Part shown: positions 1 through 64,000 of the stretch, in pieces
Position numbering within the stretch: position 1 is the stretch's first letter
Layout: each line of letters starts with the position of its first letter
Assembly: GCF_000226295.1 (NCBI RefSeq)
Contig: NC_016024.1
Span: forward strand, 2,029,501 to 2,093,500
DNA from: Chloracidobacterium thermophilum B
Lineage (GTDB): Bacteria > Acidobacteriota > Blastocatellia > Chloracidobacteriales > Chloracidobacteriaceae
Direction of reading: 5' to 3'
Length of the DNA: 64,000 nt
Translations under genes and position numbers: made by a program
The notes under the pieces: model-generated
The model's database searches: none
Told to the model about the DNA's origin: nothing
Seen by the model: the letters and a program-made list of their open reading frames with translations, nothing else

Positions 1-1
1 C

Positions 2-835
2 AAGCTGGGGTTTGAGCCGGAAAGCCTCGAAAAATTCAAACGCCAGATTGCCAAACCCTACGGCATGGTGCTGGTGACGGGGCCGACGGGATCGGGAAAA
101 ACCAACACGCTCTACTCGGCACTGGCCAGTCTCAACACGCCGGACACCAACATCATGACGGCAGAAGACCCGGTCGAATTCAACCTGACTGGTATCAACC
201 AAGTGCAGATGAAAGAACAAATCGGGTTGAATTTTGCGGCTACGCTGCGCTCATTCCTGCGCCAGGACCCCAACATCATCCTCGTCGGTGAGATTTGTGA
301 CTTTGAAACGGCGGAAATCGCCGTCAAAGCGGCCCTCACCGGGCACCTGGTGCTCTCCACCCTGCACACGAACGATGCCCCTTCGACCGTCAGCCGCCTG
401 ATGAACATGGGGATTGAGCCGTTTCTGGTTGCCACTTCGGTCAACCTTATTCAGGCACAACGACTTATCCGGCGCATCTGTACCGAGTGCAAGGCCCCGG
501 CCAAAATCCAGCCGCCGGCTCAAACGCTGATCGAGCTGGGCTTTACTCCGGAAGAGGCCTCGAAAGTCGTCATCTACGAAGGGACTGGCAAAACCAAGGA
601 CGGGCGGGAGTGTCCGAAGTGCAAGGGTTCGGGTTACAAGGGCCGGGTTGGTCTTTACGAGGTGATGGAAATGAATGATGAGTTACGTGAACTCATCCTC
701 ATCGGCGCCTCGGCCTTGGAGTTGCGCAAAAAGGCGATTGAGCACGGGATGCTCACACTGCGGCGCAGCGGATTGCGAAAAATTATGGATGGGATCACCA
801 CCATCGAAGAAGTGGTGCGGGAGACGGTTCTGTGA
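2..835 (+). CDS. pilB: type IV pilus assembly ATPase PilB, 3' part
   Basis: Cytoplasmic hexameric ATPase that powers pilus extension. The window opens inside the gene; 277 C-terminal residues are visible in frame from base 2, so the start lies outside. Visible motifs are the Walker A loop GPTGSGKT, the conserved FLRQDPN segment, a Walker B region, the HTND histidine box, and the zinc-binding tetracysteine pair CTECKA...CPKCKG that marks PilB/GspE rather than PilT. The normally conserved GEIRD reads GEICD here (codon TGT at 296-298). pilT and pilC follow on the same strand, giving the classical pilBTC order. Family assignment is secure; a GspE role is less likely because pilT is adjacent. Confidence 0.96.
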
Positions 836-944
836 CCACCCGACTCTGGTCCATCAGCCACCAACCCTGACATAGTGCGGATGTCAATGCTGACGCAGGG
901 GCTATGGTATCAGGCCGGGGACACCAACCTGAGTTACTCCTACC

Positions 945-961
945 GACGCACACACTGCGTC
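945..961 (+). other. small perfect hairpin in the pilB-pilT gap
   Basis: GACGCA and TGCGTC form a perfect six-pair stem around a five-base loop in the 187-base gap between pilB and pilT. No T-tract follows, so it is not a standard terminator. It could be an RNA processing or stability element, but chance cannot be excluded for so short a stem. Confidence 0.35.
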
Positions 962-1022
962 TGAACCCTAGACACGCGGGCAATGCGCCTGCCACAAGCG
1001 CCAACCCAGGGAGGGACCTGCC

Positions 1023-2192
1023 ATGTCGTCAAACCTCGTGCTGAGCGACCTGCTTCGGAAAATGATCGAGCTGGGCGGCTCAGACCTGCACATCACCACC
1101 AACTCACCACCTCAGGTCCGCGTTCACGGGCATCTGCGTCCGCTGGACTACCCGGAACTGACACCAGCAGACACCAAGCAGTTGGCGTATTCCGTATTGA
1201 CCGACGCCCAGAAGCACCGTTTCGAGGAGACACTCGAACTCGACTTCTCCTTTGGCATCAAGGGCCTGTCCCGCTTCCGGGCCAACCTCTTCAACCAGCG
1301 CGGCGCTGTGGCAGCGGTCTTCCGGGCTATCCCCTACGAAATCCGTACCTTTGAGGAGTTGGGCCTGCCGCCGGTGGTCAAGAAGCTGTGTGAAAAACCA
1401 CGGGGTCTCATCCTCGTCACTGGGCCGACCGGTTCCGGCAAGTCCACAACCCTCGCGGCCATGATCAACAAGATCAACGAGGACCGGCACGAACACATCA
1501 TCACCATTGAAGACCCCATCGAGTTTCTCCACCCGAACAAGAACTGCCTCGTCAACCAGCGTGAAGTCCACGCCGACACGCACAGTTTTGCCAACTCCCT
1601 GCGCGCTGCCCTGCGGCAGGACCCTGACGTGGTGCTTATCGGGGAGATGCGTGACCTGGAAACGGTTGAAACGGCGCTGCGCATCGCTGAAACCGGGCAC
1701 CTGACCTTCGGCACGCTTCACACAAACTCAGCCTACTCGACCATCAACCGGATCATTGACATCTTTCCAGCCCACCAGCAATCGCAGATTCGGACGCAAC
1801 TCAGCCTGGTTCTTGAAGGCGTGCTGTGCCAGTCGCTGCTTCCTAAAGCCAACGGACAGGGACGCTGCATGGCGCTCGAAATCCTTGTTCCAAACTCGGC
1901 CATCCGCAACCTCATCCGGGAAGACAAAATCCACCAGATTTACGGAATGATGCAAACCGGGCAGGACAAATTCGGGATGCAAACCTTCAATCAGTCATTA
2001 CTCAACTTGTATCTCAGTCGTCAGATTACACTCGAAGTGGCGATGGCACGGTCGCACAATCCCGATGAGTTACAGGACCTCATCAACCGTGCCACCAGCG
2101 GGGTCGGCGGCGGCGCCATGCCGCCCGGTGGACGGCCGATGCCACCGGGCGGTCCGGCGCGGCCCGGCATGCCTCCCCCTGTTCGCCGGTAG
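1023..2192 (+). CDS. pilT: type IV pilus retraction ATPase PilT
   Basis: Cytoplasmic hexameric ATPase that drives pilus retraction and twitching motility. The 389-residue protein has the PilT N-terminal domain (SDLHITTNSPPQVRVHG), Walker A GPTGSGKSTT, an intact GEMRDLET Walker B block, and the PilT-specific AIRNLIRE motif near residue 295 followed by GMQTFNQSL. It lacks the tetracysteine zinc site of PilB, as expected. The last 30 residues are a Gly/Pro/Met-rich tail beyond the usual PilT end. A GGGAGGGAC ribosome site lies just upstream of the ATG. It sits between pilB and pilC, probably in one operon. Confidence 0.97.
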   Translation: MSSNLVLSDLLRKMIELGGSDLHITTNSPPQVRVHGHLRPLDYPELTPADTKQLAYSVLTDAQKHRFEETLELDFSFGIKGLSRFRANLFNQRGAVAAVFRAIPYEIRTFEELGLPPVVKKLCEKPRGLILVTGPTGSGKSTTLAAMINKINEDRHEHIITIEDPIEFLHPNKNCLVNQREVHADTHSFANSLRAALRQDPDVVLIGEMRDLETVETALRIAETGHLTFGTLHTNSAYSTINRIIDIFPAHQQSQIRTQLSLVLEGVLCQSLLPKANGQGRCMALEILVPNSAIRNLIREDKIHQIYGMMQTGQDKFGMQTFNQSLLNLYLSRQITLEVAMARSHNPDELQDLINRATSGVGGGAMPPGGRPMPPGGPARPGMPPPVRR

Positions 2193-2222
2193 CCAGGTCT
2201 GATCGGATGGATGAATCCTGCA

Positions 2223-2250
2223 AAGTCACGGAGTTTTCACTTCGTGACTT
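2223..2250 (+). other. inverted repeat in the pilT-pilC gap
   Basis: AAGTCACG and CGTGACTT form a perfect eight-pair stem around a twelve-base loop, 31 bases after the pilT stop. No T-run follows. It may act as a processing or 3'-end stabilising element separating pilT from pilC expression; function is inferred only from position. Confidence 0.45.
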
Positions 2251-2407
2251 GCGCTCGGCGCTCATATCGTCAACAATATGTACACGCTTTTCATCGAATA
2301 CATCACACTTGAGAAATCACCGGCAGTAGGGTGGTGTTGTCGGGCGTTGTCCCGTAAGTCACAGTCGCTGGGCAAGGCGATAGCGCCACAGTTTGTTTGA
2401 GGTATAG

Positions 2408-2423
2408 GGCTTTGTCCAAAGCC
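2408..2423 (+). other. short hairpin upstream of pilC
   Basis: GGCTTT and AAAGCC pair around a GTCC tetraloop about 35 bases before the pilC start, followed by the pilC ribosome site AAGGAGTGA. A stem here could tune pilC translation or mark an internal 5' end. The 266-base pilT-pilC gap otherwise shows no coding potential. Confidence 0.35.
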
Positions 2424-2458
2424 GTTGCAGATGCATCCGTGTAAGGAGTGATTCGGTC

Positions 2459-3688
2459 ATGCCGACGTATGTTTTCGTAGGACGCAATCAGCTCAATCAG
2501 CAGGTGCGTGGCGAGCGCACGGCTGCCAACCGTGAGCAGCTCGAAAGCATGCTCCGCCGCGAACAGGTCACCGTACTCAGTGTCCAAGAAAAAGGCCGGG
2601 ACACAGCGATTGCCCTGCCCAAGTTGGCCGGCGGGAGCGTCAGCGCGAAGGAATTGGCCATCTTCACACGTCAGTTTTCCGTGATGATTGACGCCGGCTT
2701 GCCGCTCGTCCAGTGCCTTGAAATCCTTGCCTCCCAGCAGGACAAAAACAAATACTTCAAACAGGTTCTTACACAGGTGCGTTCGGATGTCGAAAGTGGC
2801 TCAACCCTTTCCGATGCCATGTCCAAACATCCGAAGGTTTTTGACAACCTTTACACGAACATGGTGGCGGCGGGGGAAACCGGTGGTATTCTCGATACTA
2901 TCCTGCAACGGCTCGCCACCTTCATCGAAAAAATTGTCAAGCTCCGCTCGGATGTTATCTCGGCCCTGATTTACCCAGCAGCGGTCATTGTGCTGGCTGT
3001 TGCAGTCATCTCGGTCATTATGGTCGTGGTCATTCCGGCCTTCCGCAACATCTTTGAGGGGCTGCTTGGGCCGGGTGAACGGCTTCCCCTCCCAACCGAA
3101 ATCGTCATTGGGATCAGCGCCTTCTTGGCTAGCTACTGGTGGCTCCTGCTTATCGCCATAGTAGGTATTGCCCTGTCGATTCGCTCTTGGTACGGGACAC
3201 CCGCCGGGCGGCTCTTCATTGATCGCCTGATGCTCAAGATTCCCCTCATCGGCGACATCCTGTTGAAGATTGCCGTTGCCCGTTTTTCACGTACGCTGGC
3301 TACCCTTTTGTCAAGTGGCGTCCCGATTCTCGAATCCCTCGACATCACCGCCCGTACCGCCGGAAATGTCGTGATTGGCAACGCCATCAATCGTGTGCGC
3401 GACTCAATCGAACAAGGACAAACTATCGTTGAACCGCTCAAAGCCAGCGGTGTATTTCCTTCAATGGTGTGTCAGATGATCGGTGTTGGGGAACAAACTG
3501 GCGCTCTCGACGCCATGCTCTCCAAGATCGCCGATTTCTATGAACTCGAAGTGGATGCCGCCATTGCCAACCTCCTGACCCTCATTGAACCGATCATGAT
3601 TGGCTTCCTGGGTGTCACCATCGGCGGCATCGTCATTGCCATGTACCTGCCGCTCTTCACCCTCGTCGGCAAACTGGCAGGACGCTGA
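2459..3688 (+). CDS. pilC: type IV pilus inner-membrane platform protein PilC
   Basis: Polytopic inner-membrane protein that anchors the PilB and PilT motors to the pilus base (T2SF/GspF family). It has 409 residues, the normal family length, with two T2SF domains (about residues 75-195 and 275-400), each carrying the FTRQFSVMIDAGLPL- or FSRTLATLLSSGVPI-type signature, and hydrophobic membrane segments near residues 175-200, 220-245 and 380-400. The ATG has an AAGGAGTGATTCGGTC leader giving a good ribosome site. It is the last pil gene of the unit; a strong terminator follows. Confidence 0.96.
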   Translation: MPTYVFVGRNQLNQQVRGERTAANREQLESMLRREQVTVLSVQEKGRDTAIALPKLAGGSVSAKELAIFTRQFSVMIDAGLPLVQCLEILASQQDKNKYFKQVLTQVRSDVESGSTLSDAMSKHPKVFDNLYTNMVAAGETGGILDTILQRLATFIEKIVKLRSDVISALIYPAAVIVLAVAVISVIMVVVIPAFRNIFEGLLGPGERLPLPTEIVIGISAFLASYWWLLLIAIVGIALSIRSWYGTPAGRLFIDRLMLKIPLIGDILLKIAVARFSRTLATLLSSGVPILESLDITARTAGNVVIGNAINRVRDSIEQGQTIVEPLKASGVFPSMVCQMIGVGEQTGALDAMLSKIADFYELEVDAAIANLLTLIEPIMIGFLGVTIGGIVIAMYLPLFTLVGKLAGR

Positions 3689-3721
3689 TCCAGACTCAAA
3701 CGTACTGTACGGCTATTCGCT

Positions 3722-3762
3722 GGGCATCGTCACTAACAGTGTGGCGATGCCCTAAACTTTTT
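3722..3762 (+). terminator. intrinsic terminator of the pil operon
   Basis: A twelve-pair stem (GGGCATCGTCAC with GTGGCGATGCCC, one G-U pair) encloses a seven-base loop and is followed by TAAACTTTTT. It lies 34 bases after the pilC stop and before a convergent gene. This is the clearest Rho-independent terminator in the window. Confidence 0.9.
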
Positions 3763-3787
3763 CCAACCGGCTTCCTGCTCTCTCAAC

Positions 3788-4669
3788 TCAATCGCGTGGC
3801 GGGCGTCTAGTCATCGCCCAAGAAGGCAACGTCAGCACCGGACGATAGTTACCTTCCTCAAAGCTGAACTTGAAGTAGCCATCAAAGCGCGCCACATCCG
3901 ACAGTCCCTCACCGCGCGCCAGCGTCGGCATACGGAAGCGGTCATTGAACTGTGAGTAATCCACCGTTGCCGAAATGGACCGGATGTTTTTGAGGTTCTT
4001 GTCGAGAACCTCCAGGTTGTACATACCGTCTATGGTGAGCGTCAGCATTTCGCCCTGTTCGTTCAGGTAAATCACTCCGGAAGCCAGCGGGACCGTCCGT
4101 GAGCGCGTCCGGGGACGGAACCGGAAGGCCAGTTCCCCCTCACGGGGGGAAGTCGTCGGCTCAAACTCGTAATAGGCAACCCGCTCAGGCGTCAGTGGGA
4201 AAAAAATCAGGTCGAAAAAGCCCTGGGCCGAGAGGATGGTCAGTGCCTTTGGGTCAATCCGGCTCTTGGGGCGTCCGTTGTCATCCGTGTCGCTCACGAT
4301 GCGCGTCAGTACCGGATACTGCCCGGTTTCATCAGGTCGGGTCGCTGGTTCGACGATGACTTCGGTCTCACGATTCTGGCGCTGGCGGCCCGGCGCATCA
4401 CCGGGCCGGCGTGGTTTCTCGTACCGTTCAATCACCAGCCGTTGCCGATAGGCACAGCGATCACGCACAACAGCCGATTGGAACTGGTTACAGATTGTTC
4501 GGCAGATGACGGGGGGAATCCCGCTACAGTCATAGCTTGGACTGCCGGGGCATTCCGGGCTGGGGATGGGTGCCGAAACCGGCGCGCCAACCGTCGTGGA
4601 CATACCGCTGAAGCCGAGCAGGCCACCGGACAGCGCCATGGCCAACCAGGGTCTGAGTGCATACGTCAT
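3788..4669 (-). CDS. secreted hypothetical protein with Cys-rich N-terminus
   Basis: A 293-residue protein of unrecognised family. The N-terminus MTYALRPWLAMALSGG followed by a hydrophobic run and small residues looks like a Sec signal peptide, so the mature protein is probably periplasmic or outer-membrane associated. The next region is rich in Cys (six within about 45 residues), which could form disulfides. The C-terminal two thirds has alternating beta-type segments (LEVLDKNLKNIRSISATVDYS, VARFDGYFKFSFEEGNYRPVLTL) loosely like lipoprotein-carrier folds, but no firm family match can be made. The ATG was chosen because it directly precedes the signal peptide and has GAGGTG upstream; a longer reading would bury the signal. 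Confidence 0.75.
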   Translation of the reverse strand: MTYALRPWLAMALSGGLLGFSGMSTTVGAPVSAPIPSPECPGSPSYDCSGIPPVICRTICNQFQSAVVRDRCAYRQRLVIERYEKPRRPGDAPGRQRQNRETEVIVEPATRPDETGQYPVLTRIVSDTDDNGRPKSRIDPKALTILSAQGFFDLIFFPLTPERVAYYEFEPTTSPREGELAFRFRPRTRSRTVPLASGVIYLNEQGEMLTLTIDGMYNLEVLDKNLKNIRSISATVDYSQFNDRFRMPTLARGEGLSDVARFDGYFKFSFEEGNYRPVLTLPSWAMTRRPPRD

Positions 4670-4789
4670 GGCTCTGTTTTTCACCTCAATCGTGGTTGCA
4701 TTCCAGCAGCCTGGCGTTCTACAAGCAAGGCTGACATCGTTCAATAAGGTAGTCCGAACCTTATTGTCATCCAAGTCTGGAGTGCTCGC

Positions 4790-5434
4790 ATGCAAGACCG
4801 CACCTATCGCCTTCCCGCAGGATTCAACCTCACGGCGCTGGCCAATGACATTCGGCATTTTTTTCTGATGCGGGACCACCGCGTACAGGTTGTGCCGGTC
4901 GGTGGGGCCACGGTCATCCAGGCCGTCCGGGACTCAACACTGACAACCCTGCTGGGCCAGTCCTCTGCCCTGACGGTACGGCTTCAGGTCTTGGGTGACC
5001 GTCTGCTTGTCGAGGTTGGTACGAGCAAGTGGTTGGAAAAAGCCGCCTTGGGGGTAGTGGGCTACGTTTTGCTGGGGCCGCTTGTTGTCCTTCCCATCGT
5101 TGGTGCATTCAATCAACTCAAGCTGGTCGAGGACTTGTGGACTCACATTGACAGCCGTCTGGCGCAGCCCTTCGAGTTCTACGCGCCGACGGCACCGCCT
5201 GAACCGTCGTACCGGGCCTATCAGCCGCCGCCGGCTGCGCCAGAACAACGCTGTCTCGCCTGCCAGTCTCCCATGCCAGCTAATGCCATCTTCTGTTCAC
5301 GGTGCGGAGCGAAAGCTTCCGTCGTGCCTCACACCGCAGAAGCAACGTCCGGGATGCCGTCCTGTCCTCAGTGCGGACTCGTCAACCAGATGGGGGCCCG
5401 TTTCTGCTCCGGCTGTGGCTACCGTTTTCCGTAG
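4790..5434 (+). CDS. membrane protein with two C-terminal zinc ribbons
   Basis: A 214-residue protein. Residues 1-85 form a compact alpha/beta region, a hydrophobic stretch near 85-110 (AALGVVGYVLLGPLVVLPIVG) is a likely membrane segment, and the tail carries two zinc-ribbon units, CLACQ...CSRCG and CPQCG...CSGCG, separated by a linker. Such double ribbons occur in many uncharacterised bacterial membrane proteins and bind zinc structurally. It is divergent from the secreted protein at 3788-4669 and convergent with the 5515-5859 gene. No function can be assigned. Confidence 0.8.
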   Translation: MQDRTYRLPAGFNLTALANDIRHFFLMRDHRVQVVPVGGATVIQAVRDSTLTTLLGQSSALTVRLQVLGDRLLVEVGTSKWLEKAALGVVGYVLLGPLVVLPIVGAFNQLKLVEDLWTHIDSRLAQPFEFYAPTAPPEPSYRAYQPPPAAPEQRCLACQSPMPANAIFCSRCGAKASVVPHTAEATSGMPSCPQCGLVNQMGARFCSGCGYRFP

Positions 5435-5448
5435 GGCTTCACGGGGAT

Positions 5449-5497
5449 GGCGAGTGGCGAGTAGCGAGTGGTGAGTGGCGAGTAGTGAATAGTGAAT
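5449..5497. repeat. heptamer tandem array, seven units
   Basis: Seven contiguous heptamers of the form RGYGARt: GGCGAGT, GGCGAGT, AGCGAGT, GGTGAGT, GGCGAGT, AGTGAAT, AGTGAAT. The array lies between two convergent gene ends. A longer array of the same heptamer occurs at 51306-51389. Confidence 0.9.
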
Positions 5498-5514
5498 GCA
5501 CTCCAAAGCCGAGC

Positions 5515-5859
5515 TCAGGTTGACGAAAGGTAAAGCCAGAGAAACCGGATCAGGCTCACGAGGAACGACACCGTTCCGATCACACCGAGCACCAGACTCC
5601 AACGCGCACGGCGTTGAAGCCTGATCAGTCGCTCCCGGACGACTTCCGGCAACGGGTCATGGTCCTCAAGGCGAAGGATGGCAGCCTCAGACTGAATCGC
5701 CAGAAAAAGCGCAAAAACGCCCAGCGGAAGAGTACAGAGCCAGCCGATCAGCGCGGAGATAATGCCGAGCGCCAGCGCCAACATGGTACGCCCTTCCAAC
5801 CGCGCCACTTCATCAAGCGGCAACTTCACGGCTGGCGGGGCATCAGCAGGTTCCAGCAC
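5515..5859 (-). CDS. small membrane protein, two transmembrane segments
   Basis: A 114-residue protein with two hydrophobic helices (about residues 27-52 and 88-112) separated by an acidic and basic amphipathic loop (LEDHDPLPEVVRERLIRLQRR). The layout resembles DUF4190-type small integral membrane proteins found next to zinc-ribbon and TM2 genes, which is the context here. No catalytic motif is seen. It is the last gene of a minus-strand run that includes the two TM2 proteins and the zinc-ribbon protein upstream. Confidence 0.75.
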   Translation of the reverse strand: MLEPADAPPAVKLPLDEVARLEGRTMLALALGIISALIGWLCTLPLGVFALFLAIQSEAAILRLEDHDPLPEVVRERLIRLQRRARWSLVLGVIGTVSFLVSLIRFLWLYLSST

Positions 5860-5865
5860 AGTCCC

Positions 5866-6252
5866 TCAAAACCAGCCGCGGCGTCCCTGAATATAGGTCG
5901 CCACGAACTCCTGATCGGATTTGGTGAGATACATAATCCCTTCCACCAGTCCGATGATGCCGGAGATCAGGCTGCCAAGGCCACAGGTCAGCACGGTAAT
6001 CCCCAGCATGATGAGACCTTCCACCGTGTACCCCAGGATGAATTTGTGAACGCCAAACCCACCCAACAGGATACCGCAGATGGCCGCCGGGATTTTCTTT
6101 TCAGCGCCGGGGATGGGCCCACCCACCGGCGGCGGATAGGGCGCGGGTTGATACGACGGAGGAGTTGACCCACCGTAGGGGCTGGAGAAGAGGTTCAAAT
6201 CAAGGGCCAGTCTGGGTCCATTCGGGGTTGCCAGGCGCATCTGTCGGAGCAT
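5866..6252 (-). CDS. TM2-domain membrane protein (first copy)
   Basis: A 128-residue protein with a Pro/Tyr-rich N-terminal tail and a C-terminal TM2 domain: AAICGILLGGFGVHKFILGY, then a second hydrophobic helix and GLVEGIMYLTKSDQEFV. TM2 proteins are small two-helix membrane proteins; their bacterial function is mostly unknown. The start ATG was chosen because GAGAG lies upstream; an in-frame extension to 6375 would run into the neighbouring gene. It is a clear paralogue of the gene at 6372-6785, sharing the tail ending GRRGWF versus GRRPWF. Confidence 0.83.
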   Translation of the reverse strand: MLRQMRLATPNGPRLALDLNLFSSPYGGSTPPSYQPAPYPPPVGGPIPGAEKKIPAAICGILLGGFGVHKFILGYTVEGLIMLGITVLTCGLGSLISGIIGLVEGIMYLTKSDQEFVATYIQGRRGWF

Positions 6253-6371
6253 TGCCGTTCTCTCAGGTGAGGGGAAAACCAATACAGCAGGGTCAAGACA
6301 TTTCCCCAAAGCCAGTCGAAGCTGCCTCAAGCTTCGCCTCATCAGAGGACAAGCGTGGGCAGGGGGATTTC

Positions 6372-6785
6372 TCAAAACCAGGGGCGCCGCCCCTGAACAT
6401 ACGTCCGCACAAACTCTTCGTCGCTTTTGGTCAGATACATCACGCCTTCAATCAGCCCAATGACCGAAACTGCAAAGGGGATAATGAGCAGGACAAACCC
6501 AATGCCACAGGTCACAAGTCCAATGACGATGGAAAGGATGAAGCCGCCCACCGTGCCGGCGGCCATGATAAGCCCTTCCTGCTGATAGCCGAGCAGAAAT
6601 TTATGTGCGCCGAAACCACCGAGAAAGATTGCCAGCAGGGCCGCCTGCATTCGCTTCTCTGCACCCGGCAGTTGCCCCCCTGGCATGGGGGGCATAGGTG
6701 GTGGATAGGATGGTTGCTGGTAGGGTGACTGGGAAGGCTGCCCGTAAGGTGTTGTCAGAATAAAGGAACCAGGTAGTGTCGCCAA
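6372..6785 (-). CDS. TM2-domain membrane protein (second copy)
   Basis: A 137-residue protein with a Pro/Gln/Tyr-rich cytosolic tail (residues 10-40), then GAEKRMQAALLAIFLGGFGAHKFLLGY and a second long hydrophobic region, ending GRRPWF. This is the same TM2 architecture as its downstream paralogue, with a longer hydrophobic spacer. The start is TTG, supported by an excellent AGGAGAAG ribosome site seven bases upstream. Tandem duplication is the simplest origin of the pair. Role unknown. Confidence 0.83.
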   Translation of the reverse strand: MATLPGSFILTTPYGQPSQSPYQQPSYPPPMPPMPGGQLPGAEKRMQAALLAIFLGGFGAHKFLLGYQQEGLIMAAGTVGGFILSIVIGLVTCGIGFVLLIIPFAVSVIGLIEGVMYLTKSDEEFVRTYVQGRRPWF

Positions 6786-6840
6786 TGTTGTCTTCTCCTC
6801 TCAAAATGGGACTCAAACCGCCAGATGGCCCCTGAAAGCA

Positions 6841-7401
6841 TCACCTGGAGACGAGGCTCACCAGCGTCCACAGCAGCCAGAGGGCAGTGGCCACCCCACC
6901 GAGAATCATACCGACAAGGGCCATGGTTTGACCTTCCATGACCCCTAAGCGCTGCAAGCTGTTTTTCGCTTGCATCCCAAGCGCCAAGGCAACCGGCCCC
7001 AGCAAGCCACAACAGAGCAATCCCAAAATTCCCAAGATAAGCGACGTCCGCGCCCGCCCTTGCCAGTGCTGTGCCTCGACGGAAAATGCCGGGTTCTGAT
7101 ACCCAACCTGTCCGTAGAGTGGCACCCCATACGCCGGAGTGACATCGGGAGTTACGTAAGGCTGCTGATACGGTGCCGGTGGTGGCATTCCATAGGGCGA
7201 GGGCGTTACCGGCGGAGGATAGGGAGGATAGGACGGCGCCTGGTAGGGAGATTGCGGCTGGGTTGGAGCCTCAAAAGGACTGGTTGCTACAGGCGGTGTC
7301 GGGTCAGTGGGCCTGACAGTTGGGTTCGGTGCTCCACAGTTGTAGCAGGCCGCAGCCGAATCAGGATTGGAGGTGCCACAGTTTGGGCAGTAGTAAGGCA
7401 T
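6841..7401 (-). CDS. zinc-ribbon plus small membrane-domain protein
   Basis: A 186-residue protein. It starts with a zinc ribbon, CPNCGTSNPDSAAACYNCG (residues 5-23), followed by a Pro/Tyr/Gln-rich linker to about residue 115 and a C-terminal pair of membrane helices (about 130-155 and 165-185) like DUF4190. Its ATG lies one base after the stop of the upstream ABC ATPase gene, so translational coupling is likely. It heads the group of TM2 and small membrane proteins downstream. Function unknown. Confidence 0.82.
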   Translation of the reverse strand: MPYYCPNCGTSNPDSAAACYNCGAPNPTVRPTDPTPPVATSPFEAPTQPQSPYQAPSYPPYPPPVTPSPYGMPPPAPYQQPYVTPDVTPAYGVPLYGQVGYQNPAFSVEAQHWQGRARTSLILGILGLLCCGLLGPVALALGMQAKNSLQRLGVMEGQTMALVGMILGGVATALWLLWTLVSLVSR

Positions 7402-7402
7402 G

Positions 7403-8944
7403 TCAGCGATGCTCCACAGCCGTGTCAGAATGGACAGCGCCGGTCATCATCAACCCCAACTCGGCCTGGGAAACCCGGTCTGGCTCAACGTTACCGACGA
7501 TGCGCCCATCATACATGACCAGAAGGCGGTCACTAAGGGACAAAACTTCCTCCAGTTCCGCCGATACCAGCAGGATGCCTACGCCAGCGTCACGCAGCTT
7601 CAGCAGCTTGCGGTGAATGAACTCAATAGCGCCGATGTCCACTCCACGGGTCGGCTGGGCCACGAGCAGAAGTTTTGGCGGCAGCTCAAACTCCCGTCCG
7701 ACGACAAGCTTCTGCTGATTCCCTCCCGACAGTGACCGGGACAGCGCCCGGCGATTGGGTGGACGCACATCAAAAGCCTGCAAAAGCGCCTCCGTTCGCT
7801 CGTTGATGCGCGGGCGGTCAAGAAATCCCAAACGGGCTGCCGGAGGATGGTAATGGTCTCCCAGGATGACGTTGTCCGACAGGTCGAAATCCAGCAGCAG
7901 AGCGCGTTTGTGGCGGTCTTCCGGGATGTGCGCCACACCCAGCGCCCGGATGGCACGGGGCGATTTCCCCACCAGCGACTGACCCAGCAACAGTATCTCC
8001 CCACCGGTGGGCTTCAGCAGCCCGGCCAGACATTCAATGAGTTCTGACTGTCCATTCCCCTCCACCCCGGCAATCCCGACGATTTCTCCGGCGCGCACCT
8101 GCAATGACACGCCTCGCAGAGCTGGCGTCCCATTGGGCTTCAGGGCTGTGAGTTGTCTGACCTCAAGCAGCACGTTCTGGGGTCGGGCCGGCGTTTTTTC
8201 AACCCGCAGGAGCACCTCGCGCCCAACCATCAATCGGGCCAGAGCTTCCGCCGAAGTCTCGTGGGTTTCGACTTCCCCCACCACGCGCCCGTCACGCATC
8301 ACGGTCACACGGTCGGAAATCGCCAGCACCTCGGCCAGCTTGTGGGTAATGAGGATGATGGTTTTGCCCTGCTGGCGGAGCGTCCGCAGCACTGCAAAAA
8401 GTTCCTCGACTTCCGGCGGCGTCAGAACGGCCGTCGGCTCATCGAGAATCAGAATGTCCGCGCCACGGTAGAGGGTCTTGAGGATTTCGACGCGCTGTTG
8501 CTCACCAACCGACAACTCCCCGATGAGGGCATCCGGGTTGGCGCGCAGCTTGTAGCGCTCACACAAATCAAGCACCTTGCGCCGGGCACCGGCCTTGTCC
8601 ACCATCCACCCCACCCGCGGTTCTGCGCCAAGGATGATGTTTTCAAGGACGGTCAGCGTCGGCACAAGCATGAAGTGCTGGTGAACCATGCCCAGCCCGG
8701 CGGCAATCGCAGCGCGTGGGGAAGTGAAGTGGACCGGCTGACCGCGCAGCCGGATTTCTCCGGCATCCGGTGTGTACAGGCCATAGAGGATGTTCATGGC
8801 CGTGGACTTGCCAGCGCCATTTTCCCCGATGAGGGCGTGAACCGTCTGTGGGGCAATGGTGAGCGTCACCGCGTCATTGGCCACCAGAGACCCAAAACGC
8901 TTTGTGACCCCGCGCATCTCGACGGCAGCAGTGTGAGTTTCCAT
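7403..8944 (-). CDS. nucleoside/simple-sugar type ABC transporter ATPase (double domain)
   Basis: A 513-residue protein with two ABC domains in the RbsA/YufO arrangement, which energises uptake of sugars or nucleosides with two permeases and a BMP-type lipoprotein. Domain 1 has Walker [10 protein letters not shown], signature LSVGEQQRV and Walker B LILDEPTA. Domain 2 has a degenerate Walker A (GVEGNGQSE), signature LSGGNQQK and AQPTRGVD in place of DEPT. The AQ/SQPTRG form is typical of nucleoside-type (YufO) members, so nucleosides are favoured. No permease or binding protein is adjacent, which is odd. The ATG at 8944 keeps the start clear of the upstream tRNA. Confidence 0.88.
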
Positions 8945-8985
8945 GGCAGGAGGGCGGCGGACCGGCGCGCAGGGGAAAAGCAAAG

Positions 8986-9062
<77 letters not shown>

Positions 9063-9132
9063 AGCCGTGCAATGCGGGACGTGAAACTAGCGCGTTCATC
9101 CCCGAAAAGCAAGTGACCTTCTCAGCCGCGGC

Positions 9133-9633
9133 TCAACCGGCCGGAACCTCCTCCACCCGCGCCGACTCGATGATCACCGGCTTGAGGGGTCGGTCCTGGG
9201 CATTTGTCGGCGTCTCGGCAATGGCGTCCACCACCTCCTGCCCGGCGATGACCCGCCCAAAAATCGTGTAGTTGGGCGGCAGGGCGCTTTTCTTGTGCAT
9301 GATAAAAAACTGGCTGCCGTTGGTGTTCGGCCCCCGGTTGGCCATGGCGACAATCCCCGGCACATAGCCCGTCCGGTACAACGGCGAGGCAGGATTGATT
9401 TCATCTTCAAACTCCCGCCCGAAAGCCGACGTTCCGCCCGCACCGGTGCCGGTCGGGTCACCGCCCTGAATCATGAAACCGCGAATAACGCGGTGAAAGG
9501 TCACGTTGGTGTAATAGCCACGATTCGCCAGCAGCGTGAAGTTTTCAACCGTCCGGGGGGCGTCCTCAGCCAGCAGCTCAAACTGAATCGTGCCGTAGTT
9601 GGTGACGAGCGTCGCAATGCGCCGGGTGGACAT
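9133..9633 (-). CDS. peptidyl-prolyl cis-trans isomerase, cyclophilin type
   Basis: A 166-residue cytoplasmic cyclophilin that isomerises Xaa-Pro bonds. Visible family blocks are VENFTLLANRGYYTNVTFHRVIRGFMIQGGDPTGTG, the active-site FHRV arginine region, MANRGPNTNGSQFFI and FGRVIAGQEVVD. The length is normal for PpiB-type enzymes and there is no signal peptide. The ATG has AAAGGAT upstream. It lies directly downstream of a second, membrane-anchored cyclophilin, probably in one transcript. Confidence 0.94.
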   Translation of the reverse strand: MSTRRIATLVTNYGTIQFELLAEDAPRTVENFTLLANRGYYTNVTFHRVIRGFMIQGGDPTGTGAGGTSAFGREFEDEINPASPLYRTGYVPGIVAMANRGPNTNGSQFFIMHKKSALPPNYTIFGRVIAGQEVVDAIAETPTNAQDRPLKPVIIESARVEEVPAG

Positions 9634-9708
9634 ACCGCAATATCCTTTCCAAAGATGAGTTGCGTAGCAGGATAGGTCAGAAGGCTCCCCTTCGTCATGG
9701 CGCGCAGG

Positions 9709-10386
9709 TCAAAATTCGCTGACCGTCGCCGAAATGATGCGGATGGGCGTCAGGGGCCGGTCCCGCTTCAGCATTTCCGGGCCCTGGTAGGTCGGCGTCT
9801 CGGCAATAGCATCCACCACGTCCTGGCCTTCAAACACCCGCCCGAAAATCGTGTACTGCGGCGGAAGCTGGTAATCCCGGTGCATGATGAAAAACTGGCT
9901 GCTGTTGGTGTTCGGACCGCGATTGGCCATCGCCACAATACCGGCCTTGTACCCGGCCAGATACAGCGGCGATTTGGGGTCAATTTCATCGGCAAATTCG
10001 CCCCCAAAAGCCGATTCACCACCTGTTCCGTCACCTTTGGGATCGCCGGTCTGGATCATGAAGCCCTTGATGACACGGTGAAACGTCAGCCCGTTGAAGT
10101 ACTTTCGCTCGGCCAGCAGGCGGAAGTTTTCACAGGTTTTGGGCGCATCCTGCGTCAGGAGTTCAAAGCGAATCCGGCCCTTGGTCGTTTCCAGGGTTGC
10201 CACCAGACGCTTGGCAGGAGTCGTCGCCGGAGGTGATGCTGGCGCAGATGGCGGCGGAGGCGGAAGGGAGGGCGGTTGCGCCGGGGGTGGAGAGGTGCAG
10301 CCAAAGGTCAGAAGCACAATCAACATCAGCAAAAGCAGCGCCGTCCGGTGTTGCGCCGTGTGCTTTTGATTGCCAGAGAAAGTCAT
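9709..10386 (-). CDS. lipoprotein cyclophilin (peptidyl-prolyl isomerase)
   Basis: A 225-residue protein: a hydrophobic signal (TALLLLMLIVLLTFGC) with lipobox LTFGC at about residue 30, a Pro-rich tether (residues 31-55), then a cyclophilin domain with FHRVIKGFMIQTGDPKGDG, MANRGPNTNSSQFFI and FGRVFEGQDVVD. It is predicted to be an envelope-anchored foldase, complementing the cytosolic copy next to it. The domain is about half identical to the neighbour by eye, consistent with duplication followed by acquisition of a lipoprotein leader. Confidence 0.92.
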   Translation of the reverse strand: MTFSGNQKHTAQHRTALLLLMLIVLLTFGCTSPPPAQPPSLPPPPPSAPASPPATTPAKRLVATLETTKGRIRFELLTQDAPKTCENFRLLAERKYFNGLTFHRVIKGFMIQTGDPKGDGTGGESAFGGEFADEIDPKSPLYLAGYKAGIVAMANRGPNTNSSQFFIMHRDYQLPPQYTIFGRVFEGQDVVDAIAETPTYQGPEMLKRDRPLTPIRIISATVSEF

Positions 10387-10517
10387 AGGTCGAAAAGGTG
10401 TCCTCTTCGTGATGATTTGGAACGTTTCGGTAAAGCAGGTTCACCAGCCATGTATTGGCACGCCAGGTGTACCGATGCAATATGCTCCGAATAGAAAGCC
10501 ACGGAGACGGGATAGCC

Positions 10518-13500
10518 ATGACCAGCCGGCAACGTGCAAGTGTTGCGCTTGTGCCCTGCCTGTGGCGTATCACCTGGCCGGGAGCCTGGCTGCTGGTGCT
10601 GGTTGTCGCTGGCCTGCCGGCCTGCCGGCAGCCATCTCTCACCAGCCAACCTGATGTGTGGCAGAGCCTTCGGCAATGGCCGGTGACTTCGCCCCATGGG
10701 TTTCGTCTTTCCGGGGCGCCGGCACCTTCCACCGGGACGACGGCCCGCCTCAACCTGGCACAAACCACAAGGCTGACGGCTGCTGTCGCCGCCACAACAA
10801 CGCTTGAACCTGCCGCCTGTACCCATGCCCTGCTCTGGCGCGACCTGGCCGCTGGGGAGATACACCTGGCCCGTCGTCGTCTGACATCCCCACATCCCGC
10901 CCCACACCCTGCTACGGCGGACTGGTCCAACGACGCCGCCATTGTGCAGTCCGAATGGGGACTCCGGCACGGGCGACCGGAAGACTTCGAGGCGGCGCTC
11001 AAAGCGCTCAACCAGGCGCTTGAACACCCCGACCACGCCCAAGCCGCCCACTTCAACCGTGCGCTCCTGTTTCAGCAGCTTGGTCTGGCACGCCGCGCGG
11101 AAGCCGAGTGGCAACACTACCTTGACGAAGAACAGGACGAAGCCTGGGCCGCCGTCGCCCGGCAGCACCTGGATGACCTCACCCGCCAACCACCTGACCT
11201 CTCACAGCTTCAGAACACGCTGGCCAAACTTGCCGACCACCCGGAGACGCCCGAAGCACAGAGCTTTTTCACCCACCATCTGGGTGCATTACTCGACGGG
11301 GCATGTGTGCTGGCCGAAGCCTTTGTGACTTCCGGTGCATCGCGACACCTCAAGCTGCTTCACTGCCTGGCTCAGCAGAGCAGGCAACAAGCCGGTGATC
11401 TGTGGGCAACCGACCTTGCCCAGGCTGTCGCCAGGCTTCGGGACACAGAACAGGCGGCCCCGTGGCTGGCGGCCCGGCAGAACCTGCGCCAGGCCCGCCA
11501 ACGCTATCCCATCGAGGGCCAACCCACTGCCGCCGAGCCGCTCTACGAGCGCGCACGCCAGACCTTTCTCGCGGTCGGCGACCTGGCGAGCGCGGCCGAA
11601 GCCGAACTGGGACTTGTCTATTGCGCCGTACAGCGCCCCGAAACCGACCTGCTTGACCGGCTAAGCGCGGCCCTGCTGTCCACGGCGCACAGCCGACACT
11701 ATACCCGCCTGGAAGGGCAAACCCTGCGGGTGCGCGCCCAGCTTGCCCTCCGCCAGGCTCGGCCGGCGCTGGCCGTCGCCCACTGCCAGTCGGCGCTGGC
11801 GACCTTTCAGACGCTTTCCGACTGGGAGGAAACCCAACGCACCCTGCTCATTCTCAGTGATGCCCACGAACACCAGGGCAATGCGCCCGCCGCACTGCTG
11901 GCGCTGCGCAAACTGCTCCAGACCGGCCGCCAGCGAGGCACAAACCCCCGGCGGTATTCCCAGGCCTGCGCCTTCGCGGCCCGAACCTGCGCGGCGGCTG
12001 GGGCTTTTGAACTGGGACTCGCCTTTGCCGAAGAAGCCCGCGCGGCGGCGGCCGGACAAACCTTCCCGGCCTTTCAGCTCGATGCTGAAACCCTGCTGGC
12101 GGTGTTGAACATCAAGTCCAGCCGGCCGGCAGAGGCAGCGGCTGCCCTTGACCGGGCCGCCAGGGTTTTGGAGCAGGTCAACGACCCGCGTGTGCGGCGC
12201 GTGCTGTCCCTCGACTACCTGCCGACGGCGGCCTGGTGTCGCATGGCGCTGGGGGAACCCGTGGCTGCGCTTCAGCTCTGTACGGCGGCTGATGAAAACC
12301 TGCGCACCGGGCAGCACGATGCCTACTGGCCGCTTGTGGAATCCGTACGGAGCGCCGCCCACCTTGCCCTTGGCAACCCCCAGTCCGCTGAAGCCGCCCT
12401 GGAAGCCGGTATCCGCTGGCTGGAAACAACGCGCCTTCGCCTGACCCAAACCCCTGACCGCCAACGCTTTTTCCACCGGCATGCCGAGTTGTACGAGCGT
12501 CTGGCCGCCCTGCGGCTGAAACGCGGCCAGGTTGTGGAAGCCTTCGCCTGTCTCGAACAGGCGCGGGCGCGAACCCTGCTCGACCGCCGCCGCCAGGCGA
12601 CCGGAAACCCCGGCGCGTCCTCCCCGCTTCCAGCCACCGGGGCGGCTTTCATCCGGGCGTTACAGGTGCGTTTGCCGGAGCAGGTCATCGTTCTGGCCTA
12701 CGCGGTCGGGGATGAGCAGACCGAAAGTTTCGTACTCACACGACACAGCCTGCATCACACGACACTGGCTATCACCGGCGGGCGGCTGGCCCACGACATC
12801 CATACCCTCAACCGCCTTTTAGCCGATGCGACGAGTGACATCGCCCACCTCCGCCACATCGGACAACATCTGTACGCCACACTCATCGCGCCCCTGAACC
12901 TTTCCAGGATGGCTTCCACGCGCCTGGTCATCGTTCCCGACGGCCCACTTTACAGCCTGCCGTGGGCGGTTCTCTGTGATGCTGAAGGACAGTGGTTCGC
13001 CGGGCACATCCCATTTTCAGTGTGTCCGAGCGTGACATCTCTGGTCCATGTGCTTGAAAAGTGCACTCAGGCGCCACAGACTGCGGGGGTTCTTGTCGCA
13101 GCCGATCCAGACCTGTCCGCCACTGCTGAAGCTCAGGACCTGCCGCCGCTTCCCGGCGCGCGGGATGAAATCCGCTGCCTGCAATCCATTCTGGGGACAG
13201 GAGTGACACTGACCGGCGGACAGGTCACGAAAGCGAACCTCATGGCGGCGCTGCACCAGGCCCACCTGGCCCACTTGGCCGTTCACGGCCGGGCTGAACC
13301 GGATGCACCGCTGCGGTCGGTGCTTTACCTCACATCCACTGCTGAAGATGACGGGGAACTTACGGCTGCCGAAGTGTACGAATGTTCCTTCCCACAGCTC
13401 CGCCTGGTGGTGCTTTCAGCTTGCGAGTCGGCGCTTGGAGCTTCGTTGCGGGGCGAGGGCGCAACGGGCCTTGGACAGGCCTTTCTGGCAGCGGGCGCGG

Positions 13501-13682
13501 CGAGCGTCGTCGCCACGCTGGCCCGTACGGATGACCACTTCATGCGTGACCTGATGTGCGCGTTTCATCGGGCGCGGCAGGCGGGAGCCAGTCCGGCCGT
13601 GGCGCTCCAGCAAGCCTGGCGCACGGTCCCAGCCCACCATCCGGCACAGTGGGCAAACGTGATGCTCCTTGGCGCACCGTAA
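10518..13682 (+). CDS. TPR-CHAT lipoprotein (caspase-like peptidase domain)
   Basis: A 1054-residue protein. The N-terminal hydrophobic stretch ends in a lipobox (VVAGLPAC), so it should be exported and lipid-anchored. Residues about 150-720 are Ala/Leu/Gln-rich helical TPR-like repeats. The C-terminal about 270 residues form a CHAT domain of the caspase clan, with the catalytic pair visible as His923 (LAVHG) and Cys969 (LSACES). CHAT proteins are proteases or protease-like signalling proteins; substrates are unknown here. The start was chosen at the ATG with GGAGACGGG upstream and a signal peptide directly after it. No gasdermin, Cas or toxin partner is adjacent. Confidence 0.9.
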   Translation: MTSRQRASVALVPCLWRITWPGAWLLVLVVAGLPACRQPSLTSQPDVWQSLRQWPVTSPHGFRLSGAPAPSTGTTARLNLAQTTRLTAAVAATTTLEPAACTHALLWRDLAAGEIHLARRRLTSPHPAPHPATADWSNDAAIVQSEWGLRHGRPEDFEAALKALNQALEHPDHAQAAHFNRALLFQQLGLARRAEAEWQHYLDEEQDEAWAAVARQHLDDLTRQPPDLSQLQNTLAKLADHPETPEAQSFFTHHLGALLDGACVLAEAFVTSGASRHLKLLHCLAQQSRQQAGDLWATDLAQAVARLRDTEQAAPWLAARQNLRQARQRYPIEGQPTAAEPLYERARQTFLAVGDLASAAEAELGLVYCAVQRPETDLLDRLSAALLSTAHSRHYTRLEGQTLRVRAQLALRQARPALAVAHCQSALATFQTLSDWEETQRTLLILSDAHEHQGNAPAALLALRKLLQTGRQRGTNPRRYSQACAFAARTCAAAGAFELGLAFAEEARAAAAGQTFPAFQLDAETLLAVLNIKSSRPAEAAAALDRAARVLEQVNDPRVRRVLSLDYLPTAAWCRMALGEPVAALQLCTAADENLRTGQHDAYWPLVESVRSAAHLALGNPQSAEAALEAGIRWLETTRLRLTQTPDRQRFFHRHAELYERLAALRLKRGQVVEAFACLEQARARTLLDRRRQATGNPGASSPLPATGAAFIRALQVRLPEQVIVLAYAVGDEQTESFVLTRHSLHHTTLAITGGRLAHDIHTLNRLLADATSDIAHLRHIGQHLYATLIAPLNLSRMASTRLVIVPDGPLYSLPWAVLCDAEGQWFAGHIPFSVCPSVTSLVHVLEKCTQAPQTAGVLVAADPDLSATAEAQDLPPLPGARDEIRCLQSILGTGVTLTGGQVTKANLMAALHQAHLAHLAVHGRAEPDAPLRSVLYLTSTAEDDGELTAAEVYECSFPQLRLVVLSACESALGASLRGEGATGLGQAFLAAGAASVVATLARTDDHFMRDLMCAFHRARQAGASPAVALQQAWRTVPAHHPAQWANVMLLGAP

Positions 13683-13708
13683 TTTTTCGGACTTAATTTT
13701 TTCGGACT
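13680..13708. repeat. tandem duplication of a T-rich 14-15-mer at the CHAT gene end
   Basis: TAATTTTTCGGACT is followed immediately by TAATTTTTTCGGACT. The first copy begins with the TAA stop of the CHAT gene. The T-runs have no convincing stem before them, so this is recorded as a repeat, not a terminator. Confidence 0.7.
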
Positions 13709-13794
13709 TACCAAGCCACGGCAGCGCAATGTAGCTTGGAAGCAAGTTTCTCCGGCGTCCCTGCCATTTCTCATCTTTTGCAGGTGAGGCGAGT

Positions 13795-14163
13795 ATGTCG
13801 TTTCCCATCAATGTTCAGGTCGAAAATCCCATCAACGATCCGCTCCGCATTGAAAGTTGTACGGCTGAAGTAGCTGAAAATGGTGACATCGTGATCAGCG
13901 GCGAGGTTGTCCACACGGGCAATGACGGTGTCCGGCGCTACAATCCGTCCCTGTTGTTTATGGTCTTGGACAAGTACAACGTGCCAATCGGAAGCGGACG
14001 CACCATGGCGGGCGGTGAGTTTCTCGTGCCTGGGCAGCGGGCCTATTTCGTCGGGACGGTGCCACGGATTGGCCAGTCGGCACGGTTTGGCAAGGTCGTC
14101 GTCAGCGCCATTCCCAACAGCGGCTTCCGGGAAAACAAAAAGCGGGGCAAGGCAGCCAACTGA
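13795..14163 (+). CDS. small beta-rich protein, FxLYD-like
   Basis: A 122-residue soluble protein with no signal peptide. The sequence pattern (LRIESCTAEVAENGDIVISGEVVHTGNDGVRRYNPSLLFMVLDKYNVPIGSG, then GQRAYF and a V-rich strand) resembles an immunoglobulin-like FxLYD beta sandwich, in which one strand pairs old and new bonds of a hydrophobic core. No catalytic residues are evident. GGTGAGGCG lies upstream of the ATG. It follows the CHAT gene with 112 bases between and may be co-transcribed. Function unknown. Confidence 0.75.
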   Translation: MSFPINVQVENPINDPLRIESCTAEVAENGDIVISGEVVHTGNDGVRRYNPSLLFMVLDKYNVPIGSGRTMAGGEFLVPGQRAYFVGTVPRIGQSARFGKVVVSAIPNSGFRENKKRGKAAN

Positions 14164-14231
14164 CTTGCGCCCTGCCCGCCTGGGTGTCTGACGCTCCCGG
14201 CCATAACACAACCAGGCCGGCAGAGGTTGAG

Positions 14232-16736
<2,505 letters not shown>

Positions 16737-16802
16737 CTAATCGTTGAGCCTTTCACAAAAATAATATCCTGCCGCCCCTCGCGGTCGCCTTTGGAATGAC
16801 GC

Positions 16803-17762
16803 TCAGGCAGGGCGGGCAATAAAAAAGAGACTTCGGGCAAAACAGGTGAACTGGCGGTCGTTATCCACGTACTCGGTCATCTCCGCCGACACCTTCCCGA
16901 TGCCAGCCCGTTTGAAGGGCTGCCGGCTTTTGGTTTTCGTCAGCCCCCAGATGGGTTCAATAGCCTGCGCTACGGTGCGAAAGTCGCGGTTGACCACGGT
17001 CGGGGCAGACACTGAAGCCAGCAGCCAGTCGCCAAGGCGCACGTGGTTTTCCGCCGCCAGCAACCCCCGGCGCGGGCCCAGACACGAGTAGTCAAACCCA
17101 TCGGCGCGAATCCGTATGTGGGTGGCCAGGGTTGGACCAAACAGGTCAATGACAGGCACTTCTTCGTCATTGGTCAGAAGTTCCTCGCGCTCGGCCTTGG
17201 TGCGGCGTGTGGCCATGGATTCCCGCGCCAGCACCTGACGGAAACGCAGCAGGCCGAAGACCAGCAGCGAGATGTCTTTCCAGGGCAGGCGGATAGGTGT
17301 CGTCGTTTCACTGCCCCACACTTCGAGGTATTCCCCGACGGACACCAGCGCTCGCGCACGCCGTGGTGGATGAAGGGGTGACAACTGCCTGTCAGACAGA
17401 ACCACCGTACGCAACCCGGACTGTGCCAGGCGCTGGGTCAGCAACACGGCATCGTGAGAAGTCGCTGCGCGTGCAATCGGCACCGGTGAGGGTGAAGCCA
17501 GCAGACGCTCCGCCTGCTCCGGCGTAAGGCGTCCGACCGTGGCCACTTCCTCAACGACTTCGGGAGTTGACAGCACCGGAGGCAGAAAGATGACATTGTA
17601 GCCCGGCTCGATGTCATCGGCCTCCCGCAGGCTGGGAAGCACCTGGCTTTCCTGCCCCGGAATGAGCAGGGGCTGACCACAGAACAGGCAGGTGGCGCGG
17701 TGGAGTCCATTCAGACGGCCGCACTTGGGGCACGCCACGGTCGAGGTTTTGGCTGTCGTCAT
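16803..17762 (-). CDS. zinc-ribbon hypothetical protein
   Basis: A 319-residue protein of unrecognised family. It begins with a zinc ribbon, CPKCGRLNGLHRATCLFCG (residues about 11-29). The middle contains a region that could be a small regulatory domain (PVPIARAATSHDAVLLTQRLAQSGLRTVVLSDRQL, about 95-135), followed by RLPWKDISLLVFGLLRFRQVL and a C-terminal part rich in Arg and Phe. No membrane helix is evident. A GTG four codons upstream is an alternative start. It is transcribed toward gyrB and diverges from ubiX. Function cannot be assigned. Confidence 0.72.
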   Translation of the reverse strand: MTTAKTSTVACPKCGRLNGLHRATCLFCGQPLLIPGQESQVLPSLREADDIEPGYNVIFLPPVLSTPEVVEEVATVGRLTPEQAERLLASPSPVPIARAATSHDAVLLTQRLAQSGLRTVVLSDRQLSPLHPPRRARALVSVGEYLEVWGSETTTPIRLPWKDISLLVFGLLRFRQVLARESMATRRTKAEREELLTNDEEVPVIDLFGPTLATHIRIRADGFDYSCLGPRRGLLAAENHVRLGDWLLASVSAPTVVNRDFRTVAQAIEPIWGLTKTKSRQPFKRAGIGKVSAEMTEYVDNDRQFTCFARSLFFIARPA

Positions 17763-17924
17763 TGTCGTCACCACACACCCGCCACGAGAGCACGGGCTAC
17801 CGTTGATTGTCCTTGCAGTTTATCATTTCCACAGCAATGATGGCGTTGGAGTTACCCGTCCGGCCCGGGCCGCGTTTGCCCTGGAAAACCGGCCAACCTT
17901 ACGGCCCTGTGAGTCGCTGTCTGC

Positions 17925-18560
17925 GTGAAACATCTGACCGTTGCCATCACCGGTGCGAGCGGTGCCATCTACGCCCAGCGTCTGCTGCACTATCTCGACG
18001 CCAGTCCCGCCGTGGCCCGCATCAGCCTGATCATCAGTGCGTTGGGCGTGACGGTCATCCGGGAGGAACTTGAACTGCCTGTCACCGGCACCCGGCAAAG
18101 CGACGCGGAATTGCTGCTGGGCCGGCCGACGACCAAGATTACCCTTTTGCCTGCCAGGGATGTCGGCGCGACGATTGCCAGCGGCTCGCACCCCTGCGAC
18201 GGCATGGCTGTCGTGCCATGCAGCATGGGCAGCCTGGGCTACATTGCCTCCGGCATTGCCCGCGACCTGATTCACCGCGCGGCGGACGTGATGCTCAAGG
18301 AACGCCGGCGGCTGGTGCTGGTGCCGCGCGAAACGCCCTTCAATGCCATCCACCTGGAAAACATGCTGCGCGTCGAGCGGGCCGGGGCCTTGATCCTGCC
18401 GGCCTGTCCGAGTTTCTACCACCGCCCACAATCCATTCTGGAGCTGGTTGACCATCTCGTTTTTCGCATTCTGGCCCACCTTGATGTCCCACACCCGACC
18501 GAAACCACCTGGCAGGGGCGGCGGACATCCGGCAGAGAACCAGCTTCAGGCCAGATGTAG
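17925..18560 (+). CDS. ubiX: UbiX-family flavin prenyltransferase
   Basis: A 211-residue cytoplasmic enzyme that attaches a prenyl group to FMN to make the cofactor of UbiD decarboxylases. Visible family blocks are the N-terminal ITGASGAIYAQRLL, PCSMGSLGYIASGIARDLIHRAADVMLKERR, the VPRETPFNAIHLENMLR segment and PACPSFYHRP. The start is GTG. No ubiD lies in the window, so its role (quinone or other aromatic decarboxylation) is open. Its 3' end overlaps the convergent small gene by 15 bases. Confidence 0.92.
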   Translation: MKHLTVAITGASGAIYAQRLLHYLDASPAVARISLIISALGVTVIREELELPVTGTRQSDAELLLGRPTTKITLLPARDVGATIASGSHPCDGMAVVPCSMGSLGYIASGIARDLIHRAADVMLKERRRLVLVPRETPFNAIHLENMLRVERAGALILPACPSFYHRPQSILELVDHLVFRILAHLDVPHPTETTWQGRRTSGREPASGQM

Positions 18561-18752
18561 GTCTTCGAGAATCTCGCGCCGTCCATACCCGCGCTGCCGC
18601 AGGTCGCGCCCCCACCGTACGTCGGCAGCAATAAGCTGAGTGTCGAGCAGTGGAAACCTGGCGCGCAGGGCCATGATGGCTTCTTCGGGAGACTCAAGGC
18701 GAATGGCCTCCAGCAGGGCGTCAAGGTATTCCTGGGTTGTGGAAGCAGGCAT
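18546..18752 (-). CDS. small acidic-helical hypothetical protein
   Basis: A 68-residue protein beginning MPASTTQEYLDALLEAIRLESPEEAIMALRARFP. It is predicted to be mainly alpha helical, with alternating acidic and basic positions, and has no membrane segment or Cys. The ATG has GAAGAGAGA upstream. The stop lies inside the convergent ubiX gene. Coding is supported by a good ribosome site and amino-acid composition, but no family is recognised. Confidence 0.55.
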   Translation of the reverse strand: MPASTTQEYLDALLEAIRLESPEEAIMALRARFPLLDTQLIAADVRWGRDLRQRGYGRREILEDLHLA

Positions 18753-18963
18753 AGGTCTCTCTTCGGCAGGTGTCTCTGGTTGAACCTGGCATCCGGTATC
18801 GCCGCCCTGTCGGCATCACAGCGACGTGGACAGGCACGACATCTTGCCAAGTGTGGGCTGAATACTACACCTTCCGCCACGCAGCTTCAATTTTGCCGGC
18901 CATCCGAACCGCCTCCCCATCAGGTTTTGCCGCCCGAAAGTCCCAGGTCTGCAGGAGCAGGTC

Positions 18964-20364
18964 ATGAAACGTGATGCCTACCGCTGTGAGTTTGCGGCCT
19001 TTCAGGCGGCGCGCGCCAGCGCACGGCAGGCTGGCTGGCGGCAGATTTCCCCCTTCGAGCCGCTTCCCCCGCCGCTGTATGACCGCTTCAGCGATCTGTG
19101 GTCGTCCACGACCATCGCGGCCCTGCGCCAGGCGTGCCAGGACGACACCTCCCGCCCGGCGGTCGAACAGCGCGGCGGGCAGGTTCTTCAGACTTTTGCC
19201 GAAAACTGGTTCATCCGCGCCGCCGCCCGGGAACTCGATGCCGAACTTCACCGGGCGCTGACGACACCGTTCATCACCTGGCAGGGGCAACGCCATGCCG
19301 CCACGACGGTTGCCGGCTGGCTGGAACAGGAAACCGACCGAACCACCCGCCAGGAACTGACCCGCCGGCTGGAGGCGCACTACGCCAGTCTGGTGGACCT
19401 TCAGGCGCAACGCTGGAACCTCACAGCGCAGGCAGCCCGGCAACTTGGCTATGACAGCCTTGCCGCCCAGGCCGCTGCCCACACCCAACGGCTCTGTGGG
19501 GAAGACCTGGCCGCCTGGACGACCGCCTGTGAGCGGTTTCTGGCTGAAACCGACACCGCCTATCGCCGCGCCGTGGCTGCCGCCAAGGATACCAGCCCAA
19601 CCGACCCCTTTGCCCACCGTCGGCAACGGTATCTGGCTGAGGAACTGCTGCGCAGCTTTGGCATCCGCCCGTGGCAGCAAACCAACCTCACCACGACGTG
19701 GCAGGCCACCGGCGTCACCGGGGTCTTCCGGGTGCGCGTCCCCGAAGACATCCGCTGGGCGGTTGCTCCACCGCGCGGCTGGCAGAGCTGGCACGGTTTT
19801 TTGGGTGAACTGGCGCGCGCCCAGCACGCGGCCTGGACTTCTCCGAACCTGCCCGTTGAACTCCGCAGCTATGGCGACCCCGCAATTGCCGCAACCTGGA
19901 GCTGGCTTTTTGCCGGGTTGTTGGCCGACCACCGCTGGCTGGCCAGAATGCTCGACCTCCAGCTTCCCCCGGATGTGCAGCGTGCTATGGCGGCGTGGCG
20001 CTGGCATGTCGTACGGCAGGCGGCCTGGCGCTGTATCGCCTGGTACGGACGTGCCACGGCTGACTGGTCACTGGAGCGCCTCCGCACCGAGTTTGAACAA
20101 CACTTGGGCGCAACCCTCTCCGACTGGGAGCTGTACCGGGAACTCGATCTGGCGGCTCACGCTTTCGGGCAACTCCGGGGAGCCTGGCTGGCAGCCGCCC
20201 TCGATGACTGGCTACGCACCCGGTACGGCAGTTGGCCCACCAGCCGGCGCGCCGGAGATACACTGGTTGACCTGTGGAACACCGGCTTCCGCTACCCGGC
20301 CGGTGAACTGGCCCAACTGGTCGGTGTCGGGCCGCTGACCATGGAGGCTTTTCTTTCCCGCTGA
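18964..20364 (+). CDS. M3-like metallopeptidase homologue lacking zinc ligands
   Basis: A 466-residue mostly helical protein whose layout fits oligopeptidase-F/M3-like peptidases. The segment FLGELARAQH (residues 279-288) aligns by eye with FLHELGHALH, so both zinc-binding His of HExxH are replaced (Gly281 and Arg285) while the Glu is kept. The downstream block PVELRSYGDPAIAATWSWLFAGLL matches the family pattern ELR-FGDPA-E-FAFLFE, with the third-ligand Glu position occupied by Ala/Thr-type residues. It is therefore probably a pseudopeptidase with a binding or scaffold role. The ATG has AGGAGCAGG upstream. Family assignment is by pattern, not by search. Confidence 0.68.
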   Translation: MKRDAYRCEFAAFQAARASARQAGWRQISPFEPLPPPLYDRFSDLWSSTTIAALRQACQDDTSRPAVEQRGGQVLQTFAENWFIRAAARELDAELHRALTTPFITWQGQRHAATTVAGWLEQETDRTTRQELTRRLEAHYASLVDLQAQRWNLTAQAARQLGYDSLAAQAAAHTQRLCGEDLAAWTTACERFLAETDTAYRRAVAAAKDTSPTDPFAHRRQRYLAEELLRSFGIRPWQQTNLTTTWQATGVTGVFRVRVPEDIRWAVAPPRGWQSWHGFLGELARAQHAAWTSPNLPVELRSYGDPAIAATWSWLFAGLLADHRWLARMLDLQLPPDVQRAMAAWRWHVVRQAAWRCIAWYGRATADWSLERLRTEFEQHLGATLSDWELYRELDLAAHAFGQLRGAWLAAALDDWLRTRYGSWPTSRRAGDTLVDLWNTGFRYPAGELAQLVGVGPLTMEAFLSR

Positions 20365-20535
20365 GGGGTTCGGCTACCCGGCCGGGACAAGCCCTGATTG
20401 CTGTGCTGAAACCGGAAGAGGTTGTGAAGTTGCCGCTGCTTCAATCGCATGGTAGTGTGGGTATGTTGGTGGCTTTTCTCACACTCCGTTGTGCGTCAGC
20501 CAGCATCGCATCCCCAAGATGGAGGACTTTTCGCC

Positions 20536-20934
20536 ATGTCTGAAAGCTCGAACAAAATCACCTACTTTCTTGCCGGCGCCAGCATCGGGGCGCTGGTGGC
20601 GCTGCTCTTTGCCCCCAAGTCAGGACGGGAACTGCGCAGTGACATCAGTGATGCCACCCGGCGCGGCATTGATTACACGACGGAAAGCGCCAAGGCCCTG
20701 GGCGAGAAGGCCTCGCACCTGTACACCAGCGGGCGTGAGAAGACGTCGGAGTTGTACCACTTGGGCAAGGAAAAGGCCTCTCATCTGCTCGAATCAGGGA
20801 AAGGACTGCTTGACGAACAGCGTGACCGGGTAGCAGCAGCCATCGAGGCCGGCAAACAGGCGTACCGTGAAAAGAAAGCCGAGGCGCTGGCCCTGAATCC
20901 AAAGGAAACGACGGATAGCGAACCGGCCCTGTAG
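20536..20934 (+). CDS. YtxH-like stress-associated membrane protein
   Basis: A 132-residue protein with one N-terminal hydrophobic helix (ITYFLAGASIGALVALLFAP) ending in the typical KSGRELR motif of YtxH/gas-vesicle-like proteins, followed by a long Lys/Glu/Ala amphipathic helical tail with repeated KAS-HLY/HLL patterns. Members are single-pass, stress-linked proteins of unclear mechanism. GGAGGACTTTTC precedes the ATG. The next gene, 101 bases on, encodes another single-helix plus coiled-coil protein, a pairing common for YtxH genes. Confidence 0.83.
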   Translation: MSESSNKITYFLAGASIGALVALLFAPKSGRELRSDISDATRRGIDYTTESAKALGEKASHLYTSGREKTSELYHLGKEKASHLLESGKGLLDEQRDRVAAAIEAGKQAYREKKAEALALNPKETTDSEPAL

Positions 20935-21035
20935 AAGCCATCCGTCCCGGATGGCTGTTGCCGGCGTGCCCCTTGTTTTGGTGACCATGCCTGCCGGGGC
21001 AAAACCGATGCTTCACTCTGTGTGGGTTGTGAGCT

Positions 21036-21674
21036 GTGATTACGAATGAAATTTTCCAGATCGTCATCAGCGTTTCACTGGTCGTTGTCTTTATCGTTCA
21101 GTTGGCGCTGCTCATTGTTCTCTACCGGCTCGTCACCAGAGTGATAAGCCTGGTCGAGCAGGTGCGCGTCAAAACTGACCCGGTTGTTGAGCAGACACGC
21201 CAGCTTCTGACCTCGGCCAAGCCGATCATCGAGAAGGCACAGGCTACGGCCGAGGCCATCAACCCGATTCTCGTGCGCACCAACGAACTGCTGGGCATTG
21301 CCCGTGAAACGACGGTGTTGGTACGGGACACGACGGCGACGATCAAAACCGAAACCCAGGCCTGTCTGGCCGCCGTCACGGCAACAACCAGGGAACTTTC
21401 CCGCCTCACCACTGAAAGCGCCCACGAAATCTCCGCGCTCGTCAAAGACACCTCCGAACAACTGCGTACCCAGGTGGACACCTACGCCCACGTTGCCTCA
21501 CGGACGGCGCTGCGCATTGATGACACAGCTTCCATCATCCAGCAGGATGTCCTGCGCCCGGTACAGGAAATTTCGGCTGTGCTGACTGCCGTCAAGACGT
21601 TTCTCAGTGTGCTGCTGACACCGGAGCGAAAAACCGTTGACCGCGCCTACCAGGACGAAGAAATGTTCATCTAG
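21036..21674 (+). CDS. DUF948-like membrane coiled-coil protein
   Basis: A 212-residue protein with a single N-terminal membrane helix (IFQIVISVSLVVVFIVQLALLIVLY) and a long helical region rich in Thr, Glu and Ala with heptad character (about residues 40-190). This resembles DUF948-type proteins, which are often encoded next to YtxH genes as here. The start is GTG, and no alternative ATG lies before the membrane helix. The likely location is the inner membrane with a cytoplasmic or periplasmic rod. Function unknown. Confidence 0.75.
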   Translation: MITNEIFQIVISVSLVVVFIVQLALLIVLYRLVTRVISLVEQVRVKTDPVVEQTRQLLTSAKPIIEKAQATAEAINPILVRTNELLGIARETTVLVRDTTATIKTETQACLAAVTATTRELSRLTTESAHEISALVKDTSEQLRTQVDTYAHVASRTALRIDDTASIIQQDVLRPVQEISAVLTAVKTFLSVLLTPERKTVDRAYQDEEMFI

Positions 21675-21795
21675 CGCCGCCGGAAGCCAGACCAGGAAAC
21701 GACCGACATCGAAAAACACTTGGTGTCGCAACGTCCTTCCGCTAGGTTTTGACAGCGCTGTTACAACTCAGGTTGATTGTGGTGGGCGTTTCTGA

Positions 21796-22773
21796 ATGTC
21801 CCAGATACTCTCCGGGGGTTTGCTCGTCAACAAACCACCTAATGTCACCTCACATGACGTGGTGGCCCTGGTTCGGCGGTTCATCGGCATCAAGCGTGTC
21901 GGGCATACCGGCACGCTCGATCCGTTCGCCACGGGCCTGCTGGTGCTGTGCGTTGGCCCGGCCACCCGCCTCTCACGGTTTCTGACGGACACTTCCAAGA
22001 GTTACCGGGCCGTTCTACGCTTTGGTTTCGCCACCGATACGCAGGACCTGACCGGCAAGCCCCTGACACCGCCACGCTCCACCAAAGACCTGACCGAAGA
22101 CCGATTGCGTGAGGTGGCCCGGACGTTTCTGGGCCGGCAGATGCAGACGCCACCCATGTACTCAGCCAAGAAGATTGACGGCGTGGCGCTCTATCAGTTG
22201 GCGCGGGCCGGCAAGGTCGTGGTGCGGGCGGCAACGCCCATTGAGGTGTTCCGCTTTGATTTCATCCCGGATGTGGAAGGCCGCATCCTCCGGCAGGATG
22301 AGCACGGCAATCCGATTGTCGAATGTGATGTCACCTGCTCATCGGGCACCTACATCCGCACGCTGGCCCACGACATCGGCGAGCGCATCGGCTGCGGAGC
22401 GCATCTTGTCGCCCTGCACCGCACAGCCGTGGATGGCTTCACGATTGAGGAAGCCCTGACACTCGAAGACCTGCAACGGTGTGTCATCACCGGCAACTGG
22501 ACGGACAAGCTGCTGTCACCGCTTGACCTGCTGCGTGGCTGGCCGCGGGTCACGCTGGATGCCCAGCAGGCACGGCGCTTCATCCAGGGGCAGGTCATTG
22601 CCATTTCCCCGGATGACATCCTCGCAGGCGATCCCCGGCAGCGACCCTTCCCGGTCACACCGGAAGTCGGGCTGGCTGTCACCGACGACACAGGTCAGTT
22701 CCTTGGCGTTGGACGCTATGATGCCCATACGAGACGCCTCCGCCCCCAGACGGTGATGCCACCCTTGACCTGA
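21796..22773 (+). CDS. truB: tRNA pseudouridine-55 synthase TruB
   Basis: A 325-residue enzyme that converts U55 of the T loop to pseudouridine. The N-terminal GGLLVNKPPNVTSHDVV block and the catalytic HTGTLDPFATGLLV motif (catalytic Asp in LDPF) are clear, followed by KSYRAVLRFGFATDTQD, TPPMYSAKKIDGVALYQLARAG and CSSGTYIRTLAHDIG. A PUA-like tail occupies the last 70 residues. rbfA, infB and rpsO, frequent neighbours of truB, are absent. Confidence 0.96.
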   Translation: MSQILSGGLLVNKPPNVTSHDVVALVRRFIGIKRVGHTGTLDPFATGLLVLCVGPATRLSRFLTDTSKSYRAVLRFGFATDTQDLTGKPLTPPRSTKDLTEDRLREVARTFLGRQMQTPPMYSAKKIDGVALYQLARAGKVVVRAATPIEVFRFDFIPDVEGRILRQDEHGNPIVECDVTCSSGTYIRTLAHDIGERIGCGAHLVALHRTAVDGFTIEEALTLEDLQRCVITGNWTDKLLSPLDLLRGWPRVTLDAQQARRFIQGQVIAISPDDILAGDPRQRPFPVTPEVGLAVTDDTGQFLGVGRYDAHTRRLRPQTVMPPLT

Positions 22774-22859
22774 CACGGCCGTGACGGCCTGGCAACAGCC
22801 TGTTCAGTCCAAATAACCTGAGTACACGGCGGCCACTTGTGGCCTGACGCAATACCCTT

Positions 22860-23072
22860 ATGACACCTGATGAAGCCCGTGAAAAGTTTGGCCGTCGCAT
22901 TCAGCGGTGCGCCAGTTGCTATGTTGCCTTTTACGTCAAGGACCTGTGGTGGGCCGATGATGGCAACTACTACTGCCAGCACTGCCAGGCGGACTACCCC
23001 GGCGTCGCCGTTCATTTTTCGGACTACGCGCAGGATTTCGACTTCAGCCAGTTGCCGAGCCTGCACGAGTGA
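22860..23072 (+). CDS. small treble-Cys zinc-ribbon protein
   Basis: A 70-residue protein with two CxxC pairs (CASC at 17-20 and CQHC at 39-42) spaced like a zinc ribbon around an aromatic-rich strand pair (YVAFYVKDLWWADDGNYYC). It is otherwise acidic at the C-terminus. It is short but well supported by the Cys spacing. The last 29 bases overlap the end of the convergent ypdA gene. No family name is secure. Confidence 0.65.
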   Translation: MTPDEAREKFGRRIQRCASCYVAFYVKDLWWADDGNYYCQHCQADYPGVAVHFSDYAQDFDFSQLPSLHE

Positions 23073-24045
23073 GCTTCTGGGCAATGCCCTCCACGACGCG
23101 GCGCGGAACGACGGTCGCGTTCTTCATGTGGAGTTCACGGGTCAGATGACCGACCACATACAGTCCCGGCACATTGGTTTCATTCGTTTCGGGGTCATAG
23201 ACCGGACGCCCGTCGGCGGCAATCGTCACGCCAGCGGCTGCCAGCAAGGACACCTCCGGTTTCGCTCCCAGCAGGGCAAAAATATGGTCACACGGAACTT
23301 CGTCCACTGTGCCGTCAGCGTGTTGCAACCGCGCCGCATTGGGTAAAACCTCGATGCAGGTCGTTGCATAGTGGATGGTCAACTCGCCTTGGGCGACACA
23401 TTCCATCAGGGGCGCGCGTACCCATGGTTTGATACCAACTTGATCCGGGTCATCAGGATGCGGGTCGAGCGTAGGACGCCGCAGTGACCAGTCCACCTGT
23501 ACACCGGCGCGGCATAAATCCAAGGCGGCTTCCGCTGCCGAATTTCCGCCACCCACCACCAGAATCCGCTTTCCGGCGTAGGGGAAAGCCTCCACGAAGC
23601 GATAGGAAACACGCGCTGGCGTTTCACCTGGCACCCCCAACCGGTAGGGATGACCGAAACCGCCGGTGGCGATGATGACCTGGCGTGCTTCATACACCGC
23701 CTTGGTGGAGATGACCTGAAATCCCGTTCCGGTCGGGAGAATGGCCTGCACCGGTTCGTAGGTGTGAATCGGAAGACACAGTTCGCGGGTGGCCAGCCGG
23801 GTGTAATACGCCAGCACTTCCTCACGGGTGGGCTTGGGGCCAAACCTGGGTTGCAGGGTTCCCGGAATGAGTTCAATTTCATCTGGCGTTGAGAACAGCG
23901 TCCGTCCGATTGGATATTCGGCAATGGTCTGCGCAATGGCAGCGCGCTCCAGCACGAGATAGTCGAGCTGGAACTGGCGGGCCGCATAAGCTGCCGTCAG
24001 TCCGGCAGGGCCAGCGCCAATGATGATGAGGTCATACGTTGACAT
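23044..24045 (-). CDS. ypdA: YpdA-family FAD/NAD(P) disulfide reductase
   Basis: A 333-residue two-dinucleotide-fold flavoprotein: FAD site IIIGAGPAGLTAAY at residues 6-19, NAD(P) site VVGGGNSAAEAAL near 170, and the C-terminal GLYVVGHLT block before HMKNATVVPRR. The absence of a CxxC redox pair separates it from thioredoxin reductase and fits YpdA, the putative bacillithiol disulfide reductase. Ferredoxin-NADP reductase of the same superfamily is the main alternative. The ATG at 24045 was chosen because it starts directly before the FAD fold. Confidence 0.85.
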   Translation of the reverse strand: MSTYDLIIIGAGPAGLTAAYAARQFQLDYLVLERAAIAQTIAEYPIGRTLFSTPDEIELIPGTLQPRFGPKPTREEVLAYYTRLATRELCLPIHTYEPVQAILPTGTGFQVISTKAVYEARQVIIATGGFGHPYRLGVPGETPARVSYRFVEAFPYAGKRILVVGGGNSAAEAALDLCRAGVQVDWSLRRPTLDPHPDDPDQVGIKPWVRAPLMECVAQGELTIHYATTCIEVLPNAARLQHADGTVDEVPCDHIFALLGAKPEVSLLAAAGVTIAADGRPVYDPETNETNVPGLYVVGHLTRELHMKNATVVPRRVVEGIAQKLTRAGSATG

Positions 24046-24170
24046 AAGGTTTTCGTCTTCCTGAATGTTTTTCCAACCCAGCAACCCGCGCCTTCCAGCC
24101 ACCAGCCCGTTGCCGGCGGGCAGGCATCAGGTGCCAGATTCCAGCTTGGGGGACTTATCGCAAACGAGCC

Positions 24171-25991
24171 ATGAACGCCGCGTCCCGTTCCGTTTTTCGT
24201 TTCTTCTTCGTCACACTGCTGGTGCTCGGTCTGGCGGCACCGCCGCTGGCACGCCACGTCGAGGTTTTTCCTGCCGATGCTGCCGTTGAAACCAACCTGC
24301 GCCGGCACATCGGCTATCTTGCCTCCGAGGCGCTGGAAGGACGCCTCCCCGGCACGCCAGGCGCGGAAAAAGCAGCGCAGTACATTATCACCCAGTTTCA
24401 GCTCGCCGGGCTACGGCCGCTCGGCAGTCGGGGGTATCGGCAACCGTTCAGCTTCGTGGCGAGTGTCCGCATGGGGCGGAACAACCATCTGACGGCGACG
24501 GTTGCCGGCGTCCGGCTGACAGCCAGACCGGATGTGGATTTCCGCCCGCTGGCCTTTACGGCCAACGGAGTCATCGAAGGCGAACCGGTTCTGGCAGGCT
24601 ATGGCATTTCGGCGGCCAAAGAGGCGCAGTACGACGACTATGCGATGCTGGACGTGAAAGACCGCCTGGTGGTGGTGCTCCCCTACAGCCCGGCCGGCTC
24701 CAATCCCCACACGAAGTTCGGGGCGTTTTTGTCGCTGCGTTACAAGGCGACCACGGCGCGCAACAAAGGCGCCAAAGGGTTGCTCGTCATCGCCGAAGAT
24801 GATGATTTCCAACGCTCGCAAGTCGCCCGTCTGCGCTATGACGACGCCTTCGGAGACGCCGGCTTTCCCTGCGCCGTAGTGAGTCGCGCCTGGGCGACCA
24901 GACTGCTCGGCCGTCCCGTGGCGGACATCGAACGCCAGATTGCCACGACGGGCCAGCCGGAAACCCAGCTTCTTTCCGACCGGCGGCTGCGCCTTCAGAC
25001 GGAAGTTATCAAGGAACGGAAGACAGCCGACAACATCATCGGCTGGCTGGAAGGCTGCGACCCTGCGCTGCGCAACGAAGTCGTTGTCATTGGCGCACAC
25101 TATGACCACTTGGGCCGCGGCGGACCCAACTCGCTGGCGCCCCGCGAAGGTGACGTGCATCCGGGGGCGGATGACAACGCTTCGGGCACGGCCGGACTGC
25201 TCGAACTCGCCAGAAGTTTTGCCGCCGCACGCAACCGACCCCGGCGCAGCCTGCTGTTCATCGCCTTTTCGGCTGAAGAAAAGGGACTGCTCGGCTCGGC
25301 TTACTTCGTGGACCATCCCACCACCCGCGACAAACGCATAGTCGCCATGCTCAACATGGACATGATCGGACGGTTGCGCGACAACCGGCTGACGGTGCAG
25401 GGCGTCGGCACATCGTCAGTCTGGCGGCCATTGCTGGCCGAGGCCAACACGCGCCACGGGCTGGAACTTTCCCTCGGCGAAAGCGGCTTCGGCCCCAGTG
25501 ATCACGCCTCGTTTTACAAGCGCAACATCCCCGTGCTGTTTTTCCTTACCGGCAGCCACCCGGACTATCACCGTCCTTCGGATACACCTGACAAAATCAA
25601 CTACGCCGGTGAGCGGCAGGTTCTGGCGCTGATTGGGGATGTTATTCAATCCACGGTCAATCTGCCCACGCCGCCGGATTTTGTCGCACCCAAGGCAGGC
25701 GACCGGGCAGAACGCGCCCGTGGCGGATTTCGGGTTTCACTGGGGACGATTCCTGACTACGCCGCCGAAATCAGCGGCGTCAAACTCGCCGGCGTCCGTG
25801 AGGGCAGCCCGGCCGCGGCGGCCGGACTGCAAGCCGGCGATGTCATCGTGGGACTGGCGGGACGCGACATCAAAAGCGTGTACGATTACACCTACGTCCT
25901 TCAGGAACTCGAACCCGACCGGGAAGTGGACATCGTCGTCGAGCGCAACGGGCAGCGGTTGACCTTCAAACTCACCCCGACGCGGCGGTGA
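24171..25991 (+). CDS. exported M28 aminopeptidase with PDZ domain
   Basis: A 606-residue protein with an N-terminal signal peptide (VFRFFFVTLLVLGLAAPPLA). A PA-type insert spans about residues 130-250. The M28 zinc peptidase domain (about 280-500) shows the metal-binding series HYDHLG, ADDNASG, AEEKG, NMDMIG and HPDYHRPSD. A PDZ domain lies at about 515-606 (VREGSPAAAAGLQAGDVIVGL). It is a periplasmic or surface dizinc aminopeptidase, probably degrading peptides. The 3' end overlaps the convergent 2Fe-2S gene by 20 bases. Confidence 0.94.
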   Translation: MNAASRSVFRFFFVTLLVLGLAAPPLARHVEVFPADAAVETNLRRHIGYLASEALEGRLPGTPGAEKAAQYIITQFQLAGLRPLGSRGYRQPFSFVASVRMGRNNHLTATVAGVRLTARPDVDFRPLAFTANGVIEGEPVLAGYGISAAKEAQYDDYAMLDVKDRLVVVLPYSPAGSNPHTKFGAFLSLRYKATTARNKGAKGLLVIAEDDDFQRSQVARLRYDDAFGDAGFPCAVVSRAWATRLLGRPVADIERQIATTGQPETQLLSDRRLRLQTEVIKERKTADNIIGWLEGCDPALRNEVVVIGAHYDHLGRGGPNSLAPREGDVHPGADDNASGTAGLLELARSFAAARNRPRRSLLFIAFSAEEKGLLGSAYFVDHPTTRDKRIVAMLNMDMIGRLRDNRLTVQGVGTSSVWRPLLAEANTRHGLELSLGESGFGPSDHASFYKRNIPVLFFLTGSHPDYHRPSDTPDKINYAGERQVLALIGDVIQSTVNLPTPPDFVAPKAGDRAERARGGFRVSLGTIPDYAAEISGVKLAGVREGSPAAAAGLQAGDVIVGLAGRDIKSVYDYTYVLQELEPDREVDIVVERNGQRLTFKLTPTRR

Positions 25992-26379
25992 GGCTTGATG
26001 GCGGCTCGCTGCCGCTCAGGCAACGCAGGCGGATATGCGGACTCAGGCCGACAATGCGCATCCCCTCACGGACCCGAATGCGACAGGAAAGCGCCGGACG
26101 CTCGCGGTCTTCGCCGGGGCGGAAGTACCGAATCTGGCAGTTTGTACAGTCACCGTTCCAGCAGAAATCACCGTACGAAATGCCTTCCATGTCGAGAAAC
26201 TGGAAGCCGCGCAGAATGACGTTGTTTTCCGGGACGTACACCACCCGTCCCAGCACTTCAATCGGAATAAGCCGCTCGTAAGGCTCGAAGATTTCTGCCG
26301 GTGGTGTGGCAAACATGCGCAGGAGAAGCTCGGTAAAGGCAGGATGGAGGCCGTTCAGACCACACCCTTTCAATCGCAT
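25972..26379 (-). CDS. 2Fe-2S ferredoxin-fold protein
   Basis: A 135-residue protein carrying a plant-type ferredoxin cluster motif: CWNGDCTNC (Cx4Cx2C) followed about 20 residues later by a fourth Cys (ALSCRIRVREGM). The N-terminal 45 residues form a separate helix-rich segment. It is predicted to be a soluble electron carrier. It faces folK divergently and overlaps the M28 peptidase end. A redox partner is not evident, although YpdA lies 2 kb away. Confidence 0.8.
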   Translation of the reverse strand: MRLKGCGLNGLHPAFTELLLRMFATPPAEIFEPYERLIPIEVLGRVVYVPENNVILRGFQFLDMEGISYGDFCWNGDCTNCQIRYFRPGEDRERPALSCRIRVREGMRIVGLSPHIRLRCLSGSEPPSSLTAASG

Positions 26380-26419
26380 GTCCTGAAGGCAGGAAGCAAG
26401 TCCTTCTGGTGTAAGACAC

Positions 26420-26962
26420 GTGGCATATCACACGTTCTATCTCGGACTCGGCAGTAACCTTGGCGACCGCGTGGCTTTGCTGACCCGTGCCATCCAACGG
26501 CTGACCACCGGCGCGAGGCAGTGGCGGTGCGCCAACTGGTATGCCACGGCTCCGGTGGACTACCTGGAGCAGCCCTGGTTTCTCAATACCGTGCTCGAAC
26601 TGACGGTTGACCTGACGCCGGAAGCCATGCTGGCGCAGGGCCTTGGGCTGGAAGCCGAAGCCGGGCGGGTTCGCACCGTCCCAAAGGGTGCGCGGCCGCT
26701 CGACGTGGACATCCTGCTCTGCCAGACCGCAGACGGTGTGTTTCTGGTTTCCGCAGATTCCGCCCTGACGCTGCCGCATCCCCGGCTGCATCAGCGGCGG
26801 TTCGTCCTGACGCCGCTGTGTGATCTCATCCCGGACGCGCAGCATCCACAGCTTCACCAGAGCTTTGCCCACCTGCTGGCCACCTGCCCTGACCACAGCC
26901 CCGTCGAAATCTTTGCGCAGAACGGACTCAGCTTCGGCGGCGGCGCCCGGCCGGAGATGTAG
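26420..26962 (+). CDS. folK: 6-hydroxymethyl-dihydropterin pyrophosphokinase FolK
   Basis: A 180-residue folate biosynthesis enzyme that transfers pyrophosphate from ATP to 6-hydroxymethyl-7,8-dihydropterin. Recognisable blocks are FYLGLGSNLGDR (pterin-binding N-terminus), YATAPVDYLEQPWFLN, GARPLDVDILL and HPRLHQRRFVLTPLCDLIPD. The start is GTG. Its end overlaps the convergent response-regulator gene by 35 bases. No other folate genes are adjacent. Confidence 0.94.
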   Translation: MAYHTFYLGLGSNLGDRVALLTRAIQRLTTGARQWRCANWYATAPVDYLEQPWFLNTVLELTVDLTPEAMLAQGLGLEAEAGRVRTVPKGARPLDVDILLCQTADGVFLVSADSALTLPHPRLHQRRFVLTPLCDLIPDAQHPQLHQSFAHLLATCPDHSPVEIFAQNGLSFGGGARPEM

Positions 26963-28136
26963 CCGTCGGCAACCGCAGGTCCTCCGGCTCCAGTGTTGTT
27001 CCTTCGCAGAGAATGCAGGCCCGCTCGATGCAGTTTTCAAGCTCGCGGATGTTGCCCGGAAAGTCGTAGTCCTGAAGGGCTTTGAGGGCGGCCGGGGAAA
27101 GCGTGACCCGGCGGCGGCGGATTTCGCGGCCGTACTTTTCGGCAAAGTAGTTCGCCAGCGCCGGAATGTCCTCCCGCCGCTCACGCAGCGGCGGGATTTC
27201 CAGCGTGAATACGGCCAGCCGGTAGTACAAATCCTCCCGAAAAGTCCTGGCCGCTACGGCTGCGGCGAGGTCCCGGTTGGTCGCCGCCACAACGCGGACA
27301 TCCACACCAATTTCCTGCCCTCCCCCGATGCGTGTAATGGTGCGGGATTCCAGCGCGCGCAGGAACTTGGACTGGACGGCCAGGGGCAACTCGCCGATTT
27401 CGTCGAGAAACAGTGTCCCACCGCGTGCCAGCTCGAACTTTCCCACCTGCCGCCCGTCCGCGCCGGTAAAAGCGCCTTTCTCATGGCCGAACAGCTCATT
27501 TTCGACCAGGGTTTCAGGGATCGCCGCGCAGTTGATGGCCACAAACGGCGCCTGCCGCCGGTGGCTCAGGTGGTGAATGGCGCGCGCAAACAGTTCCTTG
27601 CCCGTGCCGGACTCGCCAAGCAACAGGACGGTCGTCTCCGTGGGGGCGACCCGTTGCAGTTGCTGTCCGACCTGCTGCATGGCCGGGGAATCGCCGATGA
27701 TGCGCGGAAAACCATAGCGCCGGGCATATTCCTCGCGCATCAGGAGGCAGGCGCGCCGCAGGCGGTGTGTCTCCACGAGGCGCTCCAGCACCAGCAGCAG
27801 GTGGTCAGGATCAACCGGCTTTTGCAGGAAGTCTTCCGCGCCGTCCTTCATGGCGGCGACGGCTTCCTCAATGGAGCCATAAGCCGTCAGGACAACCACG
27901 GGCACGTCCGGGTCGAGGGACTTGGCAGCGCGAAGCACCTCCAGCCCTGTGCCATCGGGCAGGCGCAGGTCGGTCAGCACAACGGTCGGCGGCTGCCGCC
28001 GCAGGGCCTGCCGGGCCTGTTTCAGATCGGCTGCCTCAACGACGCCGTAACCGGCACGCTCCAGCGTCAGCCGCCACATCTGACGCAGAGCATCCTTGTC
28101 TTCGACAATCAAAATGTCTGCCGGGGCGGTGGCCAT
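26928..28136 (-). CDS. sigma-54 activator response regulator without HTH domain
   Basis: A 402-residue NtrC-type protein. Residues 1-120 form a receiver domain with acidic site and phosphoacceptor (TDLRLPDGTG) and KPVD. An AAA+ sigma-54 interaction domain follows (about 140-375), with Walker A GESGTGKE, the sigma-54 contact motif GAFTGAD, Walker B LFLDEIGE, and FREDLYYRL. The protein stops right after the PGNIRELENCIERA block with only about 25 low-complexity residues, so the C-terminal Fis-type DNA-binding domain is missing. folK occupies the sequence beyond. It is downstream of a histidine kinase, its probable partner. Confidence 0.93.
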   Translation of the reverse strand: MATAPADILIVEDKDALRQMWRLTLERAGYGVVEAADLKQARQALRRQPPTVVLTDLRLPDGTGLEVLRAAKSLDPDVPVVVLTAYGSIEEAVAAMKDGAEDFLQKPVDPDHLLLVLERLVETHRLRRACLLMREEYARRYGFPRIIGDSPAMQQVGQQLQRVAPTETTVLLLGESGTGKELFARAIHHLSHRRQAPFVAINCAAIPETLVENELFGHEKGAFTGADGRQVGKFELARGGTLFLDEIGELPLAVQSKFLRALESRTITRIGGGQEIGVDVRVVAATNRDLAAAVAARTFREDLYYRLAVFTLEIPPLRERREDIPALANYFAEKYGREIRRRRVTLSPAALKALQDYDFPGNIRELENCIERACILCEGTTLEPEDLRLPTATSPAGRRRRS

Positions 28137-28148
28137 GTCAATTCCATC

Positions 28149-28709
28149 TCAGGGCTGTCCTTCGGCAGGCTGCTCGCGGTACCGCTTGGCCTTACCTTCT
28201 TCGAGCAAACGGCGCAGCGTCTGGCGCGCCTTGATGACACGCGGGGTGGCATCCTGTTCTGGCGACACCGGACTATCGGCATTGTCCTGCCGCTGCTTTT
28301 CTTCCTCGGCTTCACGCAACTCCTGCCGGGCTTCTTCAACAGCACGCCGCCAGGTTTCTTCCGGGTCTTCAGCGGCCGGTGCGTCCGCATCTTCGCCATT
28401 TTCTCCACGTGGCGGTGGTGCGCCGAAATCGTAGTTGTCCATCGGCCGCGGTGCGGACAGGCGACTTGGGTTTTCGGACGAAGGATTCCGGGACACGCCC
28501 ATATTCGTCATCAACAGGTCCTGGGCCCCGAGAGGTAAATCCTCCATAGGCGGCATCTCCGGTGGCGGTGCCTTGGGCGCAGGTTTCCGGGATGACCGGC
28601 GGTTCTTTTTCCCGGTCGTTGGTGCCGGTGATTGGGCGGAAGCCGGATCAGGGGCCGCCAGCATCACCTCCAAACCGCCTGTCAGAAACAGACTCAACAG
28701 CAGGCTCAT
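28149..28709 (-). CDS. exported Pro/Arg-rich coiled-coil protein
   Basis: A 186-residue protein of unknown family. The N-terminus MSLLLSLFLTGGLEVMLAAPDPASA looks like a signal peptide. A basic Pro-rich region follows (KKNRRSSRKPAPKAPPPEMPP), then about 70 residues of disordered sequence and a C-terminal Glu/Arg/Gln helical segment (RRAVEEARQELREAEEEKQRQ). GAGGTG precedes the ATG. It lies between the kinase and regulator genes with 10- and 12-base gaps, so it is part of that operon and may be a ligand, modulator or envelope anchor. Function is inferred from position only. Confidence 0.7.
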   Translation of the reverse strand: MSLLLSLFLTGGLEVMLAAPDPASAQSPAPTTGKKNRRSSRKPAPKAPPPEMPPMEDLPLGAQDLLMTNMGVSRNPSSENPSRLSAPRPMDNYDFGAPPPRGENGEDADAPAAEDPEETWRRAVEEARQELREAEEEKQRQDNADSPVSPEQDATPRVIKARQTLRRLLEEGKAKRYREQPAEGQP

Positions 28710-28719
28710 GCAGAACACC

Positions 28720-30498
28720 TCACTTTTCAACACCAATCCGCAACGGTAGCGAGATACGAAACTGCGCTCCACCGGCGGGAAGATTGCAGGCTTCAATGCG
28801 CCCATTGTGACTGACGATGATTTTCCGAACAATGGCCAACCCCAGCCCGTGGCCCTGCTTTTTCGTTGTAAAGAAGGGCAGGAACAGGTTGGCCGCGACT
28901 TCCGGCGGAAAGCCAGTGCCGGAATCCTCAAGCAGCAGTGTGACGTCTTCCGGGCCGGTGATGGCGCGCAGCCGCACTTCCCGTACCGGTGCGTCATCGG
29001 GAATCGCCTCCAGCGCATTGCGAAACAGGTTCTCAAAGGCGCGCCGCAGCAGAGCGGCATCGCCCGGAATGACCGGCAGCGACTCCGGCAATACCAGTGT
29101 CACCTCCCGTCGGCGGAAGTCCTCCCGCAGCAGGGTGACGACTTCCTCGACCACGCCGGCCAGGTCAACCGGTGCCATAACGGGGCGCAATGGGCGCGCA
29201 AAGGTCAGAAAATCCGAGACAACCTGCGTCAGATGCCGGACTTCATCCCGCAACGCCCGGGCGGCCGGGTTGTCGGGAACGTCCTGCATAAGCAGCCGGG
29301 CGTAGCCATCCATCGTGGCCAGCGAGTTTTTGAACTCGTGGGCGATACCAGCGGCCATATCCCCCAGACTCGTCAGGGTCTCCCTGGCCTGCGCTGTAGC
29401 TCGCAACGCGGCCAGTTCGGTGATGTTGGCAATCAGACACAGGACGCTCGCAGCGCCAGGAATCGGGGCAACACTGGCCTCAAGCGTGCGCTGATGGCCG
29501 CCGATGAGCACCGTGATGTCGGACTGTCGGCGTACGCTCCCGTCCTGCAGTCCGGCCGCCACCAGGTTCTGAAGGTCCGGCACATCGGCAAAGAATTCTC
29601 GAAACGGTATCCCCGGCGGGCGGCCAAACAAACGCTGGGCAGTCAGATTTGCCAACACGGTCGTACCGTGCTCGTCCACGACGACGAGCGCATCGGGAAT
29701 ACTCGCAATCAGCCGGTCGCTGAACTCGGTCTGCACCAGGGCGCGGTGTTCGGCATCGGTGCGCAGGCGTTCCAGTTCCCGTCCTGCCGATTGCAGGCGG
29801 TCAATGACTTCCTGATAGCCGGCCATGACAAACTCGACGGAAGCCGGCCGGTTGGCGTAAGAGCGCGCGGACGACCGTCCCGAAAGGAAAACGGAACGCG
29901 CCAACCACAGTCCCGCCGCGCCCATAACAAGCCACAGCGGCAGTTCGTAGGCCACACGCAGGACGACGCCTGAAAGCTGCGCCTGGCGATGGCGCGCCAG
30001 CAGGTGCAGATGGCCCAGCCGTTCACCATCAGCCTTGTGCAACGGAACCGTGAGTACCCAAACGCCATGCAGGTACCGGGTCTCTTCCCGGTCAGAGTTG
30101 GCCACATCGAGGTTGTCGGGCAGGGCGAGTTCCCCGGTCGGGTCATTGCGCACGACCACGGTACGCCGCTGCCCCAGGTGGTCATAGATGCCGACGGCCA
30201 TCGTCAGGCCAGACGGAAGCCAATCAGGTGTCAGCGGTTCGGTGATGAACTGCCCCGCCGTGAAGCGGGCTGCCAGGCGGTATGCGGTCAACTGCACTTC
30301 AGCCCGGGTCCGGTGCTGCGCCTCCCGGTCATAGGCGCTGCGCAGAGTGTATGTTGCCCACAACCCTATCAGGCAGACCGTCACCAGCAGGGCCACCAGG
30401 ACAGCCGTCAGCGCCTGGCCGGCCATCGCGCGCCGAAGGCAAAACCTGCCCGCCATGGCGGGCAGGCGGCCAGATGAAACGCACGACGGGACTGACAT
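28720..30498 (-). CDS. membrane sensor histidine kinase with PAS domain
   Basis: A 592-residue kinase: membrane helix about residues 28-50, a periplasmic region, a second membrane helix near 190-210, a PAS domain (about 250-350, ALVVVDEHGTTVLANLTAQRLFG), HisKA phosphoacceptor GIAHEFKNSL, and an HATPase domain with NLFRNALEAI, DSGTGF and KQGHGLGLAIV. The organisation resembles AtoS/NtrB-type kinases that act on sigma-54 activators, and such an activator is two genes downstream. Several start codons are possible because no strong ribosome site is seen; the ATG at 30498 leaves room after the preceding gene. Confidence 0.9.
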   Translation of the reverse strand: MSVPSCVSSGRLPAMAGRFCLRRAMAGQALTAVLVALLVTVCLIGLWATYTLRSAYDREAQHRTRAEVQLTAYRLAARFTAGQFITEPLTPDWLPSGLTMAVGIYDHLGQRRTVVVRNDPTGELALPDNLDVANSDREETRYLHGVWVLTVPLHKADGERLGHLHLLARHRQAQLSGVVLRVAYELPLWLVMGAAGLWLARSVFLSGRSSARSYANRPASVEFVMAGYQEVIDRLQSAGRELERLRTDAEHRALVQTEFSDRLIASIPDALVVVDEHGTTVLANLTAQRLFGRPPGIPFREFFADVPDLQNLVAAGLQDGSVRRQSDITVLIGGHQRTLEASVAPIPGAASVLCLIANITELAALRATAQARETLTSLGDMAAGIAHEFKNSLATMDGYARLLMQDVPDNPAARALRDEVRHLTQVVSDFLTFARPLRPVMAPVDLAGVVEEVVTLLREDFRRREVTLVLPESLPVIPGDAALLRRAFENLFRNALEAIPDDAPVREVRLRAITGPEDVTLLLEDSGTGFPPEVAANLFLPFFTTKKQGHGLGLAIVRKIIVSHNGRIEACNLPAGGAQFRISLPLRIGVEK

Positions 30499-30565
30499 GG
30501 CAAAGGTTGCAGGTCTGGACAGCAATAGCCCACTGGGCCGACCGCAGCACGTTCCCCAACGGCAA

Positions 30566-33500
30566 TCAGGGCTGACTGATGAGGGTTGGGGCGTTGAAAG
30601 GATCATCATCAGGCGGCGTGTCCGGTGTCACCTTCGGAAAACCACGACTGTTGACGGCAGTGGATTTGGTCAGATAGCTCCCCAAGGCCACCGCCATTTC
30701 ACGCGCCGTAGGACGCCGGGCCGGGTCCTTTTCCATGGCTTGCGCCACCAGACGACTGAGTTCCAGTGGAACGTCGGGCACGACCTCGTGAACCGGTCGG
30801 GGGTTGTGGGTCAGATGCTGGAGTGCGATACCGACAAAGCCGCTGGCGCTGATAAAGGGCAGCAGTCCCGTCAGCATCTGATACAGCATTACCCCGACGG
30901 CATAGACATCCGACCTCCCATCATAAGCCAGATGATTGATGCGCTCCGGCGCCAGATAGGCGGCCGTGCCCACGACGACGCCCAGCGCGCTGACGAGCTG
31001 CTCGCCCGACAATTCTTCCCGTATCAGCTTGGCTACGCCAAAATCCACAACCTTGACAACCTCGCCGTCTTTTGTCTGGTGCAGAAAGATGTTGTCGGGC
31101 TTGATGTCGCGGTGGATCACACCTTCGGCATGGGCGGCATCGAGAACATCGAGCACTGGAATGAGAATTTCGGCGCACCGGGTGGGGGACAATGTGCCAT
31201 ACCGCCGCAACTCGTCGGAGAGCGAGTAGCCCCGCAACAGCTCCATCACGATGTAGGCAATCCCTTCCGCAGACACGCCGGAATCCAGCACGGCCACGGC
31301 GTTCGGGTGATTGACGCGACAGGCTGAAATGCCTTCCCGGCGGAAACGCTCCAGCGCCTGGGGAGAATCGTTGCCAGCCATCGGACGAAACACCTTGACA
31401 GCCACCTTGCGGTTGAGGGCAAGCTGCGTGCCTTCATACACAACACCGAAGCCACCGGCACCGATCTTCACATCCAGGCGGTACTTGCCATCGAGCACCT
31501 TGCCGGGCAGGGCTTCTGCCAGGGCGCTGAACACCAGATCGGTGCGGCGTTGCGCTTCGTCGAGTTCTTCGTTCTTGCGCGCCAGGTCGCGGTTGGCTTC
31601 CAGCAGTTTAAGGTTCTTTTCAGCCAGGTCCTGATTGACAGCAGCCAGAGCCGCCGTCCGCTCGGCCACTTTGGCTTCGAGGGCGAGTGTCCGCTGGCGC
31701 AGCACATACACCCGCCACTGCATGATGCCGAGACCAAGCGCCACACACGCCAGGGCATAGAGCGTAAAGGCCCACCAGCGCACCCACCAGGGCGGGGAAA
31801 TGGTGATGGAAGCTGTCGTCACTTCCTGCACGTGACCAAGGTAGTCCCGGCTGCGAATCCAAAAGGTGTAGGTGCCGGGCGACAGACTGGCAAAGGTGCG
31901 CCGACGGTCAGGCGTCCAAGGCGTCGGATGTGACTCATAACCAATGAGTTGTGTTGAGTACCGGGTTTCGGCGCTGCGAAAGAAACCCAGCAACTCATAT
32001 TCAAACGTCACCTCATTTTCCCCGTGATGGAGTGCCAGGCGCGCCTCCAACTTCCGGGGCTGCCCGTTGACAAGCAGGCGCACAAGACGTGGCGGTGCTG
32101 TCTGGTATTCCCGGTTTTCAAGGCGCTCATCAAAAACGCCCAGACCGGCCACGGTGCCAATCCAGAGGCGGCCTTCACTGTCGCACAGCGCCGACCCACC
32201 GTTGCACTCGTTGCTTGGCAGGCCATCTTCGGTGGTAAAGGTTTCAAGTCGTGGGCGACGCCACCCCTGGCCGGCATCCGGCGTCAGACGCGCCACACCG
32301 CGATTCGTAAACAGGTAGATGCGCCCCTGCCGGTCGTGACGGATTTCATAGATGACGTTGTTCGGGAGCGCCGGGTCGGTGCTGTCATTCAGGGTATGCC
32401 ACTTGATGCCGTTTTCCTGCCACTCACCGACGGTGACGCCGCCGTAGGTGCCGACCCACAGCGTACGCCGGTTTCCGTCCACCAACACGTGCAGGGAGCG
32501 CACCACGTCGCTGGAAAGTGTGCCGTTGGCGCGGTTGTACACTGTCCACTGCCCACGGTACAGCGTGGCCACCCCGCCGCCAAAGGTGCCGAACCACAGG
32601 CGCAGCCCGCCTTCCGGTTCCGGGGTGGCGAGCATGGCGGTCACATACTCATTGCCCACGCCCGACTCGGCGAGGGGAAACCGGCTCCAGCGCCCCTGCT
32701 GCCACACGGCTACGCCTTTTTCCGTGCCCACGAGCAGCCGTGGTGTCCCGTTTTCATCGATCGTTTCCAGCAGGCTCCAGATGCCGTTGTCGGGCAGCGC
32801 CCCATTTTCCCGGTTGAATACCGTCCATTGTCCGTTCTGAAACTGCGCCAGACCGCCGGTGGCGGTTCCGATCCACACGGCCGGGCCGCCGGAGACGCGG
32901 TCGGTTTTGAGCAGACACGACACAAAGCGGCTGGGGAGCGGACTGTTTTCCATCTGGAAGATTTCCCAGCGCCCCTGCCGCAGACGGGCCGCGCCGTGGT
33001 TGCGCGTCCCGATCCAGAAGGTGCGGGAGCCATCCGGTTCCGTGTATTCCAGCAGGGCTTTGACCCCGACGGTGGGGATCATCCCCGGGGGAAAGTTGAC
33101 GCGCTGCCAAGACCCAAGCCGGAGGCACGCCAGTCCACCGCTGTTCGTCCCAACCCACAGCAGCGGCGGGCCATTCCCTGTTCGGGTCTCATATATCGAG
33201 GTGACTTCACTGTTGGGGATGACCTGCGTATCCGTATTGTAGAGCGTCCAGTTTCCGTTCTGGCAAGCGGCTAGGCCGCCGCCATTCGTGCCGACCCAGA
33301 CCGTCGCAGTCCCATCCGGCTGGTAGGTCACGGCCAAGCTCCGAATCTGCTTTGTGCCGCCAAAGTCTTCCCGCACCACCTGCCATTGCCCGTTGCGGTA
33401 GGTTGCCACGCCATGGTTGGCAAAACCGGCCCACAGGGTACGTGTCCCGTCGGGTTCACGCACTTCACCCAAAGCCCGGATGTCATCGGCTGGCATGGCT

Positions 33501-34255
33501 TCTGTTGTGGTGGAATGGAGGCGTTGCACCTGCCCGTCCTGCCATTCAACGAGGCCGCGACTGGTCGCCACCCACAGCAGGGGTTGTCCGCCACGTTCCG
33601 TCGCCAGCAGGGTGCGAACTTCGTCGCTGGGCAAGCCGGCGTTGGATTGGTTGAAGGTCTGCCACCGCTGGCCATCGAAGCGGGCCAGCCCGCCGGGCGT
33701 TCCGGCCCAGAGCGTCGCGCCGCCGCCGGTTTCCGGGACCTCGGCCAGCGCCGTCACCATATCGTGGGGAAAGCCGGCCTGCCCGGACTGGTAGTGACCA
33801 ACAGACTGCCCATCCTGCCAGGCAAACAGGCCGCTGGCATGCGTGCCAAACCACATCCGGCCGTCTCTGGACTGAAGCAGGGCGCGAACCCAGTTGGATG
33901 TTCCTGCGCCGGGCATGTTGATGCGGTGCCACTGATAGCCGTCATAGCGCGCGGCCCCATCCTGCGTGCCAATCCACAGATACCCGTTGGCGTCGCTGGT
34001 CATCGCCATGATCGAGTTCTGGGGCAGGCCGTCCGTATCGGTAAACGTGTGTGCGCCGGGCAGAAACGTCATCGGGGCCGACGCACTTGGGACGGCTGGC
34101 GGACGGACCGGCGCAGCCGGCTTTGCCCCGGCACCTGTTTTCCGGGCAGGCACCATCTGACCAGAGGACAGGCACAACAGCAGGCCAAACCCGGCCCGGA
34201 GCGCCCGCCAGGTCAGCTCGTGCCAGGTTGAACGCTGCCGTCTGCACCCTGTCAT
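30566..34255 (-). CDS. propeller/Y_Y_Y sensor fused to a Ser/Thr protein kinase
   Basis: A 1229-residue membrane protein. A signal-like N-terminus is followed by a long series of two-component regulator propeller repeats (about residues 65-735; DGLPQNSI, YLWIGTQDGAARYDG), a Y_Y_Y domain (about 745-815), one membrane helix (about 822-846) and a coiled coil (850-915). The C-terminal cytosolic part is a eukaryote-like Ser/Thr kinase (920-1195) with ATP lysine Lys954, catalytic HRD Asp1050 and DFG Asp1071, so it should be active. Hybrid two-component sensors normally carry a histidine kinase here. It lies in a minus-strand signalling run. Confidence 0.92.
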   Translation of the reverse strand: MTGCRRQRSTWHELTWRALRAGFGLLLCLSSGQMVPARKTGAGAKPAAPVRPPAVPSASAPMTFLPGAHTFTDTDGLPQNSIMAMTSDANGYLWIGTQDGAARYDGYQWHRINMPGAGTSNWVRALLQSRDGRMWFGTHASGLFAWQDGQSVGHYQSGQAGFPHDMVTALAEVPETGGGATLWAGTPGGLARFDGQRWQTFNQSNAGLPSDEVRTLLATERGGQPLLWVATSRGLVEWQDGQVQRLHSTTTEAMPADDIRALGEVREPDGTRTLWAGFANHGVATYRNGQWQVVREDFGGTKQIRSLAVTYQPDGTATVWVGTNGGGLAACQNGNWTLYNTDTQVIPNSEVTSIYETRTGNGPPLLWVGTNSGGLACLRLGSWQRVNFPPGMIPTVGVKALLEYTEPDGSRTFWIGTRNHGAARLRQGRWEIFQMENSPLPSRFVSCLLKTDRVSGGPAVWIGTATGGLAQFQNGQWTVFNRENGALPDNGIWSLLETIDENGTPRLLVGTEKGVAVWQQGRWSRFPLAESGVGNEYVTAMLATPEPEGGLRLWFGTFGGGVATLYRGQWTVYNRANGTLSSDVVRSLHVLVDGNRRTLWVGTYGGVTVGEWQENGIKWHTLNDSTDPALPNNVIYEIRHDRQGRIYLFTNRGVARLTPDAGQGWRRPRLETFTTEDGLPSNECNGGSALCDSEGRLWIGTVAGLGVFDERLENREYQTAPPRLVRLLVNGQPRKLEARLALHHGENEVTFEYELLGFFRSAETRYSTQLIGYESHPTPWTPDRRRTFASLSPGTYTFWIRSRDYLGHVQEVTTASITISPPWWVRWWAFTLYALACVALGLGIMQWRVYVLRQRTLALEAKVAERTAALAAVNQDLAEKNLKLLEANRDLARKNEELDEAQRRTDLVFSALAEALPGKVLDGKYRLDVKIGAGGFGVVYEGTQLALNRKVAVKVFRPMAGNDSPQALERFRREGISACRVNHPNAVAVLDSGVSAEGIAYIVMELLRGYSLSDELRRYGTLSPTRCAEILIPVLDVLDAAHAEGVIHRDIKPDNIFLHQTKDGEVVKVVDFGVAKLIREELSGEQLVSALGVVVGTAAYLAPERINHLAYDGRSDVYAVGVMLYQMLTGLLPFISASGFVGIALQHLTHNPRPVHEVVPDVPLELSRLVAQAMEKDPARRPTAREMAVALGSYLTKSTAVNSRGFPKVTPDTPPDDDPFNAPTLISQP

Positions 34256-34294
34256 GGAAGCTACGCCGACGATGTGAATGACCGGTGCCGGTTT

Positions 34295-34582
34295 TCAAAG
34301 CACGCGGGGAACCTTGAAGTGCCCGTACCCGGACGCCGGGGCATTGGCCAGGGCGACCTCGGTTCCGGGTGGGGTGTGCGGTATATCGGGACGCAGGGCC
34401 GTATCGCCCACGGCACTACAGTGCGACATGGGCGGCACATCCGTGGTGTCCAGCTCATTCAAACGGTCGAAGTAGCCGACGATGGCGCCCATCTGTGCGG
34501 CCAGGCGATCAAGGTCAGCCGCCGAGGGACGCAGGTTGGCAAGCTGGGCGATTTTCTCAACATCCTGGGTGGTAATGGCCAT
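34295..34582 (-). CDS. gatC: Asp/Glu-tRNA(Asn/Gln) amidotransferase subunit C
   Basis: A 95-residue subunit that stabilises GatAB during amidation of misacylated tRNA. Recognisable features are ITTQDVEKIAQLANLRPSAADLDRLAAQMGAIVGYFDRLNELDTTDVPP and the C-terminal PxxxLRPD block. A TTG further upstream would include the Shine-Dalgarno GGAGGAAG, so the ATG at 34582 is the better start. gatA and gatB are not adjacent. Confidence 0.94.
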   Translation of the reverse strand: MAITTQDVEKIAQLANLRPSAADLDRLAAQMGAIVGYFDRLNELDTTDVPPMSHCSAVGDTALRPDIPHTPPGTEVALANAPASGYGHFKVPRVL

Positions 34583-34621
34583 CGCTTCCTCCAAAAAAAG
34601 AGCGTGAAAGCTGGAAGAAAA

Positions 34622-35053
34622 CTACTCGATGACCGGGTCCGAGGCTGACGCCCGACCGCCACGCCGGTCGCTCCCGCGCAGTTTTCCGGTCTGGTCAATG
34701 AAATAGGACATCCGTCCCGAAGCCGGATAATCGGTAGGCACACTATAGCAGGCAAATGTGTTTTCTGAAGCCTCAATGAAAAATTGTGACATCCTGGCTT
34801 CGGAAGGGTCGTTCGGCAGAAAACCGGCGTCCACAAGTTCCGCCAGGGACGCATAGCGCCCGTGGGCGGCATGGAAGGACGACTCGACACGGGCAATCGT
34901 GAGCATGCTGGCCCGCGTCGCATTGTCCCGTGAGGACTGGCTGGCCGCAACAACAACCTCATCCGGGCTTTCCTGCTTTTTGCAGGCCGGACTCATCCCC
35001 AGCACCAGCGCCACACTGACCACCTGACACACACCAAACACAACCTTTCGCAT
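34622..35053 (-). CDS. pilin-like lipoprotein
   Basis: A 143-residue protein with a lipoprotein signal and lipobox (GMSPAC near residue 24). The mature part has the helix-plus-loop pattern of type IV pilin or GspG C-terminal domains (ASMLTIARVESSFHAAHGRYASLAELVDAGFLP) but lacks the prepilin leader, so it is tethered by lipid instead of assembled. This is an unusual combination inferred from pattern only. It is encoded between an NtrY-like kinase and gatC. A simple periplasmic lipoprotein is the alternative. Confidence 0.7.
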   Translation of the reverse strand: MRKVVFGVCQVVSVALVLGMSPACKKQESPDEVVVAASQSSRDNATRASMLTIARVESSFHAAHGRYASLAELVDAGFLPNDPSEARMSQFFIEASENTFACYSVPTDYPASGRMSYFIDQTGKLRGSDRRGGRASASDPVIE

Positions 35054-35135
35054 GAACAGCCCTCTCCTGCTCCTTTGGTTTGCTCAACATGTGGTTTGCT
35101 CAACCTTCCACGCTCTGTGCCTTCGGGTTGCCGGT

Positions 35136-37451
35136 TTACCCGATAGGCATTACAGGCCCAATGGGCAGCGTGGACGCTTCAGCCGCCGTGTGCCGGGAAG
35201 GGACCTCGGCGGCCGGAAACTCAAGGACGAACGTGGCCCCCCGTGGATGGTTCGGTTCGTAGCGAATCGTGGCCCGGTGGTCGGCCAGAATGTGCGCGAC
35301 AATTGCCAGCCCCAGTCCCGTTCCCCGTTCACGGGTCGAAAAATACGGCTCAAACAGGCGGTTGCGGGCTTCCGGCGGAATCCCGACGCCGGTATCCGAA
35401 ATCCGCAACCGGACGGTTTCCCGCGCCGCCGCATATTCTGTAGTGATGCGAATCTCGCCCCGCGCCGGTTTTTCGCCACCAGCTTCAATGGCGTGCAGCG
35501 CATTGTCAATGAGATTGACCAGACACCGCTTGATTTGTTCGGCATCGAGCAACACAGGCGGCAGATTGCCGGCCAGCTCAGTGGTCAATCGGACTCCGCC
35601 CAGCCGTTCGGCATACAGGACGACCGTCCGCTCAACGATGTCATCCAGTGAACCCGGCGCAAGCTGGGCATCAGGGAGCTTGGCAAAACGCGAGAACTCG
35701 TCCACGAGCCGCTGGAGCGTCGTTACTTCGCCAATAATACTCGCCGCACATTCCTCGACCGTTGCCCGGAGGCGCGGAAGATGCGCCGCCTGCCGCGCGA
35801 CATTGCGCGCAATCCGCTCGGTGGAAAGCTGAATGGGCGTGAGCGGATTCTTGATTTCATGCGCCATGCGCCGCGCGACCTCGCTCCACACAGCGTTGCG
35901 CTGGGCCTGCATGATGGGTGAAATGTCGTCGAGCATTACCACAATGCCGGTGATTTGCCCGCCGGTGTCCGAAAGCCTCGTGGCCGTCAGTGCCACCTGC
36001 AGGGAGGGGCGGTTGGGCAACCGGATTTCGGTCTCCAGGGTCGTCTGGGGCACCCGCCGGGCGCGCCGTAGAAGCCGCTCGAAATCCCCCCGATTCCCCG
36101 GTGGCACATGCAGCAAAAATTCATCGCCGACCACCAGTGTCGCGCCCAGCATATTGCAGGCGGCGGGGTTGAACGTCGTCACCCGCCACTGCGTATCGAG
36201 CGAGACCACGCCAGTACACAGACTTCCCAGAATGGTCTCGATATAGCGACGGCGCTCATCAAGCTGTACGCGGTTGACGCGCAACTGCTGCGCCATGGCG
36301 TTGAAGGAATCCACGAGCACCGCCAGCTCGTCCTGGGCTTCGACCTGCACAACATAATCGAGATTCCCCTGTGCGACAGCTTCCGTCGCTTCGGCCAACG
36401 CCCGCAGCGGCACGACGACAAAGCGGGCCGTGGTGATGGCAAACCACATCGCGCCGAACATCAGAAAGAGCGTGACGAACCCCAGAATCAGCAGGTAGTT
36501 GAGCTTGAGCGTCCGCGACTCGGCGGCGAGGGTTGCCCGCTGGTTGGCCACCTGGGTCAGTTCGGCAATCTTCTGATCGAGCACCGGCGGCATCGTACGC
36601 ACAACCACAAGCACGTCTCTGGTTTCCCCGACCGGAACGGCCGCAGCGATAAAGGTACTCAGATTGCTCTCCAGATGGCCTGTCGGAAACGGGTCCGACC
36701 GCGCGCGCCGATGCAGACCGGCGATGAAGTCCGGTGGTAGTCCGGCCCAGTCGCCAAAAATGGCGCGGGGCTGTCCCTCTCTGTCCAGCCACTGGCCGGC
36801 TTCAATGCCGAGCGCCTGCGCTTCATCCACAAAAAGCTTCCGCGCCTGTTCCATTCGCGCACTTTCCGGCAGCTTTTTTCTTTCCGTCTGTCCCGGCGCT
36901 TTTTCGCCCGCCAGCCAGGACAGCAGCCGGCGCCCAACGGCGCGCCCGTCATCCTGAAGGGAACGCATTTCGCGGGTCAGTACCAACCGCTGAATAGCCA
37001 CGGCGCTCTCCCGGTAACGTTCGGCCGGCAGGTTGAACCACTTGTCCAGACTGCGGTTCAACAGCCCGTAGGCAAAGAAAAACAGCATCAGCAGCGGCAG
37101 GGCGGAGACAATGAGTGAAGCCGTCACCAGGCGCGTCTGGAAGGAGGTCCCGAGCGTGCGCTGCCGCCGTTCCTGCTGCAACTTCATGACGTTGCGAATC
37201 AGCAGCGCCAGCAGGATGATGAGCGCCAGAAAGTTCAGCGCCGACAGCGCATACAGCATCCACGTCGCCGAAACATTGCGCGGCGCGAGAAAAGGCAGCA
37301 CATTGAACGCCGACTGAACGACGAGCGCTCCCAGCAGCACGATGACGAGAATGAGCAGGGACAGCGTCCGTACCCGCCGCAAACGATAGGCGCGCAGCGC
37401 ACGGGTCGCTTCCTGGGGGTTGACGATGCTCACCGGGTGCTCGGAAGACAT
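35136..37451 (-). CDS. NtrY-like sensor histidine kinase
   Basis: A 771-residue inner-membrane kinase. Several hydrophobic segments (about residues 35-60, 65-90, 110-135 and 310-335) precede a HAMP domain (about 335-385), a PAS domain (about 400-500), HisKA RRMAHEIKNPLTPIQLSTER (about 530) and HATPase with LIDNALHAI, ISDTGVGIPPEARNRLFEPYFST and GTGLGLAIV. The extended multi-helix N-terminus and HEIKNPLTPI are typical of NtrY, a nitrogen and redox sensor. No ntrX regulator is adjacent. A TTG seven codons upstream is an alternative start. Confidence 0.9.
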   Translation of the reverse strand: MSSEHPVSIVNPQEATRALRAYRLRRVRTLSLLILVIVLLGALVVQSAFNVLPFLAPRNVSATWMLYALSALNFLALIILLALLIRNVMKLQQERRQRTLGTSFQTRLVTASLIVSALPLLMLFFFAYGLLNRSLDKWFNLPAERYRESAVAIQRLVLTREMRSLQDDGRAVGRRLLSWLAGEKAPGQTERKKLPESARMEQARKLFVDEAQALGIEAGQWLDREGQPRAIFGDWAGLPPDFIAGLHRRARSDPFPTGHLESNLSTFIAAAVPVGETRDVLVVVRTMPPVLDQKIAELTQVANQRATLAAESRTLKLNYLLILGFVTLFLMFGAMWFAITTARFVVVPLRALAEATEAVAQGNLDYVVQVEAQDELAVLVDSFNAMAQQLRVNRVQLDERRRYIETILGSLCTGVVSLDTQWRVTTFNPAACNMLGATLVVGDEFLLHVPPGNRGDFERLLRRARRVPQTTLETEIRLPNRPSLQVALTATRLSDTGGQITGIVVMLDDISPIMQAQRNAVWSEVARRMAHEIKNPLTPIQLSTERIARNVARQAAHLPRLRATVEECAASIIGEVTTLQRLVDEFSRFAKLPDAQLAPGSLDDIVERTVVLYAERLGGVRLTTELAGNLPPVLLDAEQIKRCLVNLIDNALHAIEAGGEKPARGEIRITTEYAAARETVRLRISDTGVGIPPEARNRLFEPYFSTRERGTGLGLAIVAHILADHRATIRYEPNHPRGATFVLEFPAAEVPSRHTAAEASTLPIGPVMPIG

Positions 37452-37550
37452 GCCGACTGAAAAGCCATTCAAGTGGGATGCCCGTTAGTTGTAACACAGC
37501 CGCGGCCTGACAACCGACCGGTTTTACCTTTGCCCGAAACCAACCGCGCC

Positions 37551-38570
37551 ATGCCCTCCGAACGGGATTTTCTCCGCCGTCTCCACTCCGTCGCACGCCG
37601 TGGATGTCCTGATCTCCAGATTGGGATTGGAGACGATGCCGCCCTCATCACGCCGCGCCCCGGACGCCACCTGGTCGTCATGAGCGATGCCCTGGTTGAG
37701 GATGTTCATTTTCGCCAGCGCTACGTACCGGCTGCGGCCATCGGGCACAAGGCGTTGGCCATCAACCTCAGTGACTGCGCCGCCATGGGCGCGACGCCCC
37801 GGTTCTGCCTGCTTTCCCTGGCCCTTCCGCCTTCAGCGCAGCCGCTGGCCGAAGACATCGTACAGGGATTGCTGGCTCTGGCTGACCGGGTGCAGGTCAG
37901 TCTGGTCGGCGGAGATACCACGGCCAGCCCACAGTCCATGTTCGTGGACGTGTGCCTGATAGGTGACATCGCTCCTGGCTGCGCCGTCACACGCGCCGGG
38001 GCCCGGCCGGACGACTACCTGTTTGTGAGTGGAACCCTTGGCGCGGCTGCCGCCGCCCTTCAGGCGCTTGAGCAGGGGGCCGCGCCGCCCGATGCGGCTT
38101 CCGAAGCCCGGTTTCTGTTCCCGGAACCGCGTCTCGAACTGGGCCAACACCTGGCGGCACACGGCCTGGCCACGGCCATGCTCGACATCAGCGATGGACT
38201 GTCACTCGATCTGGCGCGGCTGTGCGAAGCCAGCCAGGTTGGCGCGGTGCTGGAAGCAGCGGCGCTTCCCATTGCCCCGGCAGCCGTGGCGATCGGCCCC
38301 GATCAGACAGCCGCGCGTCGGCTGGCGCTCGACGGCGGTGAGGACTATGAACTGCTCTTCACGGTCTCTCCCCGGCAGGCGGCAACCGTGGCGGCGCTGA
38401 GCGGCACAGCGGCGGTCGGCGGCGTTTCCCTTACCTGCATCGGACGCATCACAGCCGGCCACGACATCACCCTGCACATAGATGGAGAAACCCACCCGCT
38501 TCCGGCGCGTGGCTATGATCACTTTGTGAGGCCCGGAGGTAGTGCAGGAACGGCCGCCACCTGGGCGTAA
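37551..38570 (+). CDS. thiL: thiamine-monophosphate kinase
   Basis: A 339-residue ATP-dependent kinase that makes thiamine diphosphate, the final step of thiamine biosynthesis. Family blocks visible: IGDDAALI, SDALVEDVHF, GHKALAINLSDCAAMGA, VGGDTTASP, LDISDGLSLDLARL and the LDGGEDYELLFTV block. The ATG was chosen because it opens the usual N-terminal helix before RDFLRRL; longer in-frame readings have no ribosome site. The last 52 bases overlap the convergent glycosyltransferase gene. No other thi genes are near. Confidence 0.94.
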   Translation: MPSERDFLRRLHSVARRGCPDLQIGIGDDAALITPRPGRHLVVMSDALVEDVHFRQRYVPAAAIGHKALAINLSDCAAMGATPRFCLLSLALPPSAQPLAEDIVQGLLALADRVQVSLVGGDTTASPQSMFVDVCLIGDIAPGCAVTRAGARPDDYLFVSGTLGAAAAALQALEQGAAPPDAASEARFLFPEPRLELGQHLAAHGLATAMLDISDGLSLDLARLCEASQVGAVLEAAALPIAPAAVAIGPDQTAARRLALDGGEDYELLFTVSPRQAATVAALSGTAAVGGVSLTCIGRITAGHDITLHIDGETHPLPARGYDHFVRPGGSAGTAATWA

Positions 38571-39307
38571 CCGCCCCGCTGCCAGCGCCACGGGAGCAGG
38601 GCCACATCCCAGAACGGCCGCACGGAACGCCAGTTGAAACCGACCTTCGAGCCTTCCGCGTGATTCCACACCACCGGCACTTCGGCCACCCGCGCGCCGA
38701 TGTTTTGCGCCAGATAGAGAATTTCCACATCGAAGGCAAAGCCCCGCACCTGCTGCGCCTGAAAGACGGGCAGAAAGACATCCCGCCGGAAGGCTTTGAA
38801 ACCGCACTGGGTGTCGGCGTACTTCAGTCCCGTCAGAACCCGCACGAAGCGGTTGAAGCACCGGCCGGCAAACTCGCGCAGAGCGGACTGATGCACACCA
38901 ATCTGCGAATCCGGCAGGTCGCGTGAGCCGATAGCCGCATCGTACTGCCCGGCGGTAATCGGTTCCAGCAGCTTGGGAGTTTCGGTCAGCGGCGTCGAAA
39001 GGTCGGCGTCCGAAAACAGCACAACCTGGCCGCGGGACGCCAGAAAGCCATGCCGCACACTGTAGCCTTTTCCCTGATTGCCCGGATTGGACAACACCTG
39101 CAGGGAAAGCCCCTGACGTGCAAGGGTAGGAACAAGCTTTCCCGCAACCATGGCTGTCCCGTCGGAAGAGCCGTCATCCACGACGATGACTTCCACCCCG
39201 CCGGCAAAATCCCGGAAGTAGGCCCCGACGCTTTCCAGCGTCGGGGCAAGACGGGCGGCTTCGTTATAGGCCGGGATGACAAAACTGAGAGCAGGAGCAT
39301 CGTTCAC
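38519..39307 (-). CDS. family 2 glycosyltransferase (dolichyl-phosphate glucosyltransferase-like)
   Basis: A 262-residue GT-A enzyme that transfers sugar from a nucleotide donor to a lipid or polymer acceptor. Motifs: N-terminal [24 protein letters not shown], the metal-binding DADLSTP and the conserved [10 protein letters not shown]. No C-terminal membrane helices are evident, unlike many polyprenyl-phosphate enzymes. The start GTG overlaps the stop of the upstream aldolase gene as GTGA, so the two are translationally coupled. Confidence 0.88.
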
Positions 39308-40356
39308 GCAATGGTCACTTCCCGGGCGAGATACACATCCTGGATGAGGTTGAGCAGCTTGACACCTTCGGACATCGGCCGCTGGAAAGCCTTGCGCCCG
39401 GAAATCAACCCCATGCCGCCAGCGCGCTTGTTGATGACGGCCGTGCGGATAGCTTCGGCAAAGTCATTATCGCCTGACGCGCCGCCGCTGTTGATGAGAC
39501 CGGCCCGCCCCATGTAGCAGTTGGCAACCTGGTAGCGCGTCCACTCGATGGGATGGTCCGTCGCCAGCTCCGAATAGACTTTTTTGTGTGTCTTGCCAAA
39601 CTTGAGGGCTTCATAGCCGCCGTTGTTTTCGGGCAGTTTCTGCTTGATGATGTCGGCCTGAAGCGTCACCCCCAGGTGATTGGCCTGGCCCGTCAAATCG
39701 GCTGCCACGTGGTAATCCTTCTCGGCTGTCTTGAAGGCAGCATTGCGGGTGTAGCACCACAGAATCGTTGCCATACCCAGTTCGTGAGCCGCTTGAAACG
39801 CCTCGGAGACTTCCTGAATCTGCCGGCTCGATTCGGGCGAGCCGAAGTAAATCGTCGCACCCACGGCCACTGCGCCCAGATTCCACGCCTGCTTGACCGT
39901 TCCAAACATCACCTGGTCGTACTTGTTCGGGTAAGAGAGAAACTCGTTGTGGTTGATTTTGACGATGAAGGGAATCTTGTGGGCATACTTGCGGGCGGCA
40001 AAACCCAGCACGCCAAAGGTTGTCGCCACGGCATTGCATCCGCCTTCAATGGCCAGCTTCACGATGTTGTCACCGTCAAAGTAGATGGGATTAGGCGCAA
40101 AGGAAGCCCCGGCGCTGTGCTCGATTCCCTGGTCAACCGGCAGGATGGACATGTAGCCGGTTCCGGCCAGCCGGCCGTGATCAAAGAGTTGCTGCAAGCT
40201 CCGCAGCACCTGGGGCGAGCGGTCGGATGGGGCAAAGACCCGATCCACGAAATCCGGTCCGGGCAGATGCAGGTGTTCGGCCGAAATGCCTTTCGCGCGA
40301 TAGGTCAGCAAAGCTTCGGCTTCATCGCCAAGCAGACGTTCAATTTCTCCAATCAT
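39304..40356 (-). CDS. fbaB: class I fructose-bisphosphate aldolase (FbaB/DhnA type)
   Basis: A 350-residue Schiff-base aldolase that cleaves fructose-1,6-bisphosphate, the same length as Escherichia coli FbaB. Blocks visible: [49 protein letters not shown] (a Lys region likely to supply the Schiff base), and the C-terminal [20 protein letters not shown] phosphate-binding region. The ATG has GGAGG thirteen bases upstream. It is followed by the glycosyltransferase with a 4-base overlap. Confidence 0.93.
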
Positions 40357-40536
40357 GACAGGAAAACCTCCGGGCAAAGATGATGCAGACAATCCACAGG
40401 AAAACTGCCGAAGCCGTTTTGTATCACAAGTGCTAAACTGCGGCGCATAACTCCAGGTTGTGGGCCGGGACTTCCAAATGTACCATACCGCGTACACCTC
40501 AACCTGAAATCACGAACTCAAAAATGGTGAAGTGCC

Positions 40537-41244
40537 ATGACTGAACCCGCCAAGACCAGTGTACTGATTGTTGACGATGACCCGACGATTCGCCTGACGG
40601 TCGGAGCTTACCTGAGTGGGCAGGGTTATAACGTGCTCGAAGCGGCTACCGGACGCGAAGCCATTGAGACAGCGACCAAGCACCGCCCCCAGGCCATTAT
40701 CCTCGATGTCATCCTGCCGGACCTCGACGGACTCCAAATCTGCCGTCTGCTCCGTGAATGCAACATTCAGTCGCCGATTCTCTTTCTTTCGACCGACACC
40801 GAACTCGACACGCGGTTGCGGGGCTTTTCCTACGGCGGCGATGATTTCCTCACCAAGCCGTTCAACATGCTCGAACTCGGTGCGCGGCTCCAGGCGATTC
40901 TGCGGCGGCAGGCGATTACTCCCGACATCGAGGAGGTCATCGTCCGGGGCGACCTTTCCATTGATGTCATCCGGCGGCGGGTCATCCGCAACGGCAAGAC
41001 GATTGAACTGACGCCAACCGAGTTTCGCATCCTGCTCACCATGGCGCGCCGTCCGGGACAGGTCTTTTCCCGTGACCGCCTGCTCGATGAGCTACAGGAT
41101 GAGGAAGGCTACCTCCGCAACGTTGACCCGCACATTGCGCGGCTCCGGGCGAAAATCGAACCGATTCCCGGCCGTCCGACCTACGTGCAAACGGTGTGGG
41201 GGCAGGGCTACAAGTTCGAGTACGCCAACGCCACCAACCCGTAA
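40537..41244 (+). CDS. OmpR/PhoB-type response regulator
   Basis: A 235-residue regulator with a receiver domain (residues 8-120; DDD acidic site, phosphoacceptor in ILDVILPDLDG, KPF) and a winged-helix DNA-binding domain (about 135-232; ELTPTEFRILLTMARRPGQVFSRDRLLDEL, TVWGQGYKFE). No histidine kinase is next to it, so its partner is elsewhere. The ATG has GGTGAAG upstream. It diverges from the fbaB gene across a 180-base gap. Confidence 0.93.
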   Translation: MTEPAKTSVLIVDDDPTIRLTVGAYLSGQGYNVLEAATGREAIETATKHRPQAIILDVILPDLDGLQICRLLRECNIQSPILFLSTDTELDTRLRGFSYGGDDFLTKPFNMLELGARLQAILRRQAITPDIEEVIVRGDLSIDVIRRRVIRNGKTIELTPTEFRILLTMARRPGQVFSRDRLLDELQDEEGYLRNVDPHIARLRAKIEPIPGRPTYVQTVWGQGYKFEYANATNP

Positions 41245-41332
41245 GCTCAAACCGCTGGCATCCTTCACACACCTGCCGGAACGTCCTGAAGCCGGCCGGG
41301 ATGTCATCTTGGCAGGACAGCCACGGTGAGTC

Positions 41333-42565
41333 ATGCGCCTGCTACACACGTCCGACTGGCACTTGGGCATCACCTTGGGCGGACACCCCAGGGAGCAGGA
41401 GCATGCGCGCTTTCTCACCTGGCTGCGCGGTACGCTCCAAGAGCAATCCGTTGACGCGCTGCTCATCACCGGCGACATCTTTGATGCGGCCAATCCACCG
41501 GCAGCGGCGCAACGGCTCTACTATGACTTTCTGGCAGGATGCCACGCGGCGCTGCCGACGCTCGACATTGTCATCATCGGCGGCAACCACGATTCTCCCG
41601 GCCGGCTCGACGCCCCGGCCGAACTGCTCAACCGTTTCCGCGTGCGCGTCATCGGCGGCTTCGCCAGCCAGCCGGACGGGAAGCCCGACTTCGAGCGCCT
41701 GCTCGTCCCGCTGACCAATGCCACAGGTGACGTGGCGGCTTGGTGTTTGGCCGTACCGTTCATTCGTCCCTCCGATGTGGGGCTGGCAGAGGACTTCCGT
41801 CAGGGCGCGCAGGCGCTTTACGCCCAGCTTTTTGAGGCCGCACGGCAGCGGCGTCAGCCAGGGCAGGCCCTGGTGGCCACCGGACACGCCTTCATGGTCG
41901 GCGGACAGGTCTCCGACACCGAACGCCCAATCGAGTGTGGCGGTCTGTATGCTCTGCCGCCCGATATTTTCCCGGAGGATGTTGCCTACGTTGCGCTCGG
42001 CCACCTGCACCGGGCGCAGTGTGTCGCCAACCGCCCAAACGTGCGGTACAGCGGCTCACCACTTCCGCTGTCCTTCACCGAGCGCGACTATGCACACCAG
42101 GTCGTGCTCATCGAACTCGAAGGCGAGTGCGCCGCGCGAATCGAGCCGCTTCCGATCCCACGGGTGCGTGATTTGCTGCGCGTGCCGCGCCAGGGGGCAG
42201 CGTCTCTCGCCGCCGTTCTCGATGAACTGCGCCAGCTTCCCACCACGCCCACCGCACCCGACAAACTGCCGCCGCTGGTCGAGGTATGTGTCCAGCTTGA
42301 CCGCCCGCAGCCAAACCTGAAAGACGACATTGAACGTGCGCTGAACGGCGTCTGGGCCGAGCTGGCCCGGATTGAACTTGTCCACCCACAGCCGGACAGA
42401 GCCGCCTTGCCAGACGGTCTCTCACGGAACAGCCATACCAACCTCACGCCGGAAGCCATGTTTTGCGCCTGCTACCGGGCCAAGCATGGCAGTGACCCAC
42501 CGGAAGCTCTGAAGCAGGCATTTCACACGCTGCTTCAGGAAACCCTGCAGGAGATGACGCCATGA
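41333..42565 (+). CDS. sbcD: SbcD nuclease subunit
   Basis: A 410-residue Mre11-type metallophosphoesterase; with SbcC it forms an ATP-dependent exo/endonuclease that cuts DNA hairpins and processes double-strand breaks. The phosphoesterase motifs are in order: TSDWHLG, ITGDIFDAANPP, GGNHDSPGRL, VATGHAFM and LGHLHRAQ. A cap domain follows. The final four bases overlap sbcC as ATGA, indicating coupled translation. Confidence 0.96.
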   Translation: MRLLHTSDWHLGITLGGHPREQEHARFLTWLRGTLQEQSVDALLITGDIFDAANPPAAAQRLYYDFLAGCHAALPTLDIVIIGGNHDSPGRLDAPAELLNRFRVRVIGGFASQPDGKPDFERLLVPLTNATGDVAAWCLAVPFIRPSDVGLAEDFRQGAQALYAQLFEAARQRRQPGQALVATGHAFMVGGQVSDTERPIECGGLYALPPDIFPEDVAYVALGHLHRAQCVANRPNVRYSGSPLPLSFTERDYAHQVVLIELEGECAARIEPLPIPRVRDLLRVPRQGAASLAAVLDELRQLPTTPTAPDKLPPLVEVCVQLDRPQPNLKDDIERALNGVWAELARIELVHPQPDRAALPDGLSRNSHTNLTPEAMFCACYRAKHGSDPPEALKQAFHTLLQETLQEMTP

Positions 42566-45500
42566 GAATTCTCGCCATTCGCGGTCGTCATCTCGCCTCA
42601 CTGACGGACTTCGATGTGTCCCTCGAACAGGGGCTGCTGGGGCGTGCCGGACTGTTCGCCATTACGGGCCCGACCGGAGCCGGCAAAAGCACGCTGCTTG
42701 ACGCGCTGTGTCTGGCGCTCTATGACCGCCTGCCCCGGATCAAGCGCAAACAAGGCGGCTACCCGGTTCCGGCCGGTACGGCCGATGATGTGGCGCTACC
42801 GTTTACCGACTGCCGGCACATCATCCAGCGCGGACAGCGCGACGCCTACGCCGAGGTGGAATTCCTTGGGTGCGACAACAAACGCTGGCGCGCCCGCTGG
42901 CAGGTACGCCCGCCACAGCGCAAAACCTCCCGGCAGGGACTGCGCCCATCGGAAGTGGAGTTATTTGAACTGACCACACCGGGCGACAGTACATCACCGG
43001 GAAACAGCATCCGCAAAACCGAACACGGCAAGGAAGAAACCCTCAAGCTCATCAGTCAGAAAGTTGGTTTGAGCTACGAGCAGTTCTGCCGGTCGGTCCT
43101 GTTGGCGCAGGGCGACTTCGCGGCCTTTCTCAAATCCAGCGCCGAAGAACGCGCCAGCCTGCTTGAAGCCATGACCGATACCCGGCTCTACACGGCACTT
43201 TCCATAGCCGCCCATGAGCGGGCCAAACGCGAAAAGGAAGCACTGGAAGCCCTGAAACAACAGACGGGCTACCTCAATCCCCTTTCCGATGACGAACGCC
43301 ATCAACTCGAAGCTGAACGGGAGCAACGTGCCGCGCAGTGCCGGGAACTTGAACGGCAACGCAGCACCTACGAGCAGGCGCAGCAGTGGTATGACCGGCA
43401 CGATGCACTGGAAGCCACTTTCCAAGAGGCAAAGGCCGATCATGACGCGGCTCTTCAGGCGCGTCATGATACCGAAAGCCAGCGTGCGTACCTTGCCCGC
43501 CTTGACCAGGCGCATCGGCTGCGTCCCATGTATGAAGACCACTTGGCGTCTGACCGGGAGCAACAGCAGGCAGCGCGACAGGTTACTGAAACAGCCGCGC
43601 GTCATGGCGCAGCCTGCCAGCACCTTGATGCCGCCCGCAGCCGCGCGGAACAGGCTGAAAAAGACCTTGCCTGTGCCAAGGCCGAGCGCACGGACTGGCA
43701 GCCGGCCATCGAAGCAGCGCGCGAACTCGATGTGAAACTTCACCAGGCCCGGCAGCAGGTTTTGGAAGCCGAACACCAACGCGAAGCAGCCAGGCAGCAG
43801 TTTCAGGCACAACAGCAGCAACTTGCGGATGCCGAACAGGCGCGGGCACAGGTTACGGAGTCCCTTGCCCAAATCGGCCAGTGGTTGGAAGCTCATTCGC
43901 ATCTTCAGGCGGTCGCCGACCAGCAGGAGCGGTGGGAGCGCGACATCGGGACTTACCTCGAAGCCAGAAGCGCCCTGGCGCAACTGGAAGAACAGGAAGC
44001 CAGACTGACCGCCGACCTCCGGCGCGTTGAAACCGGGTTGGCACGCGCTTACCAGGCGCTTCAGAACGCCGAAGCACAGCTTGCAGCCGACCGGGAGGCA
44101 CTGCAACGCGCCACCCAGCACCTTGAACGTCTCGCCTATACCCAATCGCCTGACGCACGGCGTGAAGCGCGCCGCCGGATTGATGAGCAACGTGCGAAAC
44201 TCAATGCACTCCACAAGCTGGTTGAAGCGGCCCACCAGGCGGAACGCGCGTGTGCGGAAGCTGTGCAGGAAGCCGAGGCCGCCCGCACGACGCTGGATGC
44301 GCTACGACGGGACACCGAACGCCACACGCACGAGCTGGCCGCATTGGAAGCTGTACTGAAAGAGCGTTTCCGCGAGCTGCGTCTGGCGGAGGCCACCGAG
44401 GAGCTGGCCGCCCGCCGTCCCGATTTGCTTGTTCCCGGCCAGCCCTGCCCGCTTTGCGGCTCGACCGAACATCCCGACGCCGACAAGCCGGCTCCGCCCA
44501 GTGATCTTGTCGCCCGTATCAGAGCCGAAGTCGAAGCCCTTCAACAGCAGTGCGCTGCCTGCTCGCAGGTTGTACTGGAACTGGAACGCAGGATGGCGGC
44601 TGAAGAAACCCGGCTGGAGGCCGCGCGCCAGCGTCAGGACAAGGGAGCGCAGGAAAAAGAAAGCCTCCTGACAGACTGGGCAAAGCAACGGAGTCCAGGC
44701 CTGCCTGATTCACCGCTGGCGCCGGAAACCCAGCCGATGCTTGCAGCGGCTTCCAAACGGCTCGCAGAAGAACAACGCCAGCTCGAAGCGGAAGAAAACG
44801 CCTGCGAAGCGGCGCGTCGGCAACGGGACGCCGCGCAACAGGCCGTTGACCAAAGCCAGGAACAACTCCGCCAGGCACAGGAAACTTACCGGCAGGCCGA
44901 AAACGCCTGGCAACGATTGCACAGTGAGTTGGAGACCTGCCGGGTGCAGTACGCAACCCACGCACAACAGCGTGACCGCTACCTTCAGGAACTTGCCACG
45001 GTCTTTTCGGGCAACCGCGACTGGCAGGCGCAACTTGATGCCGACGCCAACGCTTTTCTCGCCCAGGCCGGAAGCGATGCCACCGCCTGGAAAGCACATG
45101 TTCAGGCCCGACAGGCAGCCACGGCGCAACTTCAGGAAATCGAACGCCGGATAGCCGCCCACCAATCCGCCCTTGCCAGCGCACAAACCGGGCTGGAACA
45201 AATCAAACAGGAGGCATCCGCCAGAGCAAGCGAACTCACAGACCTTGAAACGAAACGCGCTGCCTTACTTGGCGGCCAACCCACCGGGGACTTTTGCCGG
45301 AGACTCGATGATGCCATAGCGCAGGCTGAACGCGCTTTCCATGACGCGCGTCAGGCGCTTGCCGCCGCCGAACGTGAGGAAGCCCAGGCCACGGCTGATC
45401 ACCGGGCGGCTGAGGAACGTCACCGCGAAAAAGCCACGGCGGCTGAGGCTGCCCGCCGGGCGCTCGATGCCGGACTGGCCGAAGCCGGCCTGTCTGAAGC

Positions 45501-46335
45501 GGAGCTGAATGACCTGCTGGCTGTTTCCGAAGCCGAACAGCAGCAACTGCGGGAGCATATCGCGGCGCTCGATGAGCGGGTCAGACAGACGGCAACCGTG
45601 TTGGACACCAGGCGGAAGGAACTCGAAGCCCACCAGGCGTCAGCACCACCGGACATCAGTCGGAAGGACATCCAGGCAAATCTTCCGGCCCTTGCAGAGC
45701 GGCTCCGCAACCAGCACCAGACCATTGGGGCGCTGGATGAAAAGCTCAGGCAGGATGCGGAGACCCGCCAACGCCAGGCGGCGCTGGCCGCGGAGATTGA
45801 GGCGCAGGAAAAGATTTACCGCTGCTGGGACGATCTGAACGCGGTCATTGGCGCGGCCGACGGCAAACCCTTCCGTCTGTTCGTCCAGAACCTTCAGTTC
45901 CAAACCCTGCTTGACCACGCCAACGATTATCTGCGGCGGCTGCGCCAGCGGTATCGCCTGCAGGCCGTCAAGGGTGCCAGTCTGGAACTCCAGGTTCTCG
46001 ACCACGACCTGGCCGATACCGTACGCCCGATCAGCACGCTTTCAGGCGGTGAGACCTTTCTGGTTTCGCTGGCGCTTGCCCTGGGATTGGCGGCTATGTC
46101 AGCCAACAAGGTCACGGTCAAATCCCTTTTCATAGATGAAGGTTTTGGCACGCTCGATCCCCAGTCGCTTGAAACCGCACTGGGCATGCTGGACGAACTG
46201 CAAGCCACCGGGTGCCAGATTGGCATCATTTCCCACATCCCGGAACTTGCCGAGCGGATTGGCTGCTGCATTGCGGTGACGCCCAACGGGTGCGGCACGA
46301 GTCAGGTTGCCGTGCTTGCCAAAGCCGGGGCATGA
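42562..46335 (+). CDS. sbcC: SbcC ATPase subunit
   Basis: A 1257-residue Rad50-type SMC-like ATPase, partner of SbcD. N-terminal Walker A GPTGAGKSTLLDAL, long Gln/Glu/Ala/Arg coiled coils on both sides of a zinc hook with Cys629 and Cys632 (CPLCGSTEHP), and a C-terminal signature/Walker B region (TLSGGETFLVSLALALGLAAM, FIDEGFGTLD). This architecture and length are typical. The two genes form a compact operon continued by a small acidic protein gene and kdsD. Confidence 0.97.
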   Translation: MRILAIRGRHLASLTDFDVSLEQGLLGRAGLFAITGPTGAGKSTLLDALCLALYDRLPRIKRKQGGYPVPAGTADDVALPFTDCRHIIQRGQRDAYAEVEFLGCDNKRWRARWQVRPPQRKTSRQGLRPSEVELFELTTPGDSTSPGNSIRKTEHGKEETLKLISQKVGLSYEQFCRSVLLAQGDFAAFLKSSAEERASLLEAMTDTRLYTALSIAAHERAKREKEALEALKQQTGYLNPLSDDERHQLEAEREQRAAQCRELERQRSTYEQAQQWYDRHDALEATFQEAKADHDAALQARHDTESQRAYLARLDQAHRLRPMYEDHLASDREQQQAARQVTETAARHGAACQHLDAARSRAEQAEKDLACAKAERTDWQPAIEAARELDVKLHQARQQVLEAEHQREAARQQFQAQQQQLADAEQARAQVTESLAQIGQWLEAHSHLQAVADQQERWERDIGTYLEARSALAQLEEQEARLTADLRRVETGLARAYQALQNAEAQLAADREALQRATQHLERLAYTQSPDARREARRRIDEQRAKLNALHKLVEAAHQAERACAEAVQEAEAARTTLDALRRDTERHTHELAALEAVLKERFRELRLAEATEELAARRPDLLVPGQPCPLCGSTEHPDADKPAPPSDLVARIRAEVEALQQQCAACSQVVLELERRMAAEETRLEAARQRQDKGAQEKESLLTDWAKQRSPGLPDSPLAPETQPMLAAASKRLAEEQRQLEAEENACEAARRQRDAAQQAVDQSQEQLRQAQETYRQAENAWQRLHSELETCRVQYATHAQQRDRYLQELATVFSGNRDWQAQLDADANAFLAQAGSDATAWKAHVQARQAATAQLQEIERRIAAHQSALASAQTGLEQIKQEASARASELTDLETKRAALLGGQPTGDFCRRLDDAIAQAERAFHDARQALAAAEREEAQATADHRAAEERHREKATAAEAARRALDAGLAEAGLSEAELNDLLAVSEAEQQQLREHIAALDERVRQTATVLDTRRKELEAHQASAPPDISRKDIQANLPALAERLRNQHQTIGALDEKLRQDAETRQRQAALAAEIEAQEKIYRCWDDLNAVIGAADGKPFRLFVQNLQFQTLLDHANDYLRRLRQRYRLQAVKGASLELQVLDHDLADTVRPISTLSGGETFLVSLALALGLAAMSANKVTVKSLFIDEGFGTLDPQSLETALGMLDELQATGCQIGIISHIPELAERIGCCIAVTPNGCGTSQVAVLAKAGA

Positions 46336-46383
46336 TCGCCCGGTCATTCCCAAAATGTGCCCTGCAAGGAGACAGCCCGCGCC

Positions 46384-46707
46384 ATGCTGACACCGGAACA
46401 ACAAGCCCAGTACAACGCCCTGCTGCTGAAGCAGTACAAGGGCACGCTTACCGCCGAGGAGCAGGCGGAGCTGGAAGCCCTACAGTTGCTGCGGGACGCA
46501 CCGGATACCGCGCCGACCTCGGCCAACATAGCCAACCTGTCGCCCAATCTGGCGCGTTTTGCCGGTGAAGTGGACCTTCTGGAAGCCGACCTGGCGGACA
46601 TGTCCGGCAAGATTGGCGGACGCAGCGCCCTTGCCGAAGCCAAAACCAGGATGGGAGAAACCGCCACGGATGCTGCCCGGAAACCAGAAGACGATGGCGC
46701 ACATTGA
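46384..46707 (+). CDS. small hypothetical helical protein
   Basis: A 107-residue protein starting MLTPEQQAQYNALLLKQYKG, mostly alpha helical and acidic, without Cys or a membrane segment. AAGGAG lies about twelve bases before the ATG. The last 14 bases overlap the kdsD start, so both could be translated from one message with sbcDC. No family was recognised. Confidence 0.62.
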   Translation: MLTPEQQAQYNALLLKQYKGTLTAEEQAELEALQLLRDAPDTAPTSANIANLSPNLARFAGEVDLLEADLADMSGKIGGRSALAEAKTRMGETATDAARKPEDDGAH

Positions 46708-47695
46708 ACGCGGCCGTGAAGTGCTGCGGGTGGAAGCCGAAGCCGTGGCGCGTCTCGTGCACCGGCTCGATGAGCATTTTGCGCGGGCAGTGGACATCAT
46801 TCTCGCCGGACGCGGGCATGTGGTCACACTGGGCATGGGCAAAAGCGGTTTCGTGGCGCGCAAGACTTCGGCAACGCTGGCCAGTCTGGGGACGCCTTCG
46901 TTTTTTCTGCATCCGGCCGAAGCCGCCCATGGCGACATCGGGCGCGTAACCGCCGAAGATGTCATCCTGGTGTTTTCACACAGCGGGGAAACCGAAGAAA
47001 TCGTCCGGCTGCTGCCCAGCTTTCGGGACCTGGCGCTGCCGCTGATGGCCATTCTGGGACGGACGGACTCGACCATCGGGCGGGCAGCGCAGGTGGTGCT
47101 GGAAACAGCCGTGGATGCTGAAGCCTGTCCACTCAATCTGGCCCCGACGGCCTCGACGACAGCCGCCATGGCGCTCGGTGATGCTCTGGCCGTCGCCGTC
47201 GGTGCGGCCCGGGGCTTTGCCGCCGAAGACTTTGCCCGGCGACATCCGGGCGGCAAGCTGGGACGCGAACTGCTGCGTGTCGCCGATGTCATGCACGTGG
47301 GGGCGGAGGTTCCGACCGTCCAGCCGACAACCCTGATGCCGGACATCATCCACGAAATTTCACGCAAAGGCTTTGGCATCACTACCGTCGTGGACAGCGA
47401 ACGGCGGCTGCTCGGCGTCATTTCCGACGGCGATCTGCGGCGGCTGATGGAGCATCAGCCGGAAGCCTTCCTGCGGCTTACGGCGGCGGCGGCGCTGGAA
47501 GGGCGGCAGGCACGGCATCCACATCCGCGCACGGCGCGGGCAACCGACCGGGCGGTGGCGGCGCTGCGGGCTATGGAAGCGTACCGTATCACCTCGCTGG
47601 TCGTTGTGGATGCCCAACAGCGCGTTGAAGGGCTGCTCCATCTCCACGATCTCTGGGGTGTGCTGTCGCCGGCGGGGGCAGAACCGCGCATTTGA
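46694..47695 (+). CDS. kdsD: arabinose-5-phosphate isomerase KdsD/KpsF
   Basis: A 333-residue enzyme that interconverts ribulose-5-phosphate and arabinose-5-phosphate, the first step to Kdo for LPS or capsule. A SIS domain (GMGKSGFVARKTSATLASLGTPSFFLHPAEAAHGDIG, SHSGETEE) is followed by a CBS pair (about residues 205-330, VMHVGAEVPTVQPTTLMPDIIHEI and GVISDGDLRRLME). Length and order match KdsD. Its presence supports a Gram-negative envelope. A longer in-frame reading upstream has no ribosome site. Confidence 0.94.
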   Translation: MAHIERGREVLRVEAEAVARLVHRLDEHFARAVDIILAGRGHVVTLGMGKSGFVARKTSATLASLGTPSFFLHPAEAAHGDIGRVTAEDVILVFSHSGETEEIVRLLPSFRDLALPLMAILGRTDSTIGRAAQVVLETAVDAEACPLNLAPTASTTAAMALGDALAVAVGAARGFAAEDFARRHPGGKLGRELLRVADVMHVGAEVPTVQPTTLMPDIIHEISRKGFGITTVVDSERRLLGVISDGDLRRLMEHQPEAFLRLTAAAALEGRQARHPHPRTARATDRAVAALRAMEAYRITSLVVVDAQQRVEGLLHLHDLWGVLSPAGAEPRI

Positions 47696-47780
47696 CAGCC
47701 GGTTTGACAGCCGGGCCGGGGCTTTGCCAGAGTCGCCCCGTGCAGACCCTGAACTTTTCCCAGTTTCCGACGCCATTGCC

Positions 47781-49085
47781 ATGCACATTGCCATCATCGG
47801 TACGGGTTACGTAGGCCTCGTCACGGGGGCCTGTTTTGCCGAGTTTGGCGTCAACGTCACCTGTGTGGACAAAGACGCCGCCAAGATTGCCCTGCTCGAA
47901 GACGGGCGCGTGCCCATCTACGAGCCGGGCCTCGACGTGCTCATCGAAAAAAACCGCCGGGCCGGACGTATTCACTTCACAACCGACCTGAAGGCGGCCG
48001 TCCACCGGGCACTCGTCGTGTTCATTGCCGTTGGAACGCCGCCCAATCCAGACGGAAGCCCTGACCTGTCACAGGTGGAAGCCGTGGCGGCGCAGATTGC
48101 CGAAGCCCTTGACGGCTACAAGGTCATCGTCACCAAAAGCACCGTGCCGACCGGTACGGGGCAGGCCATTCGCCGGGTGATGGAGGAATGCTGCCCGGCC
48201 GGGGCGAGCTTCAGTGTCGCCTCCAACCCGGAATTCCTGCGTGAAGGCGATGCCATCAACGATTTCATGCACCCGGAACGCATCGTCATTGGCTGCGAAG
48301 ACCCGCAGGCCAACGCCATTCTCCGCGACCTCTATGCTCCGCTCATTCAAACCGGCGTGCCTTTGGTGGCGACAACCGTGGAGACGGCAGAACTCATCAA
48401 GTATGCGTCGAATGCGTTTCTGGCGGTGAAGATTTCCTTCATCAACGACCTGGCGCTGCTGTGCGACCGCCTTGGCTGCGATGTGCTCGATGTGGCCCGT
48501 GGCATGGGATTGGACAGCCGGATCGGCAGCAAGTTTCTGTCGCCGGGGCCGGGCTATGGCGGTTCCTGCTTTCCCAAGGACACCAGAGCACTAGCCCATC
48601 TGGCGCGCAGTCACCAGCACCGGCTGCGCATCGTCGAAGCCGGGATTGCCATCAATGACGACATGCACGAGGCCATGCTGGGCAAAATCAAAACGCTGCT
48701 GGGAGAACCGTACACTGACAAAGTGGCCGGCATGCTGGGGCTGACCTTCAAACCCGAAACCAGCGACCTGCGCGAATCACCTGCGATGGCCATCGCGGCG
48801 GCCATCCGCCGGCTGGGCGTCACCCTGCGGGCCAGCGACCCGGTAGCGATTCCAGAAGCCGCGACATTGCTGCCCGATGTGACGTTCTGCGAAGACCCCT
48901 ACGAAACAGCGGCCGGCTGCGACCTGCTCATCATCGCCACGGAGTGGAATCTGTACCGCCGGCTCGATCTGGAGCGGCTGCGCGAGGTGATGCGCACACC
49001 GGCGATTGCCGACCTGCGGAACGTCTGTGACCCGATGCAGGCGCGGCGCGCTGGCTTCCGTTACCTGGGCGTCGGGCGACGCTGA
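47781..49085 (+). CDS. UDP-glucose 6-dehydrogenase
   Basis: A 434-residue NAD-dependent enzyme that oxidises UDP-glucose to UDP-glucuronate for exopolysaccharide or capsule. The NAD fold (MHIAIIGTGYVGLVTGACFAEFG) is at the very start, then KSTVPTGTGQ, SNPEFLREGDA, a KYASNAFLAVKISFINDLA helix, the catalytic Cys region GPGYGGSCFPKDT, and GLTFKPETSDLRESPA. GDP-mannose dehydrogenase is the alternative within the family but the UDP-glucose pattern fits best. It follows kdsD, so both may serve surface-sugar synthesis. Confidence 0.93.
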   Translation: MHIAIIGTGYVGLVTGACFAEFGVNVTCVDKDAAKIALLEDGRVPIYEPGLDVLIEKNRRAGRIHFTTDLKAAVHRALVVFIAVGTPPNPDGSPDLSQVEAVAAQIAEALDGYKVIVTKSTVPTGTGQAIRRVMEECCPAGASFSVASNPEFLREGDAINDFMHPERIVIGCEDPQANAILRDLYAPLIQTGVPLVATTVETAELIKYASNAFLAVKISFINDLALLCDRLGCDVLDVARGMGLDSRIGSKFLSPGPGYGGSCFPKDTRALAHLARSHQHRLRIVEAGIAINDDMHEAMLGKIKTLLGEPYTDKVAGMLGLTFKPETSDLRESPAMAIAAAIRRLGVTLRASDPVAIPEAATLLPDVTFCEDPYETAAGCDLLIIATEWNLYRRLDLERLREVMRTPAIADLRNVCDPMQARRAGFRYLGVGRR

Positions 49086-49092
49086 GGCAACG

Positions 49093-49122
49093 GGCGGCCA
49101 TGGCTTCCCTGCCACGGCTGCC
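49093..49122. terminator. candidate bidirectional terminator hairpin
   Basis: GGCGGCCATGGC and GCCACGGCTGCC form a twelve-pair stem with one G-U pair and one A-C mismatch around a six-base loop. It sits between the convergent UDP-glucose dehydrogenase and universal stress protein genes. No strong T-run follows, so strength is uncertain. Confidence 0.5.
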
Positions 49123-49140
49123 ACGCTTTCAGGCGCCCCC

Positions 49141-50061
49141 TCAAGCCGTTTGACTGTCCCTCGGCGGCACGACCAGCACCGGGCAGGGCAACTCCCGAAT
49201 CACCCGCTCGACATGGTGGCCGAGCGGCTGGCCGGATTTGCGGTCGCCACAGCCCATCACAATAAGGTCGGCCTCGATTTCATGAGCCAGCTTCAGGGTG
49301 ACTTCATAAGCCCGGCCATCACACAGCCGGGACTCAAAATTGACGCCGGCAGCCTTGGCTTCTGCAGCCAGCGCATCGAAGCGCGCTTCGGCGTTGCGCC
49401 GCACGAGCGCCACGGCGTCATCTTCCCCGCTTTTGGCGCGCATGGGGAAGTACCCCAGAACGATATGAATGGCATGGAGGGCCGTGACCTTGGCCCCATG
49501 GACTTTTGCCAGATCGAAGGCCAGTTGCTTGGCGGCATCCGTCACCGGGTCAAAATCCGTGGCCAGGAGAATCCGGTTGAGTGCAATCGTCGTTTCAGCG
49601 CCTTTGTAGTACACGAAGTCGCGCGAAGGCGGCCGGGCCACCAGGACCGGACAGGGGGTTTCTTCGAGTACGGCCAGGGCTGTCGAACCAATGAGCGGAC
49701 GACTTAGAAACCCACGCCGCTGCGTTGCCATCACCACGAGGGAGATGTCTTTCTCGCGTGCGACACGCAGGATTTCCGCTGCCGGCTCACCTTCCGCCAG
49801 CATGGCATTGGCATTCAGCCCCTGGAGCACTTCGTGCTGAAGCATTTCTTCCAGCTCGCGGCGAATACCGACGAGCCATTCAAAGCCGTTTTCGGCCAGG
49901 GCCCGCTCCGAAAGCCGCAGCGCCTGGGCCGGCAGGGAGGCGCTCTGAACATTGAGGATGGTCACCTGCCCTTTGGACTGTCGCGCAAAAGCGGCAGCGT
50001 ACTTCAGCAGTCCACGGGAGAGCGGGGATAAGTCAGTCGGGAAAAGAATGTGCTGGAACAT
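49141..50061 (-). CDS. tandem universal stress protein
   Basis: A 306-residue cytoplasmic protein made of two UspA-like domains (about residues 1-145 and 155-305). The first starts FQHILFPTDLSPLSRGLLKYA; the second ends IVMGCGDRKSGQPLGHHVERVIRELPCPVLVVP, close to the ATP-binding G-2x-G-9x-G motif. Tandem Usp proteins are induced by stress and may bind ATP. The upstream region carries several inverted repeats (50093-50202). Confidence 0.92.
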   Translation of the reverse strand: MFQHILFPTDLSPLSRGLLKYAAAFARQSKGQVTILNVQSASLPAQALRLSERALAENGFEWLVGIRRELEEMLQHEVLQGLNANAMLAEGEPAAEILRVAREKDISLVVMATQRRGFLSRPLIGSTALAVLEETPCPVLVARPPSRDFVYYKGAETTIALNRILLATDFDPVTDAAKQLAFDLAKVHGAKVTALHAIHIVLGYFPMRAKSGEDDAVALVRRNAEARFDALAAEAKAAGVNFESRLCDGRAYEVTLKLAHEIEADLIVMGCGDRKSGQPLGHHVERVIRELPCPVLVVPPRDSQTA

Positions 50062-50092
50062 GGCGTCAGAACCGGTACGTATGTGGGTCAGT

Positions 50093-50166
50093 CATCTGGT
50101 GGGAAGTTTCGGTCAGCCGAAACCTTTGCCGTTACTGCGTGAGATTCCAGCGTAGCGCACCAGATG
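50093..50166 (-). promoter_or_regulatory. nested inverted repeats upstream of the stress-protein gene
   Basis: CATCTGGTG (50093-50101) and CACCAGATG (50158-50166) are perfect complements and enclose a second perfect seven-pair hairpin, GTTTCGG/CCGAAAC (50106-50123). They lie 32-105 bases before the start of the minus-strand universal stress protein. They could be 5' leader structures or operators. Function is inferred from position. Confidence 0.45.
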
Positions 50167-50169
50167 GCG

Positions 50170-50202
50170 CTGCGCCTATCAGAAAATCTCTGACAGGCGC
50201 AG
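50170..50202 (-). terminator. strong hairpin between the ferritin-like and stress-protein genes
   Basis: CTGCGCCTATCAGA and TCTGACAGGCGCAG pair over 13 of 14 positions with a five-base loop. This follows the ferritin-like gene by about 90 bases on the minus strand. No T-tract is present in either direction, so it may be a terminator of unusual form or a leader element of the next gene. Confidence 0.5.
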
Positions 50203-50266
50203 TCGAACGCCACATCATAGTTTACTACACCAGGTCATAACCAGCCTGCGTCCAGTTCACCACGCC

Positions 50267-50288
50267 AGTTCGCCACACCAGGCGAACT
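50267..50288 (-). terminator. hairpin directly after the ferritin-like gene
   Basis: AGTTCGCC and GGCGAACT pair perfectly over eight bases with a six-base loop, starting three bases after the stop of the ferritin-like gene. There is no T-run. It may protect the 3' end or end transcription with Rho. Confidence 0.5.
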
Positions 50289-50291
50289 CCA

Positions 50292-51197
50292 CTAGGCGGC
50301 CTGTGCCTGCGGACGCCACAGGCTTTCAACGGCACGGCGCGCATCGGCCACCAGACGCCCCAGCAGTGAATCGGACGCGAGGGGCTGCCCGGCCAGGATG
50401 CGCTGTACATCGGCGCTGACCTGTTCCCGCAGCCGGGCGGAAGACAGGATGGTTTCGACGAGTTGCCACCGGGCGCCAAACACCGGGCGCGGGTCTGCGG
50501 CTCGGAAGAACTGCTCCACCACGTAGGGAATCTGACGTTCTGCCGGCAACTGCCGGGCCACTTCCACAATCCGTCGCATGCGGCGGATGGGCGCGCCCGG
50601 CATAATGTCCAGCGAAGTTTCATAGGCGGCTTTTTCAATGACTTCAAACTTCGCCTGCGCCCGCCGCACTTCGGCTTCCCGTCCGTTGGCCTTGAGTTCG
50701 GCCAGATACTGGTTGCCCCACCGGACGTGCCCGGCTTCTTCGTTTTTGACCTGGTTGAGCAGCTTGAAGGCTTTGCTTTCCCTGGGCAGGGTCGAAACGT
50801 GCAGTGCAAAGCTGAACAGCCCGCGCTTTTCCGTCACGTTGAGCGCCGCCAGCAGTTCGACTTCATCAATCCGGTCGGGATCGGTGCTGGCGGTAGCGAG
50901 GGCGGCAAACTCATCCACATACTTGATGCCCAGCGGCGGGCGTGGGACATCGCCCAGATCGGTCATGATGTCGGCAATCATCGCGGCGTGACGAAACTCA
51001 TCGTCCGCGTGGTGAACAAGCGCTTCGGCAAGCTGGGGATTGGTGGCTTCGACCTGTCTGGCCAGCGCAGCAATCCCTTCGGCCCCGTGATATTCCGAGT
51101 AGTAGTAAAGGTTCATCGTCGCCCAGTGCAAATCAGGATCGGCGACAATGCGCTCGAATACCTGACGCATGGCGGCTTCCTGGCGAGTAGCTGACAT
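50292..51197 (-). CDS. ferritin-like diiron-type protein of unknown function
   Basis: A 301-residue helical protein. The pair ADDEFRHAAMIADI (E-x-x-H form) and NQVKNEEAGHVRWG (ExxH) are spaced as in ferritin-like four-helix diiron proteins, with additional acidic helix residues (YYYSEYHGAEGI). The C-terminal 100 residues are an extra helical part. Rubrerythrin-like or long-chain oxygenase roles are possible; no electron-transfer partner is seen. The ATG has GGGAGACC upstream, and a longer reading would run into low-complexity sequence. Confidence 0.72.
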   Translation of the reverse strand: MSATRQEAAMRQVFERIVADPDLHWATMNLYYYSEYHGAEGIAALARQVEATNPQLAEALVHHADDEFRHAAMIADIMTDLGDVPRPPLGIKYVDEFAALATASTDPDRIDEVELLAALNVTEKRGLFSFALHVSTLPRESKAFKLLNQVKNEEAGHVRWGNQYLAELKANGREAEVRRAQAKFEVIEKAAYETSLDIMPGAPIRRMRRIVEVARQLPAERQIPYVVEQFFRAADPRPVFGARWQLVETILSSARLREQVSADVQRILAGQPLASDSLLGRLVADARRAVESLWRPQAQAA

Positions 51198-51284
51198 GCA
51201 AGGTCTCCCAAACTGGCAAAGAGATGGGTTGTCCTGGGGGATGAAGGCCACAACTGTAAACTACTGCCGGCCAATTGAAAACCC

Positions 51285-51408
51285 ATGGCCGACGCCGCTG
51301 TGCAATGTGAGTGGCGAGTGGTGAGTGGCGAATGGTGAGCAGCGAGTGGTGAGTGGCGAGTAGCGAGTGGTGAGTGGTGAGTAGTCAATGGCCGACGCCT
51401 CCGTGCAA
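51285..51408. repeat. imperfect 21-bp direct repeats flanking the second array
   Basis: ATGGCCGACGCCgctGTGCAA at 51285-51305 recurs as ATGGCCGACGCCtccGTGCAA at 51388-51408 (18 of 21 identical). They bracket the heptamer array exactly. This could mark a duplication event or recombination site. Confidence 0.75.
51306..51389. repeat. heptamer tandem array, twelve units
   Basis: Twelve contiguous heptamers of the form RGYGAGT (mainly GGTGAGT, GGCGAGT and AGCGAGT, with diverged end units). It is the same repeat as at 5449-5497, on the same strand. It lies in the gap between the patatin and ferritin-like genes. Confidence 0.9.
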
Positions 51409-51424
51409 GCTCGTCCGGGCGCTT

Positions 51425-52246
51425 TCAGTCCGGCGAAGTCTGTGCCGCCGATGCGATGAGGGCTTCCGTCACGGCGCGTCCCGAAGCCACCAGGGCTTCC
51501 AGATCAGAGAGCTGATACAGCAGCATGCCCCGGCCCAGCGCATCCGGCAGGACGACGTGAATGGGCACGTCCGGCCGACGCGCCTGCCAGACCTTGAGTT
51601 TGGCCGCATTTTCACGCCGATGGGACAGACGGTTGGCAATGTCACTAACCACGATCTGGCGCGGACAGAAAGGCGCGGCAAAGAGGTATTCGATGGGCAG
51701 CCGGTTGCGCCTGCCAGCGTCACTCAGCGACATCCGCCGCCCGGCATAGACAATGCGCCGTGGCGGATAGACCACCGGGATGGCGACAGCGCCACGCATC
51801 GCCTCAGCCAGCGGGAAATCCGGCATCTGGTTGTGAAACAGGACTTCCCGCCGGGAAAGCCCATCGAAGGCCAGCAGGCCAATGCGCTCTACGCCGTGGT
51901 GCAGTGACCGCCCGGAGGCTTGTTCGAGCCGTTCAAGATAAGCCGGGACAATCCCGGCCCGGCGCTGGAAGTAAGGGCGGGCAAAGCGCGGCGCGCGGCG
52001 CGCCGCCGCCCAGGCCAGCAGATGCCGCGAGGAAAGCCCCAGCCCCAGGGTACGCATTTCCTCAAGCGACAGACCAACCCCGGCATAGTAGGCGGCAATC
52101 AGCGCGCCGACGCTGGAGCCGACGATTTCCTGTATGCGGAAACCGTGCGTCACCAACGCTTCGAGAACCCCGACGTGGGCAACACCACGCGCTCCCCCGG
52201 CAGCCAGAACCAGACTGACCGGCTCTTCTGGTCGCAGTGGACGCAT
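51425..52246 (-). CDS. patatin-like phospholipase
   Basis: A 273-residue patatin-family lipid acyl hydrolase. The oxyanion region GGARGVAHVGVLEAL and nucleophile motif GSSVGA (GxSxG) are clear. The partner Asp should lie in a DGA/DGG motif; here the equivalent appears as SDAGRRNRLP, with Asp kept and the following Gly replaced by Ala. There is no signal peptide, so it is probably cytosolic or peripheral. It is downstream of sucC with a 116-base gap. Confidence 0.88.
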   Translation of the reverse strand: MRPLRPEEPVSLVLAAGGARGVAHVGVLEALVTHGFRIQEIVGSSVGALIAAYYAGVGLSLEEMRTLGLGLSSRHLLAWAAARRAPRFARPYFQRRAGIVPAYLERLEQASGRSLHHGVERIGLLAFDGLSRREVLFHNQMPDFPLAEAMRGAVAIPVVYPPRRIVYAGRRMSLSDAGRRNRLPIEYLFAAPFCPRQIVVSDIANRLSHRRENAAKLKVWQARRPDVPIHVVLPDALGRGMLLYQLSDLEALVASGRAVTEALIASAAQTSPD

Positions 52247-52362
52247 GGCGCACCCTATACCACTGATGACAGGCGACTTCCTGGGAAAAACCGCTCCGGC
52301 AAGACGGTGCCCTCCAGAGATGGAGCGGCGGCACTTTTGTTCAGCGCAGTCGCCGGAAACGC

Positions 52363-53523
52363 CTAAGCTGCCAGGGCAACGACCTTCTCAGCGGCATCCC
52401 GCATGCCGCTGGCCGTCGTGAAGTTCAGACCTGAACTTTCAAGCAGGGCGCGCCCCTGCTCGACGTTCGTGCCTTCAAGCCGGACGACAATCGGCAGACG
52501 CACATCCAGGTTGCGGGCCGCTTCGATGACTCCGGCCGCCACCATGTCGCACCGGACGATGCCGCCAAAAATGTTGATGAGCACCGCCCGGACGCTGGGA
52601 TCGGCAATGAGGATGCGAAAAGCCTGCTCGACCCGTTCCTGGGAAGCCCCACCGCCAATGTCGAGGAAGTTTGCCGGATGACCACCAGCCAGCTTGATGA
52701 TGTCCATCGTGGCCATTGCCAGCCCGGCGCCGTTGACCATGCAGCCAATGTTGCCATCCAGCTTGACGTAGTTGAGATCGTACTTCGCAGCCTCGGTTTC
52801 CAGCGGTTCTTCTTCGCGGGTGTCGCGCAGTTCGACGTAGTCGGGATGCCGGTACAGGGCGTTGTCATCGAGCATCACCTTGGCATCAAGCGCGTAGAAA
52901 TCCCCTTCTTTGGTGAGCAAAAAGGGATTGATCTCGACCAGTGAAGCATCGCTTTCCACAAAGGCCCGGTAGAGCGCCATGAGTATCTTCACGACCTGGC
53001 CCGCCTGGCTGCCCGTAAAGCCGAGACCGAAGGCGACTTTCCGCGCCTGATACGGCTGCAACCCAAGCGCCGGATCGATGACTTCCCGCAAAATCTTTTC
53101 CGGGGTTGCCGCGGCGACTTCCTCGATTTCCATCCCGCCGGCTTCGCTTGCCATGATGATGGGCGAAGATGTGGTGCGGTCAATGAGCAGGCTGAGGTAC
53201 AGCTCGCGGTCAATGTGCAGCCCTTCTTCGACGATGAGCCGGTGGACGGTGCGCCCTTCCGGGCCCGTCTGGGGTGTCACCAGCTTGTGCCCGAGCATGC
53301 GCAGGGCAATGGCTTCCACTTCCTCAAGCGAGGAAGCGAGCTTGACGCCGCCGCCTTTGCCGCGGCCGCCGGCGTGAATCTGGGCCTTGAGCACGACCGG
53401 GAAGGAACCCAGCGCTTCGGCCGCCATGCAGGCATCCATCGCATTGAGGGCCACGTGGTGCCGCGGCACCGGTACGCCAAACTTCGCCAGCAGGCGTTTG
53501 GCCTGATATTCGTGAATTTTCAT
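52363..53523 (-). CDS. sucC: succinyl-CoA synthetase beta subunit
   Basis: A 386-residue ATP-grasp subunit of the TCA-cycle enzyme that makes ATP or GTP while forming succinate. Visible blocks are MKIHEYQAKRLLAKFGVPVPR, KAQIHAGGRGKGGGVKLA, EINPFLL and the conserved GNIGCMVNGAGLAMATMD followed by FLDIGGGA. The ATG was chosen with CAGGAA upstream. sucD is not next to it, which is unusual; instead the Cache-HAMP gene precedes it by 25 bases. Confidence 0.96.
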   Translation of the reverse strand: MKIHEYQAKRLLAKFGVPVPRHHVALNAMDACMAAEALGSFPVVLKAQIHAGGRGKGGGVKLASSLEEVEAIALRMLGHKLVTPQTGPEGRTVHRLIVEEGLHIDRELYLSLLIDRTTSSPIIMASEAGGMEIEEVAAATPEKILREVIDPALGLQPYQARKVAFGLGFTGSQAGQVVKILMALYRAFVESDASLVEINPFLLTKEGDFYALDAKVMLDDNALYRHPDYVELRDTREEEPLETEAAKYDLNYVKLDGNIGCMVNGAGLAMATMDIIKLAGGHPANFLDIGGGASQERVEQAFRILIADPSVRAVLINIFGGIVRCDMVAAGVIEAARNLDVRLPIVVRLEGTNVEQGRALLESSGLNFTTASGMRDAAEKVVALAA

Positions 53524-53548
53524 AAGCAATTTCCTGAATGAGCAGGGC

Positions 53549-54808
53549 TTAGCGGCGACTGCGCAGACGCTCGATAGCCTGCTTCAGACTGATGCGCATG
53601 CGTTCGAGCGATTCGCCCAGTTCGCCGATTTCATCCCCGGTGGCCACCACGATAGGCTCATCAAGTTCACCGAGACTGATGCGGTTCGCCGCTTCGGTCA
53701 GTTGCAGAATCGGCTTCGTGAGAAGCTGCGACAGGTAAAAGGCGATGCCAATCCCCAGCACCAGCGAGACGCCGGTCACAATGGCAATGATGAGCAGCGT
53801 CGTGTTGAACACCTGACTGAAATAGCTTTCACGCACCCCCACGCCAACGTAGCCGATGATGGTGATGTCGCTTGGCTCCTTGATCGGGGCGAAGGCCGTT
53901 TTGTAATCACCCCCCAACAGGGTGTTGTTGACGGCCGTGGGTTTGTCGTCGGCCAGCGGACTTTGAATCGCCACGCCCAAGGCGCGGGGATCGCTGGCTG
54001 AAATCACCTTCTTGTCTTTCGACAGGACAAGTGTCACCGACACATCCTGAAGGTCCCGGTAGAGCGTCTGCTTGACTTCCCGCGTGAGTGCCGGCAGTGG
54101 ACGGTTTTCATCCTGGGGCGCGTTGTTGATGAGCTGCCCGGCCACGATGTAACCCAAGGCACGATTGCCGGACACCACCGGTGCGATGCCTTCGAGGGTC
54201 AATCCCACCTGCGACACGGTGTTGCGGCTGAACTGTTCGCCCAACCCAAAATCGCGGAGCAGGTCGGGTGTTTCATTGACTGCCCCGGCGACTACGGCCC
54301 GCAGCAGGGCGTCTGGCTGGTTGCTCTCGGCGGCATTTTTGGCTTTGATGAACAGTGGGTTGTCTCCAAAGGAGCTGTCCCCGCTGCCGGCGCTGCGTAC
54401 CAGAACCTGCCCCTTGGTGTTGAGAATGGCCAGGAAATCCACCCCGGAAGATTCAACCCGCTGCTGCAACAACTGATTGAGCTTTTTCTGCCCACTCGCC
54501 TGGCTCTGCTGAGCCACCTGGGCCGGGTTCCCGGAAGCACTCAAAGCCCCGGTTGGGGCGGCGGCTGAGTCAATGAGGTTTTCAGCCGCAACAGCTTGCG
54601 CCGTTGCCTGAGCTACTTCACGCAGGGTTTGCTGTCGGGAGCGCAGGATGCGGTCGGCAAGGCGGGCATCTTTTTCGATGTCCCGGCGGGCATTCCCGTC
54701 AATCGTCCCACTGACGATGACCACGAAAGCCAGCGCCGACAGCGCCAGCGGCGCAAAAATAAGGAGCGCCGCAAAAATGGCAAGTTTATTCCGAATGTTG
54801 AGTTTCAT
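53549..54808 (-). CDS. Cache-HAMP membrane sensor without an output domain
   Basis: A 419-residue membrane protein: membrane helix about residues 9-35, a long periplasmic Cache-type sensing region (about 36-330), a second membrane helix (about 333-358) and a HAMP domain (about 358-410) ending in RLRSRR. Chemoreceptors would continue with a methyl-accepting domain, which is absent here. It is followed closely by sucC and preceded by the Roadblock/DUF4388 genes, and may transmit a signal to them by protein contact. Confidence 0.86.
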   Translation of the reverse strand: MKLNIRNKLAIFAALLIFAPLALSALAFVVIVSGTIDGNARRDIEKDARLADRILRSRQQTLREVAQATAQAVAAENLIDSAAAPTGALSASGNPAQVAQQSQASGQKKLNQLLQQRVESSGVDFLAILNTKGQVLVRSAGSGDSSFGDNPLFIKAKNAAESNQPDALLRAVVAGAVNETPDLLRDFGLGEQFSRNTVSQVGLTLEGIAPVVSGNRALGYIVAGQLINNAPQDENRPLPALTREVKQTLYRDLQDVSVTLVLSKDKKVISASDPRALGVAIQSPLADDKPTAVNNTLLGGDYKTAFAPIKEPSDITIIGYVGVGVRESYFSQVFNTTLLIIAIVTGVSLVLGIGIAFYLSQLLTKPILQLTEAANRISLGELDEPIVVATGDEIGELGESLERMRISLKQAIERLRSRR

Positions 54809-54956
54809 GGTCAAAAATGAAGCGTGCCGTGTCCGCTACAGACACGGCCAGAAGGCGCAGCGCCCCCTGCCCCCACCTGCCGGGGCGGGAGCACCTACGA
54901 TACGAGACCACCCCGACACAGCAAGGCTTGCGCACAACGCCCCTCCTGCGCCGCCA

Positions 54957-55763
54957 TCAGGCATAAAGATGCTGCATAATCTCAAGCATGGCCTCCTGAA
55001 ACTTGACCCGCCGTTCATTGTCCGGGATTTCTTCGGCCAGGCGCTCGGCCAGGGACGGCATCATGTCTTTGGGCATCTGCCGCAGTTTGAACCCAAGGGC
55101 TTCGGCGCAGTCTTCAAGCACAATCGGAGCCATGGGCCCAATGGCGCGGGTCAGCTCGCGCTCGGTCTGATGGATGATGTCGTCTGACACCACATCCACC
55201 TGCACATCCTCTTCCTGCCGCTCTCCGACATACTCGACAAGCCCCAAATCGTACAGGCGGACGATCACCTTCGACGTCATCAGTTCGTTGAGTTGCGTAA
55301 TATCCCCGATCTCACCGACCGTCTGGACGCCATCCAGGTTTTGAATCACTGACCAGTCTTCCGCGCGCAGGGAAAACTCCTTCATTGAGCGTGAAGAGAG
55401 CCGAAATACGGCACGTGCTGAAGGCACGACCCGACGGACGCTTTCCCACTCGGTCGCGTAGGTGACACATTCCAGCAGGATTTCCTCGGTCTGAAGATAG
55501 GTCGTCCGTTCGTCGGTTGGCGTGTCGGTGGCGGTGAAGCTGAACTTGCCGCTGCCCCAGGAAAACAGACCGTAGACAGCGTCTTCCCCGATGGCGTCCT
55601 CATAAACGGCGTGGACAATCTGACCGTTGTCGAAGTAAATCTCCCCCTGCCGTCCATCGTCGTGAACGAGTTCCAGCACCCCCGTCCGGTTGCTCGCATG
55701 AAGCAGCCGTAGGACATCCATGAGTTTGAGCTGCGCCAGATTCCCGCTGAATGCATTTGACAT
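54957..55763 (-). CDS. DUF4388 (PATAN-like) regulatory protein
   Basis: A 268-residue cytoplasmic protein whose first 100 residues are a DUF4388 domain (FSGNLAQLKLMDVLRLLHASNRTGVLELVHDD...GEIYFDNGQIVHA). The middle is a helical region (about 110-180) and the C-terminal part is acidic and Glu/Met-rich. DUF4388 domains occur in signalling proteins of bacterial motility and surface behaviour. The ATG has GGGGAC upstream; an in-frame TTG is less likely. Neighbouring Roadblock genes suggest a joint complex. Confidence 0.86.
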   Translation of the reverse strand: MSNAFSGNLAQLKLMDVLRLLHASNRTGVLELVHDDGRQGEIYFDNGQIVHAVYEDAIGEDAVYGLFSWGSGKFSFTATDTPTDERTTYLQTEEILLECVTYATEWESVRRVVPSARAVFRLSSRSMKEFSLRAEDWSVIQNLDGVQTVGEIGDITQLNELMTSKVIVRLYDLGLVEYVGERQEEDVQVDVVSDDIIHQTERELTRAIGPMAPIVLEDCAEALGFKLRQMPKDMMPSLAERLAEEIPDNERRVKFQEAMLEIMQHLYA

Positions 55764-55883
55764 GGTGTGCGTCCCCAGGGCCAAGAAAAATATTCATTGG
55801 GCGCTCTGACCAACTCCCCGTAGAAGCCGTCACACACCCCCGCTGCCACATCACCTCGCCGTCACCGTACCTTGCCGTCACCG

Positions 55884-56372
55884 TCAGGCGCGATTCATGG
55901 CCTCGAGCAACTCCCAACTCGTCGCATCGAGTCGGTCGCGCGTCAAAAGATTGCGACGCAACACACTGACACTGACCCGCAGCCCAGCCACAGCCCGGTC
56001 TTTCTTGAGCTTGTCGGCCGCTACCTTGACGGTCATGCGCATGGTTGGCAAGTTGGCCGTCGGCGCACTGACGAGGATGAGGAACACTTCCTGCGTACCA
56101 TAGGTGGTCTCGATCATCAAGTCAAGATTCGTGAAAGTCGTGATGCGCCCGTCGGCAAAGACCATCGAGATTTCTTCGACCTTGTTGTACTCAATCTCAG
56201 CCACCGCCGAGAGTTGTGCCAGCAAGACCCCCATCTGCACGGTCGCCTGGGAGTTGAGGGCAAACTGCCCGGCGCTCAACAGCACCTCCCCGCGATTGTT
56301 GACCAGCAGGGCGCTTTTGATGCCCGGCATGCGCATCAGTTCCTGGAGAAACACTTCATGAGCTTTCGACAT
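55884..56372 (-). CDS. Roadblock/LC7 domain protein
   Basis: A 162-residue protein with a Roadblock/LC7 fold (about residues 5-115; GIKSALLVNNRGEVLLSAGQFALNSQ, then LAQLSAVAEIEYNK and TTFTNLDLMIETTYG). Such domains bind small GTPases, as MglB does for MglA. No GTPase gene is nearby. An AAGGAG site five bases before the ATG fixes the start. Confidence 0.85.
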   Translation of the reverse strand: MSKAHEVFLQELMRMPGIKSALLVNNRGEVLLSAGQFALNSQATVQMGVLLAQLSAVAEIEYNKVEEISMVFADGRITTFTNLDLMIETTYGTQEVFLILVSAPTANLPTMRMTVKVAADKLKKDRAVAGLRVSVSVLRRNLLTRDRLDATSWELLEAMNRA

Positions 56373-56422
56373 GCGCACTCCTTACCAAGAAGCGTCCTAC
56401 CTGCTGGAACCGGCATCGCCAC

Positions 56423-57676
56423 CTATCCGGCCGAGGGCGCCAAAATTTCACTCGTGGCAATTTCGAGACCATACCGCTCGAACTCTGCGCGCCGGCGCTG
56501 ATGCAACGCCCGCAACGCCGCTTCAATGTGTCGGCGCAGATGGGTCTCTGGCGAGCGTCGGTCCAACTCGGCGATGGTAAGCCGGAGCGCTTGGGACAGC
56601 CCCACCACAAAGTCTGCCGGACGTGCCTTGCCGCGAAAGGTGGCCACGCCATCGGCATACTCAAACTCGGCGGCAAAAGGGTCAAGAAAGGGATAGTGGG
56701 GAGCGATGTTGATGAGGGCTTCACGGAATGACGGCACGAAATCCGCCCGGCGCAAAGCCTCCGTAACACCGGATTCAACGGCGTGCACCACCTCGCCCAT
56801 CAAGCCGACCAGTTCAGCATACTGCTCGCGGGTCAGCGGGCGAATACTTTCATCTTCGAGTTCGAGTGGTGAATCACTGTCTTCATCCTCAACAAGCACC
56901 GTATCCACCACCGGGGACGCGCTTGGCAGAGACAGCACCTCCGGGGCACGTAAGGTAGGAGGTACCAGCTCAGACACAGGTGCTGCCGAACTGCTCCGGC
57001 CGCCTGGCGGTGGACTCAATGGCGGCATTTCAGGACGTGGCGGCGCAACCGGTGGTTTGATGGTGGTCATCGCCGCCGGGGCGCTCGTCCCACGATAGAC
57101 GTTGAAGGTGGCTCCGTGCGCAATCCGGTCGTAAATCAGCGCCAAACCCTCTTTTCCCAGCGCTGTGGTGTATTCACCGCCCGCCGTCGGCGCGATGGAA
57201 ACAACCGCCTCGGCCCGCTCATCGAAAACATAAATGATCCCGCCCCCCTGTTCCTGTTCAAACAGGACCTCGACATACCAAACAGCGCCGGACTTGATAA
57301 GCTTCTCGACGAGTTTTTCGAGATTGGTAAAGTCTGAAGACAAATCGCGGTGAACCGGCTCCCCCTCAATGATGCCGGTAATGGCCTGGATGACTTCTTC
57401 CGGGTGTTGGAAAAAGCCAACCTTGCCATTGCGTGCCTGGGCGCGTGACAGCAGACTCTCCAGAGCTTGCCGCTCGCGCAGGGTGGCTGTTTCGGTCACT
57501 TCATAGGCGTTGACAATCTGCCCGCGCGACAAAAACACATAGCCGCTGTAGCCCCAGAACTCCACTGACACATAGCCCGTGAATTCGTTGACCTGGAGAT
57601 CAGCCAACAGGGCGGCAACGTTGACGTACGACGTGCTCAGATTTTCATGGACTGGCTTTCCGCGTGGAACAATCAT
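56423..57676 (-). CDS. DUF4388-like regulatory protein with Pro-rich linker
   Basis: A 417-residue protein. The first 60 residues show a diverged DUF4388/PATAN pattern (LLADLQVNEFTGYVSVEFWGYSGYVFLSRGQIVNAYE). A middle helical region is followed by a Pro/Ser-rich linker (about 205-275) and a C-terminal helical domain (about 290-415) with no recognised motif. It is in the operon between the Roadblock and DUF4388-Roadblock genes. An in-frame TTG two codons upstream is an alternative start. Confidence 0.75.
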   Translation of the reverse strand: MIVPRGKPVHENLSTSYVNVAALLADLQVNEFTGYVSVEFWGYSGYVFLSRGQIVNAYEVTETATLRERQALESLLSRAQARNGKVGFFQHPEEVIQAITGIIEGEPVHRDLSSDFTNLEKLVEKLIKSGAVWYVEVLFEQEQGGGIIYVFDERAEAVVSIAPTAGGEYTTALGKEGLALIYDRIAHGATFNVYRGTSAPAAMTTIKPPVAPPRPEMPPLSPPPGGRSSSAAPVSELVPPTLRAPEVLSLPSASPVVDTVLVEDEDSDSPLELEDESIRPLTREQYAELVGLMGEVVHAVESGVTEALRRADFVPSFREALINIAPHYPFLDPFAAEFEYADGVATFRGKARPADFVVGLSQALRLTIAELDRRSPETHLRRHIEAALRALHQRRRAEFERYGLEIATSEILAPSAG

Positions 57677-57723
57677 GGCCAAGCGTCAACATCAACCGGT
57701 GGCGCAGCGCCAAGCTGACCGCC

Positions 57724-58563
57724 CTACATTGTCAGCGGCCCTGCATAAGGCCCGGGTGGGGTCAGCGCACCCGTACCACCCAACAAACCCGTCGAAACCC
57801 CGTCGGTTGCACCGTTGATGCGCGCCTGCATCTTGCGGAAGATACGGTCAATGTGTGGACTCATGGTTTCAAACCGAACCGCCGCACTGAACTCGATAAG
57901 CGCCAGGTAGTTTTCAAGGTCAAAGACCATCACCTTCTTGGGACCAACGCTGATGGTCATCCGGGACAAGGCCCCCACCCGGCTCGGTACGCTGATGAGC
58001 CGTCCCAAGTGAATGAGCAGCGCCACCATCATCCCCAGCCTTTCGGCTGATTTGACTTTACTGGCAGCTTGCACCGTACCATCCCGCGATACCGCCAACG
58101 CCATGTCAATTCCTTTGACTTTCGTCAAATCATTGACCAGGACCTGGTAAATGTTGACCACCCGGGCAGCCCCACTCGTGGTCGTCGGCGTCCGGGTCGG
58201 CGTCACCGCAGTCGGTGTGGGTGTCGCACCACCAGCCTCTTCGCCGCGTCCCGCACGGGCTTCGTCCAGCAGCCGCAGCCCTTCCATGATGATGTTGGCC
58301 CAAGGCTCAAAAATCGTGCGGGTCGGCGCTGGAATACCGGTGTCTATCCGAAAAGCCCCCTGGTCATATTCCAGAGCCTTGTACACCGCTTCCACCCCTA
58401 CCAGATTACCGAGACGCGCATCTACCACCTCACCATCGGCAAAGTAGAACACGCCATCGCCAATCGGGTAGTGCACCGTCAGCCGCGCCGTGTTGCGGCC
58501 AACGCAGTTGATTTGGATGATGTCCACCAGTGCGAGGTCGGTGAGATCGCCAACAAGCGGCAT
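57724..58563 (-). CDS. DUF4388-Roadblock fusion protein
   Basis: A 279-residue protein that fuses an N-terminal DUF4388 domain (about residues 5-80; LALVDIIQINCVGRNTARLTV, FYFADGEVVDARLG) through a Thr/Pro linker (PTPTAVTPTRTPTT) to a C-terminal Roadblock-like domain (about 140-255; VLVNDLTKVKGIDMALAVSRDGTVQAAS). It is the first gene of the five-gene signalling operon. The fusion directly links the two domain types found separately downstream. Confidence 0.85.
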   Translation of the reverse strand: MPLVGDLTDLALVDIIQINCVGRNTARLTVHYPIGDGVFYFADGEVVDARLGNLVGVEAVYKALEYDQGAFRIDTGIPAPTRTIFEPWANIIMEGLRLLDEARAGRGEEAGGATPTPTAVTPTRTPTTTSGAARVVNIYQVLVNDLTKVKGIDMALAVSRDGTVQAASKVKSAERLGMMVALLIHLGRLISVPSRVGALSRMTISVGPKKVMVFDLENYLALIEFSAAVRFETMSPHIDRIFRKMQARINGATDGVSTGLLGGTGALTPPGPYAGPLTM

Positions 58564-58598
58564 AGGGCTTTCCAGGCAGGAAAAACAGGTTTTGGAAG

Positions 58599-58656
58599 CG
58601 TTATGGACTATAACGAAGGTAGGGCTAAGCTAACAGAGTTTTTTCCGTGGTGTCAA
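58599..58656 (-). promoter_or_regulatory. candidate promoter and palindromic operator for the Roadblock operon
   Basis: On the minus strand upstream of 58563, TTGACA (58651-58656) and TATAGT (58607-58612) resemble -35 and -10 elements, but they are 38 bases apart, so they may belong to different promoters. A perfect inverted repeat CGTTAT-N5-ATAACG (58599-58615) overlaps TATAGT and could be an operator. Confidence 0.4.
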
Positions 58657-58718
58657 TTCACGATGCACCATCTGATCGACACCCGGTAGCAACCCCCCGG
58701 AGCCGTTTTGCCGGCGGG

Positions 58719-61667
58719 CTAGTCGGTCTGATACCGCCGCCACAACCAAATACCAGTCATAAACAGTGCCAGCCCCAGCAAAGCCAGATAGACGCCGTAG
58801 GGTACATCACTCCACGACACACTGACCGCCAACACCACCGACAGGTGCAGCCCCAACGCCGACCCGCCGGCAAAAGCCGGAGCCCTCCAGCGCGTGGCTG
58901 CCCCAAGCACCAGTGCAATCAACGCCGTTGTATCCGCCAGCATGTCCTGGCCCAGAGCCCCCTTGCCACCCAGACGGAGCAGCATGGACTGCACGACGAC
59001 CGGAAAGCAGAAGACGAAGCTCCCCAGCCAGATGAGCAGGCGCGCCAGCACCGGATGACCGCGCTGCCACCGCCACTTGAGCCAGCCGACGCCCGCCACC
59101 ACCACGCCATAGGGCACAGTCAGGGCGGCAACCCGCTCAAACGGCGGTAACGCCAGGTAGCTGAGCGCCCATACGTAAGTCACAGCGCCCCACACCAGCG
59201 CGCCTACGGCGTACAGGTCATGCGTGGCATCCCTGGCAACGAAACTGGCCACGGCCAACGCGCTGGCGGCGCAGACGAGACTACAGCCGACAAGTACCGG
59301 AGAATTACCTTCCAGAACGCCCAGCGCGCCCACGGCTCCAATCCACAGGCAGAGCTGTCCGCCGGCGTTCAGCGATCTCCACAACGGCAGTTCGGCTTCC
59401 TCCTTGGCGGCTTCCTCCTTGGCGCGCCGCAGACTTCGCCACCCCAACCACGCCGCGCTGTAGCCATACACAACGCCAACCATAGGCAGTCCTTCTATCG
59501 GACACCCACCAAGCCGCGCAGCCTGGACGACCGCCAGCCCGCCACACACCGTTGCCAACAGCCCCAGCAGCGGAACCTGCTGTCTGACGGCGGCTACCCA
59601 ACCAGCGCCAGCCGCCGACGCCAACGCCAGGAAGTGCCCGGCTTCCGGCCCCGTCGCAGTCACGATGCCCACCAAAGCAGCCAGCACACCCCACCCCAGC
59701 ACAACCAGCGAGACCTGCCGTAATGCAGCGCGAAGGTGGCTTTCATCCACCACCGGAGCGGACACCACCACGACACTGCCCCCGGCAACCAGTGCCACCC
59801 AAGGCAGAATGTCGCGCCATCCCACCCGCCCGGCGCCGCACCCCGTCACCACCAGCCCCACGTAGGCCACACCCCACAGCGCCAGGGCATACCCACGCTG
59901 AAGACCCGGCGTACTGCTCAGAAACCATCCCAGGCCGCCATAAAGGGCCAGGATGGCAATCCCGACCGTGTGAACCGGATGCCATGCCTCCGCGGCCAGC
60001 ACCACCAGCCCCAGCAGGTGAACAACCGCGCAGAAATCCACCACCCACCGCGACGGCACGATGGCCGGATGATGCGGCAGCCCGAAGTCGAGACCAAAGC
60101 TCGTGTCCACCTCGGTGCTGTACTCCCGCCCCAGCCACGCGCCCAGCCACTCAATCCCGAAGCGCGTGGCACACAGCACAACCGGCAGCACCAGCAGGGC
60201 CATCGGCCCAGAAACGACCTGTATCTCCCGTGCGCCCATCGTCAGGGCGCTGGAGATGGCCAGAATGGACACGACCGCCAGGCAGAGCGGAAACCACAAC
60301 AGCGTTTTCCGCATCTGCCACGCCCCCCACCCGGCCACGAGCGCCCACGCCAGGCCGTACCCGACACACTCATGAGCCGTCGCCAGCCCGCGGCCGAGCG
60401 TGATTCCAGCCGACGTTGCAAAAAGCCAGATGTCAAAGCCGATGACGACGCCAAGCAGCGCCCACAAACCAAGGACGCCCGCCAGAAGATGCCCCGCCCA
60501 CCTGCACGGCACAGAGAAACGTCGGGCCTGCTCTTCGTGGTCCGTTTCCGCCCGGCGATCCGCTGCGATCTGCCCCAGGGTGAGCACCCACAGCCAGCCG
60601 GCCCAACCCGTTGCCAGCCAGCCCGATGGCAGGTTGTGCAGCGCGAGCCATTGACCATAGGCCAGCGTCAGGACGCCGAGACCACCGCCCACCCATGCCC
60701 AGGCCGCGCCCTGGCTGGCCGTCACCGCCCCCATCACCAGACATGAAAGGCCGGTGAGGCCGCCCAGCCAGAATTCACCAAGGAAAGGCGTCGTCAGCGC
60801 GCACAATCCCACAGTGGCCGCACCCCACCACCAACCCGCCACAGCCGCAATGTGGGCCGGAAAACGGACCGACCAGACGGCCAGCCCCATCGCAACGACC
60901 GACAGCAGTCCGCAGGCCGCCACTTCTCCCGACGGCAGGACATCCACCCCAAACCACCGGACGGCCACCAACCCGACACCCACCGCCAGGTGGGGCACGG
61001 CCCGGTCAGCAAGCCATGTGGCCAGCGACCAGTACGCCACGGCACACGCCAGCGCATAAGCCCACCCGATGCCGGACGGCAGCCAGCCGTGCCGAACCCC
61101 CAACCAGAAATCGAGCGGAAGCAGCAACATCGCCAGCCAGAGCCAGCCCCGGGCCAGGAGATTGTCGGGATCGTGATGCAAACCGCGCACCGCCAACCCG
61201 AAAAACCCCGCCATGGCCGCCGTGATGAGACCAAACTGCACCGCCGGATATTCAAGGATGATGCCTCGCAGGTACACCAGCGTGCCGATGACCATCAGCA
61301 TCCCGCCGCCATACACCAGAACCGGCAGCAACCACGCCACGGAGCCGGTATCGGCATCGGATGGCAACCCGCCCCCCGGCTCCGTTTCGGCAAACACGGT
61401 CTCCGTCGGCACTGGCGGCACAGGTCTGCCCGGTGTGGAACCCGCTTTCGCGGCACCAGCTTCCGCAGGCAGCAGCGACCTCAGAATGGCCCGGCGTTCG
61501 GCCTCGAGCGCTGCCAACCGCTCAAAGGCGGCGGCGTCGTAGCGCAATCCACACCGGATGCAGTATTTCTGCCCAACCGCCAGCGGCGCCCCACAGTTCG
61601 GACACCAACCCCCATACGGATGCCCGGCCGCCCCCCCTCCGCCCAAAGGAACACTTGCTTCTGACAT
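58719..61667 (-). CDS. giant polytopic membrane protein with N-terminal zinc ribbon
   Basis: A 982-residue protein: zinc ribbon CPNCGAPLAVGQKYCIRCG near residues 22-40, a short helical linker, then a succession of more than twenty hydrophobic helices from about residue 115 to the end. The arrangement resembles DUF2157-like integral proteins of unknown function. The ATG with AAGGAAGGGG upstream was preferred over a GTG three codons before it. It diverges from hisZ. No transport or enzyme motif is recognised. Confidence 0.8.
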   Translation of the reverse strand: MSEASVPLGGGGAAGHPYGGWCPNCGAPLAVGQKYCIRCGLRYDAAAFERLAALEAERRAILRSLLPAEAGAAKAGSTPGRPVPPVPTETVFAETEPGGGLPSDADTGSVAWLLPVLVYGGGMLMVIGTLVYLRGIILEYPAVQFGLITAAMAGFFGLAVRGLHHDPDNLLARGWLWLAMLLLPLDFWLGVRHGWLPSGIGWAYALACAVAYWSLATWLADRAVPHLAVGVGLVAVRWFGVDVLPSGEVAACGLLSVVAMGLAVWSVRFPAHIAAVAGWWWGAATVGLCALTTPFLGEFWLGGLTGLSCLVMGAVTASQGAAWAWVGGGLGVLTLAYGQWLALHNLPSGWLATGWAGWLWVLTLGQIAADRRAETDHEEQARRFSVPCRWAGHLLAGVLGLWALLGVVIGFDIWLFATSAGITLGRGLATAHECVGYGLAWALVAGWGAWQMRKTLLWFPLCLAVVSILAISSALTMGAREIQVVSGPMALLVLPVVLCATRFGIEWLGAWLGREYSTEVDTSFGLDFGLPHHPAIVPSRWVVDFCAVVHLLGLVVLAAEAWHPVHTVGIAILALYGGLGWFLSSTPGLQRGYALALWGVAYVGLVVTGCGAGRVGWRDILPWVALVAGGSVVVVSAPVVDESHLRAALRQVSLVVLGWGVLAALVGIVTATGPEAGHFLALASAAGAGWVAAVRQQVPLLGLLATVCGGLAVVQAARLGGCPIEGLPMVGVVYGYSAAWLGWRSLRRAKEEAAKEEAELPLWRSLNAGGQLCLWIGAVGALGVLEGNSPVLVGCSLVCAASALAVASFVARDATHDLYAVGALVWGAVTYVWALSYLALPPFERVAALTVPYGVVVAGVGWLKWRWQRGHPVLARLLIWLGSFVFCFPVVVQSMLLRLGGKGALGQDMLADTTALIALVLGAATRWRAPAFAGGSALGLHLSVVLAVSVSWSDVPYGVYLALLGLALFMTGIWLWRRYQTD

Positions 61668-61863
61668 AGGTGACACCCCTTCCTTGTCAGGCAGAAATCA
61701 CGACCGCCACGGGCGGCTCTTCCCTCCCCGGCAGCGACGCCCGGCCGCAGCTTCTGAAGCAGCCGTTTGGCCTTGACCGCCGGAATGGACTACAAGCACG
61801 GTCTTTTGCGCGTGGGAAGATGTTGCCACCTGCTCGAAATCTGAGAAAGCACGGGCCGCAATC

Positions 61864-62985
61864 ATGACGACGATAACGGATACCTGGTTCAAACTCCCGG
61901 CTGGCGTCACCTATGTCCTCGGGCCGGAAGTCCGCCGCCGCCGGACCATCGAGCGCATTGTGTTCGAGACCTTTCACGGCTGGTCCTACGAGGAAATCCT
62001 GCTGCCGGTCTATGACGCCTATGCCCTCTTTGCCCAGAGCACGGGCAGCCATCCGGCGGAGGCCACCTACTGCTTTACGGATGTCGAAGGCGAGTTGCTG
62101 GCGCTGCGCCCGGATTTGACCTCGCTGGTGGCACGCACCGTCGCCACGCGCTGCCGGGACTGGCCGCGGCCCATCCGGCTGTGCTACGGCGGCGAAGTTT
62201 TCCGCAACACCCACGCCGCCCGCCGTGTCGCCAGCGCCACCTGGCAACTTGGCGCGGAACTTTTCGGCAATGACCGCCTCGAAGCCGATGTCGAAGTCCT
62301 GCTCGTGGCGCTGGAAGCCCTCGAACGGCTTGGACTGGAGGAAGTGCAGGTGTTGCTGGGCCATGCCGGAATCCTCGCCGGTGTCGCCGAAGAACTGGAA
62401 CTCTCTGCCGGACAGCGCGAAACCCTGCGCCAGCTTATTGACCGGCGGCAGTACGCCGCTCTGGAGACGTGGCTGCGCGAGCAGTCCGCTCCTGCCCTCT
62501 GGCGCGACCTGCTGAGCGTCCATGGGCAGAGCGCAGCCCTGCACCACCTGCGTGCGCAGACCCGCAATGACCACATTCTGGCGGCGCTGGACGACCTCGA
62601 ACACGTTTTTGATGTTGCGTCCGCCCTTGGCATTGCCGACCGCCTGACCTTCGATGCCGGCGCCGTCGGCCGCCTGGGGTACTACACCGGGATGACGTTT
62701 CACATTTACGTTCCCGGCAGCGGGCTGGCCGTCGGGAGCGGCGGACGGTACGACGCCCTGACCCGTCTGTTTGGCGTGGATGAGCCGGCCGTGGGCTTTC
62801 AGCTTTCGCTCGACCAGCTCATCCGGGTGCTGCCGACACTTCCCGTTCCCACGCCCCGGACGACGGCGCTCGACGCCGATGGCGACGACCTGACCGCCGC
62901 CTTCCGGCATGCCCGGCAGTGCCGGCGGGCCGGTGAACGAGTCGAAATTCGCACCGCGCGCCATTCCAGCCCGCCCGAAAGATAA
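61864..62985 (+). CDS. hisZ: ATP phosphoribosyltransferase regulatory subunit HisZ
   Basis: A 373-residue paralogue of histidyl-tRNA synthetase that activates the short form of HisG. The class II fold is visible (TYVLGPEVRRRRTIERIVFETFHGWSYEEILLPVYD; ALRPDLTSLVARTV; CYGGEVFRN), as is the HisZ block YYTGMTFHIYVPGSGLAVGSGGRYD. The anticodon-binding domain of HisS is absent; only a short remnant follows. No other his genes are adjacent. Confidence 0.9.
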   Translation: MTTITDTWFKLPAGVTYVLGPEVRRRRTIERIVFETFHGWSYEEILLPVYDAYALFAQSTGSHPAEATYCFTDVEGELLALRPDLTSLVARTVATRCRDWPRPIRLCYGGEVFRNTHAARRVASATWQLGAELFGNDRLEADVEVLLVALEALERLGLEEVQVLLGHAGILAGVAEELELSAGQRETLRQLIDRRQYAALETWLREQSAPALWRDLLSVHGQSAALHHLRAQTRNDHILAALDDLEHVFDVASALGIADRLTFDAGAVGRLGYYTGMTFHIYVPGSGLAVGSGGRYDALTRLFGVDEPAVGFQLSLDQLIRVLPTLPVPTPRTTALDADGDDLTAAFRHARQCRRAGERVEIRTARHSSPPER

Positions 62986-63059
62986 GTCGTTTCCCTTTTG
63001 TTTTGTTGTATTTGCACTCCGGGACCGGCAAAATTCTGCCGCATCGCGTCACTTTCCGC

Positions 63060-63087
63060 TTGACTTTTTGACGCAGTGCGTTATCCT
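63060..63087 (+). promoter_or_regulatory. sigma-70 type promoter for phaR
   Basis: TTGACT (63060-63065) and TATCCT (63082-63087) are 16 bases apart, close to the vegetative consensus, and lie 58 bases before the phaR ATG. Similarity to consensus is the only evidence. Confidence 0.6.
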
Positions 63088-63144
63088 GCCAGCAGCGTCG
63101 GTCTACGACGTAACTTCCGATGCCACAGGATGGAGGCAACGCTT

Positions 63145-63813
63145 ATGGCACGCACGATCAAACGTTATGCCAATCGCAAACTGTACGATGTCGTCGCCCG
63201 ACGCTACGTGAAACTGGAGGAACTGGCCGACCTCATCCAGGCGGGAGAAGAAGTGCAGGTCATTGACAAGGAAAGCGGCGAAGACATTACGGAAGCCACG
63301 CTTTCCAAGATTGCGGCGGCGACGGTGCGCCAGCCAACGGAGCCGATTTCCCGCAACGCGCTGGTGTCGTTTATCCGGCAGCCGAGTGATTTATTTTTTG
63401 GCTACATGCGGCGGACGGTCTCAGCCGGGCTGGACACGGTGCAACAGATTGACCGGCAGTTTGAACGGCTGGGGACAATGCTCCGGGATGCTTTCCGCCA
63501 CAGCCTGAAAGGCACAGCGAGTGCCGATGAAAGCGCCGAGCAACTGGCGCCAGCGCTGCGGGCCGTCATCGAAACCTTTGTTTCACAATGTGTTACTGAG
63601 CAGCTTGCGGCGCACGGCGTGCCTTCGGCAAGGGAATTCGGACGGCTTCAGCGGCGGGTGACTGAACTCGAAAAGCAGCTTGGAAAGCTTACCCAGGCTG
63701 CGCCGCTGGATGGTGCCGGCGTGGACGGCGCAGGAGCTGCTGAGTCTGCCCAACGTGTCACCAACGGCCACGGGATGACCACCCGGAAGCGCACACGCGC
63801 CGTCCGGTCGTAA
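63145..63813 (+). CDS. phaR: polyhydroxyalkanoate synthesis regulator PhaR
   Basis: A 222-residue regulator with the PHB-accumulation regulatory N-terminus (TIKRYANRKLYDVVARRYVKLEELADLIQAGEEVQVIDKESGEDITEATL), which binds DNA and granules. A second, less conserved helical region occupies about residues 70-170 and a charged low-complexity tail the rest. GGAGG precedes the ATG by nine bases. No polyester synthase or phasin is visible in the window, but the next gene is basic and incomplete. Confidence 0.9.
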   Translation: MARTIKRYANRKLYDVVARRYVKLEELADLIQAGEEVQVIDKESGEDITEATLSKIAAATVRQPTEPISRNALVSFIRQPSDLFFGYMRRTVSAGLDTVQQIDRQFERLGTMLRDAFRHSLKGTASADESAEQLAPALRAVIETFVSQCVTEQLAAHGVPSAREFGRLQRRVTELEKQLGKLTQAAPLDGAGVDGAGAAESAQRVTNGHGMTTRKRTRAVRS

Positions 63814-63902
63814 TCCCTCACTGTCAACTGCCCCCCGTACAACCCACCACACGGACTTCATTTTTCTGAATACATACCCTCGCAATAAAGGAGCGCACTC
63901 GT

Positions 63903-64000
63903 ATGGCAACGACCAAGACCACCCGGAAAACAACCCGCAAGACGACAACCACGACTTCCAAGCCCCGTTCCCGGGCTGCCCAGCGGTTGGCTGAACAATC
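63903..64000 (+). CDS. basic Lys/Thr-rich protein, 5' part
   Basis: The gene begins at an ATG with AAAGGAG upstream and runs off the window end. Thirty-two residues are visible: an N-terminus dense in Thr, Lys and Arg (TTKTTRKTTRKTTTTTSKPRSRAAQ). This resembles the N-terminal tails of histone-like or phasin-associated proteins, but the family cannot be determined from the fragment. Confidence 0.6.
   Translation, partial: MATTKTTRKTTRKTTTTTSKPRSRAAQRLAEQ

Follow-up and report, generated by a model that had tools for sequence, protein, structure and literature searches.

The sensory heads of hybrid two-component systems (HTCS) comprise two seven-bladed propellers and a YYY domain (PMC3243724), and a scissor-like movement has been reported for BT4663 (PMC8534201). 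The same kind of head is known in transmembrane transcription regulators (PMC10269533), and PknD of Mycobacterium tuberculosis is a transmembrane receptor Ser/Thr kinase (STK) with an extracellular beta-propeller (PMC2877116). Propeller receptor STKs (PknD) are thus already known, as is the HTCS head on histidine kinases, transcription regulators and, by annotation, diguanylate cyclases. An initial annotation of the locus described here had proposed that such a head is joined to an STK in a single protein, and had considered that many described proteins with the same layout would speak against the proposal. No description of an HTCS-type head on an STK was found in the literature searched, which lay mostly outside subscription journals; automatic database annotation may exist. 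Nor did any paper in this literature name the Pfam families of both the propeller and the kinase.

The locus lies in a 64,000-nucleotide stretch (hereafter, the window) of the genome of Chloracidobacterium thermophilum B, which comprises 3.695 Mb in two contigs (2.68 and 1.01 Mb). The receptor kinase gene (30566-34255, minus strand), delimited from the ORF list of the window, Pfam matches and orthologues in all seven genomes of the genus, begins with ATG and codes for a product of 1229 amino acids. The order of domains is a signal peptide, 14 propeller blades, Y_Y_Y, one transmembrane (TM) helix, a coiled coil and an STK. The signal peptide (residues ~1-37; 34145-34255, minus strand) was identified from the sequence and has the h-region ALRAGFGLLLCL. 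The TM helix (residues 827-845; 31721-31777, minus strand) has a Kyte-Doolittle peak of 1.77 and is the sole TM-like stretch outside of the kinase domain on this scale. It is followed by a predicted coiled-coil signalling helix (residues 852-905; 31541-31702, minus strand) that contains ALEAKVAERTAAL and is common to STK and SpoIIE paralogues encoded in the same genome. The Pfam assignments, together with matches to PDB 4A2L and PknB, bear out the proposal of a one-protein transducer in which a complete STK replaces the histidine kinase behind an HTCS ectodomain.

Fourteen blade motifs were identified between residues 93 and 702, as would be expected of a pair of seven-bladed propellers. Together with a Reg_prop match (Pfam, 7e-20) and alignment to 4A2L, they place the blades at residues 73-720 (32096-34039, minus strand), probably as two seven-bladed propellers. 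The membrane-proximal, Ig-like Y_Y_Y domain occupies residues 721-825 (31781-32095, minus strand). Its Pfam match (residues 763-819) scored 19 bits, which is under the curated cut-off of 26.6. Nevertheless, its presence is settled, since alignment with BT4663 (PDB 4A2L; E = 2.2e-34) pairs residues 73-825 with residues 36-785 of that protein, and the paralogues, to which the domain also aligns, pass the Pfam cut-off, as does an orthologue that is 52% identical. The product therefore has the parts that define an HTCS head, namely a Reg_prop double propeller and a periplasmic Y_Y_Y domain followed by a TM helix. The output half of an HTCS is absent from it, in that no Pfam match to HisKA, HATPase_c, Response_reg or HTH was found in the product.

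The kinase domain spans residues 921-1193 (30677-31495, minus strand), with a Pfam Pkinase match at residues 925-1187 (2.9e-48) and PknB as the nearest solved structure (E = 2e-46). The glycine loop, the VAVK lysine, the alphaC glutamate and the HRD, DFG and APE motifs are all present, indicating that this is a complete Hanks-type STK as predicted from its motifs. Landmarks include K954, E974, D1050 (HRD), D1071 (DFG), E1104 (APE) and S1089 of the activation loop. Lys954, Asp1050 and Asp1071 had been named earlier as intact catalytic residues; they are found at exactly those positions and, together with Glu974, are invariant in the 17 homologues compared. Ser1089 occupies what we take to be the place of Thr171 of PknB and is kept in the orthologue group, and the place that presumably corresponds to Thr173 of PknB is a leucine in six of the seven orthologues from the genus. 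This suggests that phosphorylation of the loop, with Ser1089 remaining, may differ from that in PknB.

Each of the seven genus genomes encodes a full-length orthologue (68-94% identity), and a further orthologue at 52% identity was identified in another genus. Values of dN/dS between orthologues were well below 1 in the propeller, Y_Y_Y, linker and kinase regions, indicating that every domain is under purifying selection. Among more distant pairs of orthologues, the kinase is conserved best (79-84% identity versus 67-72% for the propeller). The occurrence of full-length orthologues throughout the genus, combined with purifying selection along the whole gene, rules out an assembly chimaera, a concern that the initial annotation had raised. 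A hydrophobic N-terminal stretch is present in six of the seven orthologues. In the remaining genome (G003; locus L064, upstream of position 1537, plus strand), a TAA codon is located close to the N-terminus, and the frame that remains has no signal peptide; this stop may be real or a sequencing error.

The breadth of the layout was evaluated with a profile of the junction from Y_Y_Y to the kinase N-lobe (alignment A3), and single matches that spanned this junction were counted. Such matches were detected in all 10 genomes of the family, totalling ~63; an 8.3-Mb genome had the highest count, 24. At the level of the order, 13 of the 14 genomes contained them. The product encoded in the window has all of the features of this family, in which a single chain comprises the head, the TM helix, the coiled coil and an STK from the LPGTVLDGKYRL clade. 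It is thus a member of a lineage-wide, expanded family and no singleton; its occurrence across the family, along with purifying selection, rules out a singleton or decaying fusion. Beyond the order, the matches listed for 396 sampled genomes of the phylum (~6 candidates scored in each) include none that spans the junction, and neither do those listed for 251 genomes of the phylum that includes an Anaerolineae match (~10 candidates scored in each). That match was detected when genome contigs were scanned with the whole protein and is to the kinase only, in an Anaerolineae MAG, where the layout is absent. None of the records among 72,556 plasmids covers 80% of the protein, and the viral contigs that were scanned with the junction yielded no match. 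A different class of the phylum has a related layout, with a GAF domain between Y_Y_Y and the kinase (L144:2447-6382). Tandem pairs of propeller kinases were observed in two genomes (G001:C1:903041-910078 and G006:C1:954324-961362; loci L068, L075, L069 and L076), and one copy was found at this site in the source genome. The kinase domains of these pairs are nearly identical and the heads are divergent, as if the kinase had been homogenized by gene conversion.

Phylogenetic reconstruction of 76 kinase domains recovered a clade (support 100/100) made up of 31 STKs joined directly to Y_Y_Y, eight STKs with receiver domains (REC-STKs), an STK with WD40-like repeats in two copies, and a coiled-coil STK (397 amino acids) of the same genome. 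A single clade for the 31 propeller kinases was not rejected (p-AU = 0.455). One origin for all propeller kinases was ruled out for the GAF-containing variant, which lies elsewhere in the tree (p-AU = 0.017), indicating that heads were joined to STKs at least twice. The REC-STKs keep the receiver aspartate motif and have a pre-kinase linker in common with the propeller kinases (LPGTVLDGKYRL; KNEEL, then FSAL, then ALPGTVLD.KYRL). Examples in the Acidobacteriota include L146:6393-7832 (minus strand) and L144:6244-7806 (plus strand), as well as a HisKA-REC-STK hybrid of 1409 amino acids (L141:4325-8551, plus strand). The kinase domains of these proteins are 51-53% identical to that of the product studied here and follow the same linker; however, their input is a receiver domain and they have no propeller. 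The common linker and clade indicate that one kinase module serves both receivers and propeller heads. This suggests that the gene arose when a head of HTCS type was joined to a kinase module that response regulators of this phylum also use as output.

Y_Y_Y matches occur at ten places in the source genome. The head is joined to an STK in three genes (30566-34255, L052 and L053), to a SpoIIE/PP2C phosphatase in two (L054:3169-6648, plus strand; L055:3577-6576, minus strand), and to HisKA-HATPase (L057) and GAF-HisKA-HATPase (L058) in one gene each. Alignment of the STK and SpoIIE paralogues revealed a common stretch comprising Y_Y_Y, a PPWW motif, the TM helix, WR, and an LE..VAERT helix, with divergence only past the coiled coil. 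The two histidine kinases have the head and TM helix in common with the STK paralogues, although their linkers are different. The two SpoIIE proteins are predicted receptor phosphatases with heads of the same kind as those of the receptor kinases. Another propeller/Y_Y_Y gene (L056:4166-8711) lies between two ORFs of 420 amino acids that appear to be identical and are oppositely oriented; these are probably insertion-element genes that disrupted it. One further protein (L060:3523-7677, plus strand) combines Reg_prop and carboxypeptidase-regulatory-like domains with weak matches to AAA/STAND NTPases, and is possibly yet another output for a propeller head. Since the genome has the same kind of head on an STK, a histidine kinase and a PP2C-type phosphatase, these proteins provide a natural set for comparing how one receptor and linker may drive three outputs. 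A broader reading, which we offer tentatively and regard as fairly unlikely, is that the histidine-kinase half of HTCS has been widely rewired in this order of Acidobacteriota. The head would then be freely exchanged among these three outputs and the kinase module held in common with response regulators, such that Ser/Thr and His-Asp signaling would merge into a single network, with receptor kinases and receptor phosphatases that bear similar heads working on shared targets.

Considering the sequence together with the closest described systems, we judge it probable that the product is a dimeric, single-pass, outward-facing receptor STK in which the signal passes from Y_Y_Y through the TM helix and coiled coil to the kinase. 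The two putative seven-bladed propellers would hold the ligand site in the periplasm, and Y_Y_Y would dimerize beside the membrane. Binding of ligand would then shift the paired TM helices in angle or register, and the coiled coil would relay this shift to the two kinase domains, bringing them into a productive arrangement. The kinase domains would thereby be activated, probably through trans-phosphorylation of their activation loops, and would phosphorylate serine or threonine residues of cytoplasmic proteins, the identity of which is a guess. The gene, the order of its domains, the intact catalytic motifs, their conservation, and a linker common to proteins with other outputs were observed directly; dimerization, the direction of signaling and kinase activity are extrapolated from HTCS and PknB-type kinases.

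The genes surrounding 30566-34255 are housekeeping and regulatory in nature. Directly downstream is a gene for a PAS-HisKA-HATPase histidine kinase (28720-30480, minus strand; assigned by Pfam, start codon uncertain), which is followed by a gene for a small protein with no Pfam match (28149-28700, minus strand); both keep this position in all seven genus genomes. A terminator-like hairpin (30444-30467, minus strand) with a GC-rich, 10-bp stem and a T-rich tail overlaps a possible start codon of the histidine kinase gene. Next in order is a gene for an NtrC-like response regulator (26928-28136, minus strand) with Pfam matches to REC and sigma-54 AAA+ domains but none to a DNA-binding domain, which is at this place in five of the seven genomes and was not at its place in the stretch seen in G003 or G004. 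As a guess, the histidine kinase and the regulator are candidate targets of the receptor. Were the receptor to phosphorylate either of them, it would act as a modulator of the adjoining two-component pair and merge Ser/Thr with His-Asp signaling. The co-directional arrangement of these genes, the adjacency of the histidine kinase throughout the genus, and the receiver domains carried by relatives of the STK are consistent with such a role. So is the block of STK, histidine kinase and small gene, which G003 and G004 keep intact although the gene after it differs. However, the wider region is generally colinear in the genus, and adjacency of the histidine kinase is therefore weak evidence of a functional link. 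Moreover, at the propeller-kinase loci examined beyond the genus, an NtrC relative was identified at only one (L138) and a close relative of the histidine kinase at none, and we consider a modulator role to be fairly unlikely.

What the ectodomain senses is a separate matter. The suggestion that the transducer may respond to polymers such as glycans follows from the homology of its ectodomain to BT4663 and extrapolates from Bacteroides. Yet heads of this type also occur on many other outputs, and no polysaccharide-utilization genes were seen in the surveyed neighborhood. C. thermophilum is, moreover, reported to be a nutritional specialist that depends chiefly on amino acids and does not respond to starch, cellulose, chitin or glycogen (PMC4376005). 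These observations argue against the suggestion, and glycan sensing in the manner of Bacteroides HTCS appears improbable. Least probable is that the protein is an inactive fusion kept as a scaffold; partial loss of the activation-loop threonine and the stop in the signal peptide region of the G003 orthologue could be read in this way, but the catalytic motifs show no variation, and in most comparisons between orthologues no other domain is as well conserved as the kinase.

Among known systems, PASTA kinases (PknB/StkP) have the kinase domain that is nearest among solved structures; nevertheless, membership in this group is ruled out, as no Pfam match to PASTA repeats was found in the product and the NCBIfam PknB_PASTA model scored 283 bits against a cut-off of 450. 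PknD is likewise a transmembrane Hanks-type kinase with a propeller on the outside, and is organized as an N-terminal kinase, a TM helix and then one six-bladed propeller at the C-terminus. In contrast, the product described here has 14 blades and Y_Y_Y first and its kinase at the C-terminus, and this reversed order and number of blades rule out a PknD-type kinase. Propeller/Y_Y_Y-SpoIIE proteins (the two paralogues) have the same head, TM helix and linker, and propeller/Y_Y_Y-GGDEF proteins are represented by plasmid records from Granulicella and Salinivibrio whose annotation is diguanylate cyclase; in both cases the output domain is different. The HTCS of Bacteroides (BT4663, PDB 4A2L/4A2M; also 3V9F) resemble the product in their 14 Reg_prop blades, Y_Y_Y and single TM helix, whereas they carry HisKA, HATPase, receiver and AraC outputs in place of an STK. 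With a large extracellular sensor, one TM helix and a cytoplasmic STK, the layout is close to that of plant and animal receptor kinases, and represents a bacterial receptor-kinase-like design built from two-component parts.
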